A DNA stretch of 64,000 nucleotides from Alphaproteobacteria bacterium (GTDB lineage: Bacteria; Pseudomonadota; Alphaproteobacteria; CAAHEQ01; UBA3637): assembly GCA_015062245.1 (NCBI GenBank), contig SUVA01000001.1:76856-140855 (forward strand). The letters run 5' to 3'. A program made the position numbers and the translations under genes. Below the pieces are notes generated by a model. That model was not told where the DNA came from, did no database searches, and saw only the letters and a program-made list of their open reading frames with translations. Numbering within the stretch: the stretch's first letter is position 1; each line of letters opens with the position of its first letter. Of this stretch, positions 1-64,000 are shown one piece after another.

Positions 1-495
1 AGCCTTTTGTTTTGCAAAACTTTTTACAGTCATTTTCATACCACTGGCATCTCGTTCACGTAAAAGTCGCAGTCTTTTTTGGGCTGCCCATTCTCGGTCA
101 TGGTCGTTATCTTTTGGTGGGCGAGCAAAGGCACGTGTTAATAAACCATCTTGTTTACTATCTGTTTTTACAACTATTTTAGAAAGGTTATGTGTCATAT
201 TATGGCTTTTTTGTCTAGAGGATTCATGGATTACTTGTCTTTGCAACTCAAATTCTTTCATTTTCCCCCACATTTGAAATGAATTATTAATCAAAAAGCC
301 ACCGAAAAAGAATGAAGACATAGCAACAGCTCCTGAAACAGACAACAAAGAAGTTGTACTCGCAAGAAGTGCACCACCTCCTATTATACTTCCAACTCCA
401 ATAGCTGCAAATCCTGTGGCAATTGCTTTTGCATATTTTATATATTTAGCTTCTACTTTAGGATCAATTTTATTTCCATTTTGTTTATTTGCCAT
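1..495 (-). CDS. Hypothetical membrane protein, partial (runs off window start)
   Basis: Not in ORF track; reading the minus strand from ATG at 495 gives MANKQNGNKIDPKVEAKYIKYAKAIATGFAAIGVGSIIGGGALLASTTSLLSVSGAVAMSSFFFGG..., open to the edge, with GGAGG upstream. Confidence 0.7.
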   Translation of the reverse strand, partial: MANKQNGNKIDPKVEAKYIKYAKAIATGFAAIGVGSIIGGGALLASTTSLLSVSGAVAMSSFFFGGFLINNSFQMWGKMKEFELQRQVIHESSRQKSHNMTHNLSKIVVKTDSKQDGLLTRAFARPPKDNDHDREWAAQKRLRLLRERDASGMKMTVKSFAKQKA

Positions 496-799
496 TTTAT
501 ACCTCCAACATATTTATTTATATTAGAACAAAAGTCCGCTGTAAAGTCAATAGGTTTTTAAGTAAAATTTTCTGGGAAGAATTTGGCTTGTCTCAAGAGA
601 GAAGTATTGATTTTAAAGGATTTTTCTTAGAAATTGGTCCGTGTGGATGGAAATTTTAAGGATTTTTAGCGGATTGTACACGGACTCGAATAAGTTATTG
701 ATTTTAAAAGAAAAAAGCGCCTTTATCAGGCGCTATCCAAAAACTGGTGGAGGATGTCTTGCACCACACGGACTGAAAGCATTGAAAAAATTTATAATA

Positions 800-1438
800 T
801 TAATTCCTTTGGGGAATTTCTCTCCAAGCGTGCGGTTCTCTCGTATTTTTCTTCTCAATGATGTAACTTCTAGTTTTAAAGCGTCTTACTTCTTGCCTTT
901 CTTTTGCAACCCTTTCCTTTTCGCTCCGATCAAAAATGGTACGTTCTACACGGCTTAAGGATTGATATTTTCTCTCATTTCTGATGGCCTGTTTTAACAG
1001 GGTTTCGTTTTTTATCAAAAATCCAAGAGCATGCTTTTTTTCTTCTTGACTATAACGACGTCCACAAATACGAGCTTCATGATCAATGGAAGCAAGGAGT
1101 AAAGCCCTCTCTTCTTCCGAAAGATTACCTTCCCTTTCTTTCCATTTAATTACCTTGTCTAATGTAGGGAGTGTTTCTGGTAAAAGTGCAAAAAAATCAG
1201 ATGCGAGTCCAATTCCCATCTCCCCTGTTTTAACATCATAGTAGGCCATTTGAGGTTTTCCTTTGACTATTTTCCCTTCTTTGTTTATGGTAGAAACAGC
1301 GGGTATTTTTACCAATAAAAATGGATGATCAAAATTCGCTTCAATATAGGTTCCCCCTTCAACACCATATTTTTTGATATCTTCAACCAATAATGCAGGG
1401 ATTTTAGAAGCTGACAATCTAGTTTTTAAAGTAACCAT
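800..1438 (-). CDS. Hypothetical protein, 212 aa
   Basis: Long ORF with charged, well-behaved composition; no family recognised. Confidence 0.6.
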   Translation of the reverse strand: MVTLKTRLSASKIPALLVEDIKKYGVEGGTYIEANFDHPFLLVKIPAVSTINKEGKIVKGKPQMAYYDVKTGEMGIGLASDFFALLPETLPTLDKVIKWKEREGNLSEEERALLLASIDHEARICGRRYSQEEKKHALGFLIKNETLLKQAIRNERKYQSLSRVERTIFDRSEKERVAKERQEVRRFKTRSYIIEKKNTREPHAWREIPQRN

Positions 1439-1682
1439 TTTTATCCTTTCGTTTGATTACATCCGGCTTTATTAAATCAGAAAATGAAACCCATGTCAAT
1501 ATATTTTTTCTTGGGATAAATTTTGGTGTTCCCAAGAGTGAGATATTGTATTTAAAGGATTTTCTTAATTGGAAAGTCCGTGTGGGTTGAATTTTTTATA
1601 ATTTTTACACACTCGCACACGGACTCAAATAACACCTTGTAAACAAAAGAAAAAGTCGTCATTTCTGACGACTTACCTGAAC

Positions 1683-1768
1683 TGGTGGAGAGGGGTGGAT
1701 TCGAACCACCGAACTCAAAAGAGGGCAGATTTACAGTCTGCTGCCATTAACCACTCGGCCACCTCTCC
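1683..1768 (-). tRNA. tRNA-Tyr(GTA), CCA encoded
   Basis: Acceptor GGAGAGG/CCTCTCC, anticodon loop CTGTAAA, long variable arm, TTCGAATCC T-arm, 3' ACCA. Confidence 0.95.
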
Positions 1769-1883
1769 TTAAGGTGTTGGATGTTATTATGCCTTATTTT
1801 TTTTAAATTGTCAAGAAAAAAACAAAAATTTATTGACTTGTTTTTCATTTTTAATATAATCTTTATCAAAGGGGGAAAGATAA

Positions 1884-3038
1884 ATGTCAAAAATACCGGA
1901 ACAATTATCCCAGTGGATAAAACAAAAAAAGAAATCAAAACAAAGCCCATCCGATTTTTTAATCAACCTGACGGATGATGAAAAACAAGCGTTGTCTTTT
2001 GTTGATTTCGTTGTAAAAAATCCCCGATTAAACAAAAGAATCTATCGTTTCTTATCCCAAATAATGCCCCCAAAAAGCCTCTCGCTATGGATGAAAAAAT
2101 ACGCTTTGATTTACGATAAATACATTCATCAAAAATGGGAAAAGGCCAAAAAAGCAGAAGATGTTTTAAAAATTATTCCAAATTTTTCGCCTTGGGCATT
2201 AAAAGACAAATTCGGGCAATTTGATTTGGGCAAAATCCCCACCGACTTTGGCGATAAAAAAAATTATTTCAAGCTTTTGGATAAAATCCGCCAATCCGAA
2301 GTTGTGCAAAATTACAAACAATTAAAATCTTTGGAAAACAATCTGAAAGATTTTGAAAAGCATTATCCCGAAATCAAAAAAATAAATTGGTTTGATATTG
2401 GCCAAAGGACCCGTTTTTTATCAAAGCTGATGTTTGAAAAAACAGGCCGTCCTTTTTTTGTTAAAATCGCCCAACAAAAATATAAGGTTCAATTTTTGTG
2501 TAATCCTTTTTCATGCAAAATGGTTTTTGAAGTTATCTCCCCCAAAGGGCAGGCCTATATATTAAAAATGACATTAAATCCCATTACCGAAATTTTAACG
2601 GACGATCAACGCAAAGAAATGGAAAATCAGGCTATTCGTGCGGATTCACCTTTTACCAATTCCATGATGGAATTTTATTTAAAATTAAACAAATGCCCCC
2701 ACGTGTGCGACATTCAACATTACACCAGTTTGTATGAAGTGGTCTTATATAAAAAGGAAAAAGGCACACCTTTATTCGCCTTGGGAAAGGTGTGGGATTT
2801 TTATAATTTAAACAACACACTTTTAAAAGACGCCAATCGTTTGGGAATTTATATCAATGATGTGTCTTTGCCCAACTTTATCAAAACCGATAAAGGACAA
2901 ATCAAAATTATTGATATCGGACATGCCAGCTTTGCCAATCCTTTGACGCAAGGTATCCCCGGTTTAACCTTTACATTTGGCAATTTGTCGGGTCAGGATT
3001 ATTTAACCCATTTTGGCGTTTTAAGTATGGAGGATTGA
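1884..3038 (+). CDS. Hypothetical protein with kinase-like C-terminal motifs
   Basis: Segment GIYINDVSLPNFIKTDKGQIKIIDIGHA resembles a catalytic loop followed by a metal-binding D. Overlaps the next gene (TGATG). Confidence 0.55.
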   Translation: MSKIPEQLSQWIKQKKKSKQSPSDFLINLTDDEKQALSFVDFVVKNPRLNKRIYRFLSQIMPPKSLSLWMKKYALIYDKYIHQKWEKAKKAEDVLKIIPNFSPWALKDKFGQFDLGKIPTDFGDKKNYFKLLDKIRQSEVVQNYKQLKSLENNLKDFEKHYPEIKKINWFDIGQRTRFLSKLMFEKTGRPFFVKIAQQKYKVQFLCNPFSCKMVFEVISPKGQAYILKMTLNPITEILTDDQRKEMENQAIRADSPFTNSMMEFYLKLNKCPHVCDIQHYTSLYEVVLYKKEKGTPLFALGKVWDFYNLNNTLLKDANRLGIYINDVSLPNFIKTDKGQIKIIDIGHASFANPLTQGIPGLTFTFGNLSGQDYLTHFGVLSMED

Positions 3039-5716
3039 TGTATCAAGCAGATAAAAAATATATTCAAACTTTGGCCGATGGATTAAAAATTTCCGATTTA
3101 TCTTTGTTGGATAATGTCATGGGACCAAATGAATTAAAGGCCGTTTTAAAAAAAGCGACTTTGGATGATTTTGTGGGCGAAAAAGCGTGGATAAATCTGC
3201 ACACACATTCTTCGGCTTCGGATGGGCAATTAAGTCCCATTCAATGGTTGGAAAATGCCCGTCAATGGCAAATTCAAAAAAACATAAAACAATATATTAT
3301 TGCCCTGACCGATCACGATTGTATTGATGGATTGATTCAAGTTTTAAAAATGCTGATTCAAAATCCAAAAAAATATCAAAACTTAAAAATTGTTTTAGGG
3401 TGTGAATTGAGTGTGGCCATCCAAGACGAAACCACATCTTTACCCCTTGATTTTGAAATGTTGCATTATGGATTAAATCCGTTTGATACAGGTTATCAAG
3501 ATTCATTTAAAAAGCTGACGGATCAGCGCAAAAAAGCTTTGCCGATCATCTTTAAAAAATTCAAAGAAAAATATCCCGATATAAAGGGCGATTTAAAAGA
3601 TTTTAAAACAACCCGATTTTTTAATGCCAATGTCAAAAAAGGACTGGGGTGTAATTTACCCTATGATATTTGTTCCTATTTTACCTTTAAAAATCAGGAT
3701 GGTTTCAATGATGAAATGCGTCATTTCGTATTTTCTTTGGGGGATAAAAATCAAGCCCTTGATCTGTGGCAATTTGCGCCTGATTTAATGAAAACAATCA
3801 AAGCGCAAAAGTTTGGTTTTGTATCCGTGGCCCACCCTTATCGCATTCAATTAAAGGAACGTATCTCGGGTGATTTTTTATATCAACATCCTTTTGATAC
3901 AGCCGATTGCTTTATGGAAAAATTATTCAATAAACTGGCATCTTTGGGAGTGGAAGGCGCTGAACTTTATTACGGCAATTTAAACTCGCATCTGCAACGG
4001 GCATTTGATAGTGTTTGGTATCACCACAGCATTCAAAACGATACACAAGGTTGGATAAATATCATTTTAAACAGTGCCAAAGGGGCTTTTAAAATTATCA
4101 CAGGCGGTAATGATAATCATCATCCTTTTTTGGGAACAAAATGCGAAAGATTACAAAATGAAAATTGGCAAAATTTAATCAACTGTTGGAAATCGTGTCA
4201 GGATTTAATTGAACAGGGCTATCAGATTTTGGATAAAGAAATAACGATGGGGTTGCCTGGTCCCTGTATGCCGGCCATTTCAAATGAACAGGATATCGGT
4301 ATCGGTTCGCCCTATGGTTTGGGGGCCAAACGAATCTGGGATTTTTGGAATAAAAGTTTGCACAAAATTTTACTGGGCCCGGGTGGCAGAACATGTCGTG
4401 AAGCAAAACATTCCCCCTATGTTTCGGATATTCGCCCCAATCCGTTTTTTATCCCCGTGGAATATCTGTATCAAAAAGGATTAATTTCAAACGAAGATTT
4501 AAAAACGGCTTTCCAATATGAAAAGCCTGTCGGCAAAATTGATTTTAATCAGGTGGAAAAAACATTTGAACCACTTTTAAAAAAAGCGTACCAAAATGCC
4601 AAAACGAAAAAATCTTTTGATGATTTTACGGATGATTTGGCCAACCAAATCAAAAAGCAAAATAAATATCCTTATATTGCCGATTTACAGGTGCAAATTC
4701 CCCAATCAATTATTCAAAAAAATGAAAAATTATTTTTGCCCGATTTTACTTTGGGCTCACCACCTGATTCTTTTTCGGACAAAGCACGCAACTGGGGTTT
4801 TCGGGTGTTAAATCCCAAATCCCTGTGGGACAAAAAAGGTCAGCTGGGTGCCGGCGGACGGTTATGGCGTGATATTTTGGCCCGTGCCGTATCGGGCGCC
4901 AAAGGCGGTTTGCGTATAGATCATTTTATCGGCTTTGTGAATCCTTATATGATTTCACAAAATCCCGAAATTAAAGACGGGCGATTGTATTCATCCTATA
5001 ATCATCCCAAATTGGGGCAATATGCATGGCAAGATGAAAAAGATTTTGGCAAAATCATTGAAACAATCGTCTTGCCCGTCTTACAAAAATCCGGTTTAAC
5101 CGTCAATGATTTATATCCCGAAGATATCGGTGCACGCCCCGAACAAATGGACGAAGTGATGGCACGCTTTGGATTGGGGCGGTTATTGGTGGCCCAATTT
5201 AAACAGGTCAACAACCCCACACATATTTATCAATTGATGAATGCTAGCCAGAATGATATCGCCACTTTGGATACACATGATACACCTTCCATTCAAATGT
5301 TTTTTGGTGCATTGGATGATGCCAACCGCTATACACACGCCGTCAATTTGGCGCGATCTTTACGTTTTAACTATAACGATTCATTAAAATCAACCGAACA
5401 ATTGGTGCGAATGCAATGGGCGGAATTATTGGCCTGCCCCGCCAAAAGAGTTCAGGCTTTCTTTACATCTTGGACCGGTCAAATCGGGCGTTATAACCAA
5501 CCGGGAAATCCCGATAAATGGCAACTCAGATGCGTCAGTGATTTTGATAAACTCTATTTTGAAAATTTGGGTAAAGGTTTGGCCTATAATCCGTTGGATG
5601 CGATTGCTTTGGCCATCTATGCCCGTGGGGATGATTTTTATAATCAACACAAAGATTTTGTGGCACAATTACGCCAAAAGGAAAGCGAATTGTTAAACTG
5701 TGTTTATCAATTATAA
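3038..5716 (+). CDS. PHP-domain phosphoesterase fused to a 4-alpha-glucanotransferase (MalQ/GH77-like) domain
   Basis: N-term WINLHTHSSASDGQLSP...ALTDHDCIDG and GGNDNHHPF are PHP motifs; C-term GSPPDSFSDKARNWGFRVLNPKSLW...GGLRIDHFIGFVNPY...DTHDTPSIQ matches GH77 motifs. Confidence 0.8.
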   Translation: MYQADKKYIQTLADGLKISDLSLLDNVMGPNELKAVLKKATLDDFVGEKAWINLHTHSSASDGQLSPIQWLENARQWQIQKNIKQYIIALTDHDCIDGLIQVLKMLIQNPKKYQNLKIVLGCELSVAIQDETTSLPLDFEMLHYGLNPFDTGYQDSFKKLTDQRKKALPIIFKKFKEKYPDIKGDLKDFKTTRFFNANVKKGLGCNLPYDICSYFTFKNQDGFNDEMRHFVFSLGDKNQALDLWQFAPDLMKTIKAQKFGFVSVAHPYRIQLKERISGDFLYQHPFDTADCFMEKLFNKLASLGVEGAELYYGNLNSHLQRAFDSVWYHHSIQNDTQGWINIILNSAKGAFKIITGGNDNHHPFLGTKCERLQNENWQNLINCWKSCQDLIEQGYQILDKEITMGLPGPCMPAISNEQDIGIGSPYGLGAKRIWDFWNKSLHKILLGPGGRTCREAKHSPYVSDIRPNPFFIPVEYLYQKGLISNEDLKTAFQYEKPVGKIDFNQVEKTFEPLLKKAYQNAKTKKSFDDFTDDLANQIKKQNKYPYIADLQVQIPQSIIQKNEKLFLPDFTLGSPPDSFSDKARNWGFRVLNPKSLWDKKGQLGAGGRLWRDILARAVSGAKGGLRIDHFIGFVNPYMISQNPEIKDGRLYSSYNHPKLGQYAWQDEKDFGKIIETIVLPVLQKSGLTVNDLYPEDIGARPEQMDEVMARFGLGRLLVAQFKQVNNPTHIYQLMNASQNDIATLDTHDTPSIQMFFGALDDANRYTHAVNLARSLRFNYNDSLKSTEQLVRMQWAELLACPAKRVQAFFTSWTGQIGRYNQPGNPDKWQLRCVSDFDKLYFENLGKGLAYNPLDAIALAIYARGDDFYNQHKDFVAQLRQKESELLNCVYQL

Positions 5717-5732
5717 AAAGGAGAGTAATAAA

Positions 5733-6302
5733 ATGAAAAAATATTTATATCTGGTTGCTTCTTGTTTAATTTTATCGGCCTGTATATCGGAACAAGAACG
5801 CTATGAATCAATGTATCGTTATGAACAAACCATGCGAAATCAATGTGAGCACGCTTTGGGTTTTAAGACTGGTACACAAAATTATATGAATTGTCGGATG
5901 TTTTATGATGAATATTTATCGGCCAAAGGTTATGATACGGAATATATGAGCTTTTCAAAAGCACAAAATATTCAAAATCAAATTGATTCATTAAATAATC
6001 AGTGTTCACGTTATTGGGGGACAACGGGTATATCCGGTGAAAATTTATGGAACTGTATTCAAAAATTGGGCAATAAATTTATTGAAGAATACAAGCGTCA
6101 AAAAGAATTAAAGGAACAGGAAGATATGTTGACCCGTTCTATTTCGGCCGGTCAAAAACAGGCCAATGAAAATACGCAATTACAAGAACGTATTGATGCT
6201 GAACGTATGCGTGTGGCCAAAGAAACAGGTAAAAATCCGAAAAAAATTGAATGTACAACACGTACCTATTCCAACGGATATATCAAGGTAAAATGTAAGT
6301 AA
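5733..6302 (+). CDS. Putative lipoprotein
   Basis: ATG after AAAGGAGAG; MKKYLYLVASCLILSACIS lipobox. Confidence 0.7.
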   Translation: MKKYLYLVASCLILSACISEQERYESMYRYEQTMRNQCEHALGFKTGTQNYMNCRMFYDEYLSAKGYDTEYMSFSKAQNIQNQIDSLNNQCSRYWGTTGISGENLWNCIQKLGNKFIEEYKRQKELKEQEDMLTRSISAGQKQANENTQLQERIDAERMRVAKETGKNPKKIECTTRTYSNGYIKVKCK

Positions 6303-6339
6303 TTGACAAAATTACATTTTTAGGGTATAATATGACCCT

Positions 6340-7215
6340 ATGGATTTTTTAAAAAATACAGATAACTCCGATATGATTTTGTGGCACGGAACGTGTGCTG
6401 ACTTTGATATATTTTATCCGCTTTCTTATTTTGCGGTGGATAGGCATGTTTCGGACAGTGCGGAATTTTATCAAAAACAACGATATGCACACAGAACATT
6501 TATTTCAGATGATGAAATAATGCCTCATAAATTACAGGAACTACAAGAATCTCTTTCTCGTGTTTTGGGCAATAAAACCTCTTTACAAAGTCAAGAAAAA
6601 CACCCAAATTTTAAAATTATTCCCGCACATTTAAAAATGAAAAATCCTTTACAACTGTCCAGCTGGGAGTTTCATTTGGATAAAGCTTTAATTGGACTTG
6701 TTTGGGGATTGACACGTCGTGAACAAGAAAATAGTTTAGATACCATGCAAGAAGCCAATGTAACTGGTGATTTTATCTTTAAGGATAGCCAGATGTGTCC
6801 CCATGAACAAGTAAAAAAAGAATTAGCTATGGGGCATTTATATCCAATTTCCCAAAATGAAGAAGAAAATCGTTATCATTTAACGGCCCAGCGGTTGATT
6901 TTATTTTTGGAAAATTTAGGCTATGATGGGGTTCAATATGATTATATGAAAAATTCCGTGGATGCTTATCGGTCAGGGAAAATTAAAGATCTTGATAATC
7001 GTGCCTTTGTTGTTTTTCGCCCAGAACAAGTCGTTCGCTTGGATAAAAAAGTGAAATTGCCAAACACACAATTAAGCCCAAAAGAAAAAATTGAACTTAA
7101 TAAAATTTTTTATCGCTATCAACAAACACATCGCCCTTATAAAATAAATCAACAAGAATTGATGCAGCGTGCCTGTTGGGGTTCTGTTATCAAAAATAAG
7201 TTGCATATCCGATAA
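6340..7215 (+). CDS. Hypothetical protein with ADP-ribosyltransferase-like motifs
   Basis: ILWHGTCADFDIFYPLSYFAVDR...IIPAHLKMKNPLQL...LGYDGVQYDY...RAFVVFRPEQVV follows the pattern of ART-like domains in polyvalent phage/mobile-element proteins. Confidence 0.5.
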   Translation: MDFLKNTDNSDMILWHGTCADFDIFYPLSYFAVDRHVSDSAEFYQKQRYAHRTFISDDEIMPHKLQELQESLSRVLGNKTSLQSQEKHPNFKIIPAHLKMKNPLQLSSWEFHLDKALIGLVWGLTRREQENSLDTMQEANVTGDFIFKDSQMCPHEQVKKELAMGHLYPISQNEEENRYHLTAQRLILFLENLGYDGVQYDYMKNSVDAYRSGKIKDLDNRAFVVFRPEQVVRLDKKVKLPNTQLSPKEKIELNKIFYRYQQTHRPYKINQQELMQRACWGSVIKNKLHIR

Positions 7216-7265
7216 TTTTAAGATATAATAAAACCATTCAACGCAACAAAAGGAAAGGATCACCC

Positions 7266-8978
7266 ATGCGTCAATCAAAACTTATATCCAAAAAACATAA
7301 AGAAAAACCCGCAGAAGCCACTTTGGCCAGCCACATTTTTTTATTGCGTGGCGGTTATATGCGTCCGTTGGCAAACGGCATTTATTCTTTGCTGACACCG
7401 GGCAAACGGGTTCAACAAAAAATTGAAGCCATTATCCGTCAGGAAATGGATAAAGTAGGCGGACAGGAAGTGATGATGCCGGTGGTAATGCCCAGGGAAT
7501 TGTGGGATGAAAGTAATCGCTGGGACAGTGTCGGGGCTGAATTGTTGCGCTTTAAAGACCGCACCGGTCATGATATGTTATTGGGTATGACCCATGAAGA
7601 AGCCTGCACCGCTTTGGCCAGAACCGAAGCCACCAGCTATCGTGATTATCCGTTTATGATGTATCAAATTCAAACAAAATATCGTGATGAAGCCCGTTCC
7701 CGCGGTGGTTTGATTCGTGTGCGTGAGTTTACCATGAAAGATGCTTATTCTTTTCATATTGACGAGGCTGAATTGGATGAATATTATGAACAAGTGGCCA
7801 AAGCCTATCACACCATCTATCGCCGGATCGGTCTGCCCGAAGTGGTGGCCATTCAATCCGATACAGGTATGATGGGTGGGAAAGTGGCCCATGAATATCA
7901 GTTGGTTACCGATTGCGGTGAAGATAAAGTCGTGGCCTGTGATACGTGTCATTCATATTGGAATGCCGAAGTCGCCACAACAAATTACACCTATGAATCA
8001 GAAGAATTATTACCTTTACAAGAAATTGAAACCCCCAATACAAAAACAATTGATGACTTGGTTCAATTTTTGGGTATTCCTGCCAAAAAAATGGCCAAAA
8101 TTGTTTTTTATACCACCGAAAAAAATGAAACGGTTGCTGTTATGTTGCGTGGGGATTTAGAAGTCAACGAAACAAAATTGGCCAAAATTTTAAAATGCTT
8201 GTTCAATTTTTCAACAGATGCCGAAATAACGGCTGTTGGTGGTGTTCCCGGCTTTGCCACAGGTATGGGATTGAAATGCCCTGTTTATGTGGATAAATCT
8301 GTAGCCAATGCCTTTAATTTGGTTTGTGGTGCCAATAAAGAAGGCTTCCATTTGAAAAACTTTAATGTATCCCGTGATTGCCCCAATGCCGAAATCGTGG
8401 ATATTGCCACTGTTTGTGCGGGCGATGTTTGTCCCAAATGCGGTGCACCGTTGCGTTTAACACGTGGTATTGAAGTGGGTAATATCTTTAAGTTGGGCAC
8501 AAAATACACCGAATCCATGAAGATGACTTACACCGCCGAAGACGGCACCCAAAAAACACCGATAATGGCCTGTTATGGTATTGGTGTGGGGCGTTCATTG
8601 GCATCCGTTATTGAAGCACATCATGACGATTATGGTCCTATTTGGCCTTTGTCCATTGCCCCGTGGCAAGTTCAAATCAATGCGATGGGTATGGATAAAG
8701 ACGGTATTCAGGAAACGGCCGAAAAATTATATGCTGATTTGGAAAAAGCCGGTATTGAAGTTTTATATGACGACCGTAATTTATCCGCCGGTGTTCAATT
8801 TGCCGAAGCCGATTTAACCGGTATCCCTTTGCGTTTAATTGTGGCCCCAAAGGCTTTGGCACAGGGCATGATTGAATACAAAGTGCGTGGTACAGACGAA
8901 CGTGGTTTAATTCCTGTGGATGAAGCCGTCCAATTTACACAAAATTGGATTAAAGAGGAAATGAAAAAATATTTATAA
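7266..8978 (+). CDS. proS: Prolyl-tRNA synthetase
   Basis: Full-length ProRS with class II motifs (RDEARSRGGLIRVREFTMKDAYSFH; CYGIGVGRSLASVIEAHHDD). Confidence 0.97.
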   Translation: MRQSKLISKKHKEKPAEATLASHIFLLRGGYMRPLANGIYSLLTPGKRVQQKIEAIIRQEMDKVGGQEVMMPVVMPRELWDESNRWDSVGAELLRFKDRTGHDMLLGMTHEEACTALARTEATSYRDYPFMMYQIQTKYRDEARSRGGLIRVREFTMKDAYSFHIDEAELDEYYEQVAKAYHTIYRRIGLPEVVAIQSDTGMMGGKVAHEYQLVTDCGEDKVVACDTCHSYWNAEVATTNYTYESEELLPLQEIETPNTKTIDDLVQFLGIPAKKMAKIVFYTTEKNETVAVMLRGDLEVNETKLAKILKCLFNFSTDAEITAVGGVPGFATGMGLKCPVYVDKSVANAFNLVCGANKEGFHLKNFNVSRDCPNAEIVDIATVCAGDVCPKCGAPLRLTRGIEVGNIFKLGTKYTESMKMTYTAEDGTQKTPIMACYGIGVGRSLASVIEAHHDDYGPIWPLSIAPWQVQINAMGMDKDGIQETAEKLYADLEKAGIEVLYDDRNLSAGVQFAEADLTGIPLRLIVAPKALAQGMIEYKVRGTDERGLIPVDEAVQFTQNWIKEEMKKYL

Positions 8979-9158
8979 TTTTTCCAGTGGTGTTCTGACA
9001 CTTGGCAATTTAAAAATTAAATGATTGTTTATTTCATAAGTGTTTGAACTGACACCACCATCTAATTTTGAAATGGTATGTACTTATTCATACAAAGCTT
9101 GTTCAGCCAAGAATTTGACAATACTTTTATCGTTGGCCTGTCTTGGCGTTAAAAACAT
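8973..9158 (-). pseudogene. Decayed N-terminal fragment of an APH-like kinase (paralogue of the neighbouring gene)
   Basis: Minus-strand reading MFLTPRQANDKSIVKFLAEQALYE*VHTISKLDGGVSSNTYEINNHLIFKLPSVRTPLEKL* aligns with the N-terminus of the 9127..10074 product (MYLTPDQADNKDYVKNLAEQAIRKPITSFQRLSGLMAYNYEANHRYIVKFPSLKT). Confidence 0.7.
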
Positions 9159-10074
9159 TTTGCAACCTTTTTCTTTTATTGATTTCCTGTTTTAAAAATT
9201 TGCGTTCATTTTTTGGGGAAAAAACACTACTTAAAGTATATAAAACAGCCAGCCATTGCAATGTGGATTTAAATTGTCGCAGATGCTCTATATCACAGGG
9301 ATCAATATGAATCCCCGTTCGTTTGGTATAAGTTTTTTTGAATAAAGAAATATCCTGAGGGTCTTCATATAACAAAGGTCTGAATTCCCAAAAATAATCA
9401 CCACGGCCAAAAGTATCAAAATCCAAAAGACCGACCAGTTGATTTTTGTCATTTAAAACAACGTTCGCACAATGCAAATCCGAATGCGTTAAAACAGATG
9501 TCTTTTCGGCGCATTTGCCTAATCCCAAAACAGAATTATGGGCTAATTTACGAAAAAACTTTTTTTGATAATAAGTTGGTTTTGCTGTAAATTGTTTAAA
9601 AAAGTATTTTTCCAAAATTTCCTGTGTTGTGGGTAATTCAAAGGGAAGTTCATTTGGCCTAACACAATGAATTTGATGAACGGCATCAGATAATTGTTCA
9701 AAAAAATTTGTTCTGAATTTAATATCTTTTTGTGAAAATTCTAAAGTATCCGCTATACAACTGCCATCAATTTTTTCATACCAAGAAGAAATAAAAGATT
9801 TTTTTTGACCGTCTTGCACGGTTGTAATATGCGGTATTGGAATTTGAAACGAAAGTTTATCCTGTAAAACAGGCATATACTGACTTTGACGCAACCAATC
9901 ATCCGGATTTGTTTTAAGTGAAGGAAATTTAACAATATAACGATGGTTCGCCTCATAATTATAGGCCATCAATCCTGATAATCTTTGAAAAGAAGTAATC
10001 GGTTTGCGTATCGCCTGTTCGGCCAAATTTTTGACATAATCTTTATTATCTGCCTGATCTGGTGTGAGATACAT
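9127..10074 (-). CDS. Aminoglycoside/choline phosphotransferase (APH) family protein
   Basis: LTHSDLHCANVVLNDKNQLVGLLDFDTFGRGDYFWEF: APH catalytic (HxDLHxxN) and metal-binding (DFD) motifs. Confidence 0.85.
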   Translation of the reverse strand: MYLTPDQADNKDYVKNLAEQAIRKPITSFQRLSGLMAYNYEANHRYIVKFPSLKTNPDDWLRQSQYMPVLQDKLSFQIPIPHITTVQDGQKKSFISSWYEKIDGSCIADTLEFSQKDIKFRTNFFEQLSDAVHQIHCVRPNELPFELPTTQEILEKYFFKQFTAKPTYYQKKFFRKLAHNSVLGLGKCAEKTSVLTHSDLHCANVVLNDKNQLVGLLDFDTFGRGDYFWEFRPLLYEDPQDISLFKKTYTKRTGIHIDPCDIEHLRQFKSTLQWLAVLYTLSSVFSPKNERKFLKQEINKRKRLQNVFNAKTGQR

Positions 10075-10900
10075 GCTTTCCCTTTGCTATATGGGAATTA
10101 TAACATGAAACTCGTTTTTTGTCAATTTTTTCGGATGTTTTTGCCAAACGGGCTTTTTCTTCCTGAATCAAACGTTGCATAATATGCATTGTTTCTTCGG
10201 GCCCGGAAACCGAATAAATGGATCCACCGCAATCCACCACTTCATGGGCGATAGAATTATCATTGCCCCGTTTATAAATACGATCACCAAAATAAACAAT
10301 GTGGTATTTGTCTTTATAATGTTGAACAACCTGAGCTTTATCGCATCCTTTTTTCACAATATCCACGGAAATTTGACCACCGAAAGTAAAGTTGTATTCA
10401 GGGTGTTGTTCCACCAAGTGATCAATAATCCAACGGCGTTGACCGTTTTCATTATCCCATTGAACATATTCCTGACGATCTTCCAAGGATGGTTCACCGA
10501 TTTCAGGGCGTCCCAGCATGGTAAAGTTGATGGCACAATTGGCATTGATTTCATGATGGCGGGGGAAAGATTTATGATATTGCAAAGGACAGTTTTTCAA
10601 AATATCCTGCATAATCGGATTGAACTTATCAAAATCAATGGTGTTACGTGAATTATGCAATTCTTTACCACAATTATACAAAATGTTCCCCATACAACAC
10701 CAATAATCAATATTGGGATTATTCAACAATTCGGGGGGCATTTGTTCCTCCATATCTTTATAGGGTGAACCCGTCACAATGGCAAATTTAAAAGTGTTGG
10801 CAAATTCCACCATTGTTTTGGCCATTTCGCCACGAATCGGTTTTCTGGCAACTGTTAAAGTGCCATCGTTATCTGATAAAAATACTTTTGGTTTTTGCAT
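10046..10900 (-). CDS. Eukaryotic-type phosphomannomutase family HAD protein
   Basis: VFLSDNDGTLTVARKPI, FTFGGQISVDI, VYFGDRIYKRGNDNSIAHEV, YSVSGPEETMHI match the PMM1/PMM2 family signature. Confidence 0.8.
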   Translation of the reverse strand: MQKPKVFLSDNDGTLTVARKPIRGEMAKTMVEFANTFKFAIVTGSPYKDMEEQMPPELLNNPNIDYWCCMGNILYNCGKELHNSRNTIDFDKFNPIMQDILKNCPLQYHKSFPRHHEINANCAINFTMLGRPEIGEPSLEDRQEYVQWDNENGQRRWIIDHLVEQHPEYNFTFGGQISVDIVKKGCDKAQVVQHYKDKYHIVYFGDRIYKRGNDNSIAHEVVDCGGSIYSVSGPEETMHIMQRLIQEEKARLAKTSEKIDKKRVSCYNSHIAKGKHVSHTRSGR

Positions 10901-11004
10901 TGTAATATCCTTTTCTTTTAAAAGAAATTATGCCATAAAATAATAAAAAAATCAAGGGGACAAACAAAATCTTTTTTATTCTTTTATGCTTCAAAAAACA
11001 AAAA

Positions 11005-11028
11005 AAAGCCCCAAAACAAGGGCTTTTA
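11005..11028 (-). terminator. Intrinsic terminator
   Basis: AAGCCC-TTGTTTT-GGGGCTT hairpin followed by T-run on minus strand, after tRNA-Met. Confidence 0.7.
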
Positions 11029-11032
11029 AATT

Positions 11033-11108
11033 TGGTAGCGGAAGAGGGACTTGAACCCCCGACACAAGGATTATGATTCCTCTGCTCTACCAACTGAGCT
11101 ATTCCGCC
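11033..11108 (-). tRNA. tRNA-Met(CAT), elongator-like
   Basis: Cloverleaf GGCGGAATAGCTCAGTTGGTAGAGCAGAGGAATCATAATCC...GGTTCAAGTCC...TTCCGCTACCA. Confidence 0.93.
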
Positions 11109-11220
11109 GAAGTAAGCGTATTTTACTCTACTTTTTTTTGAATGTCAACAAAAAACTTGATTTTTGCAAAAAATTATGCTAATTTATCACTTATATTATC
11201 CCGCTTATCAGGAGGTCGTT

Positions 11221-11919
11221 ATGGCAGAAGTTTTTTTTCAAGGTCCCTTTGGCCGTTTAGAGGGCCGTTTTTTTGAATCAGAAAATCCAAAAGCACCTTT
11301 TGTGTTGGTTTTACCGCCCAGCCCGATTCAAGGCGGGACCATGAACAACAAAGTCACTTATGCTATTTTCCAAGCTTTCGTGAATTTGGGCTTTTCTGCG
11401 TTGCGCATCAATTATCACGGGGTCGGCCGTTCCCAAGGTCAAATGGACGGAAGCGGTGCCGGCGAATTATTGGATGCTATTGCGGCATTGGATTGGTTAC
11501 AGTCGCATGATATTGATTCCAACAAATGCTGGATTGCCGGTTATTCTTTTGGTTCTTGGATTGCGGCTCAGGTTTTAATGAGACGACCCGAAATTCAAGG
11601 TTTCGTTTTTGCAACCCCACCCACAAATTTATATGAATTCAATTTCTTATCACCCTGCCCTGCTTCAGGCGTAATTGTCCAAGGCGGTGCCGACAGCGTG
11701 GTGGATGAAAAAACAGTAGCCTATTTGGCCGAAGAATTGGATTGTACCGAAAACATCAATATTGATTACAGATTATTGGATGGGGTGGATCATTTTTATA
11801 CAAATGCCTTAAAACCTTTGCATGATTCCATTGTTTCGGCAATCCCTGATTTGAAATTAAAAAAGGTCAAGCGGGGCAAAAAATTTGCCAAAGCCATCAT
11901 CCCGAATGATGATTATTAA
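11221..11919 (+). CDS. Alpha/beta hydrolase
   Basis: ATG preceded by AGGAGG; INYHGVGRSQG and AGYSFGSW (nucleophile elbow), DGVDHFY (catalytic His). Confidence 0.85.
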   Translation: MAEVFFQGPFGRLEGRFFESENPKAPFVLVLPPSPIQGGTMNNKVTYAIFQAFVNLGFSALRINYHGVGRSQGQMDGSGAGELLDAIAALDWLQSHDIDSNKCWIAGYSFGSWIAAQVLMRRPEIQGFVFATPPTNLYEFNFLSPCPASGVIVQGGADSVVDEKTVAYLAEELDCTENINIDYRLLDGVDHFYTNALKPLHDSIVSAIPDLKLKKVKRGKKFAKAIIPNDDY

Positions 11920-12000
11920 AATCATTTAAAAATTGTTTTTATAATCTTAAAATTGACAAAAAAACATTCTGTGATATAATGTGTATCACAGGAGTTTTTT

Positions 12001-13410
12001 ATGCCCAAAACAAAACATTCTTTTACAAAAGACGAAAAAACACTTTTAAAACAATCTTTTTTGGAATTGGCCGCCGTATGTAATCCAAACGGTTGTGTTT
12101 TTCCCGAAATAACAATGGATAACGTGGCCAACCTAGCAGATTATGAAAGATTTAAATTGGAAAACGGCACCCCTGTTGATATGAACGCATGGGATTTTGA
12201 TGATGATTGGCGACAAGACCATGGTATTCAAACGATAAAAACCCCAAAAACCGAGTGGTATTATAACTTTCATTCATTTCCTTGTTTATTTTCGGCCGAT
12301 GGGCAAAAAAGAGCCACTTTCAATTTGATGGACGGCCCTGCCGAGTTTGATGTTTTAACAATTCCGGGTGTCAAACAAAGCTTAAAATCCGCTTTAAGAA
12401 AATTTGATGATAATGCTCAACCGTCTGATTCGGATATTGCTTCATCATTTGCCCAAACGGTTTTGGACCGTATTTTTAACAAAAAATTCCCCAAAGAACG
12501 GATTTGTGTCAGCTTGATTAAAATGGTGGAACATTTGCGCCAAAGTTTAAATGAACGTCTGTCCCATGATTGCATCGATGAAATTTCAAAAACAACAGAT
12601 TTTCAAAACTTTATTTCATCCGCAAAACCCGAATTATTACAAGCCTTAGGAAACGACCTTTCCAAACAGATTTCTGTGTTTTTGGAAAGCCCTCAATACA
12701 GAATGAAAACTTTTGAATTGGGCGAAAAATTCGGCTATATCAAAAATGCTAAAAAGATGAAAAAATATCAACAAGTTCGTGATTATGAACGCCACAAAAA
12801 AGAACGAAAGCCTATTGCCTGGACACCAACGGAAGTTTATCGGGATTTTAAAACAGCCCTTGGTTTTTCGGATAAAGGTAATCCCAACGACCCTGTTGAA
12901 TTATCCGAACGCAATTTAAAAATTCGTGATTCTATGGATAAAATTGTTGATGTTTTTGACAGGTTGGAAAAACGTTCTCAATTACCCAAACCCACCAAAA
13001 TGAACAATTATGGCCAACCCCGAAAAGACAATAAATACTGGAAAAAAGTGATTCAAGACCTATTGAATCAAGGCCAAATTACCGAAGATTTGGCTTGGGC
13101 ATTTCACTTTGCCCGTTCGGATGCCGATAAAATCGCCCACACACGAAACGATTTAACCGACAGCCAAAAACGATTGGATGACAGCAATTTTGTGGTGGAT
13201 GAATGGTTGGAAAGCTTTATATTGGAAGATATGAAAGAACAATTATCCATGATGAAAACACTGAAAAATGCCTCAGATTCTTTTATCAAAAAACAACAGG
13301 CCGATATTGAATTTCGTTCATTATTGATAAGTGACAGAAATAATTTACCGTTGGGCGATTTTGTGCATCAAACCACCGCCCCAAATAATAATCAGACAAA
13401 TCAAAGATAA
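12001..13410 (+). CDS. Hypothetical protein, 469 aa
   Basis: Long ORF with start immediately after a CACAGGAG ribosome-binding-like stretch; no family recognised. Confidence 0.7.
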   Translation: MPKTKHSFTKDEKTLLKQSFLELAAVCNPNGCVFPEITMDNVANLADYERFKLENGTPVDMNAWDFDDDWRQDHGIQTIKTPKTEWYYNFHSFPCLFSADGQKRATFNLMDGPAEFDVLTIPGVKQSLKSALRKFDDNAQPSDSDIASSFAQTVLDRIFNKKFPKERICVSLIKMVEHLRQSLNERLSHDCIDEISKTTDFQNFISSAKPELLQALGNDLSKQISVFLESPQYRMKTFELGEKFGYIKNAKKMKKYQQVRDYERHKKERKPIAWTPTEVYRDFKTALGFSDKGNPNDPVELSERNLKIRDSMDKIVDVFDRLEKRSQLPKPTKMNNYGQPRKDNKYWKKVIQDLLNQGQITEDLAWAFHFARSDADKIAHTRNDLTDSQKRLDDSNFVVDEWLESFILEDMKEQLSMMKTLKNASDSFIKKQQADIEFRSLLISDRNNLPLGDFVHQTTAPNNNQTNQR

Positions 13411-13514
13411 AAAATCCTTTTGTGAAATCTGTTGTTTTTTACTTGCGTTTTAAAATAAAATGCGCTAAACTTCTGATACTTATCAACATTTAAAGCAACA
13501 GAAAGGAAATAAAA

Positions 13515-14579
13515 ATGGCTTTGGTATCTTTACGTCAATTATTGGACGATGCTGCCGAATACGGTTATGGTATTCCGGCATTTAACGTGAACAATATGGA
13601 AGGTGTGTTGAGTATTTTGGCCGCCGCCGATAAAGTCGGCGCCCCTGTGATTATCCAGGCCAGCAAAGGCGCCCGTCAATACGCCAATGATGCGGTTTTA
13701 AAACATTTGATGATGGCCGGTGTGGAAATGTATCCGCATTTGCCGATTTGTGTGCACCAAGATCATGGTTCTTCACCGGAAGTTTGCTATTCGGCTATGG
13801 CCGCCGGCTTTACATCCGTGATGATGGATGGTTCTTTGGATGCCCAGGGCAAGCCTGCCACCTATGAATACAACGCCAACACCACACAAACCGTGGTCAA
13901 CACCGCCCATCCGGCCGGTGTTTCCGTGGAAGGCGAATTGGGTTGTATCGGTTCTTTGGAAACCGGAAAAGGCGAAAAAGAAGACGGACATGGATTTGAC
14001 GGCGCTTTGGATAAATCCAAATTATTGACCGATCCGGATCAGGCCGTTGATTTTGTGCGTCAAACAAAAGTGGATGCTTTGGCCGTGGCCATTGGGACTT
14101 CACATGGTGCTTATAAATTCACACGCAAACCGGACGGGGCCATTTTATCCATTGACACCGTGAAAAAAATTCATGAAAAATTACCCTATACACACTTGGT
14201 GATGCATGGTTCTTCCAGCGTGCCGCAATATCTGCAAGACATCATCAACGCTCATGGTGGTCAAATGCCCCAAACCTATGGTGTGCCGGTGGAAGAAATT
14301 CAACAAGCCATCAAATACGGTGTGCGCAAAGTAAATGTGGATACCGATTTGCGTATGGCGATGACAGGTGCCATTCGGACATTGTTTACCGAAAAACCCG
14401 GTGAATTTGATCCACGCAAATACTTAAAGCCCGCCATGGAAGCCATGACAGATGTTTGTATCAAACGTTATGAAGAATTCGGTGCCGCCGGTCAGGCCGC
14501 CCATATCAAACCAATTTCCATGGAAGATATGGCCCGCCGTTATGCCAGTGGTGAATTAGATCCGAAAGTGGTCGGTTAA
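13515..14579 (+). CDS. fba: Class II fructose-bisphosphate aldolase
   Basis: GYGIPAFNVNNMEGV, VCVHQDHGSSPE, LVMHGSSSVP, full length. Confidence 0.95.
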   Translation: MALVSLRQLLDDAAEYGYGIPAFNVNNMEGVLSILAAADKVGAPVIIQASKGARQYANDAVLKHLMMAGVEMYPHLPICVHQDHGSSPEVCYSAMAAGFTSVMMDGSLDAQGKPATYEYNANTTQTVVNTAHPAGVSVEGELGCIGSLETGKGEKEDGHGFDGALDKSKLLTDPDQAVDFVRQTKVDALAVAIGTSHGAYKFTRKPDGAILSIDTVKKIHEKLPYTHLVMHGSSSVPQYLQDIINAHGGQMPQTYGVPVEEIQQAIKYGVRKVNVDTDLRMAMTGAIRTLFTEKPGEFDPRKYLKPAMEAMTDVCIKRYEEFGAAGQAAHIKPISMEDMARRYASGELDPKVVG

Positions 14580-14580
14580 C

Positions 14581-15225
14581 ATGGTTCAAATCGCCCCCAG
14601 TCTTTTATCTGCTGATTTTGGTTATTTGGCCAAAGAAGTTCAGTCAGTTTCAAAGGCGGGGGCCGATTATATCCATTGGGATGTAATGGATGGTGTTTTT
14701 GTGCCGAATTTAACCTTTGGTGCACCGGTAATTAAAGCGTTGCGCCCCCATACGGATATCCCCTTTGACGTGCATTTGATGGTGGCAAAACCCATGCGTT
14801 TAATTGACGATTGCGCCAAAGCCGGCGCCGATCAAATTACCGTCCATTTGGAATGCGAAGAAAATCCCGCTGATTTAATTTCACACATAAAATCTTTAAA
14901 TAAAAAAGCCGGCTTATCCATAAGACCCAAAACAAAGGTGGCTGATTTGATTCCTTATCTGCCCATGTTGGATTGGATTTTATTGATGAGCGTTGAACCC
15001 GGTTTCGGGGGCCAGGCTTTTATCCCCGAAACATTAAAAAAGATTGTGGAATTAAAGGAACTTATCAAACCCAAAAAAATCAAAATTGCCGTGGATGGCG
15101 GTATCAATCCAATCACAGCCGAAGCCTGTCGTTTGGCGGGCGCCGATGTGTTGATTGCGGGAACAGCCGTCTTTGGGCAAAAATCATATGCCAAGGCCAT
15201 TAAAGCCTTAAAGGGGGATAAATGA
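14581..15225 (+). CDS. rpe: Ribulose-phosphate 3-epimerase
   Basis: IAPSLLSADFGYL, HWDVMDGVFVPNLTFG, DVHLMV, SVEPGFGGQAF, AVDGGIN. Confidence 0.97.
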   Translation: MVQIAPSLLSADFGYLAKEVQSVSKAGADYIHWDVMDGVFVPNLTFGAPVIKALRPHTDIPFDVHLMVAKPMRLIDDCAKAGADQITVHLECEENPADLISHIKSLNKKAGLSIRPKTKVADLIPYLPMLDWILLMSVEPGFGGQAFIPETLKKIVELKELIKPKKIKIAVDGGINPITAEACRLAGADVLIAGTAVFGQKSYAKAIKALKGDK

Positions 15226-15905
15226 CAAAAATTATGATTGTTGAAGATGAACCCGGCTTGGTTTCTTTGTTGCAATATAATTTACAGCGTCAAGAATATG
15301 AAACCTGCGTTTGTTCAGACGGCGCAAAAACAATGACCAAAATAGAACAAGAACACCCTGATTTAATTTTATTGGATTGGATGTTACCCAATGTTTCAGG
15401 CGTTGACATATGCCGTTTAATTCGCCGACATATCCGATTAAAAAATATGCCGATTATTATGCTGACGGCCCGTGGTGATGAATCCGATAAAGTTAAAGGA
15501 TTATCATGTGGCGCCGATGATTATATGACCAAACCTTTTTCTATTCCGGAATTATTGGCACGAATTCAGGCGTTGTTGCGTCGCACAAAGCAATCCACAA
15601 AGGCCCGTGTTTTAAGTGCCGGTATTTTAAAATTAAATTTATCCACCAAACAGGTTTTTAAAAACAATCAATCTATTGAATTGGGCCCCACCGAATTTCG
15701 TTTGTTAAATGTTTTAATGGAAAAAGCCGGTCATGTTTTTTCACGTCAGGATTTATTACAAATGGTTTGGGGGGGCGATATTCACGTCCAATCCCGAACG
15801 GTTGATGTTCATATCCGCCGGTTGCGCAAAGCCTTATCCGACGACGGTGATTTAATCCGAACCATTCGTTCATCCGGATATGCCGTCAACATTGACAAAA
15901 ACTGA
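15222..15905 (+). CDS. phoB: PhoB-like OmpR-family response regulator
   Basis: Receiver (IVEDEPGLVSLLQYNLQRQ, LLDWMLPNVSG, TKPFSIPELLARI) plus winged helix (GPTEFRLLNVLMEKAGHVFSRQDLLQMVWG). Overlaps rpe by ATGA. Confidence 0.85.
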   Translation: MTKIMIVEDEPGLVSLLQYNLQRQEYETCVCSDGAKTMTKIEQEHPDLILLDWMLPNVSGVDICRLIRRHIRLKNMPIIMLTARGDESDKVKGLSCGADDYMTKPFSIPELLARIQALLRRTKQSTKARVLSAGILKLNLSTKQVFKNNQSIELGPTEFRLLNVLMEKAGHVFSRQDLLQMVWGGDIHVQSRTVDVHIRRLRKALSDDGDLIRTIRSSGYAVNIDKN

Positions 15906-15946
15906 CTTTTATGGTATCATAGATATATCTTTTAAAAGGATATGCT

Positions 15947-16708
15947 ATGACAGAAATTCAATCTTTATCAGATAACGATACCATTTGGCAACAATTCCTA
16001 CCATCCATAGGGGCCGGATACAGACAAACATTTTCAAAATTTCAAGACGAACAGCTTGAAAAAATACTCAGCTCACTTCTTCAAATCGGCCATGATATCC
16101 CTGAGGAAAAAGCCAACAAAATCAGCAATGATTTTTTCAACTCCAGTTTGCATGATTTTTGCACAAGATATTTAAAACGTTCCTTAAAACACGAAGATCA
16201 TCATCAAATTTTAACAAAAGCACAAGAAATTATCAAATCCAATCGGCCGGTAAGAATAGACGAAAAAACGCCGTTGATTGATCTTTTGGCGGCCAAAACA
16301 GCACTAAATGCCCATGATGTGTCCAACCATATGTTAGCTAATGCTTGTTTTTTGGGGCAATTTAACGCTCTGCCACCCGACGGTGAAACGATTTTGAAAA
16401 ACGGTATATCGCCCGCTCTTTATGAAGATCATGTCTTTTTTAATCGTGCAGACAAAACTTTAAAAGAGGCCACAAAAAACGCCCCGAAAGATGCTGTCTA
16501 TAACGCTTTTAACAGATGGTTCATGCAACGGGGATTTAAGTGTATTCCTTCCTTTAATCAATACGGCTCTTTAATAAAAGACATGAGAATTTTTAATGCT
16601 TTAATTGTAAAAAAAGCGATTTTAGATTTAAAATTACAAGAACGTCATCCGCGTACCACACGTCGCCCCCGTCCGATAAATCGGTCTTGGCGTAGTGAAT
16701 ATCAATAA
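15947..16708 (+). CDS. Hypothetical protein, 253 aa
   Basis: ORF with AAAGGA upstream; no family recognised. Confidence 0.65.
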   Translation: MTEIQSLSDNDTIWQQFLPSIGAGYRQTFSKFQDEQLEKILSSLLQIGHDIPEEKANKISNDFFNSSLHDFCTRYLKRSLKHEDHHQILTKAQEIIKSNRPVRIDEKTPLIDLLAAKTALNAHDVSNHMLANACFLGQFNALPPDGETILKNGISPALYEDHVFFNRADKTLKEATKNAPKDAVYNAFNRWFMQRGFKCIPSFNQYGSLIKDMRIFNALIVKKAILDLKLQERHPRTTRRPRPINRSWRSEYQ

Positions 16709-16798
16709 AATCTTTGACTTTTAAGCTTAAATAAACTATAATAGTCCTATATCAAACAGGGGTTGTTTGATATCAACAAAAAAACAAAAAGGAAAAAT

Positions 16799-18739
16799 AT
16801 GATTGAAATTATGTTGCCAGATGGGTCAAAAATGCCCTTTGATGGTTCGGTCAATGCTTATCAAGTGGCCGAAAAAATTAGTCCGAATTTAGCCAAAGCT
16901 GCCGTGGCCGCCAAGGTGAACGATACTTTAACGGATTTAACCACACCCATCACAACAAACGCAACAGTTTCTATCTTGACTAATAAAACCCCGGAAGCTC
17001 TGGAAATTTTGCGTCATACAACAGCCCACATTTTGGCACAAGCCGTGGAAGCTTTATATCCAAAAGCAAAAGCCACCATCGGTCCGGCCATTGAAAACGG
17101 GTTTTACTATGACTTTTTCGGCATCATCTTAAAAGAAGAAGATCTGGCCAAAATTGAAGACAAAATGAATGAAATCATTGATCAGGATTTACAAATTACC
17201 CGTTCTGTGGTATCCCGTGAAAAAGCCAAAGAAATCTTTACCGAGCGTGGCGAAAACTTTAAAGTGGAATTAATTGATGATTTACCCTCGGACGTACAGG
17301 AAGTTTCCATTTATACCCAAGGTGATTATGTGGAATTATGCCGTGGTCCGCACCTGATGTCCACCGGTCGTGCCGTTAAATCATTTAAATTGACCAAAGT
17401 GGCAGCGGCCTATTGGCGTGGCGATTCATCCAGAGAATCCCTGCAACGTGTCTATGGAACGGCTTTTTGGTCCGACAAAGAATTGAAAAAATATTTCACT
17501 TTATTGGAAGAAGCCGAAAAACGTGATCACCGTAAAATCGGCAAAGCTTTGGAATTATTCTATTTTGATCCGACCGCACCGGGTTGCCCTTATTGGTTGC
17601 CAAAGGGTTTAAAAATGTACAACATTTTGTTGGACTATTGGCGAAAGGAACACGAAAAAGCCGGTTATCAGGAATTTGCGGGCCCCTTGATGAATTCCCG
17701 CACTTTATGGGAAACATCGGGCCATTGGGATCATTATAAAGATGATATGTATTTGCTGACCGCCCATGATATGCCCGAAACGGAAAGCTATGCTTTAAAG
17801 CCGATGAGCTGTCCGTCCACCATGCTCTTATTTAATTTAAAAACACGTTCTTATCAGGATTTACCCATTCGTTTTTCTGATGTGGATATGATTCACCGTA
17901 ATGAAGCCAGTGGAGCTTTAAACGGCATGTTCCGTGTGCGTGAATTTCACCAAGATGATGCCCATATCTTTATCACCGAAGATCAAATTGAAGAAGAATA
18001 TGAACGCCTGTTTGCTTTGGCCGATCAATTTTATAACTTGTTCGGTTTAAAATACGAAATGAAATTATCCACTCGTCCAGATGATTTTATCGGCGATATT
18101 GAAACATGGAATCGTGCCGAAGCCGCCTTACGACGCATTTTGGACAAACACTGTGGCCCAGGCAATTATACCTTAAAAGAAAAAGACGGTGCTTTCTATG
18201 GCCCGAAAGTGGATATTGCCATGAAAGACGCTCTGGGCCGTGAATGGCAAACAGGGACTTTCCAATTGGATTTCCAATTGGCCGGCCGATTCGGATGCAA
18301 ATACATTGATAACGAAGGCAACGCCAAAACACCGGTTGTCATCCACCGTGTGTTATACGGATCATTGGAACGTTTTATGGGCGTTTTAACCGAACACTTT
18401 GCCGGTGCTTTCCCTGTGTGGATTTGTCCGGTTCAGGTGCGCCTGTTGCCTGTATCGGATAAACACCGCGAACATGCAAACAAGATTTTGGAAAAACTGC
18501 AAAGCGTTGGTATTCGTGCCGAAATGGAACGCCAATCAAATACTATCGGCTATCAAATCCGTGAAGCACATAATGCCAAGATTCCTTATGCCGTTATTAT
18601 CGGGGATAAAGAAATTGAATCAGGCACCATTTCCGTGCGTGACAGAACAGGTAACCAAAAGAACGCTATTTCTTTGGATGAATTTATTGAAACGATCCAA
18701 TGGATTGACAATACTCAATCTTTAAATTTATGGAAATAA
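16799..18739 (+). CDS. thrS: Threonyl-tRNA synthetase
   Basis: TGS, editing and class II catalytic motifs (MIHRNEASGALNGMFRVREFHQDDAHIF). Start chosen at ATG after AAAAGGAAA. Confidence 0.97.
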   Translation: MIEIMLPDGSKMPFDGSVNAYQVAEKISPNLAKAAVAAKVNDTLTDLTTPITTNATVSILTNKTPEALEILRHTTAHILAQAVEALYPKAKATIGPAIENGFYYDFFGIILKEEDLAKIEDKMNEIIDQDLQITRSVVSREKAKEIFTERGENFKVELIDDLPSDVQEVSIYTQGDYVELCRGPHLMSTGRAVKSFKLTKVAAAYWRGDSSRESLQRVYGTAFWSDKELKKYFTLLEEAEKRDHRKIGKALELFYFDPTAPGCPYWLPKGLKMYNILLDYWRKEHEKAGYQEFAGPLMNSRTLWETSGHWDHYKDDMYLLTAHDMPETESYALKPMSCPSTMLLFNLKTRSYQDLPIRFSDVDMIHRNEASGALNGMFRVREFHQDDAHIFITEDQIEEEYERLFALADQFYNLFGLKYEMKLSTRPDDFIGDIETWNRAEAALRRILDKHCGPGNYTLKEKDGAFYGPKVDIAMKDALGREWQTGTFQLDFQLAGRFGCKYIDNEGNAKTPVVIHRVLYGSLERFMGVLTEHFAGAFPVWICPVQVRLLPVSDKHREHANKILEKLQSVGIRAEMERQSNTIGYQIREAHNAKIPYAVIIGDKEIESGTISVRDRTGNQKNAISLDEFIETIQWIDNTQSLNLWK

Positions 18740-18789
18740 ATACTTGACATTTGTGATGGGGTTTGCTAAAATGCCCCCATCACCATTTT

Positions 18790-18878
18790 GGAGCGTTGGC
18801 AGAGTGGTAATGCAGCGGATTGCTAATCCGTCATCCTGTTAAAGGGATGCACAGGTTCAAATCCTGTACGCTCCGCCA
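18790..18878 (+). tRNA. tRNA-Ser(GCT)
   Basis: GGAGCGT...ATTGCTAAT anticodon loop, long variable arm, ACGCTCCGCCA. Confidence 0.95.
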
Positions 18879-18888
18879 AAGTGAACAA

Positions 18889-18913
18889 GTCGTCTGAAAA
18901 GACGACTTTTTTC
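18889..18913 (+). terminator. Intrinsic terminator after tRNA-Ser
   Basis: AAGTCGTC-TGAAAA-GACGACTTTTTT. Confidence 0.8.
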
Positions 18914-19139
18914 ATATTTATCAGCGCTTTAAGCCAGTTCGATTGTTATTCAGGAAAAATGAGCGTGTTTCAATCAATAATCGAACCGAAAACGTGATAA
19001 CCACTTGATTTTGTTATGTTTCACATTTTTGGCGCTGTTTAAAGGGCTTACAGACACTTGAACTGAGGACAAAAGAAATAAATTGCATTCTGCACTCAAA
19101 TATGTTAGTCTTCTACCGACAAAAATTCATGGAGAAAAT

Positions 19140-19703
19140 ATGATTTACTTAATCAGACATATGCAAGCAGAAAACAATTCAAAACTTTTAGTTGGTGGTG
19201 ATTATCCTCTAACTGAAAAAGGGATTCATGATGGTGAAAAGTTGAGAGAGCAAATCAAGTTAAAACCGGATTTATTGATTGTATCGCCTTTGATACGGGC
19301 ACAACAAACCGCTCAGATACTTTTCCCACAAAAAGAATTTATCATTAATAATGCATTTAGAGAAATTCATTTTGGAGACTATGAAGGTACGCCCGAAGTG
19401 GAAAATGAATTTTTAAAAACTTTTAATACAACTCCTTCGCGTTTACATGAAGTGACTCACGGCGATGTTATCAAAGAAAGAGCAGATAAAGCGATTATAA
19501 AAATGTTAGATTATCTCCCTAAGGGTGAGGTAGCCATTGTTTGCCACGATACATTGATGCGTTCCATTATCTGCCGGTTAAAAGGAGAAAGTTTAGATAA
19601 TATGCCAAAATACAGCCCATTATTGTCTAATGGGTGTATATTACGTTTGGATTTCTCATCGACAATGGTACTTACAAATGAAGGCGGGAAAATATCCATC
19701 TAA
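19140..19703 (+). CDS. Histidine phosphatase family protein
   Basis: MIYLIRHMQAENN...PLTEKG...VSPLIRAQQTAQIL...FGDYEG...VCHDTLMRS: phosphoglycerate mutase-like motifs; ATG after GGAG. Confidence 0.85.
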   Translation: MIYLIRHMQAENNSKLLVGGDYPLTEKGIHDGEKLREQIKLKPDLLIVSPLIRAQQTAQILFPQKEFIINNAFREIHFGDYEGTPEVENEFLKTFNTTPSRLHEVTHGDVIKERADKAIIKMLDYLPKGEVAIVCHDTLMRSIICRLKGESLDNMPKYSPLLSNGCILRLDFSSTMVLTNEGGKISI

Positions 19704-19799
19704 GTTCCCATTTTGCACAGAATTGCCCGCCAAAAAAGAACAAGTCGCCTTTAAAGACGACTTGTTATTTTATTTTCAAGGTGTTCTGGTAAACAATCT

Positions 19800-20834
19800 T
19801 TATTGTTCTTCGGTGGCGGCATCATTATCGCCGACAATCATATCCTTTGAGATACTTTTGGCGTTTTTGCGAATAGCCTGTTCAATTTCATCGGTTATCT
19901 TGGGATTTTCACGCAAGAAACGACGGGCAGCTTCACGACCTTGTCCCAAACGTTCGCCTTTATATGAAAAGTAAGCGCCGGCCTTTTCAATTAAACCACC
20001 TTTAACGCCCAAATCCAACAATTCGCCTGTTTTGGAAACACCTTCACCGTATAAGATATCAAAATCAACGGTTTTAAATGGCGGAGCCACTTTGTTTTTG
20101 ACAATTTTAACACGTGTTTGGTTGCCGATAACATCTTCATGATCTTTAATGGCCCCGATACGGCGGATATCCATACGCACGCTGGCATAAAATTTCAGTG
20201 CATTACCACCAGTTGTTGTTTCGGGATTTCCAAACATCACACCGATTTTCATACGGATTTGGTTGATGAAGATGACCAAAGTATTTGTTCGGGCCACAGA
20301 GGCGGTCAATTTACGCAAAGCCTGACTCATCAAGCGGGCCTGTAATCCCATATGGGAATCGCCCATATCGCCTTCCAATTCAGCCTTAGGCACCAAGGCG
20401 GCCACAGAATCCACCACCAAAACGCTTAAAGTCCCTGAACGCACCAAAGTATCGGCGATTTCCAAAGCCTGTTCACCGGTATCGGGTTGTGAAATCAACA
20501 AATCATCAATTTTAACACCTAATTTACGGGCATAGCTGGGATCCAAAGCATGTTCGGCATCCACATAAGCGCAATTACCGCCCTGTTTTTGGGCTTCGGC
20601 CACCACATGCAAGGCCAAAGTTGTTTTACCCGAACTTTCCGGTCCGTAAATTTCAATAATGCGCCCTTTGGGTAATCCCCCAATACCCAACGCCAAATCC
20701 AACCCCAATGAGCCGGTGGAAATGGCCGGCATATCCACGGCGTTTTCCTGTTGTCCCAAACGCATAATAGAGCCTTTACCAAAGGCCCGTTCAATTTGTG
20801 CCACAGCGGCTTCTAATGCTTTGTCTTTTTCCAT
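19800..20834 (-). CDS. recA: Recombinase A
   Basis: [56 protein letters not shown]. Confidence 0.98.
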
Positions 20835-21099
20835 TTTTTGACTCCTTTGTTCTCGTTTTGTTCTCATTATATTTTATTTTTTTTGGGATTGCAAGCAGTT
20901 TTTTTGAAAAATTTTTTAAAGGTTTTTTTAGGGGATTATTTCCACAGGAAAGAAAATCTTGATTTTTGGGAAAAAATCGTGTATAATAAGGGCGTTATCT
21001 TTTCAATGAAAACAGAAAAGACCTTACTGAACGATATCTCGGTTTGTGCCGATTCTGTGGGAGAAAAGAAACTTTAACGAAAAAATGAAAGGAAAAAAG

Positions 21100-21369
21100 A
21101 TGTCGTTAACAAAAGAATTAAAGCAACAATTGATTAAAGAATATGCCGTCAAAGAAGGTGACACAGGCTCACCCGAAGTGCAAGTGGCTGTGTTGAGTGC
21201 TGAAATTTCAGCCTTGTCCGCCCACTTGAAAAAACATCCCAAAGATGTGCATTCTGCCAAAGGTTTGAGCGGATTGGTGGCTAACCGTCGTCGCTTGTTG
21301 ACTTACTTAAAGAAAAATGATCAGGGCCGTTATGATGCTTTGGTCAAACGCTTGAAACTGCGCAAATAG
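21100..21369 (+). CDS. rpsO: 30S ribosomal protein S15
   Basis: 89 aa product with [13 protein letters not shown]...[17 protein letters not shown] after GGAAAAAAG. Confidence 0.97.
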
Positions 21370-21379
21370 TTTCATTCAA

Positions 21380-21409
21380 GGGGGGCGTCAAGGGATGCCC
21401 TCCCTTTTA
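21380..21409 (+). terminator. Hairpin between rpsO and pnp
   Basis: GGGGGCGTCAAGGGATGCCCTCCCTTTT. Confidence 0.5.
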
Positions 21410-21434
21410 ATGTATGAATATGAAAGGAAAAAAT

Positions 21435-23639
21435 ATGAGCTTATTTACAACACATAAAAAAGAAATTACATGGGGGGGTAAAACATTATCCATTGAAACC
21501 GGTAAAGTGGCCCGTCAGGCTGATGGTTCTATCATCGCCCGCTATGGCGATACCGAAGTGATTGCCACCGTTTGTGCCAGCAAAAAAACACCGGATACTT
21601 TTGAAGATTTTATTCCGTTGACCGTGAATTATCAGGAAAAAACATATTCTGCCGGCTTGATTCCGGGCGGTTTTTTCAAACGTGAAGGTAAACCCAGCGA
21701 ACATGAAGTATTGACCTCCCGTTTGATTGACAGACCTATTCGTCCTTTGTTTGTCAAAGGTTTTAATAACGAAACTCAGGTCGTTTGTACTTTGATTTCT
21801 TATGACAAAAAAACACAGGCCGATATTTTGGCCATGATTGCGGCCAGTGCGGCTTTGACCATTTCCGGCTTGCCTTTCTTGGGCCCGATTGCCGGCGCCC
21901 GTATCGGTTATATTGACGGTGAATATGTGTTGAATCCGAACGTTGCCCAAATGAAAAACAGCCAATTGGATTTGGTTGTGGCCGGCACCCGTGAAGGTGT
22001 GTTGATGGTTGAATCCGAAGCCCAAGAATTATCCGAAGAAGTGATGTTGGGCGCTGTTGAATTCGGTCATGAATCATTAAAACCCGTGATTGATATGATT
22101 ATTTCTTTGGCCGAAGAATGTGCCAAAGATCCATGGGAAGTGAAAGCTGAACCGGCCGAATATGCCGTTGTTCGCAACGAAATCAAAGAAAAATTGGGTG
22201 CCAAAATTGAACAGGCTTATCAAATTCACAACAAATTGGAACGCCAAAATCAATTGGCTGTTTTGCGTGAAGAAGCCGCTCAATTATTTGAAGGTAAAGA
22301 AGCCGAATTGGCCATCTATGAAAAAGTTTTCCATGAATTGGAAGCCCGCACCGTGCGTGATTCCATTTTGGCCGGTAATCCACGTATTGACGGTCGTGAT
22401 ACAAAAACAGTTCGCCCCATTGAAACAGAAGTGGCCCTGTTGCCAAAAGCACATGGTTCCGCTTTATTCACCCGTGGTGAAACTCAGGCGATGGTTGTCA
22501 CAACTTTGGGAACGGCTGATGATGAACAAATCGTGGACAGTTTGAATGGTGAATATTCCGAATCATTCTTGTTGCATTATAACTTCCCGCCGTTTTCGGT
22601 TGGTGAAGTGGGCCGTATGGGATCACCGGGGCGTCGTGAAATCGGGCACGGTAAATTGGCATGGCGTGCCATTCATCCGATGTTACCAACCAAAGAAGAA
22701 TTTCCCTATACCATCCGTGTGGTATCGGATATTATGGAATCCAACGGTTCATCATCTATGGCCACGGTTTGCGGTTCCACTTTGTCTTTGATGGATGCGG
22801 GTGTGCCAATGAAAAAGCCGGTGGCCGGTATTGCCATGGGTTTGATTAAAGAAGGTGAAAAGTTTGCTGTTTTGACCGATATCTTGGGTGATGAAGACCA
22901 CTTGGGCGATATGGACTTTAAAGTGGCCGGCACCAAAGACGGTGTAACAGCTTTACAAATGGATATTAAAATCACATCCATCACACCTGAAATTATGAAG
23001 ATTGCTTTGAATCAGGCGCATGAAGGGCGTATGCATATCTTGGGCAAAATGGCCGAATCCATTGCCGAACCCCGTTCGGATATCAGCCCCAACGCCCCAC
23101 GTATTCAATCTTTTGCCATCAACAAAGACAAGATTCGTGATGTGATTGGTACAGGTGGTAAAGTCATTCGTGAAATCACCGAAAAAACAGGTGCCAAAGT
23201 GGATATTACCGATGACGGTATCGTGTCGGTGGCCGCTGTGGATGGTGAGGCCGGTAAAGCCGCCGTTGATTGGATTAAATCCATTGTGGCTGAACCTGAA
23301 ATGGGTAAAATTTATGATGGTACAGTTGTTAAATTGATGGACTTTGGTGCTTTTGTGAACTTTATGCCCAACCGTGATGGCTTGGTGCATATTTCCGAAG
23401 TTCGCCCCGAACGTATCAGCAAAATTGCCGATGTGTTAAAGGAAGGCGACAAAGTCAAAGTCAAAATGACAGGATTTGAAAAAGGCAAAATCCGCCTGTC
23501 CATGAAATGGATTAATCAGGAAACGGGCGAAGAAATACCTCACGAAGAAAAATCCAAAAAAGAACATAAGGAAAAGAAGGCCGAAGAAGTTCAACAACAA
23601 CCCGTTGAAGAATTGGCCGAAATTTTACCGAATGTTTAA
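21435..23639 (+). CDS. pnp: Polyribonucleotide nucleotidyltransferase
   Basis: RNase PH duplications plus C-terminal KH ([13 protein letters not shown]) and S1 domains. Confidence 0.97.
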
Positions 23640-23663
23640 TGAAAGCTTTTGAATAAAAAATCA

Positions 23664-23690
23664 GCCCCGATAATTTCGGGGTTGTTTTTT
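23664..23690 (+). terminator. Intrinsic terminator after pnp
   Basis: GCCCCGATAATTTCGGGGTTGTTTTTTT. Confidence 0.8.
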
Positions 23691-23846
23691 TTATCACATA
23701 ATCGGCTTGGCGAGATTGTGAAAATCTGACGTTTTTCATCCCTACGGGACCGCCTGTCGGCGTCTTTCGCTTCGCTCACCGAACTCACTGCGTGGCTCTC
23801 ATCTGCCTAAATCACAACAAAAAACCGACCTTTCGGACGGTATTTT

Positions 23847-23923
23847 TGGCGTGCTTGGCGAGATTCGAACTCACGACCTTCGCCTTCGGAGGGCGACACT
23901 CTATCCAGCTGAGCTACAAGCAC
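23847..23923 (-). tRNA. tRNA-Arg(CCG)
   Basis: GTGCTTGTAGCTCAGCTGGATAGAGTGTCGCCCTCCGAAGGCGAAGGTCGTGAGTTCGAATCTCGCCAAGCACGCCA. Confidence 0.94.
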
Positions 23924-23971
23924 AAAAGATGATTGTATTATACACGCATCATTAAAAATAATCAAGTCTTT

Positions 23972-24760
23972 TTAATCTTGATAGGGGGGATACGTATAAC
24001 CTTTGGGGGATAATGTAAAGATTTCATATCCGTCTTCGGTGATGCCGACCGTATGTTCAAATTGGGCGGACAAGCCTTTATCCCGTGTAACGGTTGTCCA
24101 TCCGTCCTGTAAAGTCAAAGTATCACCTGAGCCTGTATTGACCATGGGTTCCACCGTAAAAACCAAGCCAGGGACCAACTTGATACCTTTACCACGAACA
24201 CCATAATTTAATACATTCGGCGCACCATGAAAAACACGACCGATACCATGACCGCAATAATCATGAACGGTTGAAAAACCTTCGGCATTGGCAACTTCTT
24301 CCATCACGGCACCAATATCTCCGGTTGTTTTGTTGGGACCGGCCTGTTGAATGCCTGCCATCATTGTTTGATAAGTTGTTTCAACCAAACGTTTGGCTTT
24401 GACGGAAGGTTTTCCCACATAATACATGCGTGAGGTATCACCATACCAACCATTCACAATTACCGTTACATCTATATTGATAATATCGCCGGATTTTAGG
24501 ATTTTATCAGCCGAAGGGATTCCATGACAAATCACATGATTGGGCGAAATACAGGTGCATTTGGGATAACCATGATAACCACGACAAGCTGTTCGCCCGC
24601 CATTTTTTTTGATAAATTCATCCATTAAATCATCCAAAGCTTCGGTGGAAACACCGGGTTTCACAAACGGCGTAATATAATCCAAAGTTTCGGCCGCCAA
24701 GCGTCCTGCTTTACGCAAACCCGAAAAATCTTTTAAAGAATAAATTGTCAAATCACTCAT
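23972..24760 (-). CDS. map: Type I methionine aminopeptidase
   Basis: GYPKCTCISPNHVICHGIP, NIDVTVIVNGWYGDTSRMY, YCGHGIGRVFH, FTVEPMVN. Confidence 0.96.
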   Translation of the reverse strand: MSDLTIYSLKDFSGLRKAGRLAAETLDYITPFVKPGVSTEALDDLMDEFIKKNGGRTACRGYHGYPKCTCISPNHVICHGIPSADKILKSGDIINIDVTVIVNGWYGDTSRMYYVGKPSVKAKRLVETTYQTMMAGIQQAGPNKTTGDIGAVMEEVANAEGFSTVHDYCGHGIGRVFHGAPNVLNYGVRGKGIKLVPGLVFTVEPMVNTGSGDTLTLQDGWTTVTRDKGLSAQFEHTVGITEDGYEIFTLSPKGYTYPPYQD

Positions 24761-24803
24761 GTGAATAATTATGACATTTTTTACATCAAAAATCAACAGG
24801 ATT

Positions 24804-25009
24804 TTATTTATCCGGATAAATGATTTGACCGGTATCATTATCAATAATCAACCAATCGGAATTATCTGATGAGGTTTGTTGTTTTTGAAAGTCCTGACAC
24901 ATATTAAAAAAATCACATGAAACACGGTGATTCCATAAAATAAAGTTGGGATTTTCTGATATATTTTCGCTGTTGTTTTCTTTTTCACCATGATTATCAT
25001 GTTTCATTT
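24804..25009 (-). CDS. Small hypothetical protein
   Basis: Minus ORF 24804..25028; likely internal start MKHDNHGEKEN. Confidence 0.35.
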
Positions 25010-25137
25010 GTTGCCTTTCGCTATACACCTATTAAAAGAATAAAAAGCTAATATATACAACTTTTAAACGAAAAACAAGTTGAAAATCAAAAAAAATAAT
25101 CCTATGTAAAAAAAGTCCATTTAACAAAGGAGGAAAT

Positions 25138-25347
25138 ATGAATTGGATTACAAAAACTTGTTTGCTATTGATGGCAATCGGCGGTTTAAACTGGGGATTG
25201 GTCGGCATCTTTAATTTTGATTTGGTGGCCTTTTTGTTCGGGCCAATGAGCGTCCTTTCCCGTGTTGTTTATACCTTGGTCGGTATTGCCACGATTTGGG
25301 CAATCATTGATTATTTTTATTCACCCAAAATAATGGTTGAAGAATAA
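25138..25347 (+). CDS. DUF378 family membrane protein
   Basis: MNWITKTCLLLMAIGGLNWGLVGIFNFDLVAFLFG: DUF378 pattern; AGGAGG upstream. Confidence 0.85.
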   Translation: MNWITKTCLLLMAIGGLNWGLVGIFNFDLVAFLFGPMSVLSRVVYTLVGIATIWAIIDYFYSPKIMVEE

Positions 25348-25351
25348 AAAC

Positions 25352-25380
25352 AAAAAGCCACCAAATCGGTGGCTTTTTTA
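25352..25380 (+). terminator. Intrinsic terminator
   Basis: AAAGCCACCAAATCGGTGGCTTTTTTATT. Confidence 0.85.
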
Positions 25381-25424
25381 TTATTTAAAATTAAACCTTA
25401 ATCACAAATTAGTGTTTTCATCCC

Positions 25425-26876
25425 CTATCCGTTCAGTTTTTTGTTCAAAATCTGATTGGCCAAAGCGGGGTTGGCTTTACCCTGACTGGCCTTCATAATC
25501 TGACCGACCAACCAACCTTTTAACTTATCTTTACCGGCTTTGATTTCAGCCACCTGAGTCGGATTGGCCGCCATCACTTCGTCCACAATCTTTTCAATGG
25601 CACCGGTATCGGTTGTTTGTTTTAAACCTTTTTCTTCCACAATGGTATTAGGGGCTTTACCCGTTTCAATCATCAATTGGAAAACATCTTTGGCAATTTT
25701 GCCGGAAATGGTATTATCCTCAATCAATCCCACCAAAGCACCCAAGTTCACGGCTGTAATCGGACTTTTTGAAATCGGCAAACATTCTTTGTTCAAATAG
25801 GCAAACAAATCACCCATCACCCAGTTGGCCACTTTTTTGGCATCATGACCTTTGGCCGCCGTTTCAAAATAGTTGGCTGTTTCCATGTCGGCCGTCAACA
25901 CACCGGCATCATAGGCCGGCAAACCCAATTCACCGATATAGCGGGCTTTTTTGGCCTCAGGCAATTCAGGCAGGTTCTTGCGGATATTTTCAATATATTC
26001 ATCCGTCAAAACAACCGGCAACAAATCAGGATCAGGAAAATAGCGATAATCGTTGGCGTTTTCTTTGCCACGCATCGGGCGTGTTTCACCGTTGTCCGAA
26101 TCATACAGGCGGGTTTCTTGTTTCACCTGACCGCCATTTTCGTAAATTTCAATTTGGCGTTTGGCTTCCACCTCAATGGCATGCATCACAAAACGCACAG
26201 AGTTCACGTTCTTCACTTCGGCACGGGTACGCAAAGCCGTATCGCCCACCGGACGCACAGAAACGTTCACATCACAACGCATAGAGCCTTCATCCATATT
26301 ACCGTCACAGGTCCCCAAAGCACGCACAATCGCCCGTAATTGACGCAGATATTCGCCCGCTTCTTCGGGGGAACGCATATCCGGTTTGGACACAATTTCC
26401 ATCAAACCGACACCCGCACGATTCAAGTCAATAAATGTTTTTGTGGGACTCATATCATGGATGGATTTACCGGCATCTTGTTCCAAATGCAATCTTTCAA
26501 CACCGATTTTGCGTGTGCCTTCGGATGTTGTTACTTCAATAAAACCTTCACCGACAACCGGGTGATAAAGCTGTGAAATCTGATACCCTTGGGGCAAGTC
26601 CGCATAAAAATAGTTTTTGCGGTCAAAGCGTGAATATTTGTTGATTTGGGCGTTCAATCCCATACCTGTTTTCACGCACTGTTCAATACATTTTTCGTTG
26701 ACCTTGGGCAACATACCCGGAAAGCCCGCATCAATAAATGACACATGCGTATTTTGTTCACCGCCGAAAACAGCACTGGCACCCGAAAACACTTTGGCAT
26801 TGGATAAAATTTCGCAATGCACTTCCAATCCGATAACCAATTCCCAGTCGGTTGTTTGACCATGTATTGTGTACAT
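25425..26876 (-). CDS. gatB: Asp/Glu-tRNA amidotransferase subunit B
   Basis: [51 protein letters not shown]. Confidence 0.97.
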
Positions 26877-26877
26877 C

Positions 26878-28344
26878 TTATTCTCCTTTCACCCGACGGG
26901 GTAATTTATCAAAGTTGGCCTGTTTTTCCAAAACATCAGCAATTTGGAAAATACCGCTTTCATCAAAATGACGGCCCAGTAATTGCAAACCAATCGGCAA
27001 ACCGTTGGATGACAGCCCAACCGGCAAAGAAATACCGGGGATTCCCGCCAAGCTGGCCGGTGTGGTAAAGACGTCACCCAAATAAACATCCACCGGTTTC
27101 ATTTGCTTTAAGGCTTCGGCTGACAAAGCCGGTGTCGGTGCTGCCGGTGTTAAAATAGCATCCACCTGTTTAAAGGCCTCCACAAAATCATTATAAATTA
27201 AACGGCGCACACGTTGGGCCCGTGTATAATAGGCATCATAAAAACCGGCCGACAGCACAAATGTTCCCAACAAAATACGGCGAACAACTTCATCACCGAA
27301 ACCATCCGTACGGGAATTTTCATATAACTCGTCCAAGTTCTTACCTTCCACACGGGTGGTATAACGCACACCGTCATAACGTGATAAATTGGAACTGGCT
27401 TCGGCACAGGCCACAATGTAATAAACCGGCAAAGCATATTTTGTGTGGGGCAAAGAAATATCCACAATTTCGGCACCGGCATCACGCAAAAATTGAATGC
27501 CTTTATCCCAAACGGCCGCCACATCCGGATTTAAACCATCGGGGCGATATTCTTTGGGAATACCGATTTTTTTGCCACGAATATCACCGCTCAAAGCCTG
27601 GGTATAATCGGGTACAGGAACATTGGCGACCGTAGAATCTTTTTCATCATAACCGGCCATCGCCTGCAACATTAAAGCACAATCACGCACAGAACGGGCC
27701 ATCGGACCTGCCTGATCCAACGAACTGGCAAAGGCCACAATACCATAGCGTGAACAACGACCATAGGTGGGTTTAATACCCGTTACACCGCAAAAGCTGG
27801 CCGGTTGACGAATAGAACCGCCTGTATCGGAACCGGTGGCCCCCATACAAAGTCCGGCACCAACGGCAGCGGCCGAACCGCCCGAAGAACCACCGGGAAC
27901 CAAATCCAAATTCCATGGGTTTTTTGTGGCACCAAAATAACTGGTCAAAGTGGAACCGCCCATGGCGAATTGGTCTGTATTTAATTTACCCAACATGACC
28001 GAACCGGCATCTTTTAATTTTTGCGAAACGGTGGATTCATAAGGTGGCACAAAGTTTGATAAAATCTTACTGGCCGCTGTGGTACGCACACCCTTTGTGC
28101 AATATAAATCTTTGTTGGCCACAGGAATGCCCTCCAATAAACCGACACGACCGGCACGGCGGCGTTCATCGGATTGTTTGGCCTGTTCCAAAGCCAACTC
28201 GGGTGTTTCGGTAATATAAGCATTTAAAACACGCCCTTTGGCCATTTCCTCAATATGGGCCCGTGTTAAATCAACGGATGAAATTTCACCTTTGTTTAAT
28301 TTATCCAAAGCCTCACTGATTGTTAAATTGATTAAATCTGTCAT
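26878..28344 (-). CDS. gatA: Asp/Glu-tRNA amidotransferase subunit A
   Basis: Amidase signature [32 protein letters not shown]. Confidence 0.97.
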
Positions 28345-28631
28345 TATTCCACCACCTTTGGCACAACATAAAAACCTTGAACGGATTCGGGGGCATTGGC
28401 CATTAAATCAGCTTGCTGACCACCCTCGGTTACCACATCTTGACGCATGGGGGCAATACCTTGGGTGACGGACACCAAAGGTTCCACACCTTCAATATCC
28501 ACCTGTTTTAATTGTTCCACCCAATCTAAAATACTTTGTAAATCGTTTAAGATTTTACCTTCACGTTCGGCGGGCAACTTTAACCGTGCCAACCATGATA
28601 AATTTTGAATTGTTTGTTGGTTCAAGGCCAT
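28344..28631 (-). CDS. gatC: Asp/Glu-tRNA amidotransferase subunit C
   Basis: LSWLARLKL...[28 protein letters not shown]...MRQDVV; operon with gatAB. Confidence 0.93.
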
Positions 28632-28717
28632 TTTTACTCCTTTTTTAAATGTGGCAAAGTATAACCTTTTTTTACAAAAAAGTCAAACTGAATAATGCGC
28701 TTTAAAAAAGAAAAGTT

Positions 28718-30547
28718 TTATTTCATCATCAACTGAATCAGCCGGCGATTAAAATCAGACGGGTTGGGCAAATTTTCACCTTCAGCCAACAACGCCTGAT
28801 CATATAACAGATGAATGATATTATCTGAATCCTCGCCAGTTAAATCGGCCAGTTTGTGAATCAACGGATGGCGTGGATTGATTTGCAAAATTCGGGTGCT
28901 TTCAAAGGCTGTTTTTTGCCCATGTGCACGCATTAAACGTTCCAAATGCAAACTCATTTGCCCTGCCCCAGTTATCAAAGAAACCGCCGAATCTGTTAAA
29001 CGTTCGGTCAGTTTAACTTCTTTGACTTTATCGCCCAAAACAGATTTTATATGCGCCAACAATTTATCGGCTTTATCTTTGGATAAAGCATCACCTTTGG
29101 CCTCAACGGGTTTTATTTTTTCCAATTCATCACCGGCCTGTTGCACAGGGATAAATTTATGTCCGTCAAATTCGGGATAAGTATTTGTCCAAAATTCATC
29201 CACCGGATCGGTCAATAATAAAACTTCTATACCACGGGCTTTTAATCCTTCCAATTGAGGGCTGGAACGCAAAGATTCCAAATGTGATCCTGTTAAATAA
29301 TAGATGTTTTTTTGTTCAGGTTTCATACGTAAAACATAATCGGCCAAAGAGGTTAAATCATCCCCGTTTGTGGAATAAAAACGGCAAAGTTTGGCAATTT
29401 CTTCACGATTTTCACTGGGTTCATACAGGCCTTCTTTTAACACCACACCAAAGCTTTTCCAAAAGGTTTGATATTCTTCGGATTTTTCGGCACGCTTATT
29501 TAAAGCCGATAAAATCTTTTTTACCAAGCCTTGTTTGATTTTCGTCAAAACAGGTGTTTGTTGCAACATTTCACGGCTGACATTCAACGGCAAATCCTTG
29601 GTATCAATCACACCGGTCATAAATCGCAACCAATAGGGCATAATATCAGGAATATCATTGGAAATAAAGACCTGATTGACATACAGGCTGACATTCGTGG
29701 GCTTATCGGGTTGGAACAAAGTATGGGGCGCTTCGGTCGGAATAAACATCAAGGCCGTGTAATCAATCACGCCTTCCACATGAAGGTGTAAAGTTTCCCA
29801 TGGTGTATCAAAAGCATGGGATACAGATTGATAAAAATCTTTATATTGTGTTTGGTCAATTTCAGATTTCGGACGCATCCATAGGGCTGAACCCGCATTG
29901 ATTTTTTCTTCCTTTTTATCTTCGGTTAAATAAATCGGGAAAGGCACAAAATCGCTGTATTGTTTAATCAAATGACGCAAACGGAAAGCATCCAAAAATT
30001 CGCTTTCATCCTTTTTCAAATGCAAAATAACGGATGTGCCGACTGGGGCCGAATCATCGGATTCAATGGTATAAGAACCGGCTCCATTGCTTTGCCACAA
30101 CCACCCCTGCTCTTCACCGGCTTTACGGGTGCGCACCTGAACTTTATCGGCCACCATAAAGCTGGCATAAAAACCCACACCAAACTGACCGATTAAAGCC
30201 ATATCTTTTTGTTTGTCGCCCGATAAGGATTTAAAAAATTCGGCTGATCCCGAACGGGCAATCGTTCCCAAGTGATTGACCAAGTCATCATGATTCATAC
30301 CGATACCGTTATCGGTGATGGTCAAAGTCCCCGCTTTTTTATCGGGTGTAATTGTCAATCTTAAAGCGCCCGCTTTGGCCGTCCATTCGGGATGGGTGAG
30401 TCCTGCATAGCGCAATTTTTCACACGCATCCGCACCGTTGGAAATCAGCTCACGCAAAAAGATTTCCTTATCCGAATAAAGCGAATGAATCACAATATCC
30501 AAAACTTTGGCAACTTCGGCCTGAAATTCAATTGTTTCTTGGGTCAT
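28718..30547 (-). CDS. htpG: Molecular chaperone HtpG (Hsp90)
   Basis: FQAEVAKVLDIVIHSLYSDKEIFLRELISNGADACEKLR, DNGIGM, GQFGVGFYASFMVAD. Confidence 0.97.
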   Translation of the reverse strand: MTQETIEFQAEVAKVLDIVIHSLYSDKEIFLRELISNGADACEKLRYAGLTHPEWTAKAGALRLTITPDKKAGTLTITDNGIGMNHDDLVNHLGTIARSGSAEFFKSLSGDKQKDMALIGQFGVGFYASFMVADKVQVRTRKAGEEQGWLWQSNGAGSYTIESDDSAPVGTSVILHLKKDESEFLDAFRLRHLIKQYSDFVPFPIYLTEDKKEEKINAGSALWMRPKSEIDQTQYKDFYQSVSHAFDTPWETLHLHVEGVIDYTALMFIPTEAPHTLFQPDKPTNVSLYVNQVFISNDIPDIMPYWLRFMTGVIDTKDLPLNVSREMLQQTPVLTKIKQGLVKKILSALNKRAEKSEEYQTFWKSFGVVLKEGLYEPSENREEIAKLCRFYSTNGDDLTSLADYVLRMKPEQKNIYYLTGSHLESLRSSPQLEGLKARGIEVLLLTDPVDEFWTNTYPEFDGHKFIPVQQAGDELEKIKPVEAKGDALSKDKADKLLAHIKSVLGDKVKEVKLTERLTDSAVSLITGAGQMSLHLERLMRAHGQKTAFESTRILQINPRHPLIHKLADLTGEDSDNIIHLLYDQALLAEGENLPNPSDFNRRLIQLMMK

Positions 30548-30617
30548 TTTTATATCCTTTCCTTGAATACATATGTATATAGGATAACTTTCCCCAAATT
30601 GCAAGAGGTAAGAAAAC

Positions 30618-30640
30618 AGCCCCTTGAATCCCAAGGGGCT
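30618..30640. terminator. Hairpin AGCCCCTTGAATCCCAAGGGGCT (bidirectional terminator-like)
   Basis: Near-perfect inverted repeat, almost identical to 48287..48309. Confidence 0.7.
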
Positions 30641-30747
30641 GAGGTTTAATTTGTAAATGTGCCCGTCCGGGGACGGCGGGCACAAAGTAAATAAGTCTGC
30701 CACAAGGGCAGACTTAAAGTAAAAAAGTAATTTTAAAAGCGGGAAGA

Positions 30748-31854
30748 CTACTCACAGAGGGCGGAGTAGTAGTAGTGGTTGAGACGGTCGTTGTAGAAGA
30801 CAGCACCGGAAGAAAGATTCACGTAGAAGGCGGAACAGGAATTATTGTTTGCGCCGGATGTACATTCCCCTGTAAGCAAATCACAACTGACCGCATCCGT
30901 CACCCAATAATAATCAGACCCCAGTTTATCTTTCAAATCCGACCAATTAACTGTTCCGCACTCACTTCCTTCACAATAGGCATAATCCTGATAACCGTCG
31001 GTGATTCCTAAATCCGCAAGAGATACAAGGGATTTATTGTGCGCTTTACAAAAGTTCACCGCACTCCACCAGCTTATATAGTCGGCAGAGACCGTATATT
31101 CATCAGTGTCAAGCGATTTTGTGGTTGCAACGGCGCATTGACCCGTGAAGTTATTATAACAGGCCGAATCGTCTTCTAAAAAATCAGCATTGATTGCGCA
31201 ATAGCACTTCTCTCCGCCACCATTTGTTTCACACCAATCATCACAATCGGCGTTTTTAGAACATGTCCCATCTGTTGTTTTTTCGGCGATACAATTACCC
31301 GCAACGCCACAAGTTGTTCCTTCGGGACATTCCACACCTTCACAAGCTGGGTCTTTTTCGGTTCCACTTCCCCCTGTTGGGCTTTTTTCGCCTTCGGCTG
31401 GATCTGTTGCCAGGTTTTTGTAATAGGTGATTTCAGCATTCTTTTTACCTTCGCTACTACCTGCTTTACACTCTATCCCCTGAATTATACCGCCTTTTTT
31501 TAATTGGTCGCAAACCGCAGAATCCACATTTTCAATTGTAATAGAAAATCCTTTTCCATCCAAAGCTTCGGTTGTACTTGGGGAAAATGTTCCATAACTG
31601 CTGTTTCCAAATGATGTGATTGTTTGGGGTAAATTCCCATCGTTGGTCATGGCCTGTGCCGATATGGTGGTGGCCAGCATACTGGCCTGATGTAATAACT
31701 CATTCGCTTTGTGTTTTTTCATGGCGACACCATAGCCGTACACGCCACCTACGGACAAAACGCCCACGATGGCCAACACGCCCAGCATTTCAACCATAGA
31801 ACGCCCCTTTTGGCTTCTTTTATAATTTTTGTTTGTTTTATTTTTTACCATCAT
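30748..31854 (-). CDS. Type-IV-pilin-like protein with Cys-rich middle and C-type-lectin-like C-terminus; candidate DGR target
   Basis: N-term KNYKRSQKGRSMVEMLGVLAIVGVLSVGGVYGY (G^RSMVE, E at +5, hydrophobic helix); C-term WWSAVNFCKAHNKSLVSLADLG...YYWVTD...CSAFYVNLSSGAVFYNDRLNHYYYSALCE. Confidence 0.75.
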   Translation of the reverse strand: MMVKNKTNKNYKRSQKGRSMVEMLGVLAIVGVLSVGGVYGYGVAMKKHKANELLHQASMLATTISAQAMTNDGNLPQTITSFGNSSYGTFSPSTTEALDGKGFSITIENVDSAVCDQLKKGGIIQGIECKAGSSEGKKNAEITYYKNLATDPAEGEKSPTGGSGTEKDPACEGVECPEGTTCGVAGNCIAEKTTDGTCSKNADCDDWCETNGGGEKCYCAINADFLEDDSACYNNFTGQCAVATTKSLDTDEYTVSADYISWWSAVNFCKAHNKSLVSLADLGITDGYQDYAYCEGSECGTVNWSDLKDKLGSDYYWVTDAVSCDLLTGECTSGANNNSCSAFYVNLSSGAVFYNDRLNHYYYSALCE

Positions 31855-32203
31855 TTTTTTGCTCCTTTCGTTAAATGTTAAGACAGTAATTAAAATTGTC
31901 ATTCTGAATGGGCAAGCCCATTTCAAAATGACAAACATAGTTAAACCCACTGTATTTGTCATACAGTGGGTCGGTTGTGCCAAGGCACAACTTAATATTT
32001 AAAACTAAATGTGTGTGTGTGTATAAGGTTTCTTTATTTATACCTTTAACGCCTTTTAAACACATTTTAAATAGCCTCCTATTTTTATCACATATCCCCA
32101 CACTAGCATAATTTATCCACCTTGTCAAGCGGTTTATGTGATGATTTTTCTACTCTTACTCATCACCTGCACATACCAACCCCAAAAGGATACGTATAAA
32201 AAA

Positions 32204-32222
32204 AACGCCCCGAAAGGCGTTT
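32204..32222 (-). terminator. Hairpin downstream of tRNA-Glu
   Basis: AACGCCCCGAAAGGCGTTT. Confidence 0.6.
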
Positions 32223-32230
32223 GTATTTTT

Positions 32231-32306
32231 TGGCGACCCCAGGGGGATTCGAACCCCCGTTACCGCCGTGAAAGGGCGATGTCCTAGGCCTCTAGACGAT
32301 GGGGTC
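32231..32306 (-). tRNA. tRNA-Glu(TTC)
   Basis: GACCCCATCGTCTAGAGGCCTAGGACATCGCCCTTTCACGGCGGTAACGGGGGTTCGAATCCCCCTGGGGTCGCCA. Confidence 0.95.
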
Positions 32307-32430
32307 TGTTCAAAGGCTTAGACGTTATTATAACTGATTTTTTTTCATTTTGCAAGAACTATTTTATATTGTATGCGATTTTTTAAAAATATACTTGACT
32401 CTTACGGTGTTTTTTTGTTATGATTTTTGT

Positions 32431-33648
32431 ATGAAAAGTCTGATAAAAGGGGTTTTGTGGATTGGTTGCTTTTGCGCCGTTTTTCCTGTTATGGCTCAGG
32501 GATATGTTTCGTCATCTTTAATTGCCGATACGCAAAGCGGTTATATGTTTTATAAAGATAATACTCAGGCACAAATTCCGCCGGCCTCTTTGACAAAATT
32601 GATGACGCTTTATTTAACCTTTGGCGCCATTGAAAAGGGCATTTTAAAATGGTCGGACGAATTACCTGTTTCGGATTATGCCGCCATTCAACCCAAAACA
32701 AATTTAAACCTTTATGCGGGCCAAACTTTAACCGTGCGTCAGGCGGTCAATGCCTTGATTGTGCATTCAGCCAATGATGCAGCGGTGGTGTTGGCCGAGG
32801 CTTTGGCCACAGATGAGAAAAAATTTGCCCAAATGATGACACAAATGGCAAAGCAATTAAATATGCATCAAACCGAATTTAAAAATGCTTCGGGATTACA
32901 CGTGGATGGGCAAAAAACAACCGCCAAAGATATGGCTGTTTTATCTTTGGCCTTGATTCAACATTATCCGCAACATTATCATTTATTTTCACAAAAAACT
33001 TTTGAATTAAACGGGCGCACCTATACAAGCCATAATCGCATTTTAAATGAATATCCGGGGGCCGAAGGTATGAAAACGGGCTATGTGTCAGCCGGTGGGT
33101 ATAACCTGATTACAACCGCCCAGCAAGACGGCCGGCGCTTGGTGGGAATTGTGATGGGCCAAAAAGATACCTATACCCGCGATAATATGATGAAAAATTT
33201 ATTGGACAAAGGTTTTAAACAAGTTGAACTTCAAAAAAAAGCCATTGCATCAGGCGAATTATCACCGGCTATGGATCCACTCCATCGGCGTTTTATGTTG
33301 CCCAAAACAGACATATCCACTTTTTCACATCACATGGAACAAAATGTTCGTTTAGCCTTAAAAAACGCCCATCAAAAACAACCGCCACACTTTAACACGA
33401 TTGTCCAAAATGGCACACTCGGATGGGCCATTCAAGTGGGGGCGTTCCGTTCCAAACAAAATGCACAACAAATGGCCAATCGGGCATTTGATTTATTAAA
33501 AACACCTTCTTTAAAAATCGCCACTCATTTGAATGAATCTTTATTTAAGGCTCAATTGACGGGTTTTTCGGATAAAGGCGGTGCCATTCAGGCCTGTCAT
33601 TACTTAAATCAGCAAAATTGTCCATGTATTTTAGTATCCAACTTATAA
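32431..33648 (+). CDS. dacA: D-alanyl-D-alanine carboxypeptidase (S11) with C-terminal SPOR domain
   Basis: IPPASLTKLMTLYLTF (SxxK), HSANDAAVVLAEAL (SxN), KTGYVSAGGYNL (KTG); C-term GWAIQVGAFRSKQNAQQMANRA. Confidence 0.9.
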   Translation: MKSLIKGVLWIGCFCAVFPVMAQGYVSSSLIADTQSGYMFYKDNTQAQIPPASLTKLMTLYLTFGAIEKGILKWSDELPVSDYAAIQPKTNLNLYAGQTLTVRQAVNALIVHSANDAAVVLAEALATDEKKFAQMMTQMAKQLNMHQTEFKNASGLHVDGQKTTAKDMAVLSLALIQHYPQHYHLFSQKTFELNGRTYTSHNRILNEYPGAEGMKTGYVSAGGYNLITTAQQDGRRLVGIVMGQKDTYTRDNMMKNLLDKGFKQVELQKKAIASGELSPAMDPLHRRFMLPKTDISTFSHHMEQNVRLALKNAHQKQPPHFNTIVQNGTLGWAIQVGAFRSKQNAQQMANRAFDLLKTPSLKIATHLNESLFKAQLTGFSDKGGAIQACHYLNQQNCPCILVSNL

Positions 33649-33657
33649 AGGAGGCAG

Positions 33658-34728
33658 ATGAAATATCTTATTTTTTTATTGATGCTGTTTCCGATAGGTC
33701 TGCAAGCCGGATTGGATGAAGTGGTTTTGTCTTCCAAAGATAAAAAGTGTGCTATCCGTTATTTAACCACCAAGCCGATGAAAGGTTGGACGATTGAAAC
33801 AAAAGCCGAATGTTCGGATGGTTGGGTGCATGGCTATAATCGGGTGGAAATTTTGGATATTCAAAAAAAATCAAAACAAACACTGAACGGTTTTTTTATG
33901 GACGGTTATTGGTTGGGTCTTTTGCCGGCCAAAGGCCATATTTTAAATCGCCTGACACCCCAAGAAGATGTTCAATCTTTAACTTTTATAATGGATAAAG
34001 ATGAAGAACTGAACAACACCTATATCGTTCAATTAAGAAGTACAAAAAACGAAGACGGTTCTTATACGGAATTTCAAGGATGCCCGATTTTCAGGTTGAT
34101 GGTTATAAATCCTGAACGAAAGTTATTTGATAATGAAGTTTTTCAAGAACAAATCGCCCAAAAGGCTTTTAGATTGGCCCAAAAATTATGCGCCAAATTG
34201 GAAACAATTGCCGTTTTCGGTGCAACCAAAACGGATGCGTTGGCTTCTGATGTGATTTTTCAAATGCAAATAGACGCTGAATCAAAAGAAAAAAATATTA
34301 TACCGATTCAAACGGATTTTAATGAATCTGACATCGCCCAACCCATAGAATTACGCCATCAATCGTCCGAAGTTTTAATGTCTGTGATACCCGAAAAAGA
34401 CGGATTTAAAATTGATTATTCAAAATCTTTTTCCTATCCCGAAAAATCAATTCCCCAAAAAGAAACTTTGCCGATTACCAGCTTGGCGCATTTGGATGTG
34501 CAATCACGCATAACCGATAAACCCGTTCAGGGAAAGGTTATTGTTCATATCAACAAAATTAATTTAGATGGAAGCGCCTTAACGGACTTACCCCAAAAGG
34601 TTTTGTTAAAACATCACCCAAAATTAAAAATCGGTTGGGCGATAATTCAGGGAAACTTTTATCAAAATGAAATGCAGGTAACGAATATAAAGACCTGTCA
34701 AAAGGAGTGGTGTTCAGATGTTTCATAA
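33658..34728 (+). CDS. Hypothetical secreted protein
   Basis: Signal peptide MKYLIFLLMLFPIGLQAG; AGGAGG upstream; overlaps next gene. Confidence 0.6.
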   Translation: MKYLIFLLMLFPIGLQAGLDEVVLSSKDKKCAIRYLTTKPMKGWTIETKAECSDGWVHGYNRVEILDIQKKSKQTLNGFFMDGYWLGLLPAKGHILNRLTPQEDVQSLTFIMDKDEELNNTYIVQLRSTKNEDGSYTEFQGCPIFRLMVINPERKLFDNEVFQEQIAQKAFRLAQKLCAKLETIAVFGATKTDALASDVIFQMQIDAESKEKNIIPIQTDFNESDIAQPIELRHQSSEVLMSVIPEKDGFKIDYSKSFSYPEKSIPQKETLPITSLAHLDVQSRITDKPVQGKVIVHINKINLDGSALTDLPQKVLLKHHPKLKIGWAIIQGNFYQNEMQVTNIKTCQKEWCSDVS

Positions 34729-35455
34729 AATTTTATTTGCCGGATTTATTTTATTTTTGGTCGGATTGGGCTTTATTTTTGCATCTGCATCCAAAACAAA
34801 TCAATTGGAAGAAAAATATAAATCCTATGGTTTTATACAATCCGATGTACATTATGAAAAAATGGAAAAATCATGGGGGGAACAGGGCTTGATTTTTTAT
34901 CAATTAAAATTCCCCGGTTTAAACGTTCCTCACCGTGTGGAAAAAATGATTTTAAATATGAATGATAAAGGCTTAAATGCCCGTTTAACAAATGTGCATT
35001 TAAACGTTAAACAGGCAATGCAAAATTTATATACCTCTGATACAATGCAGGCTTTAAATAAATATGTCCCTTATCAGGATTTTTTCAATCGCATTTTAAC
35101 CTCTTTATCTTTATTGGGAATTGACGAATTTGTCGGGGACATTTTGGTCAATACAACTTACAGTGATTTAAAAACAATGAATTTTTCAATTCAGATAAAT
35201 CAAGATAAAAAAGAAACGCTTGTTGTGGATGGTGTTATCCATGTGCCAGTCGTGGGATTACCGCAATTATCCGATTTATGGCAGGGTGATTTAAAATCAG
35301 CCGATATACAGGTGAAAGATAAAAGCAAATTGAAACGTTACATTGATTACGCCAAAAGCCGTCAATTTGAAATTCCACAAACATTAAAAAACGGGATAAT
35401 TTCTTTGAAAAAATTATCCCGAAAACTCCCCAAATTATCGGATATAATGCGCTAA
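34718..35455 (+). CDS. Hypothetical membrane-anchored protein
   Basis: N-terminal hydrophobic helix MFHKILFAGFILFLVGLGFIFA; overlaps the upstream ORF. Confidence 0.6.
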   Translation: MFHKILFAGFILFLVGLGFIFASASKTNQLEEKYKSYGFIQSDVHYEKMEKSWGEQGLIFYQLKFPGLNVPHRVEKMILNMNDKGLNARLTNVHLNVKQAMQNLYTSDTMQALNKYVPYQDFFNRILTSLSLLGIDEFVGDILVNTTYSDLKTMNFSIQINQDKKETLVVDGVIHVPVVGLPQLSDLWQGDLKSADIQVKDKSKLKRYIDYAKSRQFEIPQTLKNGIISLKKLSRKLPKLSDIMR

Positions 35456-35772
35456 AAATAAGTTTCCCACAAAAAAATCGCACTCAACGTGGATAAAACA
35501 ACCACATTGATAACAATAATATCCTGAATTGTACGAACAAAAACTTGTTTTGCTTCAAACATCGTTCCTTTCTCCAGTGTCAACCACCAAAACAAACGAA
35601 AACCAACGGCCAAAATGGATGAAACAATATACAAAGTCGGATCAAACAAAAAAGTTGAAACAGGTTTGGCCTCGGTTGATATGGCGTTCACAAACAATCC
35701 GATTAAAATTCCACAAATTACCGTTAAATTAAATGAAAAAAAAGCACTGAATAAAGATTTTTTTTGTTCCAT
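35452..35772 (-). CDS. Small multi-spanning membrane protein
   Basis: Hydrophobic segments; convergent with upstream gene. Confidence 0.55.
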   Translation of the reverse strand: MEQKKSLFSAFFSFNLTVICGILIGLFVNAISTEAKPVSTFLFDPTLYIVSSILAVGFRLFWWLTLEKGTMFEAKQVFVRTIQDIIVINVVVLSTLSAIFLWETYF

Positions 35773-35775
35773 GTT

Positions 35776-36762
35776 TTACCTTCTTCTTCTGATAATAATC
35801 GGTTCTTGTTTAGGTGTATTGGCAATTTCAATCTGGCGTTGCCGTTCTTCATAAACCAAGGGTGATTCCACCTGTTTAATAATATCACGTTGAATTCGGT
35901 TAAATTCAACCCGAGCCTTTTCCACCTGAGAAAGCGTCATTGAACGGCCCAGTTCTTCCAATGATTCTTTGGCCGGATCATATTGTTGATTTGCGGCCAT
36001 TTCCAACCACGCATGACCGGTAATCAAACTGCGCTCCACACCACTGCCGGCCAAATACATGGACGCCAATACATATTGCGCCGGCGCATAATTGTTTGCG
36101 GCCGCATAAGTATAATAACTTGCCGCCCGATTGAGATCACCTTGTTGTTCATAAATTTGTCCCAACAAATAAAAAGCCGGAATATCGTTTACCTTGGCGC
36201 TTTGAATCAAATAATCTTTGGCCTTTTCCACTTTATCTTCATTTTCGGTGGCCATATAAAATTCACCCAAATAACGCCCCACATACGGCCTTAATTCATC
36301 GGTTGGCACCCCTGATAATAATTCAATGGCTTTTTGGGTATCCATCAAAACACCATCTCCATTATAATAGGCCAAACTTAAATTGACCATAGCGGTAGCA
36401 TCTTGTTGTTCAACGGCCTTTTGATAAAATTCAATGGCCTTTTTCTTATTTAAGGGAACACCTTCACCACGATCATACATATAGCCCAACAACGATTGAG
36501 CATTGGCATTGTTTTTATTGGCAGATGCTGTTAGATATTCCACAGCTTTTTTCAGGTTTTGCGAAACACCCAAACCGTTGTAATAAAGATAACCGACATA
36601 GTATTGAGACCTGGCATCACCGGCATCGGCCGAAGGTAAAAAAGCACTGAACGCAGAAGAATAATTTCCCTCCTTAAAAAGTTGTTCCCCTTTTACAAAA
36701 TCAGCATGAACCACAAAAGGAAAAGTAAAAACAACTGTTGCAAGTAGTATCTTTTTGAACAT
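35776..36762 (-). CDS. Sel1-repeat (TPR-like) secreted protein
   Basis: Repeats such as AQSLLGYMYDRGEGVPLNKKKAIEFYQKAVEQ; signal peptide. Confidence 0.85.
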   Translation of the reverse strand: MFKKILLATVVFTFPFVVHADFVKGEQLFKEGNYSSAFSAFLPSADAGDARSQYYVGYLYYNGLGVSQNLKKAVEYLTASANKNNANAQSLLGYMYDRGEGVPLNKKKAIEFYQKAVEQQDATAMVNLSLAYYNGDGVLMDTQKAIELLSGVPTDELRPYVGRYLGEFYMATENEDKVEKAKDYLIQSAKVNDIPAFYLLGQIYEQQGDLNRAASYYTYAAANNYAPAQYVLASMYLAGSGVERSLITGHAWLEMAANQQYDPAKESLEELGRSMTLSQVEKARVEFNRIQRDIIKQVESPLVYEERQRQIEIANTPKQEPIIIRRRR

Positions 36763-36883
36763 ATTTTTCTCCCCTTAAAAATTTTTTTTTAATTATACTT
36801 TCAAAAAAAACAAAAAACAAGCCCTAAATGTAAAAAAATCGGATAAAGCCAAACGACTTTATCCGAAATTTATAAAAAATGCC

Positions 36884-37315
36884 TTATTGTAAAACAATAT
36901 CTACACGGCGATTTTGGGCACGTCCTGCTTTTGTATCATTCGGGGCCACAAAATCGGTTGCACCAAAACCTTTAACGGTCAATTTTTTGGCACAAACACC
37001 TTCTTTTTCCAAATATCCGGCCACAGCTTTTGCCCGTCTTTGGGACAAGTCTAAGTTATAGGCCGCATTGCCTGAGTTGTCTGTGTATCCGTTGACATGG
37101 GCTTTTTTACCGTCTTCTTTCAAAATTTGAGCCGCTTTATTCAAATTTGTTTTGGCTTTATCGGACAATTCGGCCGAATCAAAAGCAAACAAAGAAGCAT
37201 CCAATGTATAATCCGCTTTTTTGCCAGGGCACATTTCGGGATCGTCTGTACATAAATGGGAACAGCCGGCCAACAAAACAGAACCTGCCAATAATGTTAA
37301 AAATTGTTTTTTCAT
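36884..37315 (-). CDS. OmpA-family lipoprotein (Pal-like)
   Basis: LLAGSVLLAGCSH lipobox; VNGYTDNSGNAAYNLDLSQRRAKAVAGYL...GRAQNRRVDI. Confidence 0.9.
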   Translation of the reverse strand: MKKQFLTLLAGSVLLAGCSHLCTDDPEMCPGKKADYTLDASLFAFDSAELSDKAKTNLNKAAQILKEDGKKAHVNGYTDNSGNAAYNLDLSQRRAKAVAGYLEKEGVCAKKLTVKGFGATDFVAPNDTKAGRAQNRRVDIVLQ

Positions 37316-37390
37316 ATTAAACTCCTTTGGTTAAAATAGATTACATTTTCAATATAAAGTTATTTTGCCAAAAATCAAGTATTATTTTAA

Positions 37391-37858
37391 TTAATTTGAT
37401 TTGATGGTTTCTGTTGTTTGATAAATTGTTTTTTCCGGCGTTACAATTTTTTCTGTTTTTTCACGAATGGTCCAATTTTTGCCGTTTGATTTTTCACCAA
37501 TATCTGAAAAATTTCCCATCATAAAACCAATAATAAGGGCGCCCCAAAAAACAATTTCAGCAAAGTATTTTATCAACCCCAAAAAACCACAGATATATTT
37601 GGCCGGTGTATTTGTATAAAAAGCTTTTCCGTTGCCGTCTGAATTGATGGTAAAGATATTGATAACCGACCATAAACTGGTAATCACCGTTCCCACAAAC
37701 CCTGTGAATAAAGTGATGGCCAATTGAATCAAACCACGCCCCCACCTTTGGGCATAAAAGTTATGCAAACCGAACGGGCCGAATAACAGTGCCAAAATCA
37801 CATAAATCAGTTGGCTTTTTTGGTTTTTATGATATATCTGCTTTGTTGAATTTTTCAT
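37391..37858 (-). CDS. TM2-domain membrane protein
   Basis: LIYVILALLFGPFGLHNFYAQRWGRGLIQL. Confidence 0.8.
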   Translation of the reverse strand: MKNSTKQIYHKNQKSQLIYVILALLFGPFGLHNFYAQRWGRGLIQLAITLFTGFVGTVITSLWSVINIFTINSDGNGKAFYTNTPAKYICGFLGLIKYFAEIVFWGALIIGFMMGNFSDIGEKSNGKNWTIREKTEKIVTPEKTIYQTTETIKSN

Positions 37859-37995
37859 ATTTTGCCTCCTTTTGTTCACTAAGAATGAGATTTTAAAACA
37901 CAAAATGCAACCCGAACAAAAGTATCTTTAATACCCCATATCAAAAAAAACAGCCCCGAAAATATCAGGGCTGAAATTATCAAATAAAATTTCGC

Positions 37996-38559
37996 TTAAA
38001 ATAAATACTTCAACTTAAACATAATTGTATCCGAATTCATTTTAGATGTATTGTTACGTTTTCCGCCTTTTTCATTGACCCATAAATGGCGATATTCAAC
38101 GGCGGCCGCCATAGCGGTATTATTGGCCCATTCAGGCAATTCAAAATATTTTTCCAAACCGGCAATGCCTTGGGCGGCAATAGTATTATTATGATCCCAA
38201 CGGGCATAACCCAAGCCCAAGCCAACATACGGTTCGGCCCACCAACCTGTGTTGGGAATGACCCCTGTGGCATTAGCCATTAAAGCACGAAAACGACGGG
38301 TTTTACCATGGTCAGGCTTTAAATTCAAATGCAAATATTCACCTTCCAAACGCAAATCAAACTTTTCGGTCGGAATCACTGTACCGGCAAAAACAGACAA
38401 CATTTTGGAAAAAGTGTCATAATCGGATTTACGGCCGTCTGTCCAAGCATGACCGCCGTTCCAGCTGATTCCATAGCCCAAACCGGCATAGTTTTCGGCA
38501 CGCACAGCACCGGCAAATAATAACCCGACAACAGCACAACTTAAAAACAATTTTTTCAT
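37996..38559 (-). CDS. Outer-membrane beta-barrel-like protein
   Basis: Signal peptide MKKLFLSCAVVGLLFAGAVRA; alternating aromatic strands; terminal MFKLKYLF. Confidence 0.65.
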   Translation of the reverse strand: MKKLFLSCAVVGLLFAGAVRAENYAGLGYGISWNGGHAWTDGRKSDYDTFSKMLSVFAGTVIPTEKFDLRLEGEYLHLNLKPDHGKTRRFRALMANATGVIPNTGWWAEPYVGLGLGYARWDHNNTIAAQGIAGLEKYFELPEWANNTAMAAAVEYRHLWVNEKGGKRNNTSKMNSDTIMFKLKYLF

Positions 38560-38670
38560 TTTAATCTCCTTTTTTGATGGATAAACCATATTCCTGTATA
38601 AAAAAAAAGTCAAGTAAATTTTTATTTGCAAAAAGCAAAAAACTGTGATAGCCTTGAAAAAGGAGGCTAT

Positions 38671-41286
38671 ATGATGCACAAAGTAAATTTATCTCAATCA
38701 GGTCGGTCAATGTTGGAAATGCTGGCTGTTGTTTGTTTAATGGCCCTGATTTCCATTGGCGTTTTTGATATTTATTATGTCGCTGCGGACAAAGCTGAGT
38801 TTCATACATTAAATCAGGAAATAAACACCCGCTTGGTACAGTTGCGCCATTTGGCCTTAACATCAAAAGGAATTAAAGAAGAAACCGAAGAACAGGCTTT
38901 ATCCCGTGCTCAATCCGATCAAAGCACCTCAAGCTTACCCATTCGTATTGCAGAATCTAGTGAAAATGAATTTATTTTAATTGTGGGCTCCAATACCTAT
39001 CCTTTGGAAGAACCGTTATGCAAAAAAATCATGGAAAATTATCAAGGAAACAATCAACAATGTTTTATAAGTGGATCTTGCGACGGCACAACTGGCGAAT
39101 TTAAATTTTCAAAACAATGCAACCTGCAAAATTATCCCGAAAATTCAGATTTTAATTGTGGTCAAAATGCCCACAAAACGGCTTTCGGTTGCGAATGCGA
39201 TAAAGGTTATACAAATTGGAAAGAAGGTGTTGGTTGTTCTTTGATTGAGTTGGATTGTGGTGCACATGCCCAACAAGATGGCACCGAATGTGTTTGTGAT
39301 AATGGCTATGAAAATTGGACAGCCGGAAGCGGTTGTTCATTGATTGAGCTGAATTGCGGTGCACATGCCCAGCAAGATGGTACGGAATGCGTTTGTGATG
39401 ACGATTATGAAAATTGGGTAGCTGGAAGCGGTTGTTCTTTGATTGAAGAAACCTGTAACGAATACACAATAACATGTGAAAACGGTCAAGCGACAGAATG
39501 TGTTGAAGGTGCTTATTTGTTTAAGGGTGTTTGTTATCCCGAGGATGAAGATTGGGAGTGTACCGAAGATGAAATTCCCATTGAAACAATGTCTGGATAT
39601 TTTTATTGCATTCCGTCCAATGGTTCGGGCGTACAGTACTGTTCTGAAACGTACAGACCCCCATTGTTTGAGGTTCGATTGATTTGCGATTGTGAAGAAA
39701 AACACTACTACGATGAAGACGAATTCAAATGTATTCCTTGTCCTGATGAAAAAGCGCTGTATTGTACGGCAGATGGTGTAACAACCTGTGTTGGCGGTTA
39801 TACGGTTGAAGATGGAAGATGTGTGGAATGTGATGGTGCGGAAGGCGTGGCCTCTTGGAATACATGCACTTATTCGGGATGTAATTCATGTGCGGTCAGT
39901 GCGTGCAAAGAAGGGTATTGCCACAACAACCATCGGGTTACAACCAGTAATTCAAGTTATTTTACGGATTATTGTGAAAAAATTCCGACAGGGAATGGTA
40001 TTTGTGATGGCAATAACGGTGTTGTGTGCGATAATGGATACCATTATAATGGCGAAGATTGTGTTGTGTGTCCGGATGCAAACGCCACCTCCTGTGATTC
40101 AGAGGGCAAATCAACCGTATGTAAGGCGGGATATTACAAAGATAACGAAGATTATTGTTTGAAATGTCAAAATAATAATGAGGGAGTAGAACAATGGTCA
40201 ACAAAGTCAAGTTCTGCATGTGGGATTGAAACATGTAAAGACGGTTATTGCTTAAAATATGTTTATGGTGTATATCCGGGAACGACATATTCCGGTCCGC
40301 TGAATGAATGTCAAAAAATTCCGACAGGAAATGGTATTTGTGATGGAAATAAGGGTGTTGTATGTAATAATGGCTATTATTACAATGGGGATAATTGTGT
40401 TGTATGTCCCGATGAAAATGCGACATCGTGTGATACGCTGGGAATTTCAACATCTTGTAAAAGTTCGGATTATTATTTAACTTTGGGAAGATGTTGTCCC
40501 AAAGGAAGTACACTGAACGAATCAGAGGGGACATGTCTTGGCTGTACAGATACGGAAACGTTAGGGGTTTGTTCCTGTTCTTATAATCAATATGCTGATG
40601 GCAAAGGTGGATGTTGTCCAGTAAACAGTTCCGCAAATTCGGCAACCGGAAATCAGACATCAAATAAAAATTGTTATTGTCTGACGGGATATGCTTGGAA
40701 TGGAACCGAATGTTTGCCGATTTGTGCTTCCAATGATGATTGTGGTGCAAATGAATATTGTTCATCTTCTGGTTGTAAGTCTGTTGGTGGATATTCTACA
40801 TTTACATCTTCAACCGGAAAAGTGATGCGAATAAGCAGTGATCATATGACGCGAAACGATGCCGTTAATTGGTGTCAAAAACAAACAATCAGTGGTCATT
40901 CTGGAAGTTTATTAGACCTGCAATCAAATCCGTTTAACTGTTATACCAATGGAACAACAAATGCCTGGACCCTTCCTTACAGCTTTAATTATGGTTCAAT
41001 GAGCAATCCAACCAGTGATAACCAATGTTGTTGTGCAAGTGGACAGCAGTGTTGCTATTGGAATTATTATGTTTCGGGGTTTGGAGAAACAACGAATCCG
41101 GTCAAACATCTTGATTCATCAAAGGAATCTGAGGATATGAAGAAATTGTGTAATTATCGAACAGAGGAATTATGGACAATTAATATGCGGGGAAAAGATG
41201 AATATTATACAATTAATTGTTCAGACGGAACATATCGATTTAAAGGATTTGTTGTTCCGGCTACAGCCCTTGCAATTTGTGAATAG
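38671..41286 (+). CDS. Very large Cys-rich pilin-like protein with EGF-like repeats and CLec-like C-terminus
   Basis: N-term SQSGRSMLEMLAVVCLMALISIGVFDIYY; repeats CGAHAQQDGTECVCDNGYENWTAGSGCSLIE and PTGNGICDGNxGVVCxNGYxYNGxxCVVCPDxNATSCD; ends ATALAICE. Confidence 0.75.
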   Translation: MMHKVNLSQSGRSMLEMLAVVCLMALISIGVFDIYYVAADKAEFHTLNQEINTRLVQLRHLALTSKGIKEETEEQALSRAQSDQSTSSLPIRIAESSENEFILIVGSNTYPLEEPLCKKIMENYQGNNQQCFISGSCDGTTGEFKFSKQCNLQNYPENSDFNCGQNAHKTAFGCECDKGYTNWKEGVGCSLIELDCGAHAQQDGTECVCDNGYENWTAGSGCSLIELNCGAHAQQDGTECVCDDDYENWVAGSGCSLIEETCNEYTITCENGQATECVEGAYLFKGVCYPEDEDWECTEDEIPIETMSGYFYCIPSNGSGVQYCSETYRPPLFEVRLICDCEEKHYYDEDEFKCIPCPDEKALYCTADGVTTCVGGYTVEDGRCVECDGAEGVASWNTCTYSGCNSCAVSACKEGYCHNNHRVTTSNSSYFTDYCEKIPTGNGICDGNNGVVCDNGYHYNGEDCVVCPDANATSCDSEGKSTVCKAGYYKDNEDYCLKCQNNNEGVEQWSTKSSSACGIETCKDGYCLKYVYGVYPGTTYSGPLNECQKIPTGNGICDGNKGVVCNNGYYYNGDNCVVCPDENATSCDTLGISTSCKSSDYYLTLGRCCPKGSTLNESEGTCLGCTDTETLGVCSCSYNQYADGKGGCCPVNSSANSATGNQTSNKNCYCLTGYAWNGTECLPICASNDDCGANEYCSSSGCKSVGGYSTFTSSTGKVMRISSDHMTRNDAVNWCQKQTISGHSGSLLDLQSNPFNCYTNGTTNAWTLPYSFNYGSMSNPTSDNQCCCASGQQCCYWNYYVSGFGETTNPVKHLDSSKESEDMKKLCNYRTEELWTINMRGKDEYYTINCSDGTYRFKGFVVPATALAICE
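39246..39450 (+). repeat. In-gene tandem repeat, ~117-bp period
   Basis: Two near-identical copies of CGGTGCACATGCCCAACAAGATGG...TGTTCATTGATTGAG plus a partial third upstream. Confidence 0.8.
39980..40460 (+). repeat. In-gene long repeat (two copies ~340 bp apart)
   Basis: AAAATTCCGACAGGGAATGGTATTTGTGATGG...GTTGTGTGTCCGGATGCAAACGCCACCTCCTGTGAT is repeated at about 40315-40435. Confidence 0.7.
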
Positions 41287-41327
41287 CAATTCTTGACTTT
41301 TTTCTTAAAATTCGATAAAATACGCAT

Positions 41328-43115
41328 ATGACAGAACTGAATAAAATTCGTAATTTTTCCATCGTGGCGCATATTGATCACGGCAAATCCACTTTGGCCG
41401 ATCGTTTAATCCAAATGTGCGGGGCCGTTTCCGACCGTGAAATGAAAGCCCAAATTTTGGACAACATGGATATTGAACGTGAACGGGGTATCACCATCAA
41501 AGCCCAAACAGTGCGTTTGGAACACAAAGGCTATGTTCTAAATTTAATTGACACACCGGGGCATGTGGACTTTGGTTATGAAGTCAGCCGTTCTTTGCAC
41601 GCATGCGAAGGGTCTTTGTTGGTGGTGGATTCCACCCAAGGGGTGGAGGCTCAAACTTTGGCCAATGTGTATAAGGCTTTGGATGCCAATCATGAAATTA
41701 TTCCCGTTATCAACAAAATTGATTTACCGGCCGCCGATCCCGATCGGGTCAAAAATCAAATAGAAGACGTAATTGGTTTGGATTGCACGGATTGTCCCTT
41801 GATTTCAGCCAAAACAGGCATTGGCATTGAAGATGTTTTGGATGTAATTATCAATCGTTTGCCTGCCCCAACCGGGGATAAAGAAGCCCCCTTAAAGGCC
41901 ATGTTGGTGGATTCGTGGTATGATCCGTATTTGGGTATTGTGGTGTTGGTGCGGGTGGTGGATGGTGTTTTACGCAAAAACCAACAAATTAAATTTATGT
42001 CCACCAATGCCACATATCGTGTGGAAAGATTGGGTTATTTCACCCCCAAAATGCAAGACACAAAGGAAATACAAACCGGCGAATTGGGTTTTGTGATTTG
42101 CGGTGTAAAGGCCATCGGTGAAACAAAAGTCGGTGATACCATTACCGATGAAAAAATGCCCTGCCATGAAGCTTTACCCGGTTTTAAACCCAGCCAAAGC
42201 GTTGTGTTTTGTTCTATGTTCCCCGTGGATATGAGCGATTATGAAGCCTTAAAAGAGGCCATTGAAAAATTGCAACTGAACGACGCCAGTTTCCAATTTA
42301 CGCCCGATAAGTCTATGGCCTTGGGGCAAGGTTTCCGCTGTGGCTTTTTGGGGCTTTTGCATATGGAAATTATCCAAGAAAGATTGTCCCGAGAATTTAA
42401 TTTGGATTTAATTACAACGGCACCGTCTGTGGCGTATCAGGTCTATAAAACAAACGGCGAAGAGCTGATTATGCACAATCCGGCCGATATGCCCGATGTC
42501 ACCACTATCCGAAAAATTGAAGAACCATGGGTCAAGGCAACTATTTTAACGCCTGATGAATATCTGGGCGGTATTTTGCAATTATGTACGGAACGCCGTG
42601 GGGAACAATTGGATTTAACCTATGTCGGCAATCGGGCCATGGCGGTTTATCGTTTGCCGTTGAATGAAATCGTCTTTGATTTTTACGACCGTTTAAAATC
42701 CATTTCCCGTGGCTATGCCAGCTTTGATTATGATGTGGATGCTTATCACGAATCCGATTTGGTGCGTGTGAATATCTTGGTACATGGCGAACAAGTGGAT
42801 GCTTTGGCGTTTTTGGCACATCGGTCTCAGGCTGAACGCCGTGGTCGTCAAATTTGTGCCAGACTTAAAGATCTGATTCCACGCCATCAATTTAAAATTC
42901 CGATTCAGGCCAGTATCGGCGGTAAAATTATCGCCCGTGAGGACATTTCCGCTTATCGTAAAGACGTAACCGCCAAATGTTATGGTGGCGATATTACCCG
43001 TAAGCGTAAGTTGTTAGAAAAACAAAAAGAGGGTAAAAAACGCATGCGTCAATTCGGTTCAGTTGAAATCCCGCAAAACGCCTTTATTCAGGCCCTTAAA
43101 ATTGGAGACGAATGA
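41328..43115 (+). CDS. lepA: Elongation factor 4
   Basis: [37 protein letters not shown]-terminal [21 protein letters not shown]. Confidence 0.98.
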
Positions 43116-43705
43116 TGAAATCCATTAAAGAATCAAAAATCCGTGAATATTTTGATTTTTATCAAACCAAAGTATTGCCCGAAGTGGAAAAATTGGCCAC
43201 CCAAAAAAAAGAAGGCTATCACGGTTTACATACCCATACGGATGCGGTTGTTTTTCGGGCCATTGATTATGCTTTGGAATTGGGGCAAAATCCAATGCCT
43301 GTGTTGTTTGCGGCGGCCTGTCATGATATGGCCCGTACACACGATTTTTATGATGAAACCCATGGTGAAAATGCCCTGCCGATGGCACAAAAAATAATGC
43401 ACAAATTTAAAAATGAATTGACGGATTCGGAAAAACAATCTGTGTTGTTGGCGATTAAAGACCATACGACAGGTGGGAATGCAACTGATTATATTTCGGC
43501 CTGTTTGTGGGATGCGGACAGAACCCGTTTATCGTGGGAACGGGGCTATTGTGAAGCGTTTTTTAACACCGAATATGGAAAAAAAGTCGCCTCAGGGGAT
43601 GCCAAAAAATATATTACCTGGCAAAATGAAGTTTTGGGCCGAACAAATAAAGAAAAGGAAGATTTATTAAAATTGATTGACCGATTAAAAACACATCAAA
43701 AATAA
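43112..43705 (+). CDS. HD-domain phosphohydrolase-like protein
   Basis: [16 protein letters not shown]...[13 protein letters not shown]; overlaps lepA (ATGATGA). Confidence 0.75.
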
Positions 43706-43714
43706 TAATTTTTA

Positions 43715-45934
43715 TCAATGAAATTTATTGTTTCGGGGGAAGCCCACTGGTGGAACTTTACCAACCGTGGCACGACGGGCCAACCACATGGTCATATCCG
43801 GTTCAATGTGAATACCGTTGCCCGAAGGATAAGGCAAGCCTTCATTCCAATTAAAGAAACGCACATCGGATAATTTAGCACCCGCATATTTTTGCAAAAT
43901 CACACCTGAACCACGCACCATTGTGGGAATTTCATCCCGCTTAAAGACCAATAATTTACGGTTATTTCCAATCACCGCCACCGAATCACCCACAACTTCA
44001 CGACACAAATGTGCTTTATCATTATCGGCCAGATTTAAAATAATCTTACCGGCCCGTGTTTGGGCAATAATGTTGTTGGAATCCACGATAAAGCCTTTGC
44101 CCGAACGGCTGGCCACCAACAGTTTTTGATCTGGTTTAAAGATAAACATTTCCACGATATCGGCATCTTGCGGTAAATCAATTTTCAAACGCACCGGTTC
44201 ACCAAAACCACGCCCACCCATAATATCGTTGCCCAAGATAGAATAAAAACGCCCATTGGTGGCAAACAACATAATATGGTCGGTGGTATAGGTATTCACT
44301 TTAAACGCCAAAGAATCGCCTTCTTTGAATTTTAAATCAGATGTATCGGCATTACCTTTAAGGGCACGAATCCAACCTTGTTTGGATAATACAACCGTAA
44401 TGGCTTCTTTTTCAATCAAAGTTTCAATATTCATTTCCACATTTTGAACAGCACCGGCAATTTGAGTGCGCCGTTTGCCCAGTTCTGTTTTTTGACCAAA
44501 ATCTTTTTGAATCTGTTTAATTTCCTGAGCCAATTTATTTTTACGCATTTGTTCGTCTTGCAATAAGTTTTCCAAACCGGCTTTTTCCAAGGCTAATTCT
44601 TCAAATTCATTTCTCAATTGGGCCTCTTCCAACTTTCTCAACGAACGCAATTTCATATTCAAAATGGCTTCGGCCTGAATGTCTGTCAGGGAAAATTCAT
44701 CCATCATCACGGCCTTGGGTTCGTCTTCGTTTCGGATGATTTCAATGACACGGTCCAAATTCAAATAGGTAATCAAAAAGCCCTGTAATAAATCCATCCG
44801 ATGGGCAATTTTTTCCAAGCGGAAGCGACTGCGCCGGATTAAAACTTCTTCACGATGTTCCAACCAAGAACGAACCACCTCGGCCAAGCTCATCACCTTT
44901 GGGGTATGATTGGCGGTCAACACGTTCATATTCAGGTTAAAGTTCACCTGTAAATCGGTGCTTTTGAACAAATGTTCCATCAATTGTTCGGCAATCACTA
45001 TGCGTGATTTGGGTTCCAAAACAATGCGCACCACATCCGATGATTCATCACGCACATCCGCCAACAAAGGCAATTTTTTTTCGGCCAACAATTTGGCAAT
45101 ACGCATAATTAAATCAGATTTAACCACACCATAGGGAATTTCGCTGATCACAATTTGATATTGACCATGGCCCAAATCTTCACGTTCCCATTTGGCACGC
45201 AACTTTAACGGTCCACGCCCTTCTGTATAAACTTTAACGATATTGGCCCGATCTTCCACCAAAACACCGCCGGTTGGGAAATCAGGACCTTGCACAAAAT
45301 CAATCAACTTTTCGGTGCTGGCATTGGGATGATTTAACAAATAAAGTGCCGCATCACAAACTTCGCCCACATTATGTGGCGGAATATTGGTGGCCATACC
45401 CACGGCAATACCGTTTGACCCATTGGCCAACAAATTTGGGAAAGCCGCCGGCATGACACAGGGTTCTTCATCTTCACCGTCATAGGTTGGTTCAAAATCC
45501 ACAGAATTGTCATCCAGCCCTTCCATCAATGCCAAAGCCACAGCGGTCAATCGGGCCTCAGTATAACGCATGGCGGCCGCACCGTCACCGTCAATATTAC
45601 CAAAGTTTCCCTGACCGTCCACCAAAGGATAACGCACGGCAAAATCTTGTGCCAAACGCACCATGGCATCATAAACGGAACTGTCCCCGTGGGGGTGATA
45701 TTTACCAATCACATCACCCACCACACGGGCACATTTTTTAAAGCCTTTATCCGGATCCAGTTTCAATTGACGCATTGCCCACAACAAACGGCGATGAACG
45801 GGTTTTAATCCATCACGCACATCGGGCAAGGAACGTGCCACAATTGTGGACAGCGCATAGGCCAAATAGCGTTCGGACAAAGCATCCGCCAATTGTTTTT
45901 CCTGAATCTTCGGTTGTGTCAATTCTTCATTCAT
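43715..45934 (-). CDS. parC: DNA topoisomerase IV subunit A
   Basis: [60 protein letters not shown]. Confidence 0.95.
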
Positions 45935-45977
45935 AAGACCTATTTTAAATAAAGTTGACACAAAAAGCAAGAGGTTT

Positions 45978-46385
45978 TTAATCTAAATTGACATTTGCTT
46001 TTTGTAATTCCTTTTTACCATGTGGATTATATGTATAATAATACAACAATTCACGTTGGTTGATATTATTAGCATCAATGGCGGCTTCTGGTATCCCCCA
46101 AACAACGGACAAAGGCCATGTCAACAAGTTTAAAAATCCATACAACCAATGGGATGAATCAGCACCATCACCACTTGCTAGATAAAAATTACCCACACCA
46201 GGCAAAATATTTAAAGCAGCGGCCGCGCCAACTGAGGCAGGTTTTTCATAATTACCCACGGGTTTATCAACACTGACGCCTTGCCCCTTCAATTGTTGTA
46301 ATTGCATTTCTTCCTGACGAGTTAAATGTGTACATCCACACACTAAACTTATACATAAAAATGCGGTTAAAATTTTATTGCTCAT
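45978..46385 (-). CDS. Putative lipoprotein
   Basis: [26 protein letters not shown] lipobox; AAAGGATG upstream. Confidence 0.7.
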
Positions 46386-46410
46386 TTTTGCATCCTTTCT
46401 TTTTTTGATT

Positions 46411-46572
46411 AAAAAATCCACTTTTTTTTTAAAAGTGGACGGACGCAGAAATACTGTCAAAAAGAGCAGTGTTGCCTATTCAATATATTCAGCAAACCAT
46501 CCGCCCCTGTCAGGCGGCATTTTCTTTCTGAACGGAATTTCTGTTCCGGCCCATACGCAATGGTATCGGCAA
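46411..46572 (-). ncRNA. Candidate structured leader RNA, copy A (terminator-like 3' hairpin)
   Basis: Homologous to 51390..51545; several hairpins; ends TCCACTTTTAAAAAAAAAGTGGATTTTTT just upstream of the lipoprotein gene. Confidence 0.6.
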
Positions 46573-46615
46573 GTTTATTTTAGATGATTTTAAATAAAAT
46601 GTCAACAAATAAAAA

Positions 46616-46987
46616 GTCAGATAATCTATAAGCCGGGTTCTGTCATAGTGCAATCATTCGTCTGGCGATTTCATTACTGAAAAGCTCAAGCAACCTACCT
46701 GGCGACGGCCGGATCAGGACTTCCGTTTGACTCAGCAATTTATTCAATCGCCGTCCGTCTGAGTTTGGTCTTGCTTCCGATAAGGTTTGTCGTGCCATGA
46801 AGACCTCTCGGCCCATGCGGTGGGCTCTTACCCCGCCGTTTCACCCTTACCCATACGAAATGGGCGGTTTGTTTTCTGCGACGCTGTCTGTCGGGTCGCC
46901 CCGCCCGGACGTTATCCGGTATCGTGTCCTTTGGAAGCCCGGACTTTCCTCCAACCTTTTGGGTCAGCGATTGCCCGATTATCTGAC
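46616..46987 (-). ncRNA. rnpB: RNase P RNA
   Basis: GAGGAAAGTCCGGGCTTCC near 5' end, ACAGAACCCGGCTTATAGA near 3' end, perfect P1 helix GTCAGATAATC/GATTATCTGAC. Confidence 0.95.
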
Positions 46988-47100
46988 GGGTAAATTATAC
47001 CATATTCAATATAAAAAGTCAAATCAGGGCAAGTTGTTTTTCTTTATGATAAAACTGAGTATTTGTCTCTCTATACAAAAAAACTTTATCCCTTTAATGA

Positions 47101-47583
47101 TTACTTAGATTTTTTAAGCGATTCAATCAGCTTTTGATTTAACATCTTGCGTGTTTCTTGATAAGATTTTTCAAAGGTGGAAATCATTTGCCCCGAACCT
47201 TGACGAACAGTTGAAAAATCAACCCCCCGATCCCATCCTTGACGATACAAATGGTTAGCAGAACAACGAACAATTGTCATTGATGAATTCATATCAACGT
47301 CTTTTTTATCATTTACAGCCGAAAAAGAAACACGATTACCACTGTCTGTTATTTGTAATCCGTTTTTAAAAATTAAAACCGCATCCCTTTTACCGGATAA
47401 AAAATAATCGGACACATCTAAATTTGTTTTTTGGCACATTTCCAACCAACTGTTCAATCTGTCACCACTTGCTTTTAAATGAGATATAAATTGAGGTGTT
47501 ACAGCGAAAAATTCATGTTGTTTATTGTAATCAGAATAATCCTGAACTCTTTGGGCAATTTTTTCTTTTAAATTCATTTTCAT
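47101..47583 (-). CDS. Hypothetical protein, 160 aa
   Basis: ORF with GGAAA upstream; no family recognised. Confidence 0.6.
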   Translation of the reverse strand: MKMNLKEKIAQRVQDYSDYNKQHEFFAVTPQFISHLKASGDRLNSWLEMCQKTNLDVSDYFLSGKRDAVLIFKNGLQITDSGNRVSFSAVNDKKDVDMNSSMTIVRCSANHLYRQGWDRGVDFSTVRQGSGQMISTFEKSYQETRKMLNQKLIESLKKSK

Positions 47584-47600
47584 TTTCCTTTCAAAACTAT

Positions 47601-48044
47601 TTAATCTCGCCCACCACGAAAAACACCGGATTTGCGATAAAATTCCAATTCTTCACGATATTCTTTTGTCCCCGATTCGGCATATTTAACAACCGGATCA
47701 ATTCCCATATCACGATATTCCTTGATACGGCGTTGTTTTTCTTTATGATAGGCTTGGGTGTTTTTATCCTCTTTAAAGGTATCTTTTATTATATTTACAC
47801 CTTCTTTAAAATTTCCGATTCTTTGTTCAATCGGGGCTGAACGTGACTTTAAAAAGGATTTAAGCGTTTGGCGATTTTGCGCTTTTGAACCCCAAAACGT
47901 TCCATAACCCAACAATCCAACCAAAGCCAAACGTTTTGTTGCTGTCCAAAATTGATTGATGCGCTGAAAATAATATTCCCGCTTTAAATCTTTCATCTGA
48001 CGTTCACGAAAGATGTCTTGTAATGTTTTTGGTTTTTGTTTCAT
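47601..48044 (-). CDS. Hypothetical protein, 147 aa
   Basis: ORF with CAGGAG upstream; adjacent to previous gene. Confidence 0.6.
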   Translation of the reverse strand: MKQKPKTLQDIFRERQMKDLKREYYFQRINQFWTATKRLALVGLLGYGTFWGSKAQNRQTLKSFLKSRSAPIEQRIGNFKEGVNIIKDTFKEDKNTQAYHKEKQRRIKEYRDMGIDPVVKYAESGTKEYREELEFYRKSGVFRGGRD

Positions 48045-48174
48045 AAAAACTCCTGTTTTTTTATTTTACATATAAAAAAGAAAAATTGCAATAAATTTTC
48101 CTCCCCTTTTTTTGATTCATCTCTATTAAAAAGCGCTTGATTTTTGAATATAAATAATGTAAAATACCCCCTGT

Positions 48175-48250
<76 letters not shown>

Positions 48251-48286
48251 TTTATACTCTAACTCAAAATAATTAAAAAATCCACC

Positions 48287-48309
48287 AGCCCCTTGAATTC
48301 CAAGGGGCT
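48287..48309. terminator. Hairpin AGCCCCTTGAATTCCAAGGGGCT
   Basis: Near-identical to 30618..30640. Confidence 0.7.
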
Positions 48310-48345
48310 GATTTAAAAAGCCGAGAACACTGCGGATTATATGTT

Positions 48346-49266
48346 TTAAAATTTTCGGGGATTTAAGGTTGGCTCTTTCCATGCCTCAATAAATTCCGTC
48401 AAAGCAGGGGAATTTCTATCGGGCAAAATAATACTGACAGATACTAATAAATCCCCCCGTCCGGATACACCTTTTCCTTTTATTCTCAATACTTTACCAC
48501 CACTGGTATAAGGTGGAATTTTTAAAGAAATCTCACCCGATGGCGTTGGAATCAAAACTTTTGTTCCCAAAACAGCCTCTTTTAAAGTCAAGGGCAGGGT
48601 GAGTTTTACATTATCCCCATCCCGTGTGAACAGTTCACTTTTTTGCACCTGAATCTTGATTAAAGCATCTCCACCATATTCGCCAAGGCCTTTTAAACGC
48701 AGCACAGCGTCATCCACCACACCGGCCGGTACTTTGACCTTTACCTGCTTACCGCTTGCTAAACGAACGGTTGTTTCACCCCCTGTGATAGATAGGTTAA
48801 AAGGAATGGCTAATTGATATTGCACATCCTGACCACGGGAATAGGGACCGGCTTGTGTGCGCCCCCCCATGCCAAACAGGTCCGCAAAGTTAAAACCGCC
48901 GGCACCACCCCCCATAGATCCAAACATGGACGCCAAATCTTCGGGGTTGATATTGGTATAGGTTGTATTACCACGGCGATAAGTTCCGCCACTAAAACCA
49001 TTAAATCCTGCCCCGCCATCATAAGCACCACGCCCAAACGGGGTAGGGTTACCGTGTTCATCAATTTCACCGGCATCATATCTGGCCCTTTTGGATTTAT
49101 CGGATAAAATCTCATAAGCGCTTGTTAAGGTTTTAAATTTTTCTTGTGCTTTTTTATCGGGATTCACATCCGGATGTAAAGTTCTGGCCTTTTGGCGATA
49201 GGCTTTTTTGATTTCAGCATCACTGGCCCCTTTGGAAACCCCTAACATATCATACAAATTGGACAT
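48346..49266 (-). CDS. DnaJ/CbpA-like co-chaperone
   Basis: J domain YDMLGVSKGASDAEIKKAYRQKARTLHPDVNPD plus DnaJ C-terminal domain. Confidence 0.92.
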   Translation of the reverse strand: MSNLYDMLGVSKGASDAEIKKAYRQKARTLHPDVNPDKKAQEKFKTLTSAYEILSDKSKRARYDAGEIDEHGNPTPFGRGAYDGGAGFNGFSGGTYRRGNTTYTNINPEDLASMFGSMGGGAGGFNFADLFGMGGRTQAGPYSRGQDVQYQLAIPFNLSITGGETTVRLASGKQVKVKVPAGVVDDAVLRLKGLGEYGGDALIKIQVQKSELFTRDGDNVKLTLPLTLKEAVLGTKVLIPTPSGEISLKIPPYTSGGKVLRIKGKGVSGRGDLLVSVSIILPDRNSPALTEFIEAWKEPTLNPRKF

Positions 49267-49358
49267 TTCAAACTCCTTTTGACATACTATGTTATAATAT
49301 AGGGTTGAATTTTAAAAAAATCTATCTTTTTTCACAAAAAAAGATTATATTATAGACC

Positions 49359-50231
49359 ATGAAGACAAAAAACGAGAAATTGATGTTAAAAGCCGGTTAT
49401 GCCTCCATAGGCTTGACGGTTGTTTTATTGGTTTTAAAATGGATTGCTTTTATAATGACAAACTCGGTGGCAGTATTATCCACTTTGTTTGATTCTGTTC
49501 AGGATTTGATGACCTCAGGGATAAATTTACTGGCCATACGTCAATCTATCGTGCCGGCCGACAAACAACACCGTTTTGGCCACGGTAAAGCTCAGGCAGT
49601 CGGCGGATTGTTTCAGGCAATTGTGATTTTTGTATCGGGTGTTATTTTAATTTATCAATCCTGTTTACATTGGAAAAATCATGATACACCTGATGTTTTT
49701 TCCTATGGCACGGTTTTATTGTTGATATCCATTGTTTTAACTTTTATTTTATTGCGCTTTCAAAAATATGTTGTTGCCAAAACGGATTCAATTTCCATTC
49801 GGGCCGATATGGCACATTATGCCGGTGATATTTGGATGAATACAGGCGTTATTGTTTCTTTGTTTTTTTCAACGGTTTTAAAAATCCAATGGCTGGATAT
49901 CCTTTTTGGTATCGGGGTAGGGCTATACCTAATAAAAACAACCTATCATATCGCCATGGTGGCAATCGGTATTTTGATGGATACAGAAATGCCCCTTCAT
50001 ATTCGTTATAAAATAAAAGCCATTGTAATGACCTTTGATAATGTAATCAAGGTAAAGGATTTAAAAACACGACAATCGGGAACTTGCTTGTTTATCCAAA
50101 TGACAATCGTGATGAATAAAGATTTAACTTTATCTCAGGCGCATCAGATATCCGATGAAATTGAATCTGAATTGCATCACACTTTTTCAGATTGTGAAAT
50201 CATTATACATTTAGAACCCGATTCAAAATAA
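49359..50231 (+). CDS. Cation diffusion facilitator (CDF) transporter
   Basis: SVAVLSTLFDSVQDLMTSGINLLAIRQS...HRFGHGKAQAVGGLFQA, DMAHYAGDIWMN. Confidence 0.92.
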   Translation: MKTKNEKLMLKAGYASIGLTVVLLVLKWIAFIMTNSVAVLSTLFDSVQDLMTSGINLLAIRQSIVPADKQHRFGHGKAQAVGGLFQAIVIFVSGVILIYQSCLHWKNHDTPDVFSYGTVLLLISIVLTFILLRFQKYVVAKTDSISIRADMAHYAGDIWMNTGVIVSLFFSTVLKIQWLDILFGIGVGLYLIKTTYHIAMVAIGILMDTEMPLHIRYKIKAIVMTFDNVIKVKDLKTRQSGTCLFIQMTIVMNKDLTLSQAHQISDEIESELHHTFSDCEIIIHLEPDSK

Positions 50232-50239
50232 TCCCTTCT

Positions 50240-50518
50240 AATATATAATAAATAAATATTTGTTGTTATTGTCCTGTGTATAAAGTGCATAACTTTTTTT
50301 TATTTTTGTTGACATACTTTGGTATTTTTATTCGAATCGTTTATATTTCAACCCCAAAAGCCGTTTTGGGCGAATCGTTTCCGGCGAAAAAATCACAAAA
50401 GAGTAGGGTGCACAACTTTGGAAAAATAATTTTATTTTGTCCAACGGGATAACTTTTAAAATTTTATCCCCACTTATCCACAAAGTTATACACAAAGCGG
50501 GGATAAAAAACTAAATAA
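50240..50518. other. Candidate replication origin (oriC)
   Basis: AT-rich intergenic; TGTGTATAA 50275-50283, TTATCCCCA 50464-50472, TTATCCACA 50474-50482, TTATACACA 50486-50494; adjacent to parS cluster, dnaQ and parAB. Confidence 0.6.
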
Positions 50519-51367
50519 CTAGTCACCACTTCCAGTCATATTATAAGAACAATAACTTCCATCCCACCCCCACGCTGTGTCTACACAAGAACAACCTTTT
50601 ACAGGTGTTTCTTCTCCTGTTGCCAATTTTGAGGCTACTGCCGCCCATTTTGGTGAGCTAGAAAAATTATCATTGGTTGGACATTGTACACATACCCCTT
50701 CTCCATCGCAAGCTTTGGAGTATTCTTCTGGGCATAGAGTCCATCCTGCACATGTTGATGGATCATAATTTTCATGACAAGGCGTTCCTTCTTCGGCATA
50801 GGTATATTCGGCTGTTCCATTATTATTTGTACAGGCTGTTCGGCAAACTGTCGGTTCAAAATCAGCACAGGGGTCTGTTGTTCCGCCTTCGCCTGAGTTG
50901 CCACCACTTTCAGAACCGCTTCCGCCACTGTTTCCACCCGATTGAACAACCACTTTCGGGGTTAGGTTTTTATGAAAGGTCATCTCGCCACAATTATCAC
51001 TGATTGCATGCACCATAGATGAAACACCCAACATAGACTTCATTTTTGTACAAATATCTGCATCAATGGTATTTAAGGTAATTTTAAAGTTATCCGAATT
51101 GGCAACGGTTGAAGCAGATGTAAATAAAGAATTATTGATACCGCTTAAAGTTGGGTTTGTTTTGCCTGTTGCCAATTGGGCCGAGATTAAAACAGCCTCT
51201 TGCATCGTGGCGGCCATCAATTCATTGGCCTTATGTTTTTCCATGGCAGTGGAATAGGCGGATATACCACCCACGGATAAGACGCCGATAATACTCAACA
51301 CGCCCAGCATTTCAACCATACTGCGACCCTTTTCGCTTCTTTTATAGTTTTTGTTTGTTATTGTCAT
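50519..51367 (-). CDS. Type-IV-pilin-like Cys-rich protein (shorter paralogue)
   Basis: MTITNKNYKRSEKGRSMVEMLGVLSIIGVLSVGGISAYSTAMEKHKANEL, closely matching the 30748..31854 product. Confidence 0.75.
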   Translation of the reverse strand: MTITNKNYKRSEKGRSMVEMLGVLSIIGVLSVGGISAYSTAMEKHKANELMAATMQEAVLISAQLATGKTNPTLSGINNSLFTSASTVANSDNFKITLNTIDADICTKMKSMLGVSSMVHAISDNCGEMTFHKNLTPKVVVQSGGNSGGSGSESGGNSGEGGTTDPCADFEPTVCRTACTNNNGTAEYTYAEEGTPCHENYDPSTCAGWTLCPEEYSKACDGEGVCVQCPTNDNFSSSPKWAAVASKLATGEETPVKGCSCVDTAWGWDGSYCSYNMTGSGD

Positions 51368-51389
51368 TTTTTCTCCTTTTAAAATTATA

Positions 51390-51545
51390 AAAAATCCACT
51401 TTCTTTAAAAGTGGACGGATGCTGAAAAACTGTGTTAAGAAAACAGCGTCGCTTATTCAATTTATTGGGCAACCATCCGCCCAATCTAGGCGGATTCTTA
51501 ACAACGGATTTTTCAGGTCCGACATTTGGCCCTATGCCAAATGCA
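51390..51545 (-). ncRNA. Candidate structured leader RNA, copy B
   Basis: Homologous to 46411..46572; hairpins ATTTGGC/GCCAAAT, GGACC..TCC, ATCCGCC/GGCGGAT, terminal TCCACTTTTAAAGAAAGTGGATTTTTT. Confidence 0.6.
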
Positions 51546-51636
51546 TACTCAGTCTAAAATATTTCTTTTTTAATGTCAAATAAAAAAGATTGAGTTTTTA
51601 TACAAAAAACGCTAAAATACATCAAAAGGATAAAAA

Positions 51637-52323
51637 ATGCGTGAAATTGTATTAGATACAGAAACAACCGGTTTGGATCCGGAAAAGGGGGATCGGATTG
51701 TTGAAATCGGTTGTGTGGAATTGGAAAACCATCAACCGACCGGAAAAACGTATCATGTTTATATCAATCCCATGCGTTCTATCAGCCAGGAAGTTGTACA
51801 AGTACACGGTTTGACGGAAGAATTTTTGTCTGACAAGCCTGTTTTTGAAGAAATTGCTGATGAATTTTTGGCCTTTGTTGGCGTAAATACGCCACTTGTG
51901 ATACATAATGCTGCCTTTGATATAAAATTTTTGAATGCCGAGTTAAAAGCTTGTCATCGTCCGATTTTGCAAAATCCGATAGTGGATACTTTGCTGATTG
52001 CCCGTCAAAAATTTCCAGGCGCCAAAAATAATCTGGATGTTTTATGCGAACGCTTTCATGTGGATGCTTCCCGCCGAACTGTTCATGGTGCTTTATTGGA
52101 TAGTGAATTATTGGCGGATGTTTATTTTGAATTGATTACAAAACGTGAATTGGATTTTACAGAAAATGAAAAAGTTGTTAAAAATCAAACACTTAAAAAG
52201 GATATTAAATTTGTTTCACGTGAAACATTCCCTGTTCGTGAATGGTTGATTTCAGAATCAGAAGAAAAAGCACATCAGGAATTTTTAACAAAAATAAAAG
52301 GGGCTTTATGGGACGTCAATTAG
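51637..52323 (+). CDS. dnaQ: DNA polymerase III epsilon subunit
   Basis: REIVLDTETTGLDPEKGDRIVEIGCVEL, VIHNAAFDIKFLN, RTVHGALLDSELLADVY. Confidence 0.95.
   Translation: MREIVLDTETTGLDPEKGDRIVEIGCVELENHQPTGKTYHVYINPMRSISQEVVQVHGLTEEFLSDKPVFEEIADEFLAFVGVNTPLVIHNAAFDIKFLNAELKACHRPILQNPIVDTLLIARQKFPGAKNNLDVLCERFHVDASRRTVHGALLDSELLADVYFELITKRELDFTENEKVVKNQTLKKDIKFVSRETFPVREWLISESEEKAHQEFLTKIKGALWDVN
52212..52227. promoter_or_regulatory. parS site 1 (inside dnaQ)
   Basis: TGTTTCACGTGAAACA, perfect 16-bp palindrome. Confidence 0.95.
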
Positions 52324-52724
52324 TTTTATTATTTTTATTGGCTTCAAGTTTTTCTGTTCAGGCTCAAATGACAGATTTAATTGGTTCTTTAGCAATACAG
52401 GGGCAAATATCCGCTTCCGGATTAAAAGGATATGGAACAGCATCCATGATGTATGAAAAGAATTCTTTAATCCAGGAATTACAAATACAAGTTATTGATA
52501 TTAAAACAAAATATATGAATAACTATCAAAATGTTTCACGTGAAACATTACGTTCACCTTTGTTAAAAAAATATAAAACAACTTTACATAACAACGGTAA
52601 TTCTTTTTATTTTGAATTACATAATATGGATCAAAAATTATGTAAAAGCTTATCAAATAATTTTGCTGGTGCTTATAAAATTGACAATAATAACTGTCAA
52701 AATGTGAAAATTTATTTTAAATAA
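52308..52724 (+). CDS. Hypothetical secreted protein
   Basis: Signal peptide MGRQLVLLFLLASSFSVQAQ; AAAAGGGG upstream; overlaps dnaQ end. Confidence 0.65.
   Translation: MGRQLVLLFLLASSFSVQAQMTDLIGSLAIQGQISASGLKGYGTASMMYEKNSLIQELQIQVIDIKTKYMNNYQNVSRETLRSPLLKKYKTTLHNNGNSFYFELHNMDQKLCKSLSNNFAGAYKIDNNNCQNVKIYFK
52532..52547. promoter_or_regulatory. parS site 2
   Basis: TGTTTCACGTGAAACA inside CDS (NVSRETL). Confidence 0.95.
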
Positions 52725-52772
52725 TCTTGATTTATTTATTTTTATTGTATATAATCCTTCTATAAAAGGAGG

Positions 52773-53387
52773 ATGTTTCACGTGAAACAATTTCAAGATT
52801 TACTTAAAAAATCACAACAAGATATTGAAAAATATATAGAAATTATTACACTTTGGCAAAAACACGTCAATTTAATTTCTTTAAATACATTAAAAAATAT
52901 TCGTGAACGTCATATTTTGGATTCAGCTCAATTATTTGATTTAATTCCGGAACAAACAAAAATTTTAATGGATGTAGGCAGTGGCGGGGGATTCCCAGGA
53001 ATTGTTTTGGCTATATTAAATAAAAATGCAGGATTTCCGATTCAAAAGATTTATTTAGTGGAAAGCGATATAAAAAAAGCCACTTTTTTACAGGAAGTCA
53101 ATCGTCAGTTAAAATTAAATATTATCGTTTTAAATGAACGAATTGAAAAAATAAAAGATGTAATTCCGGATGTAATTACAGCTCGTGCTTTTGCTGAATT
53201 GAGGCAGATTTTGACCTTCTGTCAATCCATTGTTTCACGTGAAACATTATTGATTTTACCCAAAGGTAAGAGTGTGGATAATGAAATTGAAAATAATAAA
53301 ATTTCTTGTAAAATCAATAAGTTAAAAAGTATAACTGATAAAGAAAGTTGTATTTTAATTGTATCGGAGGTGTCTTATGAAAACTGA
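52773..53387 (+). CDS. rsmG: 16S rRNA (guanine527-N7)-methyltransferase
   Basis: LISLNTLKNIRERHILDSAQL, MDVGSGGGFPGIVLAI; directly upstream of parAB. Confidence 0.95.
   Translation: MFHVKQFQDLLKKSQQDIEKYIEIITLWQKHVNLISLNTLKNIRERHILDSAQLFDLIPEQTKILMDVGSGGGFPGIVLAILNKNAGFPIQKIYLVESDIKKATFLQEVNRQLKLNIIVLNERIEKIKDVIPDVITARAFAELRQILTFCQSIVSRETLLILPKGKSVDNEIENNKISCKINKLKSITDKESCILIVSEVSYEN
52774..52789. promoter_or_regulatory. parS site 3 (encodes start of RsmG, MFHVKQ)
   Basis: TGTTTCACGTGAAACA overlapping the ATG. Confidence 0.95.
53231..53246. promoter_or_regulatory. parS site 4 (inside rsmG)
   Basis: TGTTTCACGTGAAACA. Confidence 0.95.
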
Positions 53388-54156
53388 AATTTTTGCTGTT
53401 TCAAATCAAAAAGGTGGTGTCGGAAAAACAACAACATCCGTCAATTTGGCCACCGCTTTATCCAGCTTGAATAAAAAGATTTTAATTATTGATTTGGATC
53501 CGCAAGGTAATGCAACGGTCAGTTTTGGTTTAAAACGTGCCTTAGGTGGTCCCAGTTCTTATTCTGTTTTGACAGGACAGCATCCTATTGAACAAGCCAT
53601 TCAAAAAACAATGTTGCCGAATTTATTTGTATTACCGGCCAGTCAAGAGCTGTTAGGGGTGGATTTGGAATTAGCAGGCACACAAAATCCGCAATTTTAT
53701 TTAAAAAAAGCTTTGGAACAAGTATCTGATTTTGATTATATTTTTATTGATTGTCCGCCGGCTGTCGGTATGCTGACTTTAAATGCTTTGGTGGCGGCCA
53801 CTCAGGTGATTATTCCGATTCAATGTGAGTATTTGGCGTTGGAAGGTGTGGCGGATTTGATGAAAACAATCAATAAAATCAAACAAAACTTTAATCCGAA
53901 TTTAAATATACAAGGGGTTGTTTTAACAATGTATGATGCCCGATTTAATTTGGCAAAATCCATTCAAAATGATGTGCGTTCATTTTTTGGAAACCTGGTA
54001 TTTAAAACAATTATTCCCCGAAATGTGCGTATTCCTGAGGCACCATCACACGGAAAACCCGTTATGTTATATGATTTTAAAAGCATAGGGGCGCAAAGTT
54101 ATATACATTTAGCCGCAGAAGTTTTACAAAGACAACAAGGAGAAAATCATGGATAA
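53377..54156 (+). CDS. parA: Chromosome partitioning ATPase ParA
   Basis: FAVSNQKGGVGKTTTSVNLATAL, IDLDPQGNAT, IDCPPAVGMLTLNAL. Confidence 0.96.
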   Translation: MKTEIFAVSNQKGGVGKTTTSVNLATALSSLNKKILIIDLDPQGNATVSFGLKRALGGPSSYSVLTGQHPIEQAIQKTMLPNLFVLPASQELLGVDLELAGTQNPQFYLKKALEQVSDFDYIFIDCPPAVGMLTLNALVAATQVIIPIQCEYLALEGVADLMKTINKIKQNFNPNLNIQGVVLTMYDARFNLAKSIQNDVRSFFGNLVFKTIIPRNVRIPEAPSHGKPVMLYDFKSIGAQSYIHLAAEVLQRQQGENHG

Positions 54157-55006
54157 TCAAAGACTTGGAAAAGGTTTAAGCTTTTTAATGGGTGAGGATT
54201 TTTTAGGACAAAACAGCCAAAACAATCCCGAAAATACAAAAGAAAAAATTCAATTTATTGCAATTGATAATTTAAAAGCTGGGCGTTTTCAACCCCGTCG
54301 TGTCTTTAATGAAGACGCTTTGGAAGATTTGGTAAAATCTATTGAAAAAAAAGGCGTTTTACAGCCTTTATTAGTGCGTCCATATCATTTGGGTGGTTAT
54401 GAAATTATTGCCGGCGAACGGCGTTTCAGGGCTTCACAAAAGGCCGGATTAAAAGAAGTTCCTGCTATTATAAAGGATTTTAACGACAAAGATACATTAG
54501 AGGTGGCTTTGATTGAAAACCTGCAACGTGAGGATTTAAATCCATTGGAAGAAGCTGAGGCTTATGTACGTTTGTTGAAAGAATTTCAATATACTCAGGA
54601 AATGTTGTCGGAGGTTTTGGGTAAAAGCAGAAGTTATATTTCCAATATGATGCGTTTGTTGGAATTGCCCGAAAAAATTAAAGAATTATTGGAAACAAAA
54701 CAATTGACACCTGGCCATGCCAGAGCTTTGTTAGGGGTTAAAAAATCCGAAGATTTAGCCTTAGAAATCATCAATCGTGGTTTAACCGTGCGTGAAACGG
54801 AAAAATTGGCTGATCAAGAAAAAAATCCGCCTAAAAAACACCTTAAAATCAAAGAAAAAGATGAAGATATAAAGGCCCTGGAAAGTGATTTATCCCAAAA
54901 ATTAGGGGTAAAAGTTCAAATCAAATGGAATGGCAAAAAAGGATGTTTATCTTTAAATTATACATCTGTTGATCAATTCCAAAAGATTTTGGAAAAACTT
55001 ACTTAA
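54149..55006 (+). CDS. parB: Chromosome partitioning protein ParB
   Basis: QPRRVFNEDALEDLVKSIEKKGVLQPLLVRP, EIIAGERRFRASQKAGLKEVPAII, IENLQREDLNPLEEAEAY. Confidence 0.96.
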   Translation: MDNQRLGKGLSFLMGEDFLGQNSQNNPENTKEKIQFIAIDNLKAGRFQPRRVFNEDALEDLVKSIEKKGVLQPLLVRPYHLGGYEIIAGERRFRASQKAGLKEVPAIIKDFNDKDTLEVALIENLQREDLNPLEEAEAYVRLLKEFQYTQEMLSEVLGKSRSYISNMMRLLELPEKIKELLETKQLTPGHARALLGVKKSEDLALEIINRGLTVRETEKLADQEKNPPKKHLKIKEKDEDIKALESDLSQKLGVKVQIKWNGKKGCLSLNYTSVDQFQKILEKLT

Positions 55007-56003
55007 TATGGATATCCAAAAGACACTTTTGCAGGATTAAATTCTGTGAAAGTGTGTTTGTTTTCATTTGAATTTCAGCATTTAAAAACAAATGATGCGC
55101 CAAAATCAATTGTTTATATGGCCAAAGAGTCAGTTGTTTTTGAAGTGGCTGTTTTAAGCGAAATTGTGCCGGTTTTAAAAGTTTATCCGAAACAGAGATA
55201 ACATTTTCGCCTTGTTGAATCATTGATTTACCTTCTAATAATAAATCAAAATAACGTGCCAAAGCCCTTAAAATAGTAACAAGCTGTTCACCTTGTTGTT
55301 GCAGTTTTTGTATAAAAGGTATCGCCAAATGAATTTGTTGATTTGCCACCATTTGAATAAAAGAATCCACCTGAACGGTGCCGTCCCCTGTCAGTAATTG
55401 AATAACAGGCAATGTTATTGTTTTTTTATCGTGATTATAGGTGGCTATTTTTTCCAATTCTGATTTTAAGATTGTCAGGTTATTAGATGTATTTTGGATT
55501 AAATATTCCATGGCATCCGGTGAAATCTGAAATCCTTTTTGTGTGGTGAAGTCTTTGATAAAAAAGGCTAATTCATTATTTTCGGGCGGATAGCACGCAA
55601 AAGCCACAAATTCAGGATTACTTTCCGCTTCCACTCGTAAGGCGCTGTTTTTGGGTAAATTATCACAGCTGATTAACAAAAAAGCATTTGTTTGTCTGTT
55701 ATGGCAAAAATGGCGAATGACTTCGTCTGATATATTATTGGCGTCTTTTATCCATATAAAACGTCTATCCCCCATCAAGTTTGGGGTATTGGCTTCATCT
55801 GTGGCTAAAAAAGGTGTTGTTTTTAACTGAGATGAATTTAAAACAACCAAAGAAAAAGCATCGGCATTTGGAAGTATAAGTTTTTGAATTTTATGGGATA
55901 ATTCATAAATTCTGGAAACATCTGTTCCAAAAACCAAAGCCCCGGCGTATTGATTCTTTAATTGAGGGGTAAGGGCATCCAGTTGTAATGGTTTTGCTTT
56001 CAT
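54999..56003 (-). CDS. holA: DNA polymerase III delta subunit
   Basis: Delta-type architecture (VQVDSFIQMVANQQIHLAIPFIQKLQQQGEQLVTILRALARYFDLLL) and neighbouring lptE. Confidence 0.85.
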   Translation of the reverse strand: MKAKPLQLDALTPQLKNQYAGALVFGTDVSRIYELSHKIQKLILPNADAFSLVVLNSSQLKTTPFLATDEANTPNLMGDRRFIWIKDANNISDEVIRHFCHNRQTNAFLLISCDNLPKNSALRVEAESNPEFVAFACYPPENNELAFFIKDFTTQKGFQISPDAMEYLIQNTSNNLTILKSELEKIATYNHDKKTITLPVIQLLTGDGTVQVDSFIQMVANQQIHLAIPFIQKLQQQGEQLVTILRALARYFDLLLEGKSMIQQGENVISVSDKLLKPAQFRLKQPLQKQLTLWPYKQLILAHHLFLNAEIQMKTNTLSQNLILQKCLLDIHIK

Positions 56004-56482
56004 GAATTTTCCTGAGAAAGTTTTGTTAAAACATCCAAGGCGATTTGTTCGGCAATTTGATCGGCTAATTCTTGTTGTATTTTATTTTCGGCAACGGTTG
56101 TGGCATAAGGATTTGACACAACGGAATAAGAGCTGACAGCGGTTATTTTTTCCGATAAAATTGTCTTTTGGGTTTTTAAATCTTGTAATTGATAGGTTGA
56201 AAAAGCGCTGACTTGCATTGTGCTGGCAAATTCATCCGAAGTAATTGTTTTATCACCAGATGAAAATGAAGGCGAAGAAACGGTTAGTTTATATTGCTTT
56301 GAGGCTTCATCTTGTGTAACGGGCAGTGCATTTTTTATAATGCGTGTCATACTTTCGCCATATTTATTTGGGATAGGGGAAACAGTCAGGTGTGTGTCAT
56401 GCAAGGAATAGTTTTTAATTCCATAAAGAGGGGTAAAACCACAACCGCTGATAAACAAAAGGGAAAGTAAAATTTTTTTCAT
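56000..56482 (-). CDS. lptE: LPS assembly lipoprotein LptE
   Basis: Lipobox LLFISGCGFTPLYG; overlaps holA. Confidence 0.8.
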   Translation of the reverse strand: MKKILLSLLFISGCGFTPLYGIKNYSLHDTHLTVSPIPNKYGESMTRIIKNALPVTQDEASKQYKLTVSSPSFSSGDKTITSDEFASTMQVSAFSTYQLQDLKTQKTILSEKITAVSSYSVVSNPYATTVAENKIQQELADQIAEQIALDVLTKLSQENS

Positions 56483-56574
56483 CTGAACTCCTTTTTCTTT
56501 AATATATCAAAAAAAGTGAAAAAAGACAATAAAAAAGCCTTTTAAATGCGTTTTTTTTCGGGTATAATAGCCTT

Positions 56575-57405
56575 ATGAAAAAACAAAAGATACATATTAT
56601 TGTTGGGCCAACGGCCAGTGGTAAGTCTTCTTTGGCTTTTCGTATGGCAAAAGAACAATCAGGTCAGATTGTGAATGCCGATGCTTTTCAGGTTTATTCG
56701 GGGTTGCGTGTTTTAACGGCCCGCCCAACAGCGGATGAAGAAAAAGAAATTCCACATCATTTATATGGCTATGGCGATGATAATTTTCAGGAAAATGTTC
56801 AAGGCTGGTTAAGTAAAGCCTGCGAAATTTTACCTAATCTTTCCAATCCGATTGTGGTGGGCGGAACGGGAATGTATGTCAATGCTTTGATAAACGGTAT
56901 CAATCAAATGCCCGAAATTCCGGATGAAATACGCCAATCGGTGCGTCAAATGGATATCAATGAAGTGCGTTCATTGTTAAAAGGACAAAATGTTTTTCCC
57001 GATCCGCAACGCCAAAGAAGGGCTTTGGAAGTTTTTATGGCAACAAATAAAACGATTGAATACTTTCAAAAACAACCCCTTAAAAAAATGATAGATGCTG
57101 AATTTTATCTTATTTTGGTTCAACCGCCCCGTCAAGCTGTTTATAATAAAATTGCCAAAAGATTGGATGTTATGTTTGAACAAGGGGCTGTTGATGAGGT
57201 TGAAAACCTTTTAAAATCAAAAGCTTGTGGTGGTGTTTTAAAAGCGATAGGTGTTAAAGAAATTGCTCAGTTTTTAAATAAAGAATTGACATTAGAACAA
57301 ACCAAAGAACAGATTTTGTTATCCACCCGACACTATGCCAAACGTCAAATGACATGGTTTCGTCATCAAATAACGCCTGATTTGGTTATTTCTGACGGAG
57401 TGTAA
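56575..57405 (+). CDS. miaA: tRNA dimethylallyltransferase
   Basis: IIVGPTASGKSSLAFRMA, NADAFQVYSGLRVLTARPT, VGGTGMYVNALI, RHYAKRQMTWFRHQ. Confidence 0.95.
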   Translation: MKKQKIHIIVGPTASGKSSLAFRMAKEQSGQIVNADAFQVYSGLRVLTARPTADEEKEIPHHLYGYGDDNFQENVQGWLSKACEILPNLSNPIVVGGTGMYVNALINGINQMPEIPDEIRQSVRQMDINEVRSLLKGQNVFPDPQRQRRALEVFMATNKTIEYFQKQPLKKMIDAEFYLILVQPPRQAVYNKIAKRLDVMFEQGAVDEVENLLKSKACGGVLKAIGVKEIAQFLNKELTLEQTKEQILLSTRHYAKRQMTWFRHQITPDLVISDGV

Positions 57406-57410
57406 TTACA
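57401..57410. promoter_or_regulatory. Palindrome TGTAATTACA (operator-like)
   Basis: Perfect 10-bp palindrome, repeated at 57503..57512 and degenerate at 57560..57569. Confidence 0.45.
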
Positions 57411-57527
57411 AAGTTATAACGCATTAAAATTGTTAAAATTCAATATGTTATGAAAATAAACAATGAAAATACTTTTAAATAAACTCAATAACAAAAAGTA
57501 ATTGTAATTACACAAGTAATTATTTTC

Positions 57528-57556
57528 TTGACAATGTGCTTACTTTGTAATATAGT
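57528..57556 (+). promoter_or_regulatory. Sigma70-like promoter
   Basis: TTGACA - 17 nt - TATAGT. Confidence 0.75.
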
Positions 57557-57583
57557 GTCTGTAATTATAATCAGGAGGACAAA

Positions 57584-58921
57584 ATGAAACGCAAGAAAAG
57601 ATTTATACATAAAGCGCAAATAATCTTTATTTTTGTGGGACTTATTTGGTGTTCTTTTATTTTTAACTATTTATCGGTTTCAGGATGGTGGACGGATCGT
57701 GCCAATTTGTCCCCAATGGAATTGATGGGTGGATTGAGCGGTTTGTTTTTACCCTTGGTGGTTTTATTTTTGATTTCGGCTTATTTTGATCGTAATGAAT
57801 ATCTGGAAAAACAAGGCAGGCATTTGCGTCAGTATTTGGAAGAATTGATTTATCCCACAGAAGAAGGTGAAGTTTATACAAAAGAATTGACGCAAGCTTT
57901 GCGTGAACAAATAAAGGAATTCAGATCTGTTTATGATGGGGTTAATAAACATACGGATGATGTCAGGGATAATTTACAACGTTGGATTGAAGGTTTAAAT
58001 AAGATGGTTAAAACGGTGGATACCCAGACGGTCAGCGTGGTTCAAAAATTGGCTGAGCATGTTCAAAAATTGGCCGAAATCACTCATCAAAGCAATCGTC
58101 AATCCCAAGAAACAACAAAATTATTGGCCGATCAAGCAGATACTTTTAATGAGGTCAGTTCAAAAACACATAAAGTGATGTCGTCTTTTACCAAAGAATT
58201 AAATCAGGAAATTCACGAAATAAAAGATATTGTTCACGCCTTTGAAACAGCGCATCACCAAATCAGCCAAACTGCCGAATCTTCCGGTAAAATCGCCAAA
58301 ATTTTACATGATTCAGGTGTTCAGGTAACTCAGGCTGTGGAAAATTTCGGATCGGTTAAAGATGTGATTCAACAGGCAGGAGATGTAAAAAAGCAAATTC
58401 AGCAAAGCGAAAAAGATTTAAATCAAAAGGCGCAAACGTTAAAAAATGTTTTGTCGCAAATCCATGGGGATATGACTGTGGTTGCCAAAGGATTACAACA
58501 ACATACCCAGACTTTGGAAAAGCATTTGGATTTTAAAGCTGAACAAAAAAGGGATTTTTTGCGTGAAGCCAGCGAAATCACAACCAAATTACAACAATTT
58601 TCAATTTCTTTGGCCCAATTGTTTGCCCCGAAAAACGAAGAAGAGTTGTGGAGCAAATACTATGCCGGTGATAAAGCGGTCTTTATGCGCTATTTGGCCC
58701 AAAATATCAAAAAAGCAAAAGCCGATAAAGTGCGTCAGTTGTTTAAACAAGATGCTCTTTTCCAATCCAATGCCATCAATTACATGCGCACTTTTGAACA
58801 AATGACACATCAGGCCAGCGAAAATGCCTCTGATAGTCCTTTGTTAGCGGTTTTAATCGGTTCGGAAGTGGGGCGTTTGTATATGGTCTTGGCGGATATT
58901 TTAAAGGGGGATAATACATGA
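57584..58921 (+). CDS. Membrane protein with two N-terminal TM helices and a long coiled coil
   Basis: Hydrophobic IFIFVGLIWCSFIFNYLSV and LSGLFLPLVVLFLISAYF, then extended heptad-like QTVSVVQKLAEHVQKLAEITHQSNRQSQETTKLL...; AGGAGG upstream. Confidence 0.75.
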   Translation: MKRKKRFIHKAQIIFIFVGLIWCSFIFNYLSVSGWWTDRANLSPMELMGGLSGLFLPLVVLFLISAYFDRNEYLEKQGRHLRQYLEELIYPTEEGEVYTKELTQALREQIKEFRSVYDGVNKHTDDVRDNLQRWIEGLNKMVKTVDTQTVSVVQKLAEHVQKLAEITHQSNRQSQETTKLLADQADTFNEVSSKTHKVMSSFTKELNQEIHEIKDIVHAFETAHHQISQTAESSGKIAKILHDSGVQVTQAVENFGSVKDVIQQAGDVKKQIQQSEKDLNQKAQTLKNVLSQIHGDMTVVAKGLQQHTQTLEKHLDFKAEQKRDFLREASEITTKLQQFSISLAQLFAPKNEEELWSKYYAGDKAVFMRYLAQNIKKAKADKVRQLFKQDALFQSNAINYMRTFEQMTHQASENASDSPLLAVLIGSEVGRLYMVLADILKGDNT

Positions 58922-59136
58922 AAATCAAATTGATAAAAATCGGAAACTCTATGGGGGTTCGTTTGCCTCAATCGGTAATTAAGGAATGTCAATTTGAAAA
59001 CGAATTGGAATTGCATATTCGTCAAGGAAGTGTTGTTTTGTCGCCTGTTGTGAAAAATCGTTACGGATGGAAGGAATTGATGCAAAGCGAATTAAACAAG
59101 CATCCGATTAAAGCGGAAGGGGAGTGGGAATGGTAA
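58918..59136 (+). CDS. mazE: MazE-like AbrB-type antitoxin
   Basis: MKIKLIKIGNSMGVRLPQSVIKECQFENELELHIRQGSVVLSPV; overlaps previous gene by ATGA. Confidence 0.88.
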   Translation: MKIKLIKIGNSMGVRLPQSVIKECQFENELELHIRQGSVVLSPVVKNRYGWKELMQSELNKHPIKAEGEWEW

Positions 59137-59432
59137 AAAAATTTGATGTTTATTTTTGTGAAAATAAAAATCACGAAAAACCGTGTGTGATTATTTCCCC
59201 TGATGAAATGAATGCTCTTTTGCCGTATGTGGTGGTGGCACCGATTACCAAGCATCAACGGGCTTTTCCATGCCGTGTTGGTGTGAAATTAAAAGGACAG
59301 GTGGGGCAAATAGCTTTGGATTTAATGCGGGCGTGTTCCAAAGAAAAATTGGTAAAAAGGGCGGGAGCTTTGCCGGATAACCTGAAAAAAGAAATACAAG
59401 ATATATTAAAAGAATTTTTTAATTTGAAATAG
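59124..59432 (+). CDS. mazF: MazF/PemK-like mRNA interferase
   Basis: KPCVIISPDEMNALLPYVVVAPITKHQRAFPCRVGVKLKGQVGQIALDLMRACSKEKL; overlaps mazE. Confidence 0.88.
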   Translation: MGMVKKFDVYFCENKNHEKPCVIISPDEMNALLPYVVVAPITKHQRAFPCRVGVKLKGQVGQIALDLMRACSKEKLVKRAGALPDNLKKEIQDILKEFFNLK

Positions 59433-60735
59433 GTAAGATAACCGTAAATACGGTCCCTTTTTCCTGTGAACTTTGAACTTCAATGCGTCCGTTATAACGT
59501 TGGATGATTTGTTGGGCGATACTTAAACCCAAACCGGTTCCTTCCACTTGATGATTGGGGTGATTTCCACGATAAAAACGATCAAAGATATGGGGAATTT
59601 CCGATTTATCAATAACTGGGCCTTGATTTTGAATACTGACACACAATGTTTTATTTTGTTGAAAAATTTGAATCTGAATTTCTTTGTTTTTATCTCCGTA
59701 TTTGACGGCGTTTTCCAATATATTTTGAAACAGATGGTATAAATCTGTTTGTCTGGCATGAATATAACTTTGTTTTTTATCGCACTTTAAAATAAAGTTT
59801 TGATTTTTTTCTTTGGCTTTTGTTTTTAATTCCGATATCAGTTGTTTTAGTACCTGATTGACGGATAGATTCACTTTTGGGCCGAAATCCGTTTGTTGAC
59901 GGGCTAATTTTAACAAACATTGAACCAGATTTGTCATATGGGCGGATTGATTGGCAATCAGGGATAAAAATTCCTGTTGGGCCTTTGGGTCATCTTTGGC
60001 GGGCCCTTGTAAAGTTTCAACTGCACCGCAAATGACAGCCAATGGTGTTTTCAGTTCATGGCTGGCATTGGCAAAAAAATCATTTTGTTTTTGATGAAAC
60101 AGTTTAAAATCGGTAATTTCATGTAATAAAATTTCAACAACACCGCCTTTTTGAGTGGGGGCAGGTAATTTATCCAAGCGCACCTGAAAAAAACGTTCAT
60201 TGTTTTGCCATTCAAAAACCTGAGGTTCTTTTTTGATTTTAGTATAGGCTTTTTTAAAAAGTTCGTTTTTTGTTAAAATTTTTAAATTATGATCAGTAAA
60301 TAAATTTTCGGCCGCTGTGTTTAAAAAAACAGCCTTTTTTTTATCATCCAAAATAATAATCGGGTCGGGCAGGTTGGTTAGTATATGGGCATCGGACAAG
60401 GCTTGTTGTTGCCAAATGCGACTGGCCGTTTGAAAAGCACGCATTAAACGGTTGGATGAAAACAGGCTTCGGCGGAATATGGGTTGCTCTTTACCAAAGT
60501 TAGTGGCCCATTGATTTAAATAGTTGATAAAGTTATCCAAATCCTTAAAAACCAAGACGATAATACCGGCGCTGATGGCCCAAAAACACGATAAAGAAAC
60601 AACAGCCGAAATCCATGACAGCTTTCCCAAAACCATTAAAAAAAGCAAAATCAACACCGCCGGAATGTTAATAATCCAGGTGCGGGCGGCCAATTTAAAT
60701 ATATAATCTTTTATTTTTACTTTCTTTTTTTTCAT
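59419..60735 (-). CDS. PhoR-like sensor histidine kinase
   Basis: Two N-terminal TM helices, PAS-like region, HisKA FFANASHELKTPLAVICG, HATPase IFDRFYRG...GTGLGLSIAQQI. Confidence 0.87.
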   Translation of the reverse strand: MKKKKVKIKDYIFKLAARTWIINIPAVLILLFLMVLGKLSWISAVVSLSCFWAISAGIIVLVFKDLDNFINYLNQWATNFGKEQPIFRRSLFSSNRLMRAFQTASRIWQQQALSDAHILTNLPDPIIILDDKKKAVFLNTAAENLFTDHNLKILTKNELFKKAYTKIKKEPQVFEWQNNERFFQVRLDKLPAPTQKGGVVEILLHEITDFKLFHQKQNDFFANASHELKTPLAVICGAVETLQGPAKDDPKAQQEFLSLIANQSAHMTNLVQCLLKLARQQTDFGPKVNLSVNQVLKQLISELKTKAKEKNQNFILKCDKKQSYIHARQTDLYHLFQNILENAVKYGDKNKEIQIQIFQQNKTLCVSIQNQGPVIDKSEIPHIFDRFYRGNHPNHQVEGTGLGLSIAQQIIQRYNGRIEVQSSQEKGTVFTVILPISN

Positions 60736-60775
60736 AAATCCAGTATAATACAATTTTATAAAAAAGGAAAGTAAA

Positions 60776-63358
60776 ATGTCATCTGATAAAGTAACGCCGT
60801 TGATGGAACAGTATTTAAAAACAAAACAACAATATCCGGATTGTTTGTTATTTTATCGGATGGGCGATTTTTATGAATTGTTTTTTTCGGATGCTTATCA
60901 GGCATCATCGGCATTGGATATTGTTTTAACCTATCGTGGCACATATATGGGTGAAAAAATACCCATGTGTGGGGTACCGTTTCATGCCTATGAAAATTAT
61001 TTGGTGCGTTTGGTAAAGGCCGGCTATAAGGTGGCCATTTGTGAACAGGTGGAAAGTCCGGCTGAGGCCAAAAAACGTGGTTATAAGGCTGTTGTTAAAA
61101 GGGAGGTTGTTCGGATTGTAACGGCCGGCACTTTAACTGATGATGCTTTATTAAATTCACGCCGACATAATTATTTGGTATCTGTGGCCGATGGCGGATT
61201 AAATTTGGGTGTGGCTTGGGTGGATATGTCCACAGGTGATTTTTTTGTTCAAAAAACGGATGTTGGGGGATTAGGGGCTGTTTTGGCCCGATTGGAAGCC
61301 AGTGAAGTGGTTTTGTCCGAAGAATTTTGTGATAAAAAAGGCTTTGTTTGGGATACGGCCTATGGCCAATTGACCCAATTATCGCCCAGTGATTTTCATA
61401 CTTCTTTACATTCGGATGTTGTTCAAAAATACCCCAGCTTTGACAAAGGCGAACAGTTGGCCATTGGTGTTTTGTTAAAATATATTCATAACACCCAAAA
61501 AGGTCAAATGCCGTTATTAAACGAAGTTCAACAAATTCAGGATGTTCAATTGATGCAAATTGATCGGGCCACCCGTCGCAGTTTGGAATTGACCTCCACT
61601 TTATCCGATGAAAAAGGGGCCAAAAGTTTATTATCCGTTTTGGACAGAACCAACACCGGTGCCGGTGCCCGATTGATGAGTACGTGGCTTTCTTCACCTT
61701 TGATGGATTTGGATCAAATCAATTTCAGATTGGATATGGTCGGCTTTTTTAAAGATAATCCTTTGGTGCTGATTCAGGCCAAAAATATATTAAAAGAAGT
61801 GCCGGATATGGAAAGGGCTTTGGCCCGTTTATCCGTTGCCCGTGGTGGCCCCAGGGATATGTTGGCCATTGTTTCGGGGTTAAAGTTGATTCCGCTTTTA
61901 CGTTCGGAATTGAATGCCGAATTTGTACCCGACAGTTTGACTTGGCAAAAAAAACAAATGGGCGAACACACCTCTTTGGTGGGGGATATTTCACACGCTT
62001 TGTTGGATGAAGTACCTTTGTTGGCCCGTGACGGCGGTTTTGTACGTTCGGGATATCATGCCGACTTGGATGAATTACAAAATATGAAAAAGAATGCCAA
62101 AAAAATGTTGGCGGATTTACAGGCAAAATATACCCAAAAAACAGGCATACAAAATTTAAAAGTTACTTTTAATAATTTGTTGGGCTATTTTATTGAGGTG
62201 CCGGCCCGTTTGGCTCAACCTTTGTTGGATAATAAAGAAATGGGCTTTATTCACCGCCAAACAATGGTGAACTGTGTGCGTTTCACAACGGTTGAATTGG
62301 GGGAATTGGAAACCAAGATTTTGCATGCTGATGAAAAAGCAATTGCTTTGGAATTGGAAATTTATGAACAGTTGCGTGAACGCATTTTATCCCAAAGTGA
62401 TGCGATTTTATCGGCCACAAAGGCTTTGGCCACGGTGGATGTGTGTGTGGCTTTGGCCGATTTGGCTTTGGAACAAAATTGGACTCGTCCTGTTTTGACT
62501 CAGGGGCGTGAATTTGAAATTAAATCCGGCCGTCATCCGGTGGTGGAATACGCTTTGGCCAAAGAACACAAAACCTTTATTCCCAACGATTGCAATTTGA
62601 ATGACAATAATAATTTATGGTTATTGACGGGGCCGAATATGGCGGGTAAAAGTACCTTTTTGCGTCAAAATGCCTTGATGGTTGTGCTGGCTCAGATGGG
62701 GTCTTTTGTGCCGGCCGAAAGTGCCACCATCGGTTTGGTGGATAAATTATTTTCCCGTGTGGGGGCCAGTGATGATTTGGCCCGTGGGCGTTCCACTTTT
62801 ATGGTGGAAATGGTGGAAGTAGCGGCTATTTTAAATAATGCCACTGATAAATCTTTGGTGATTTTGGATGAAGTCGGCCGTGGCACAGCCACTTTTGACG
62901 GTTTGTCTATTGCTTGGGCCACGGTGGAATATTTGCATAATTATAATCAGGCCAGGGCGTTATTTGCTACACACTATCATGAATTGACGGCTTTGGATAA
63001 AAGGTTGAATCGGGTATCGTTGCATACCATGCGTGTGAAAGAATGGCAAGGTGAGATTGTCTTTTTGCACGAAGTCGGATCAGGGGCTGTGGATCGTTCC
63101 TATGGGATTCACGTGGCCCGTTTGGCGGGATTACCGCAAAGCGTTTTAACCAGATCTGAACAGGTTTTGGATCAGTTGGAAGAAAAAAAAGCCGCCCAAA
63201 AACCGCTGTTTGAAGATTTGCCTTTGTTTGCCACCATTGAAAAATCCGCCCCAAAAGAAAGTGAAACAGATAAAAAACTGCGTTCTTTGGATGTGGATAA
63301 CTTATCCCCACGGGAAGCTTTGGATATTTTATATCAATTAAAAAGGGAGTTAAAATGA
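60776..63358 (+). CDS. mutS: DNA mismatch repair protein MutS
   Basis: [65 protein letters not shown]. Confidence 0.98.
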
Positions 63359-63591
63359 AACAATTTTTGTATCAATTATTGGCACTGACTTTTTCTTTAA
63401 CGGTTTTGATATTGATTTTTCAATTGATGTGGATATTGGTCATACCGGCTTTAATCGTATTTTTGGGAATTTGGGCAATCAACGGTATGAAAAAATATTG
63501 GGAAAAAGGCAAGATTCCCCCGTCCGCCACAGGGCCCATCCGTCCCCACCAAGTGATTGATGTGGAATACAGGGAAGTGGAAAAAGAATAA
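63355..63591 (+). CDS. Small membrane protein
   Basis: Hydrophobic N-terminal helices; overlaps mutS (ATGA). Confidence 0.65.
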
Positions 63592-63679
63592 AATATGACA
63601 TTTTTATGACAAAATTGTTGCATTTTTGTGACAACTTGTGTATGATACCTTTGTTGTTTAATTCAAACAAAGGAAAAAA

Positions 63680-64000
63680 ATGAAAAAATTATCTATTATT
63701 TTAGGGGGGCTGTTTGTGGCCTCTGTCGCTCAAGCGGGTGGTTATCAATTAAATGATTATTCTGTAACCGGTTTAGGGCGTTCTTATGCCGGTCAAGGTA
63801 TCATGGGGGACGATTATTCGGCTATTGCTTTTAACCCCGCCGGTATGACTTTGATGAAAAGATCAGGTATTCAAACAGGTTTAAGCTTTGTGAATTTGAA
63901 TGCCGATGTTGAAAGTATTGATTCCAGATACGCCAATCAACACAAAAAAATGGATTTTTGGGTGCCGATTCCTCAATTTTTTGCCCAATATAATTTAAAT
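63680..64000 (+). CDS. FadL/OmpP1-family outer membrane protein, partial
   Basis: MKKLSIILGGLFVASVAQAGGYQLNDYSVTGLGRSYAGQGIMGDDYSAIAFNPAGMTLM...; runs off window end. Confidence 0.8.
   Translation, partial: MKKLSIILGGLFVASVAQAGGYQLNDYSVTGLGRSYAGQGIMGDDYSAIAFNPAGMTLMKRSGIQTGLSFVNLNADVESIDSRYANQHKKMDFWVPIPQFFAQYNLN

What the first reader, a model, noticed from the sequence alone, without database searches (positions are those of the whole stretch)
30748..30840. Candidate diversity-generating retroelement (DGR) variable region at the 3' end of a pilin-like adhesin gene
The last ~30 codons (TGT TCC GCC TTC TAC GTG AAT CTT TCT TCC GGT GCT GTC TTC TAC AAC GAC CGT CTC AAC CAC TAC TAC TAC TCC GCC CTC TGT GAG) switch abruptly to C-ending codons (TAC, AAC, CAC, GAC, TCC), whereas the rest of the gene prefers TAT/AAT. 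That is what adenine-directed mutagenesis of AAC-rich template codons would leave (NNC codons). The protein context FYVNLSSGAVFYNDRLNHYYYSALCE at the end of a C-type-lectin-like domain matches DGR target layout. No reverse transcriptase or template repeat is visible in this window, so any DGR would act from elsewhere.
Basis: partly seen in the sequence, partly recalled or inferred. Interest (0 to 1): 0.85.

Follow-up and report, generated by a model that had tools for sequence, protein, structure and literature searches.

The report
Orphan hypermutated tips of pilin-lectin genes
The end of this gut-bacterium surface-protein gene is a spot once rewritten by a known mutation machine (a diversity-generating retroelement), one of at least 14 such spots in the genome, but the machine itself is missing from the assembled genome, as it also is, or is broken, in several relatives.

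Summary
Observation confirmed: the last ~30 codons of the minus-strand prepilin-like gene 30748-31854 are NNC-rich (20/29 pyrimidine-ending codons end in C, against 79/199 in the body). No other stretch of ORFs >=200 aa in the window meets the same threshold.

Interpretation largely supported. This is a DGR variable region (VR) by descent. A complete avd-TR-RT-VR cassette in a sister genus (G012) has a TR that matches it (75%, E=1e-11). The window VR and its closest paralogue differ at 16 first or second codon positions and no third positions; 13 of 14 aligned differences fall on adenines of that TR (p=3e-7). The domain folds like a C-type lectin.

It has no RT, Avd or TR in the assembly, and none of 11 congeneric genomes has an RT or Avd. 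Relatives with large VR sets carry a truncated RT (G034), an RT remnant (G029) or a stop-interrupted RT (G027). So the core was probably lost recently, or lies in an assembly gap: 23 of 54 contig ends fall in this gene family. Orphan DGR targets are known in Treponema denticola. Present-day activity is unproven.

The parts
30748..31854 (-). Prepilin-like adhesin gene (start ATG ~31854, stop 30748-30750): N-terminal K-G|RSMVEMLGVLAIVGVLSVGG prepilin-like signal, Cys-rich middle, C-terminal C-type-lectin-fold domain
   Evidence: ORF; N_methyl PF07963 15.8 bits, below its 21.2 cut-off; 44 related stretches in own genome
30751..31140 (-). C-type-lectin-fold domain (130 aa)
   Evidence: AlphaFold2 pLDDT 69.5, pTM 0.69; the 50 listed Foldseek PDB hits are essentially all C-type-lectin or C-type-lectin-like domains, best 6jli E 1.3e-3 prob 1.00; sequence-profile hits are all C-type lectins or lectin-like receptors, best E 0.045
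30751..30850 (-). DGR-type variable region (VR): NNC codons in a fixed frame A(Y/F)xVNLSSGAVxxNxRxxx...(Y/S)ALCE
   Evidence: C-bias; TR of G012 matches window 30728-30824 at 75%, E 1.1e-11; differences to paralogue C8 lie on TR adenines, 13/14
30728..30747 (-). 3' flank TCTTCCCGCTTTTAAAATT, IMH-like, shared with the TRs and VRs of sister genera (TTCCCAGCTTTTGAA in the G012 TR)
30692..30716 (.). Perfect 10-bp inverted repeat with 5-nt loop, ~32 nt after the stop codon; could be a DGR target hairpin or a transcription terminator
   Evidence: BPP-1-type target hairpins have 7-10 bp stems, 4-nt GRNA loops, 4-34 bp from the VR (PMC3240598); this loop does not fit

Best explanation
The 3' end of this prepilin-like lectin gene is a diversity-generating-retroelement variable region. 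An error-prone DGR reverse transcriptase (type B in this report) with Avd copied an AAC-rich template repeat, changed its adenines at random, and the cDNA replaced the homologous 3' end of the gene by retrohoming. This left NNC codons at the presumed ligand-binding face of a C-type-lectin fold. The same machinery wrote at least 14 VRs scattered over the genome, which are probably alternative surface-adhesin tips. Shown: VR-TR homology to an intact cassette in a sister genus, adenine-specific differences between paralogues, the lectin fold (by prediction), and the absence of RT, TR and Avd from this assembly. Inferred: the retrohoming itself, the surface display and the ligand-binding role. Open: whether the core was lost from this lineage or sits in an assembly gap.
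For: Complete cassettes in sister genera: G012 avd (NF033474 E 1.8e-11), TR, RT and a secreted lectin target with VR; 9 of 10 TR/VR mismatches are at TR adenines. G037: 16 of 17. The G012 TR hits the window VR at E 1.1e-11. Window VR vs C8 paralogue: codon-position differences 8/8/0 in the VR against 66/64/112 in the rest (p=1e-4 for position class; 0/31 third-position differences in the VR vs 112/320, p=7e-6). 13/14 differing sites are adenine in the G012 TR, where 36/119 sites are A (p=3e-7). At least 14 NNC-rich gene ends in the genome. Lectin fold. The type B RT's only PDB match at E<=1e-10 is 8ub7, a 328-aa reverse transcriptase, which from my own knowledge is the Bordetella-phage DGR enzyme. 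A near-identical type A cassette in two genomes of the family shows DGR action: 28 of 29 VR differences at TR adenines against 14 differences in the other 5,659 nt.
Against: No RT, Avd or TR in the own assembly. VR lengths differ between paralogues (9 nt between window and C8), which retrohoming alone does not make. Two genes (C26a and C13 end) share a nearly identical VR, so duplication or recombination also moves VRs without rewriting them. The TR used for the adenine test comes from another genus.
Confidence: 0.9

Rival explanations
1. Relic reading (a refinement of the best explanation): the DGR core (RT, Avd, TR) was lost from this lineage, recently on the evolutionary scale, and the 14 or more VRs are a frozen adhesin repertoire now reshuffled only by duplication and recombination.
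For: RT and Avd are absent from all 11 genomes of the genus, although G006 and G010 also hold many NNC-rich VRs. Decayed RTs in VR-rich relatives: truncated before the catalytic motif in G034, C-terminal remnant behind a pilin in G029, in-frame stop in G027. C26a and C13-end share one VR. Treponema denticola precedent: 8 of 17 isolates keep 2-6 targets with no RT or TR (PMC4891356).
Against: Window and C8 VRs show no third-position differences while the gene body has 35%, so the last rewriting was recent. The assembly has gaps at this gene family.
Confidence: 0.5
2. Active reading (the other refinement): the core cassette is present in the cell but fell into an assembly gap or on an unbinned short contig.
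For: 23 of 54 contig ends lie within 1 kb of a pilin or lectin gene, and the shortest contig seen is 6.2 kb. Cassettes in relatives sit between pilin or lectin genes with only about 2.5 kb of unique sequence. The genome is 94% complete.
Against: Also missing in G006 (96% complete) and G010, the other VR-rich species of the genus.
Confidence: 0.4
3. The RT acts in trans from a phage or plasmid that is not part of the bin.
For: A type A cassette contig is 99.3% identical in two genera, so cores may move (or that contig is misbinned).
Against: The best viral relatives of the type B RT are only 45% identical, and no plasmid or phage record reaches 60%.
Confidence: 0.07
4. Not a DGR product: local codon bias, diversifying selection or gene conversion among paralogues.
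For: Paralogues clearly recombine or duplicate.
Against: Selection on residues does not fix third positions at C. Conversion would not leave 16 first/second-position differences with no third-position ones. Neither predicts coincidence with adenines of a TR in another genus.
Confidence: 0.03

Closest known systems
Treponema denticola TvpA-type DGR targets, including isolates without RT and TR (PMC4891356)
   Same: Several scattered target genes with VRs per genome, and genomes that retain targets but no RT or TR, read there as leftovers of core loss
   Different: There: up to 7 targets, often predicted lipoproteins, of the FGE-sulfatase type. Here: at least 14 targets (28-48 lectin-domain matches in some relatives) on prepilin-like proteins of gut/rumen Alphaproteobacteria
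Bordetella phage BPP-1 DGR (Mtd, bRT, Avd)
   Same: RT of the same clade, Avd, adenine-specific TR/VR differences, VR at the end of a C-type-lectin fold (shown in the sister-genus cassettes)
   Different: Chromosomal pilin-like or secreted targets, different lectin sequence family ending YALCE/YALCR, TR extends past the stop codon, core absent here
avd-TR-RT-VR cassette of Alphaproteobacteria bacterium RGIG3755 (G012, contig JAFTEW010000015.1; L102/L180)
   Same: VR frame AYNVNLSSGAVSNYTRYANSYALCE against window AFYVNLSSGAVFYNDRLNHYYYSALCE; DNA of its TR is homologous to the window VR
   Different: Its cassette target is a small secreted 125-aa lectin protein, not a prepilin fusion; it has an intact core and extra standalone TRs

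Membership tests
Complete diversity-generating retroelement | DGR-clade reverse transcriptase in the genome | tested here: not met
   No RVT_1, no type B RT at E<=10 in the own assembly; assembly 94% complete
Complete diversity-generating retroelement | Template repeat matching the VR except at adenines | tested here: not met
   A-tolerant pattern with 3 mismatches finds only the VR itself; TR homology search and AAC-run pattern find only VRs or chance sites
Complete diversity-generating retroelement | Accessory protein Avd (usual, not universal) | tested here: not met
   NF033474 none in 11 congeneric genomes; found in G012, G030, G027
DGR target gene / variable region | Homology to a TR of a DGR with RT | tested here: met
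   G012 TR, 75%, E 1.1e-11
DGR target gene / variable region | Variation confined to template adenines | tested here: met
   Between paralogues, against a TR from another genus: 13/14; weaker for C7-C19 (19 at A, 15 not)
DGR target gene / variable region | VR at the C-terminal end of a C-type-lectin-fold domain | tested here: met
   By sequence profile and predicted structure
DGR target gene / variable region | IMH followed by target hairpin | tested here: inconclusive
   Conserved YCCCGCTTTTAAAA-like flank and 10-bp inverted repeat, but 5-nt non-GRNA loop and terminators look alike
DGR target gene / variable region | Hypervariability among strains or reads | not testable with these tools
   One genome per species; no reads
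Type IV prepilin-like protein | Prepilin signal G|xxxxE plus hydrophobic helix | tested here: inconclusive
   GRSMVEMLGVLAIVGVLSVGG seen; PF07963 15.8 bits and TIGR02532 13.1 bits, both below cut-off

The most novel reading that the evidence does not exclude
In a family of small-genome gut Alphaproteobacteria, DGRs wrote large scattered repertoires (14 to about 48 genes) of hypervariable prepilin-lectin adhesins, and the writing enzyme was then repeatedly lost or broken, leaving standing repertoires that go on being shuffled by recombination.
Probability: 0.35. Interest if true: 0.72.

Novelty: new variant of a known kind. Interest (0 to 1): 0.56.

Why it matters
DGR surveys of metagenomes look for VRs next to an RT; Roux et al. 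state that their approach misses remote targets (PMC8144416). This family shows that VRs can be numerous and scattered, with the RT absent, decayed or unassembled, so repertoires of this kind would be undercounted. The fusion of the DGR-diversified lectin to a prepilin-like N-terminus suggests diversified pilus or pseudopilus tips in host-associated bacteria. The mix of intact, broken and missing cores in related genera makes the fate of VR repertoires after RT loss directly testable.

Tried and rejected
TR search with A-tolerant codes found only the VR itself. The AAC-run pattern hit in contig C2 is ATP-synthase genes, chance; the G006 hit is a Thr/Ala repeat. The weak RT hit in G009 (E 0.049, 34 residues) is not an RT. 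Phage or plasmid origin of the type B RT: only distant relatives. RTs in other genera are of at least two DGR types; type A (G013, G021, G035) has a different TR ending (CGCGCCCCGATTTGC, ARPDLC) and does not match the window VR. The TMCGCNNTNTGT scan gave about half chance sites. Two literature searches returned nothing on pilin-type DGR targets in Alphaproteobacteria.

Full report
What was checked. The codon switch is real. The gene is on the minus strand with its stop at 30748-30750. In its last 30 codons 20 of 29 pyrimidine-ending codons end in C, against 79 of 199 in the body, and no other stretch of any ORF >=200 aa in the window meets the same threshold.

The protein. The gene starts most likely at 31854 with a prepilin-like N-terminus (GRSMVEMLGVLAIVGVLSVGG; PF07963 below cut-off), has a Cys-rich middle and ends in a domain for which the 50 listed structural neighbours are essentially all C-type-lectin or lectin-like domains (model pLDDT 69.5; Foldseek; sequence profile hits langerin-type lectins at E 0.045). 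The genome has 44 stretches related to this protein and 19 lectin-domain matches.

A repertoire, not one gene. At least 14 of these genes end in the same kind of NNC-rich tail, nearly all closing with T(A/C)C GCN NTN TGT: contigs C7 (window), C8, C19, C3, C4, C26 (two), C23 (two), C2, C17, C9, C16 (which ends differently) and the end of C13. Pooled over 13 of them, C makes up 244/341 in the tail and 984/2423 in the body (p=4e-27). It is not general to the pilin genes: 0 of 10,426 windows outside the gene ends reach the threshold.

Link to a real DGR. Relatives in the same family carry DGRs. Two RT types occur. Type A (G013, G021, G035) has classic TR/VR pairs with mismatches at A. Type B (G011, G012, G030, G037, G038) lies near pilin genes. 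In G012 and G030 the order is Avd (NF033474, E about 1e-11), TR, RT, then a small secreted lectin target. The G012 TR reads GTGAATCTTTCCTCAGGTGCGGTCAACAACAACAACCGTAACAACAACAACTACGCCTTGTGTGAGTAG. It differs from its own VR at 10 sites, 9 of them A, and G037 has 16 of 17. The window VR reads GTGAATCTTTCTTCCGGTGCTGTCTTCTACAACGACCGT...TCCGCCCTCTGTGAGTAG. The G012 TR finds it in a genome search at E 1.1e-11 and 75% identity. The type B RT's only PDB match at E<=1e-10 is 8ub7, a 328-aa reverse transcriptase, to my knowledge the Bordetella-phage DGR RT.

The decisive test available here. The window gene and its paralogue on contig C8 are about 75% identical by codon alignment, with differences at codon positions 1/2/3 of 66/64/112. 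In the VR the counts are 8/8/0 (p=1e-4; third positions 0/31 against 112/320, p=7e-6). The 3' flank is nearly identical for about 100 nt after the stop. Fourteen differing VR sites can be aligned to the G012 TR; 13 are adenines in that TR, although only 36 of 119 sites are adenine (p=3e-7). Gene conversion or selection alone does not give this; adenine mutagenesis does. Against the third group member (C19) the signal is weaker (19 at A, 15 not), as expected for an older pair.

DGR action in the family. A 5.8-kb type A cassette is 99.3% identical between G013 and G021. Outside the VR there are 14 differences in 5,659 nt; inside the 119-nt VR there are 29, of which 28 at TR adenines. The G021 contig may be misbinned; either way it shows recent adenine-directed change.

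The missing core. The own assembly has no RVT_1 match, no type B RT at E<=10, no Avd and no TR by three different searches. The other ten species of the genus also lack RT and Avd, yet G006 (12 of 14 sampled ends) and G010 (4 of 4) have NNC-rich VRs. In other genera, VR-rich genomes have broken cores: G034 has an RT truncated before its catalytic motif, G029 (48 lectin matches, 6 of 6 sampled NNC-rich) has only a C-terminal RT remnant behind a pilin, and G027 an in-frame stop. This favours loss. Against that, 23 of 54 contig ends of the own genome lie in this gene family, so a cassette between two pilin genes could be missing from the bin, and the zero third-position changes between window and C8 say that rewriting was recent. 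Two genes (C26a and C13 end) share nearly the same VR with a break at the IMH-like end, so duplication and recombination also act.

Comparison. Multiple remote DGR targets, and targets left without RT and TR, are described for Treponema denticola (8 of 17 isolates; PMC4891356). Multiple VRs per DGR are common (28.6% of DGRs in PMC6642488). Large surveys would not see remote targets (PMC8144416). I therefore file the feature as a DGR target/VR, not as a complete DGR, whose defining RT and TR were tested and not found here. What is unusual is the number of targets, the prepilin fusion, and the repeated core decay across related genera.

Limits. The RT and TR absence rests on draft MAGs. No reads or strains of this species were available. 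Surface display and ligand binding are inferred. The in-frame stop of the G027 RT may be a sequencing error. The counts in relatives are from sampled gene ends, not a full census.

Noticed in passing
L093:4710-10487 (G013) and L094 (G021:C15): A 5.8-kb type A DGR cassette is 99.3% identical in genomes assigned to two genera, with identical TR but 29 VR differences (28 at TR adenines): recent transfer or misbinning, and a natural record of recent DGR activity.
   Followed up: yes
L279 (G029:C2 about 90440-90679): C-terminal remnant of a type B DGR RT just behind a pilin-lectin gene in a genome with 48 lectin-domain matches and NNC-rich VRs sharing a GGCCAG 3' flank.
   Followed up: partly
L104/L282:1349-2161 (G034:C1): Type B RT truncated before the catalytic YxDD motif, directly downstream of a pilin-lectin VR gene; the genome has 28 lectin matches.
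   Followed up: partly
L143 (G012:C16:2309-2415) and L147 (G012:C32:2179-2220): Standalone AAC-rich template repeats with no RT seen beside them; possibly read in trans by the single RT of that genome.
   Followed up: no
L060 and L241 (G000:C26 and C13 end): Two pilin-lectin genes with 96% identical ends and nearly the same VR, diverging just at the IMH-like element; points to recombination or duplication without rewriting.
   Followed up: yes
L242 (G000:C25:78673-78894): A lectin-domain gene end with a strong T-ending bias (3/22 C), the reverse of the VR pattern; perhaps an undiversified or decayed member.
   Followed up: no
window 30617-30716: Three successive inverted repeats follow the gene; the first after the stop is shared with the C8 paralogue, and CAGCCCC...GGGGCTG hairpins follow many VR genes of this genome.
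   Followed up: no
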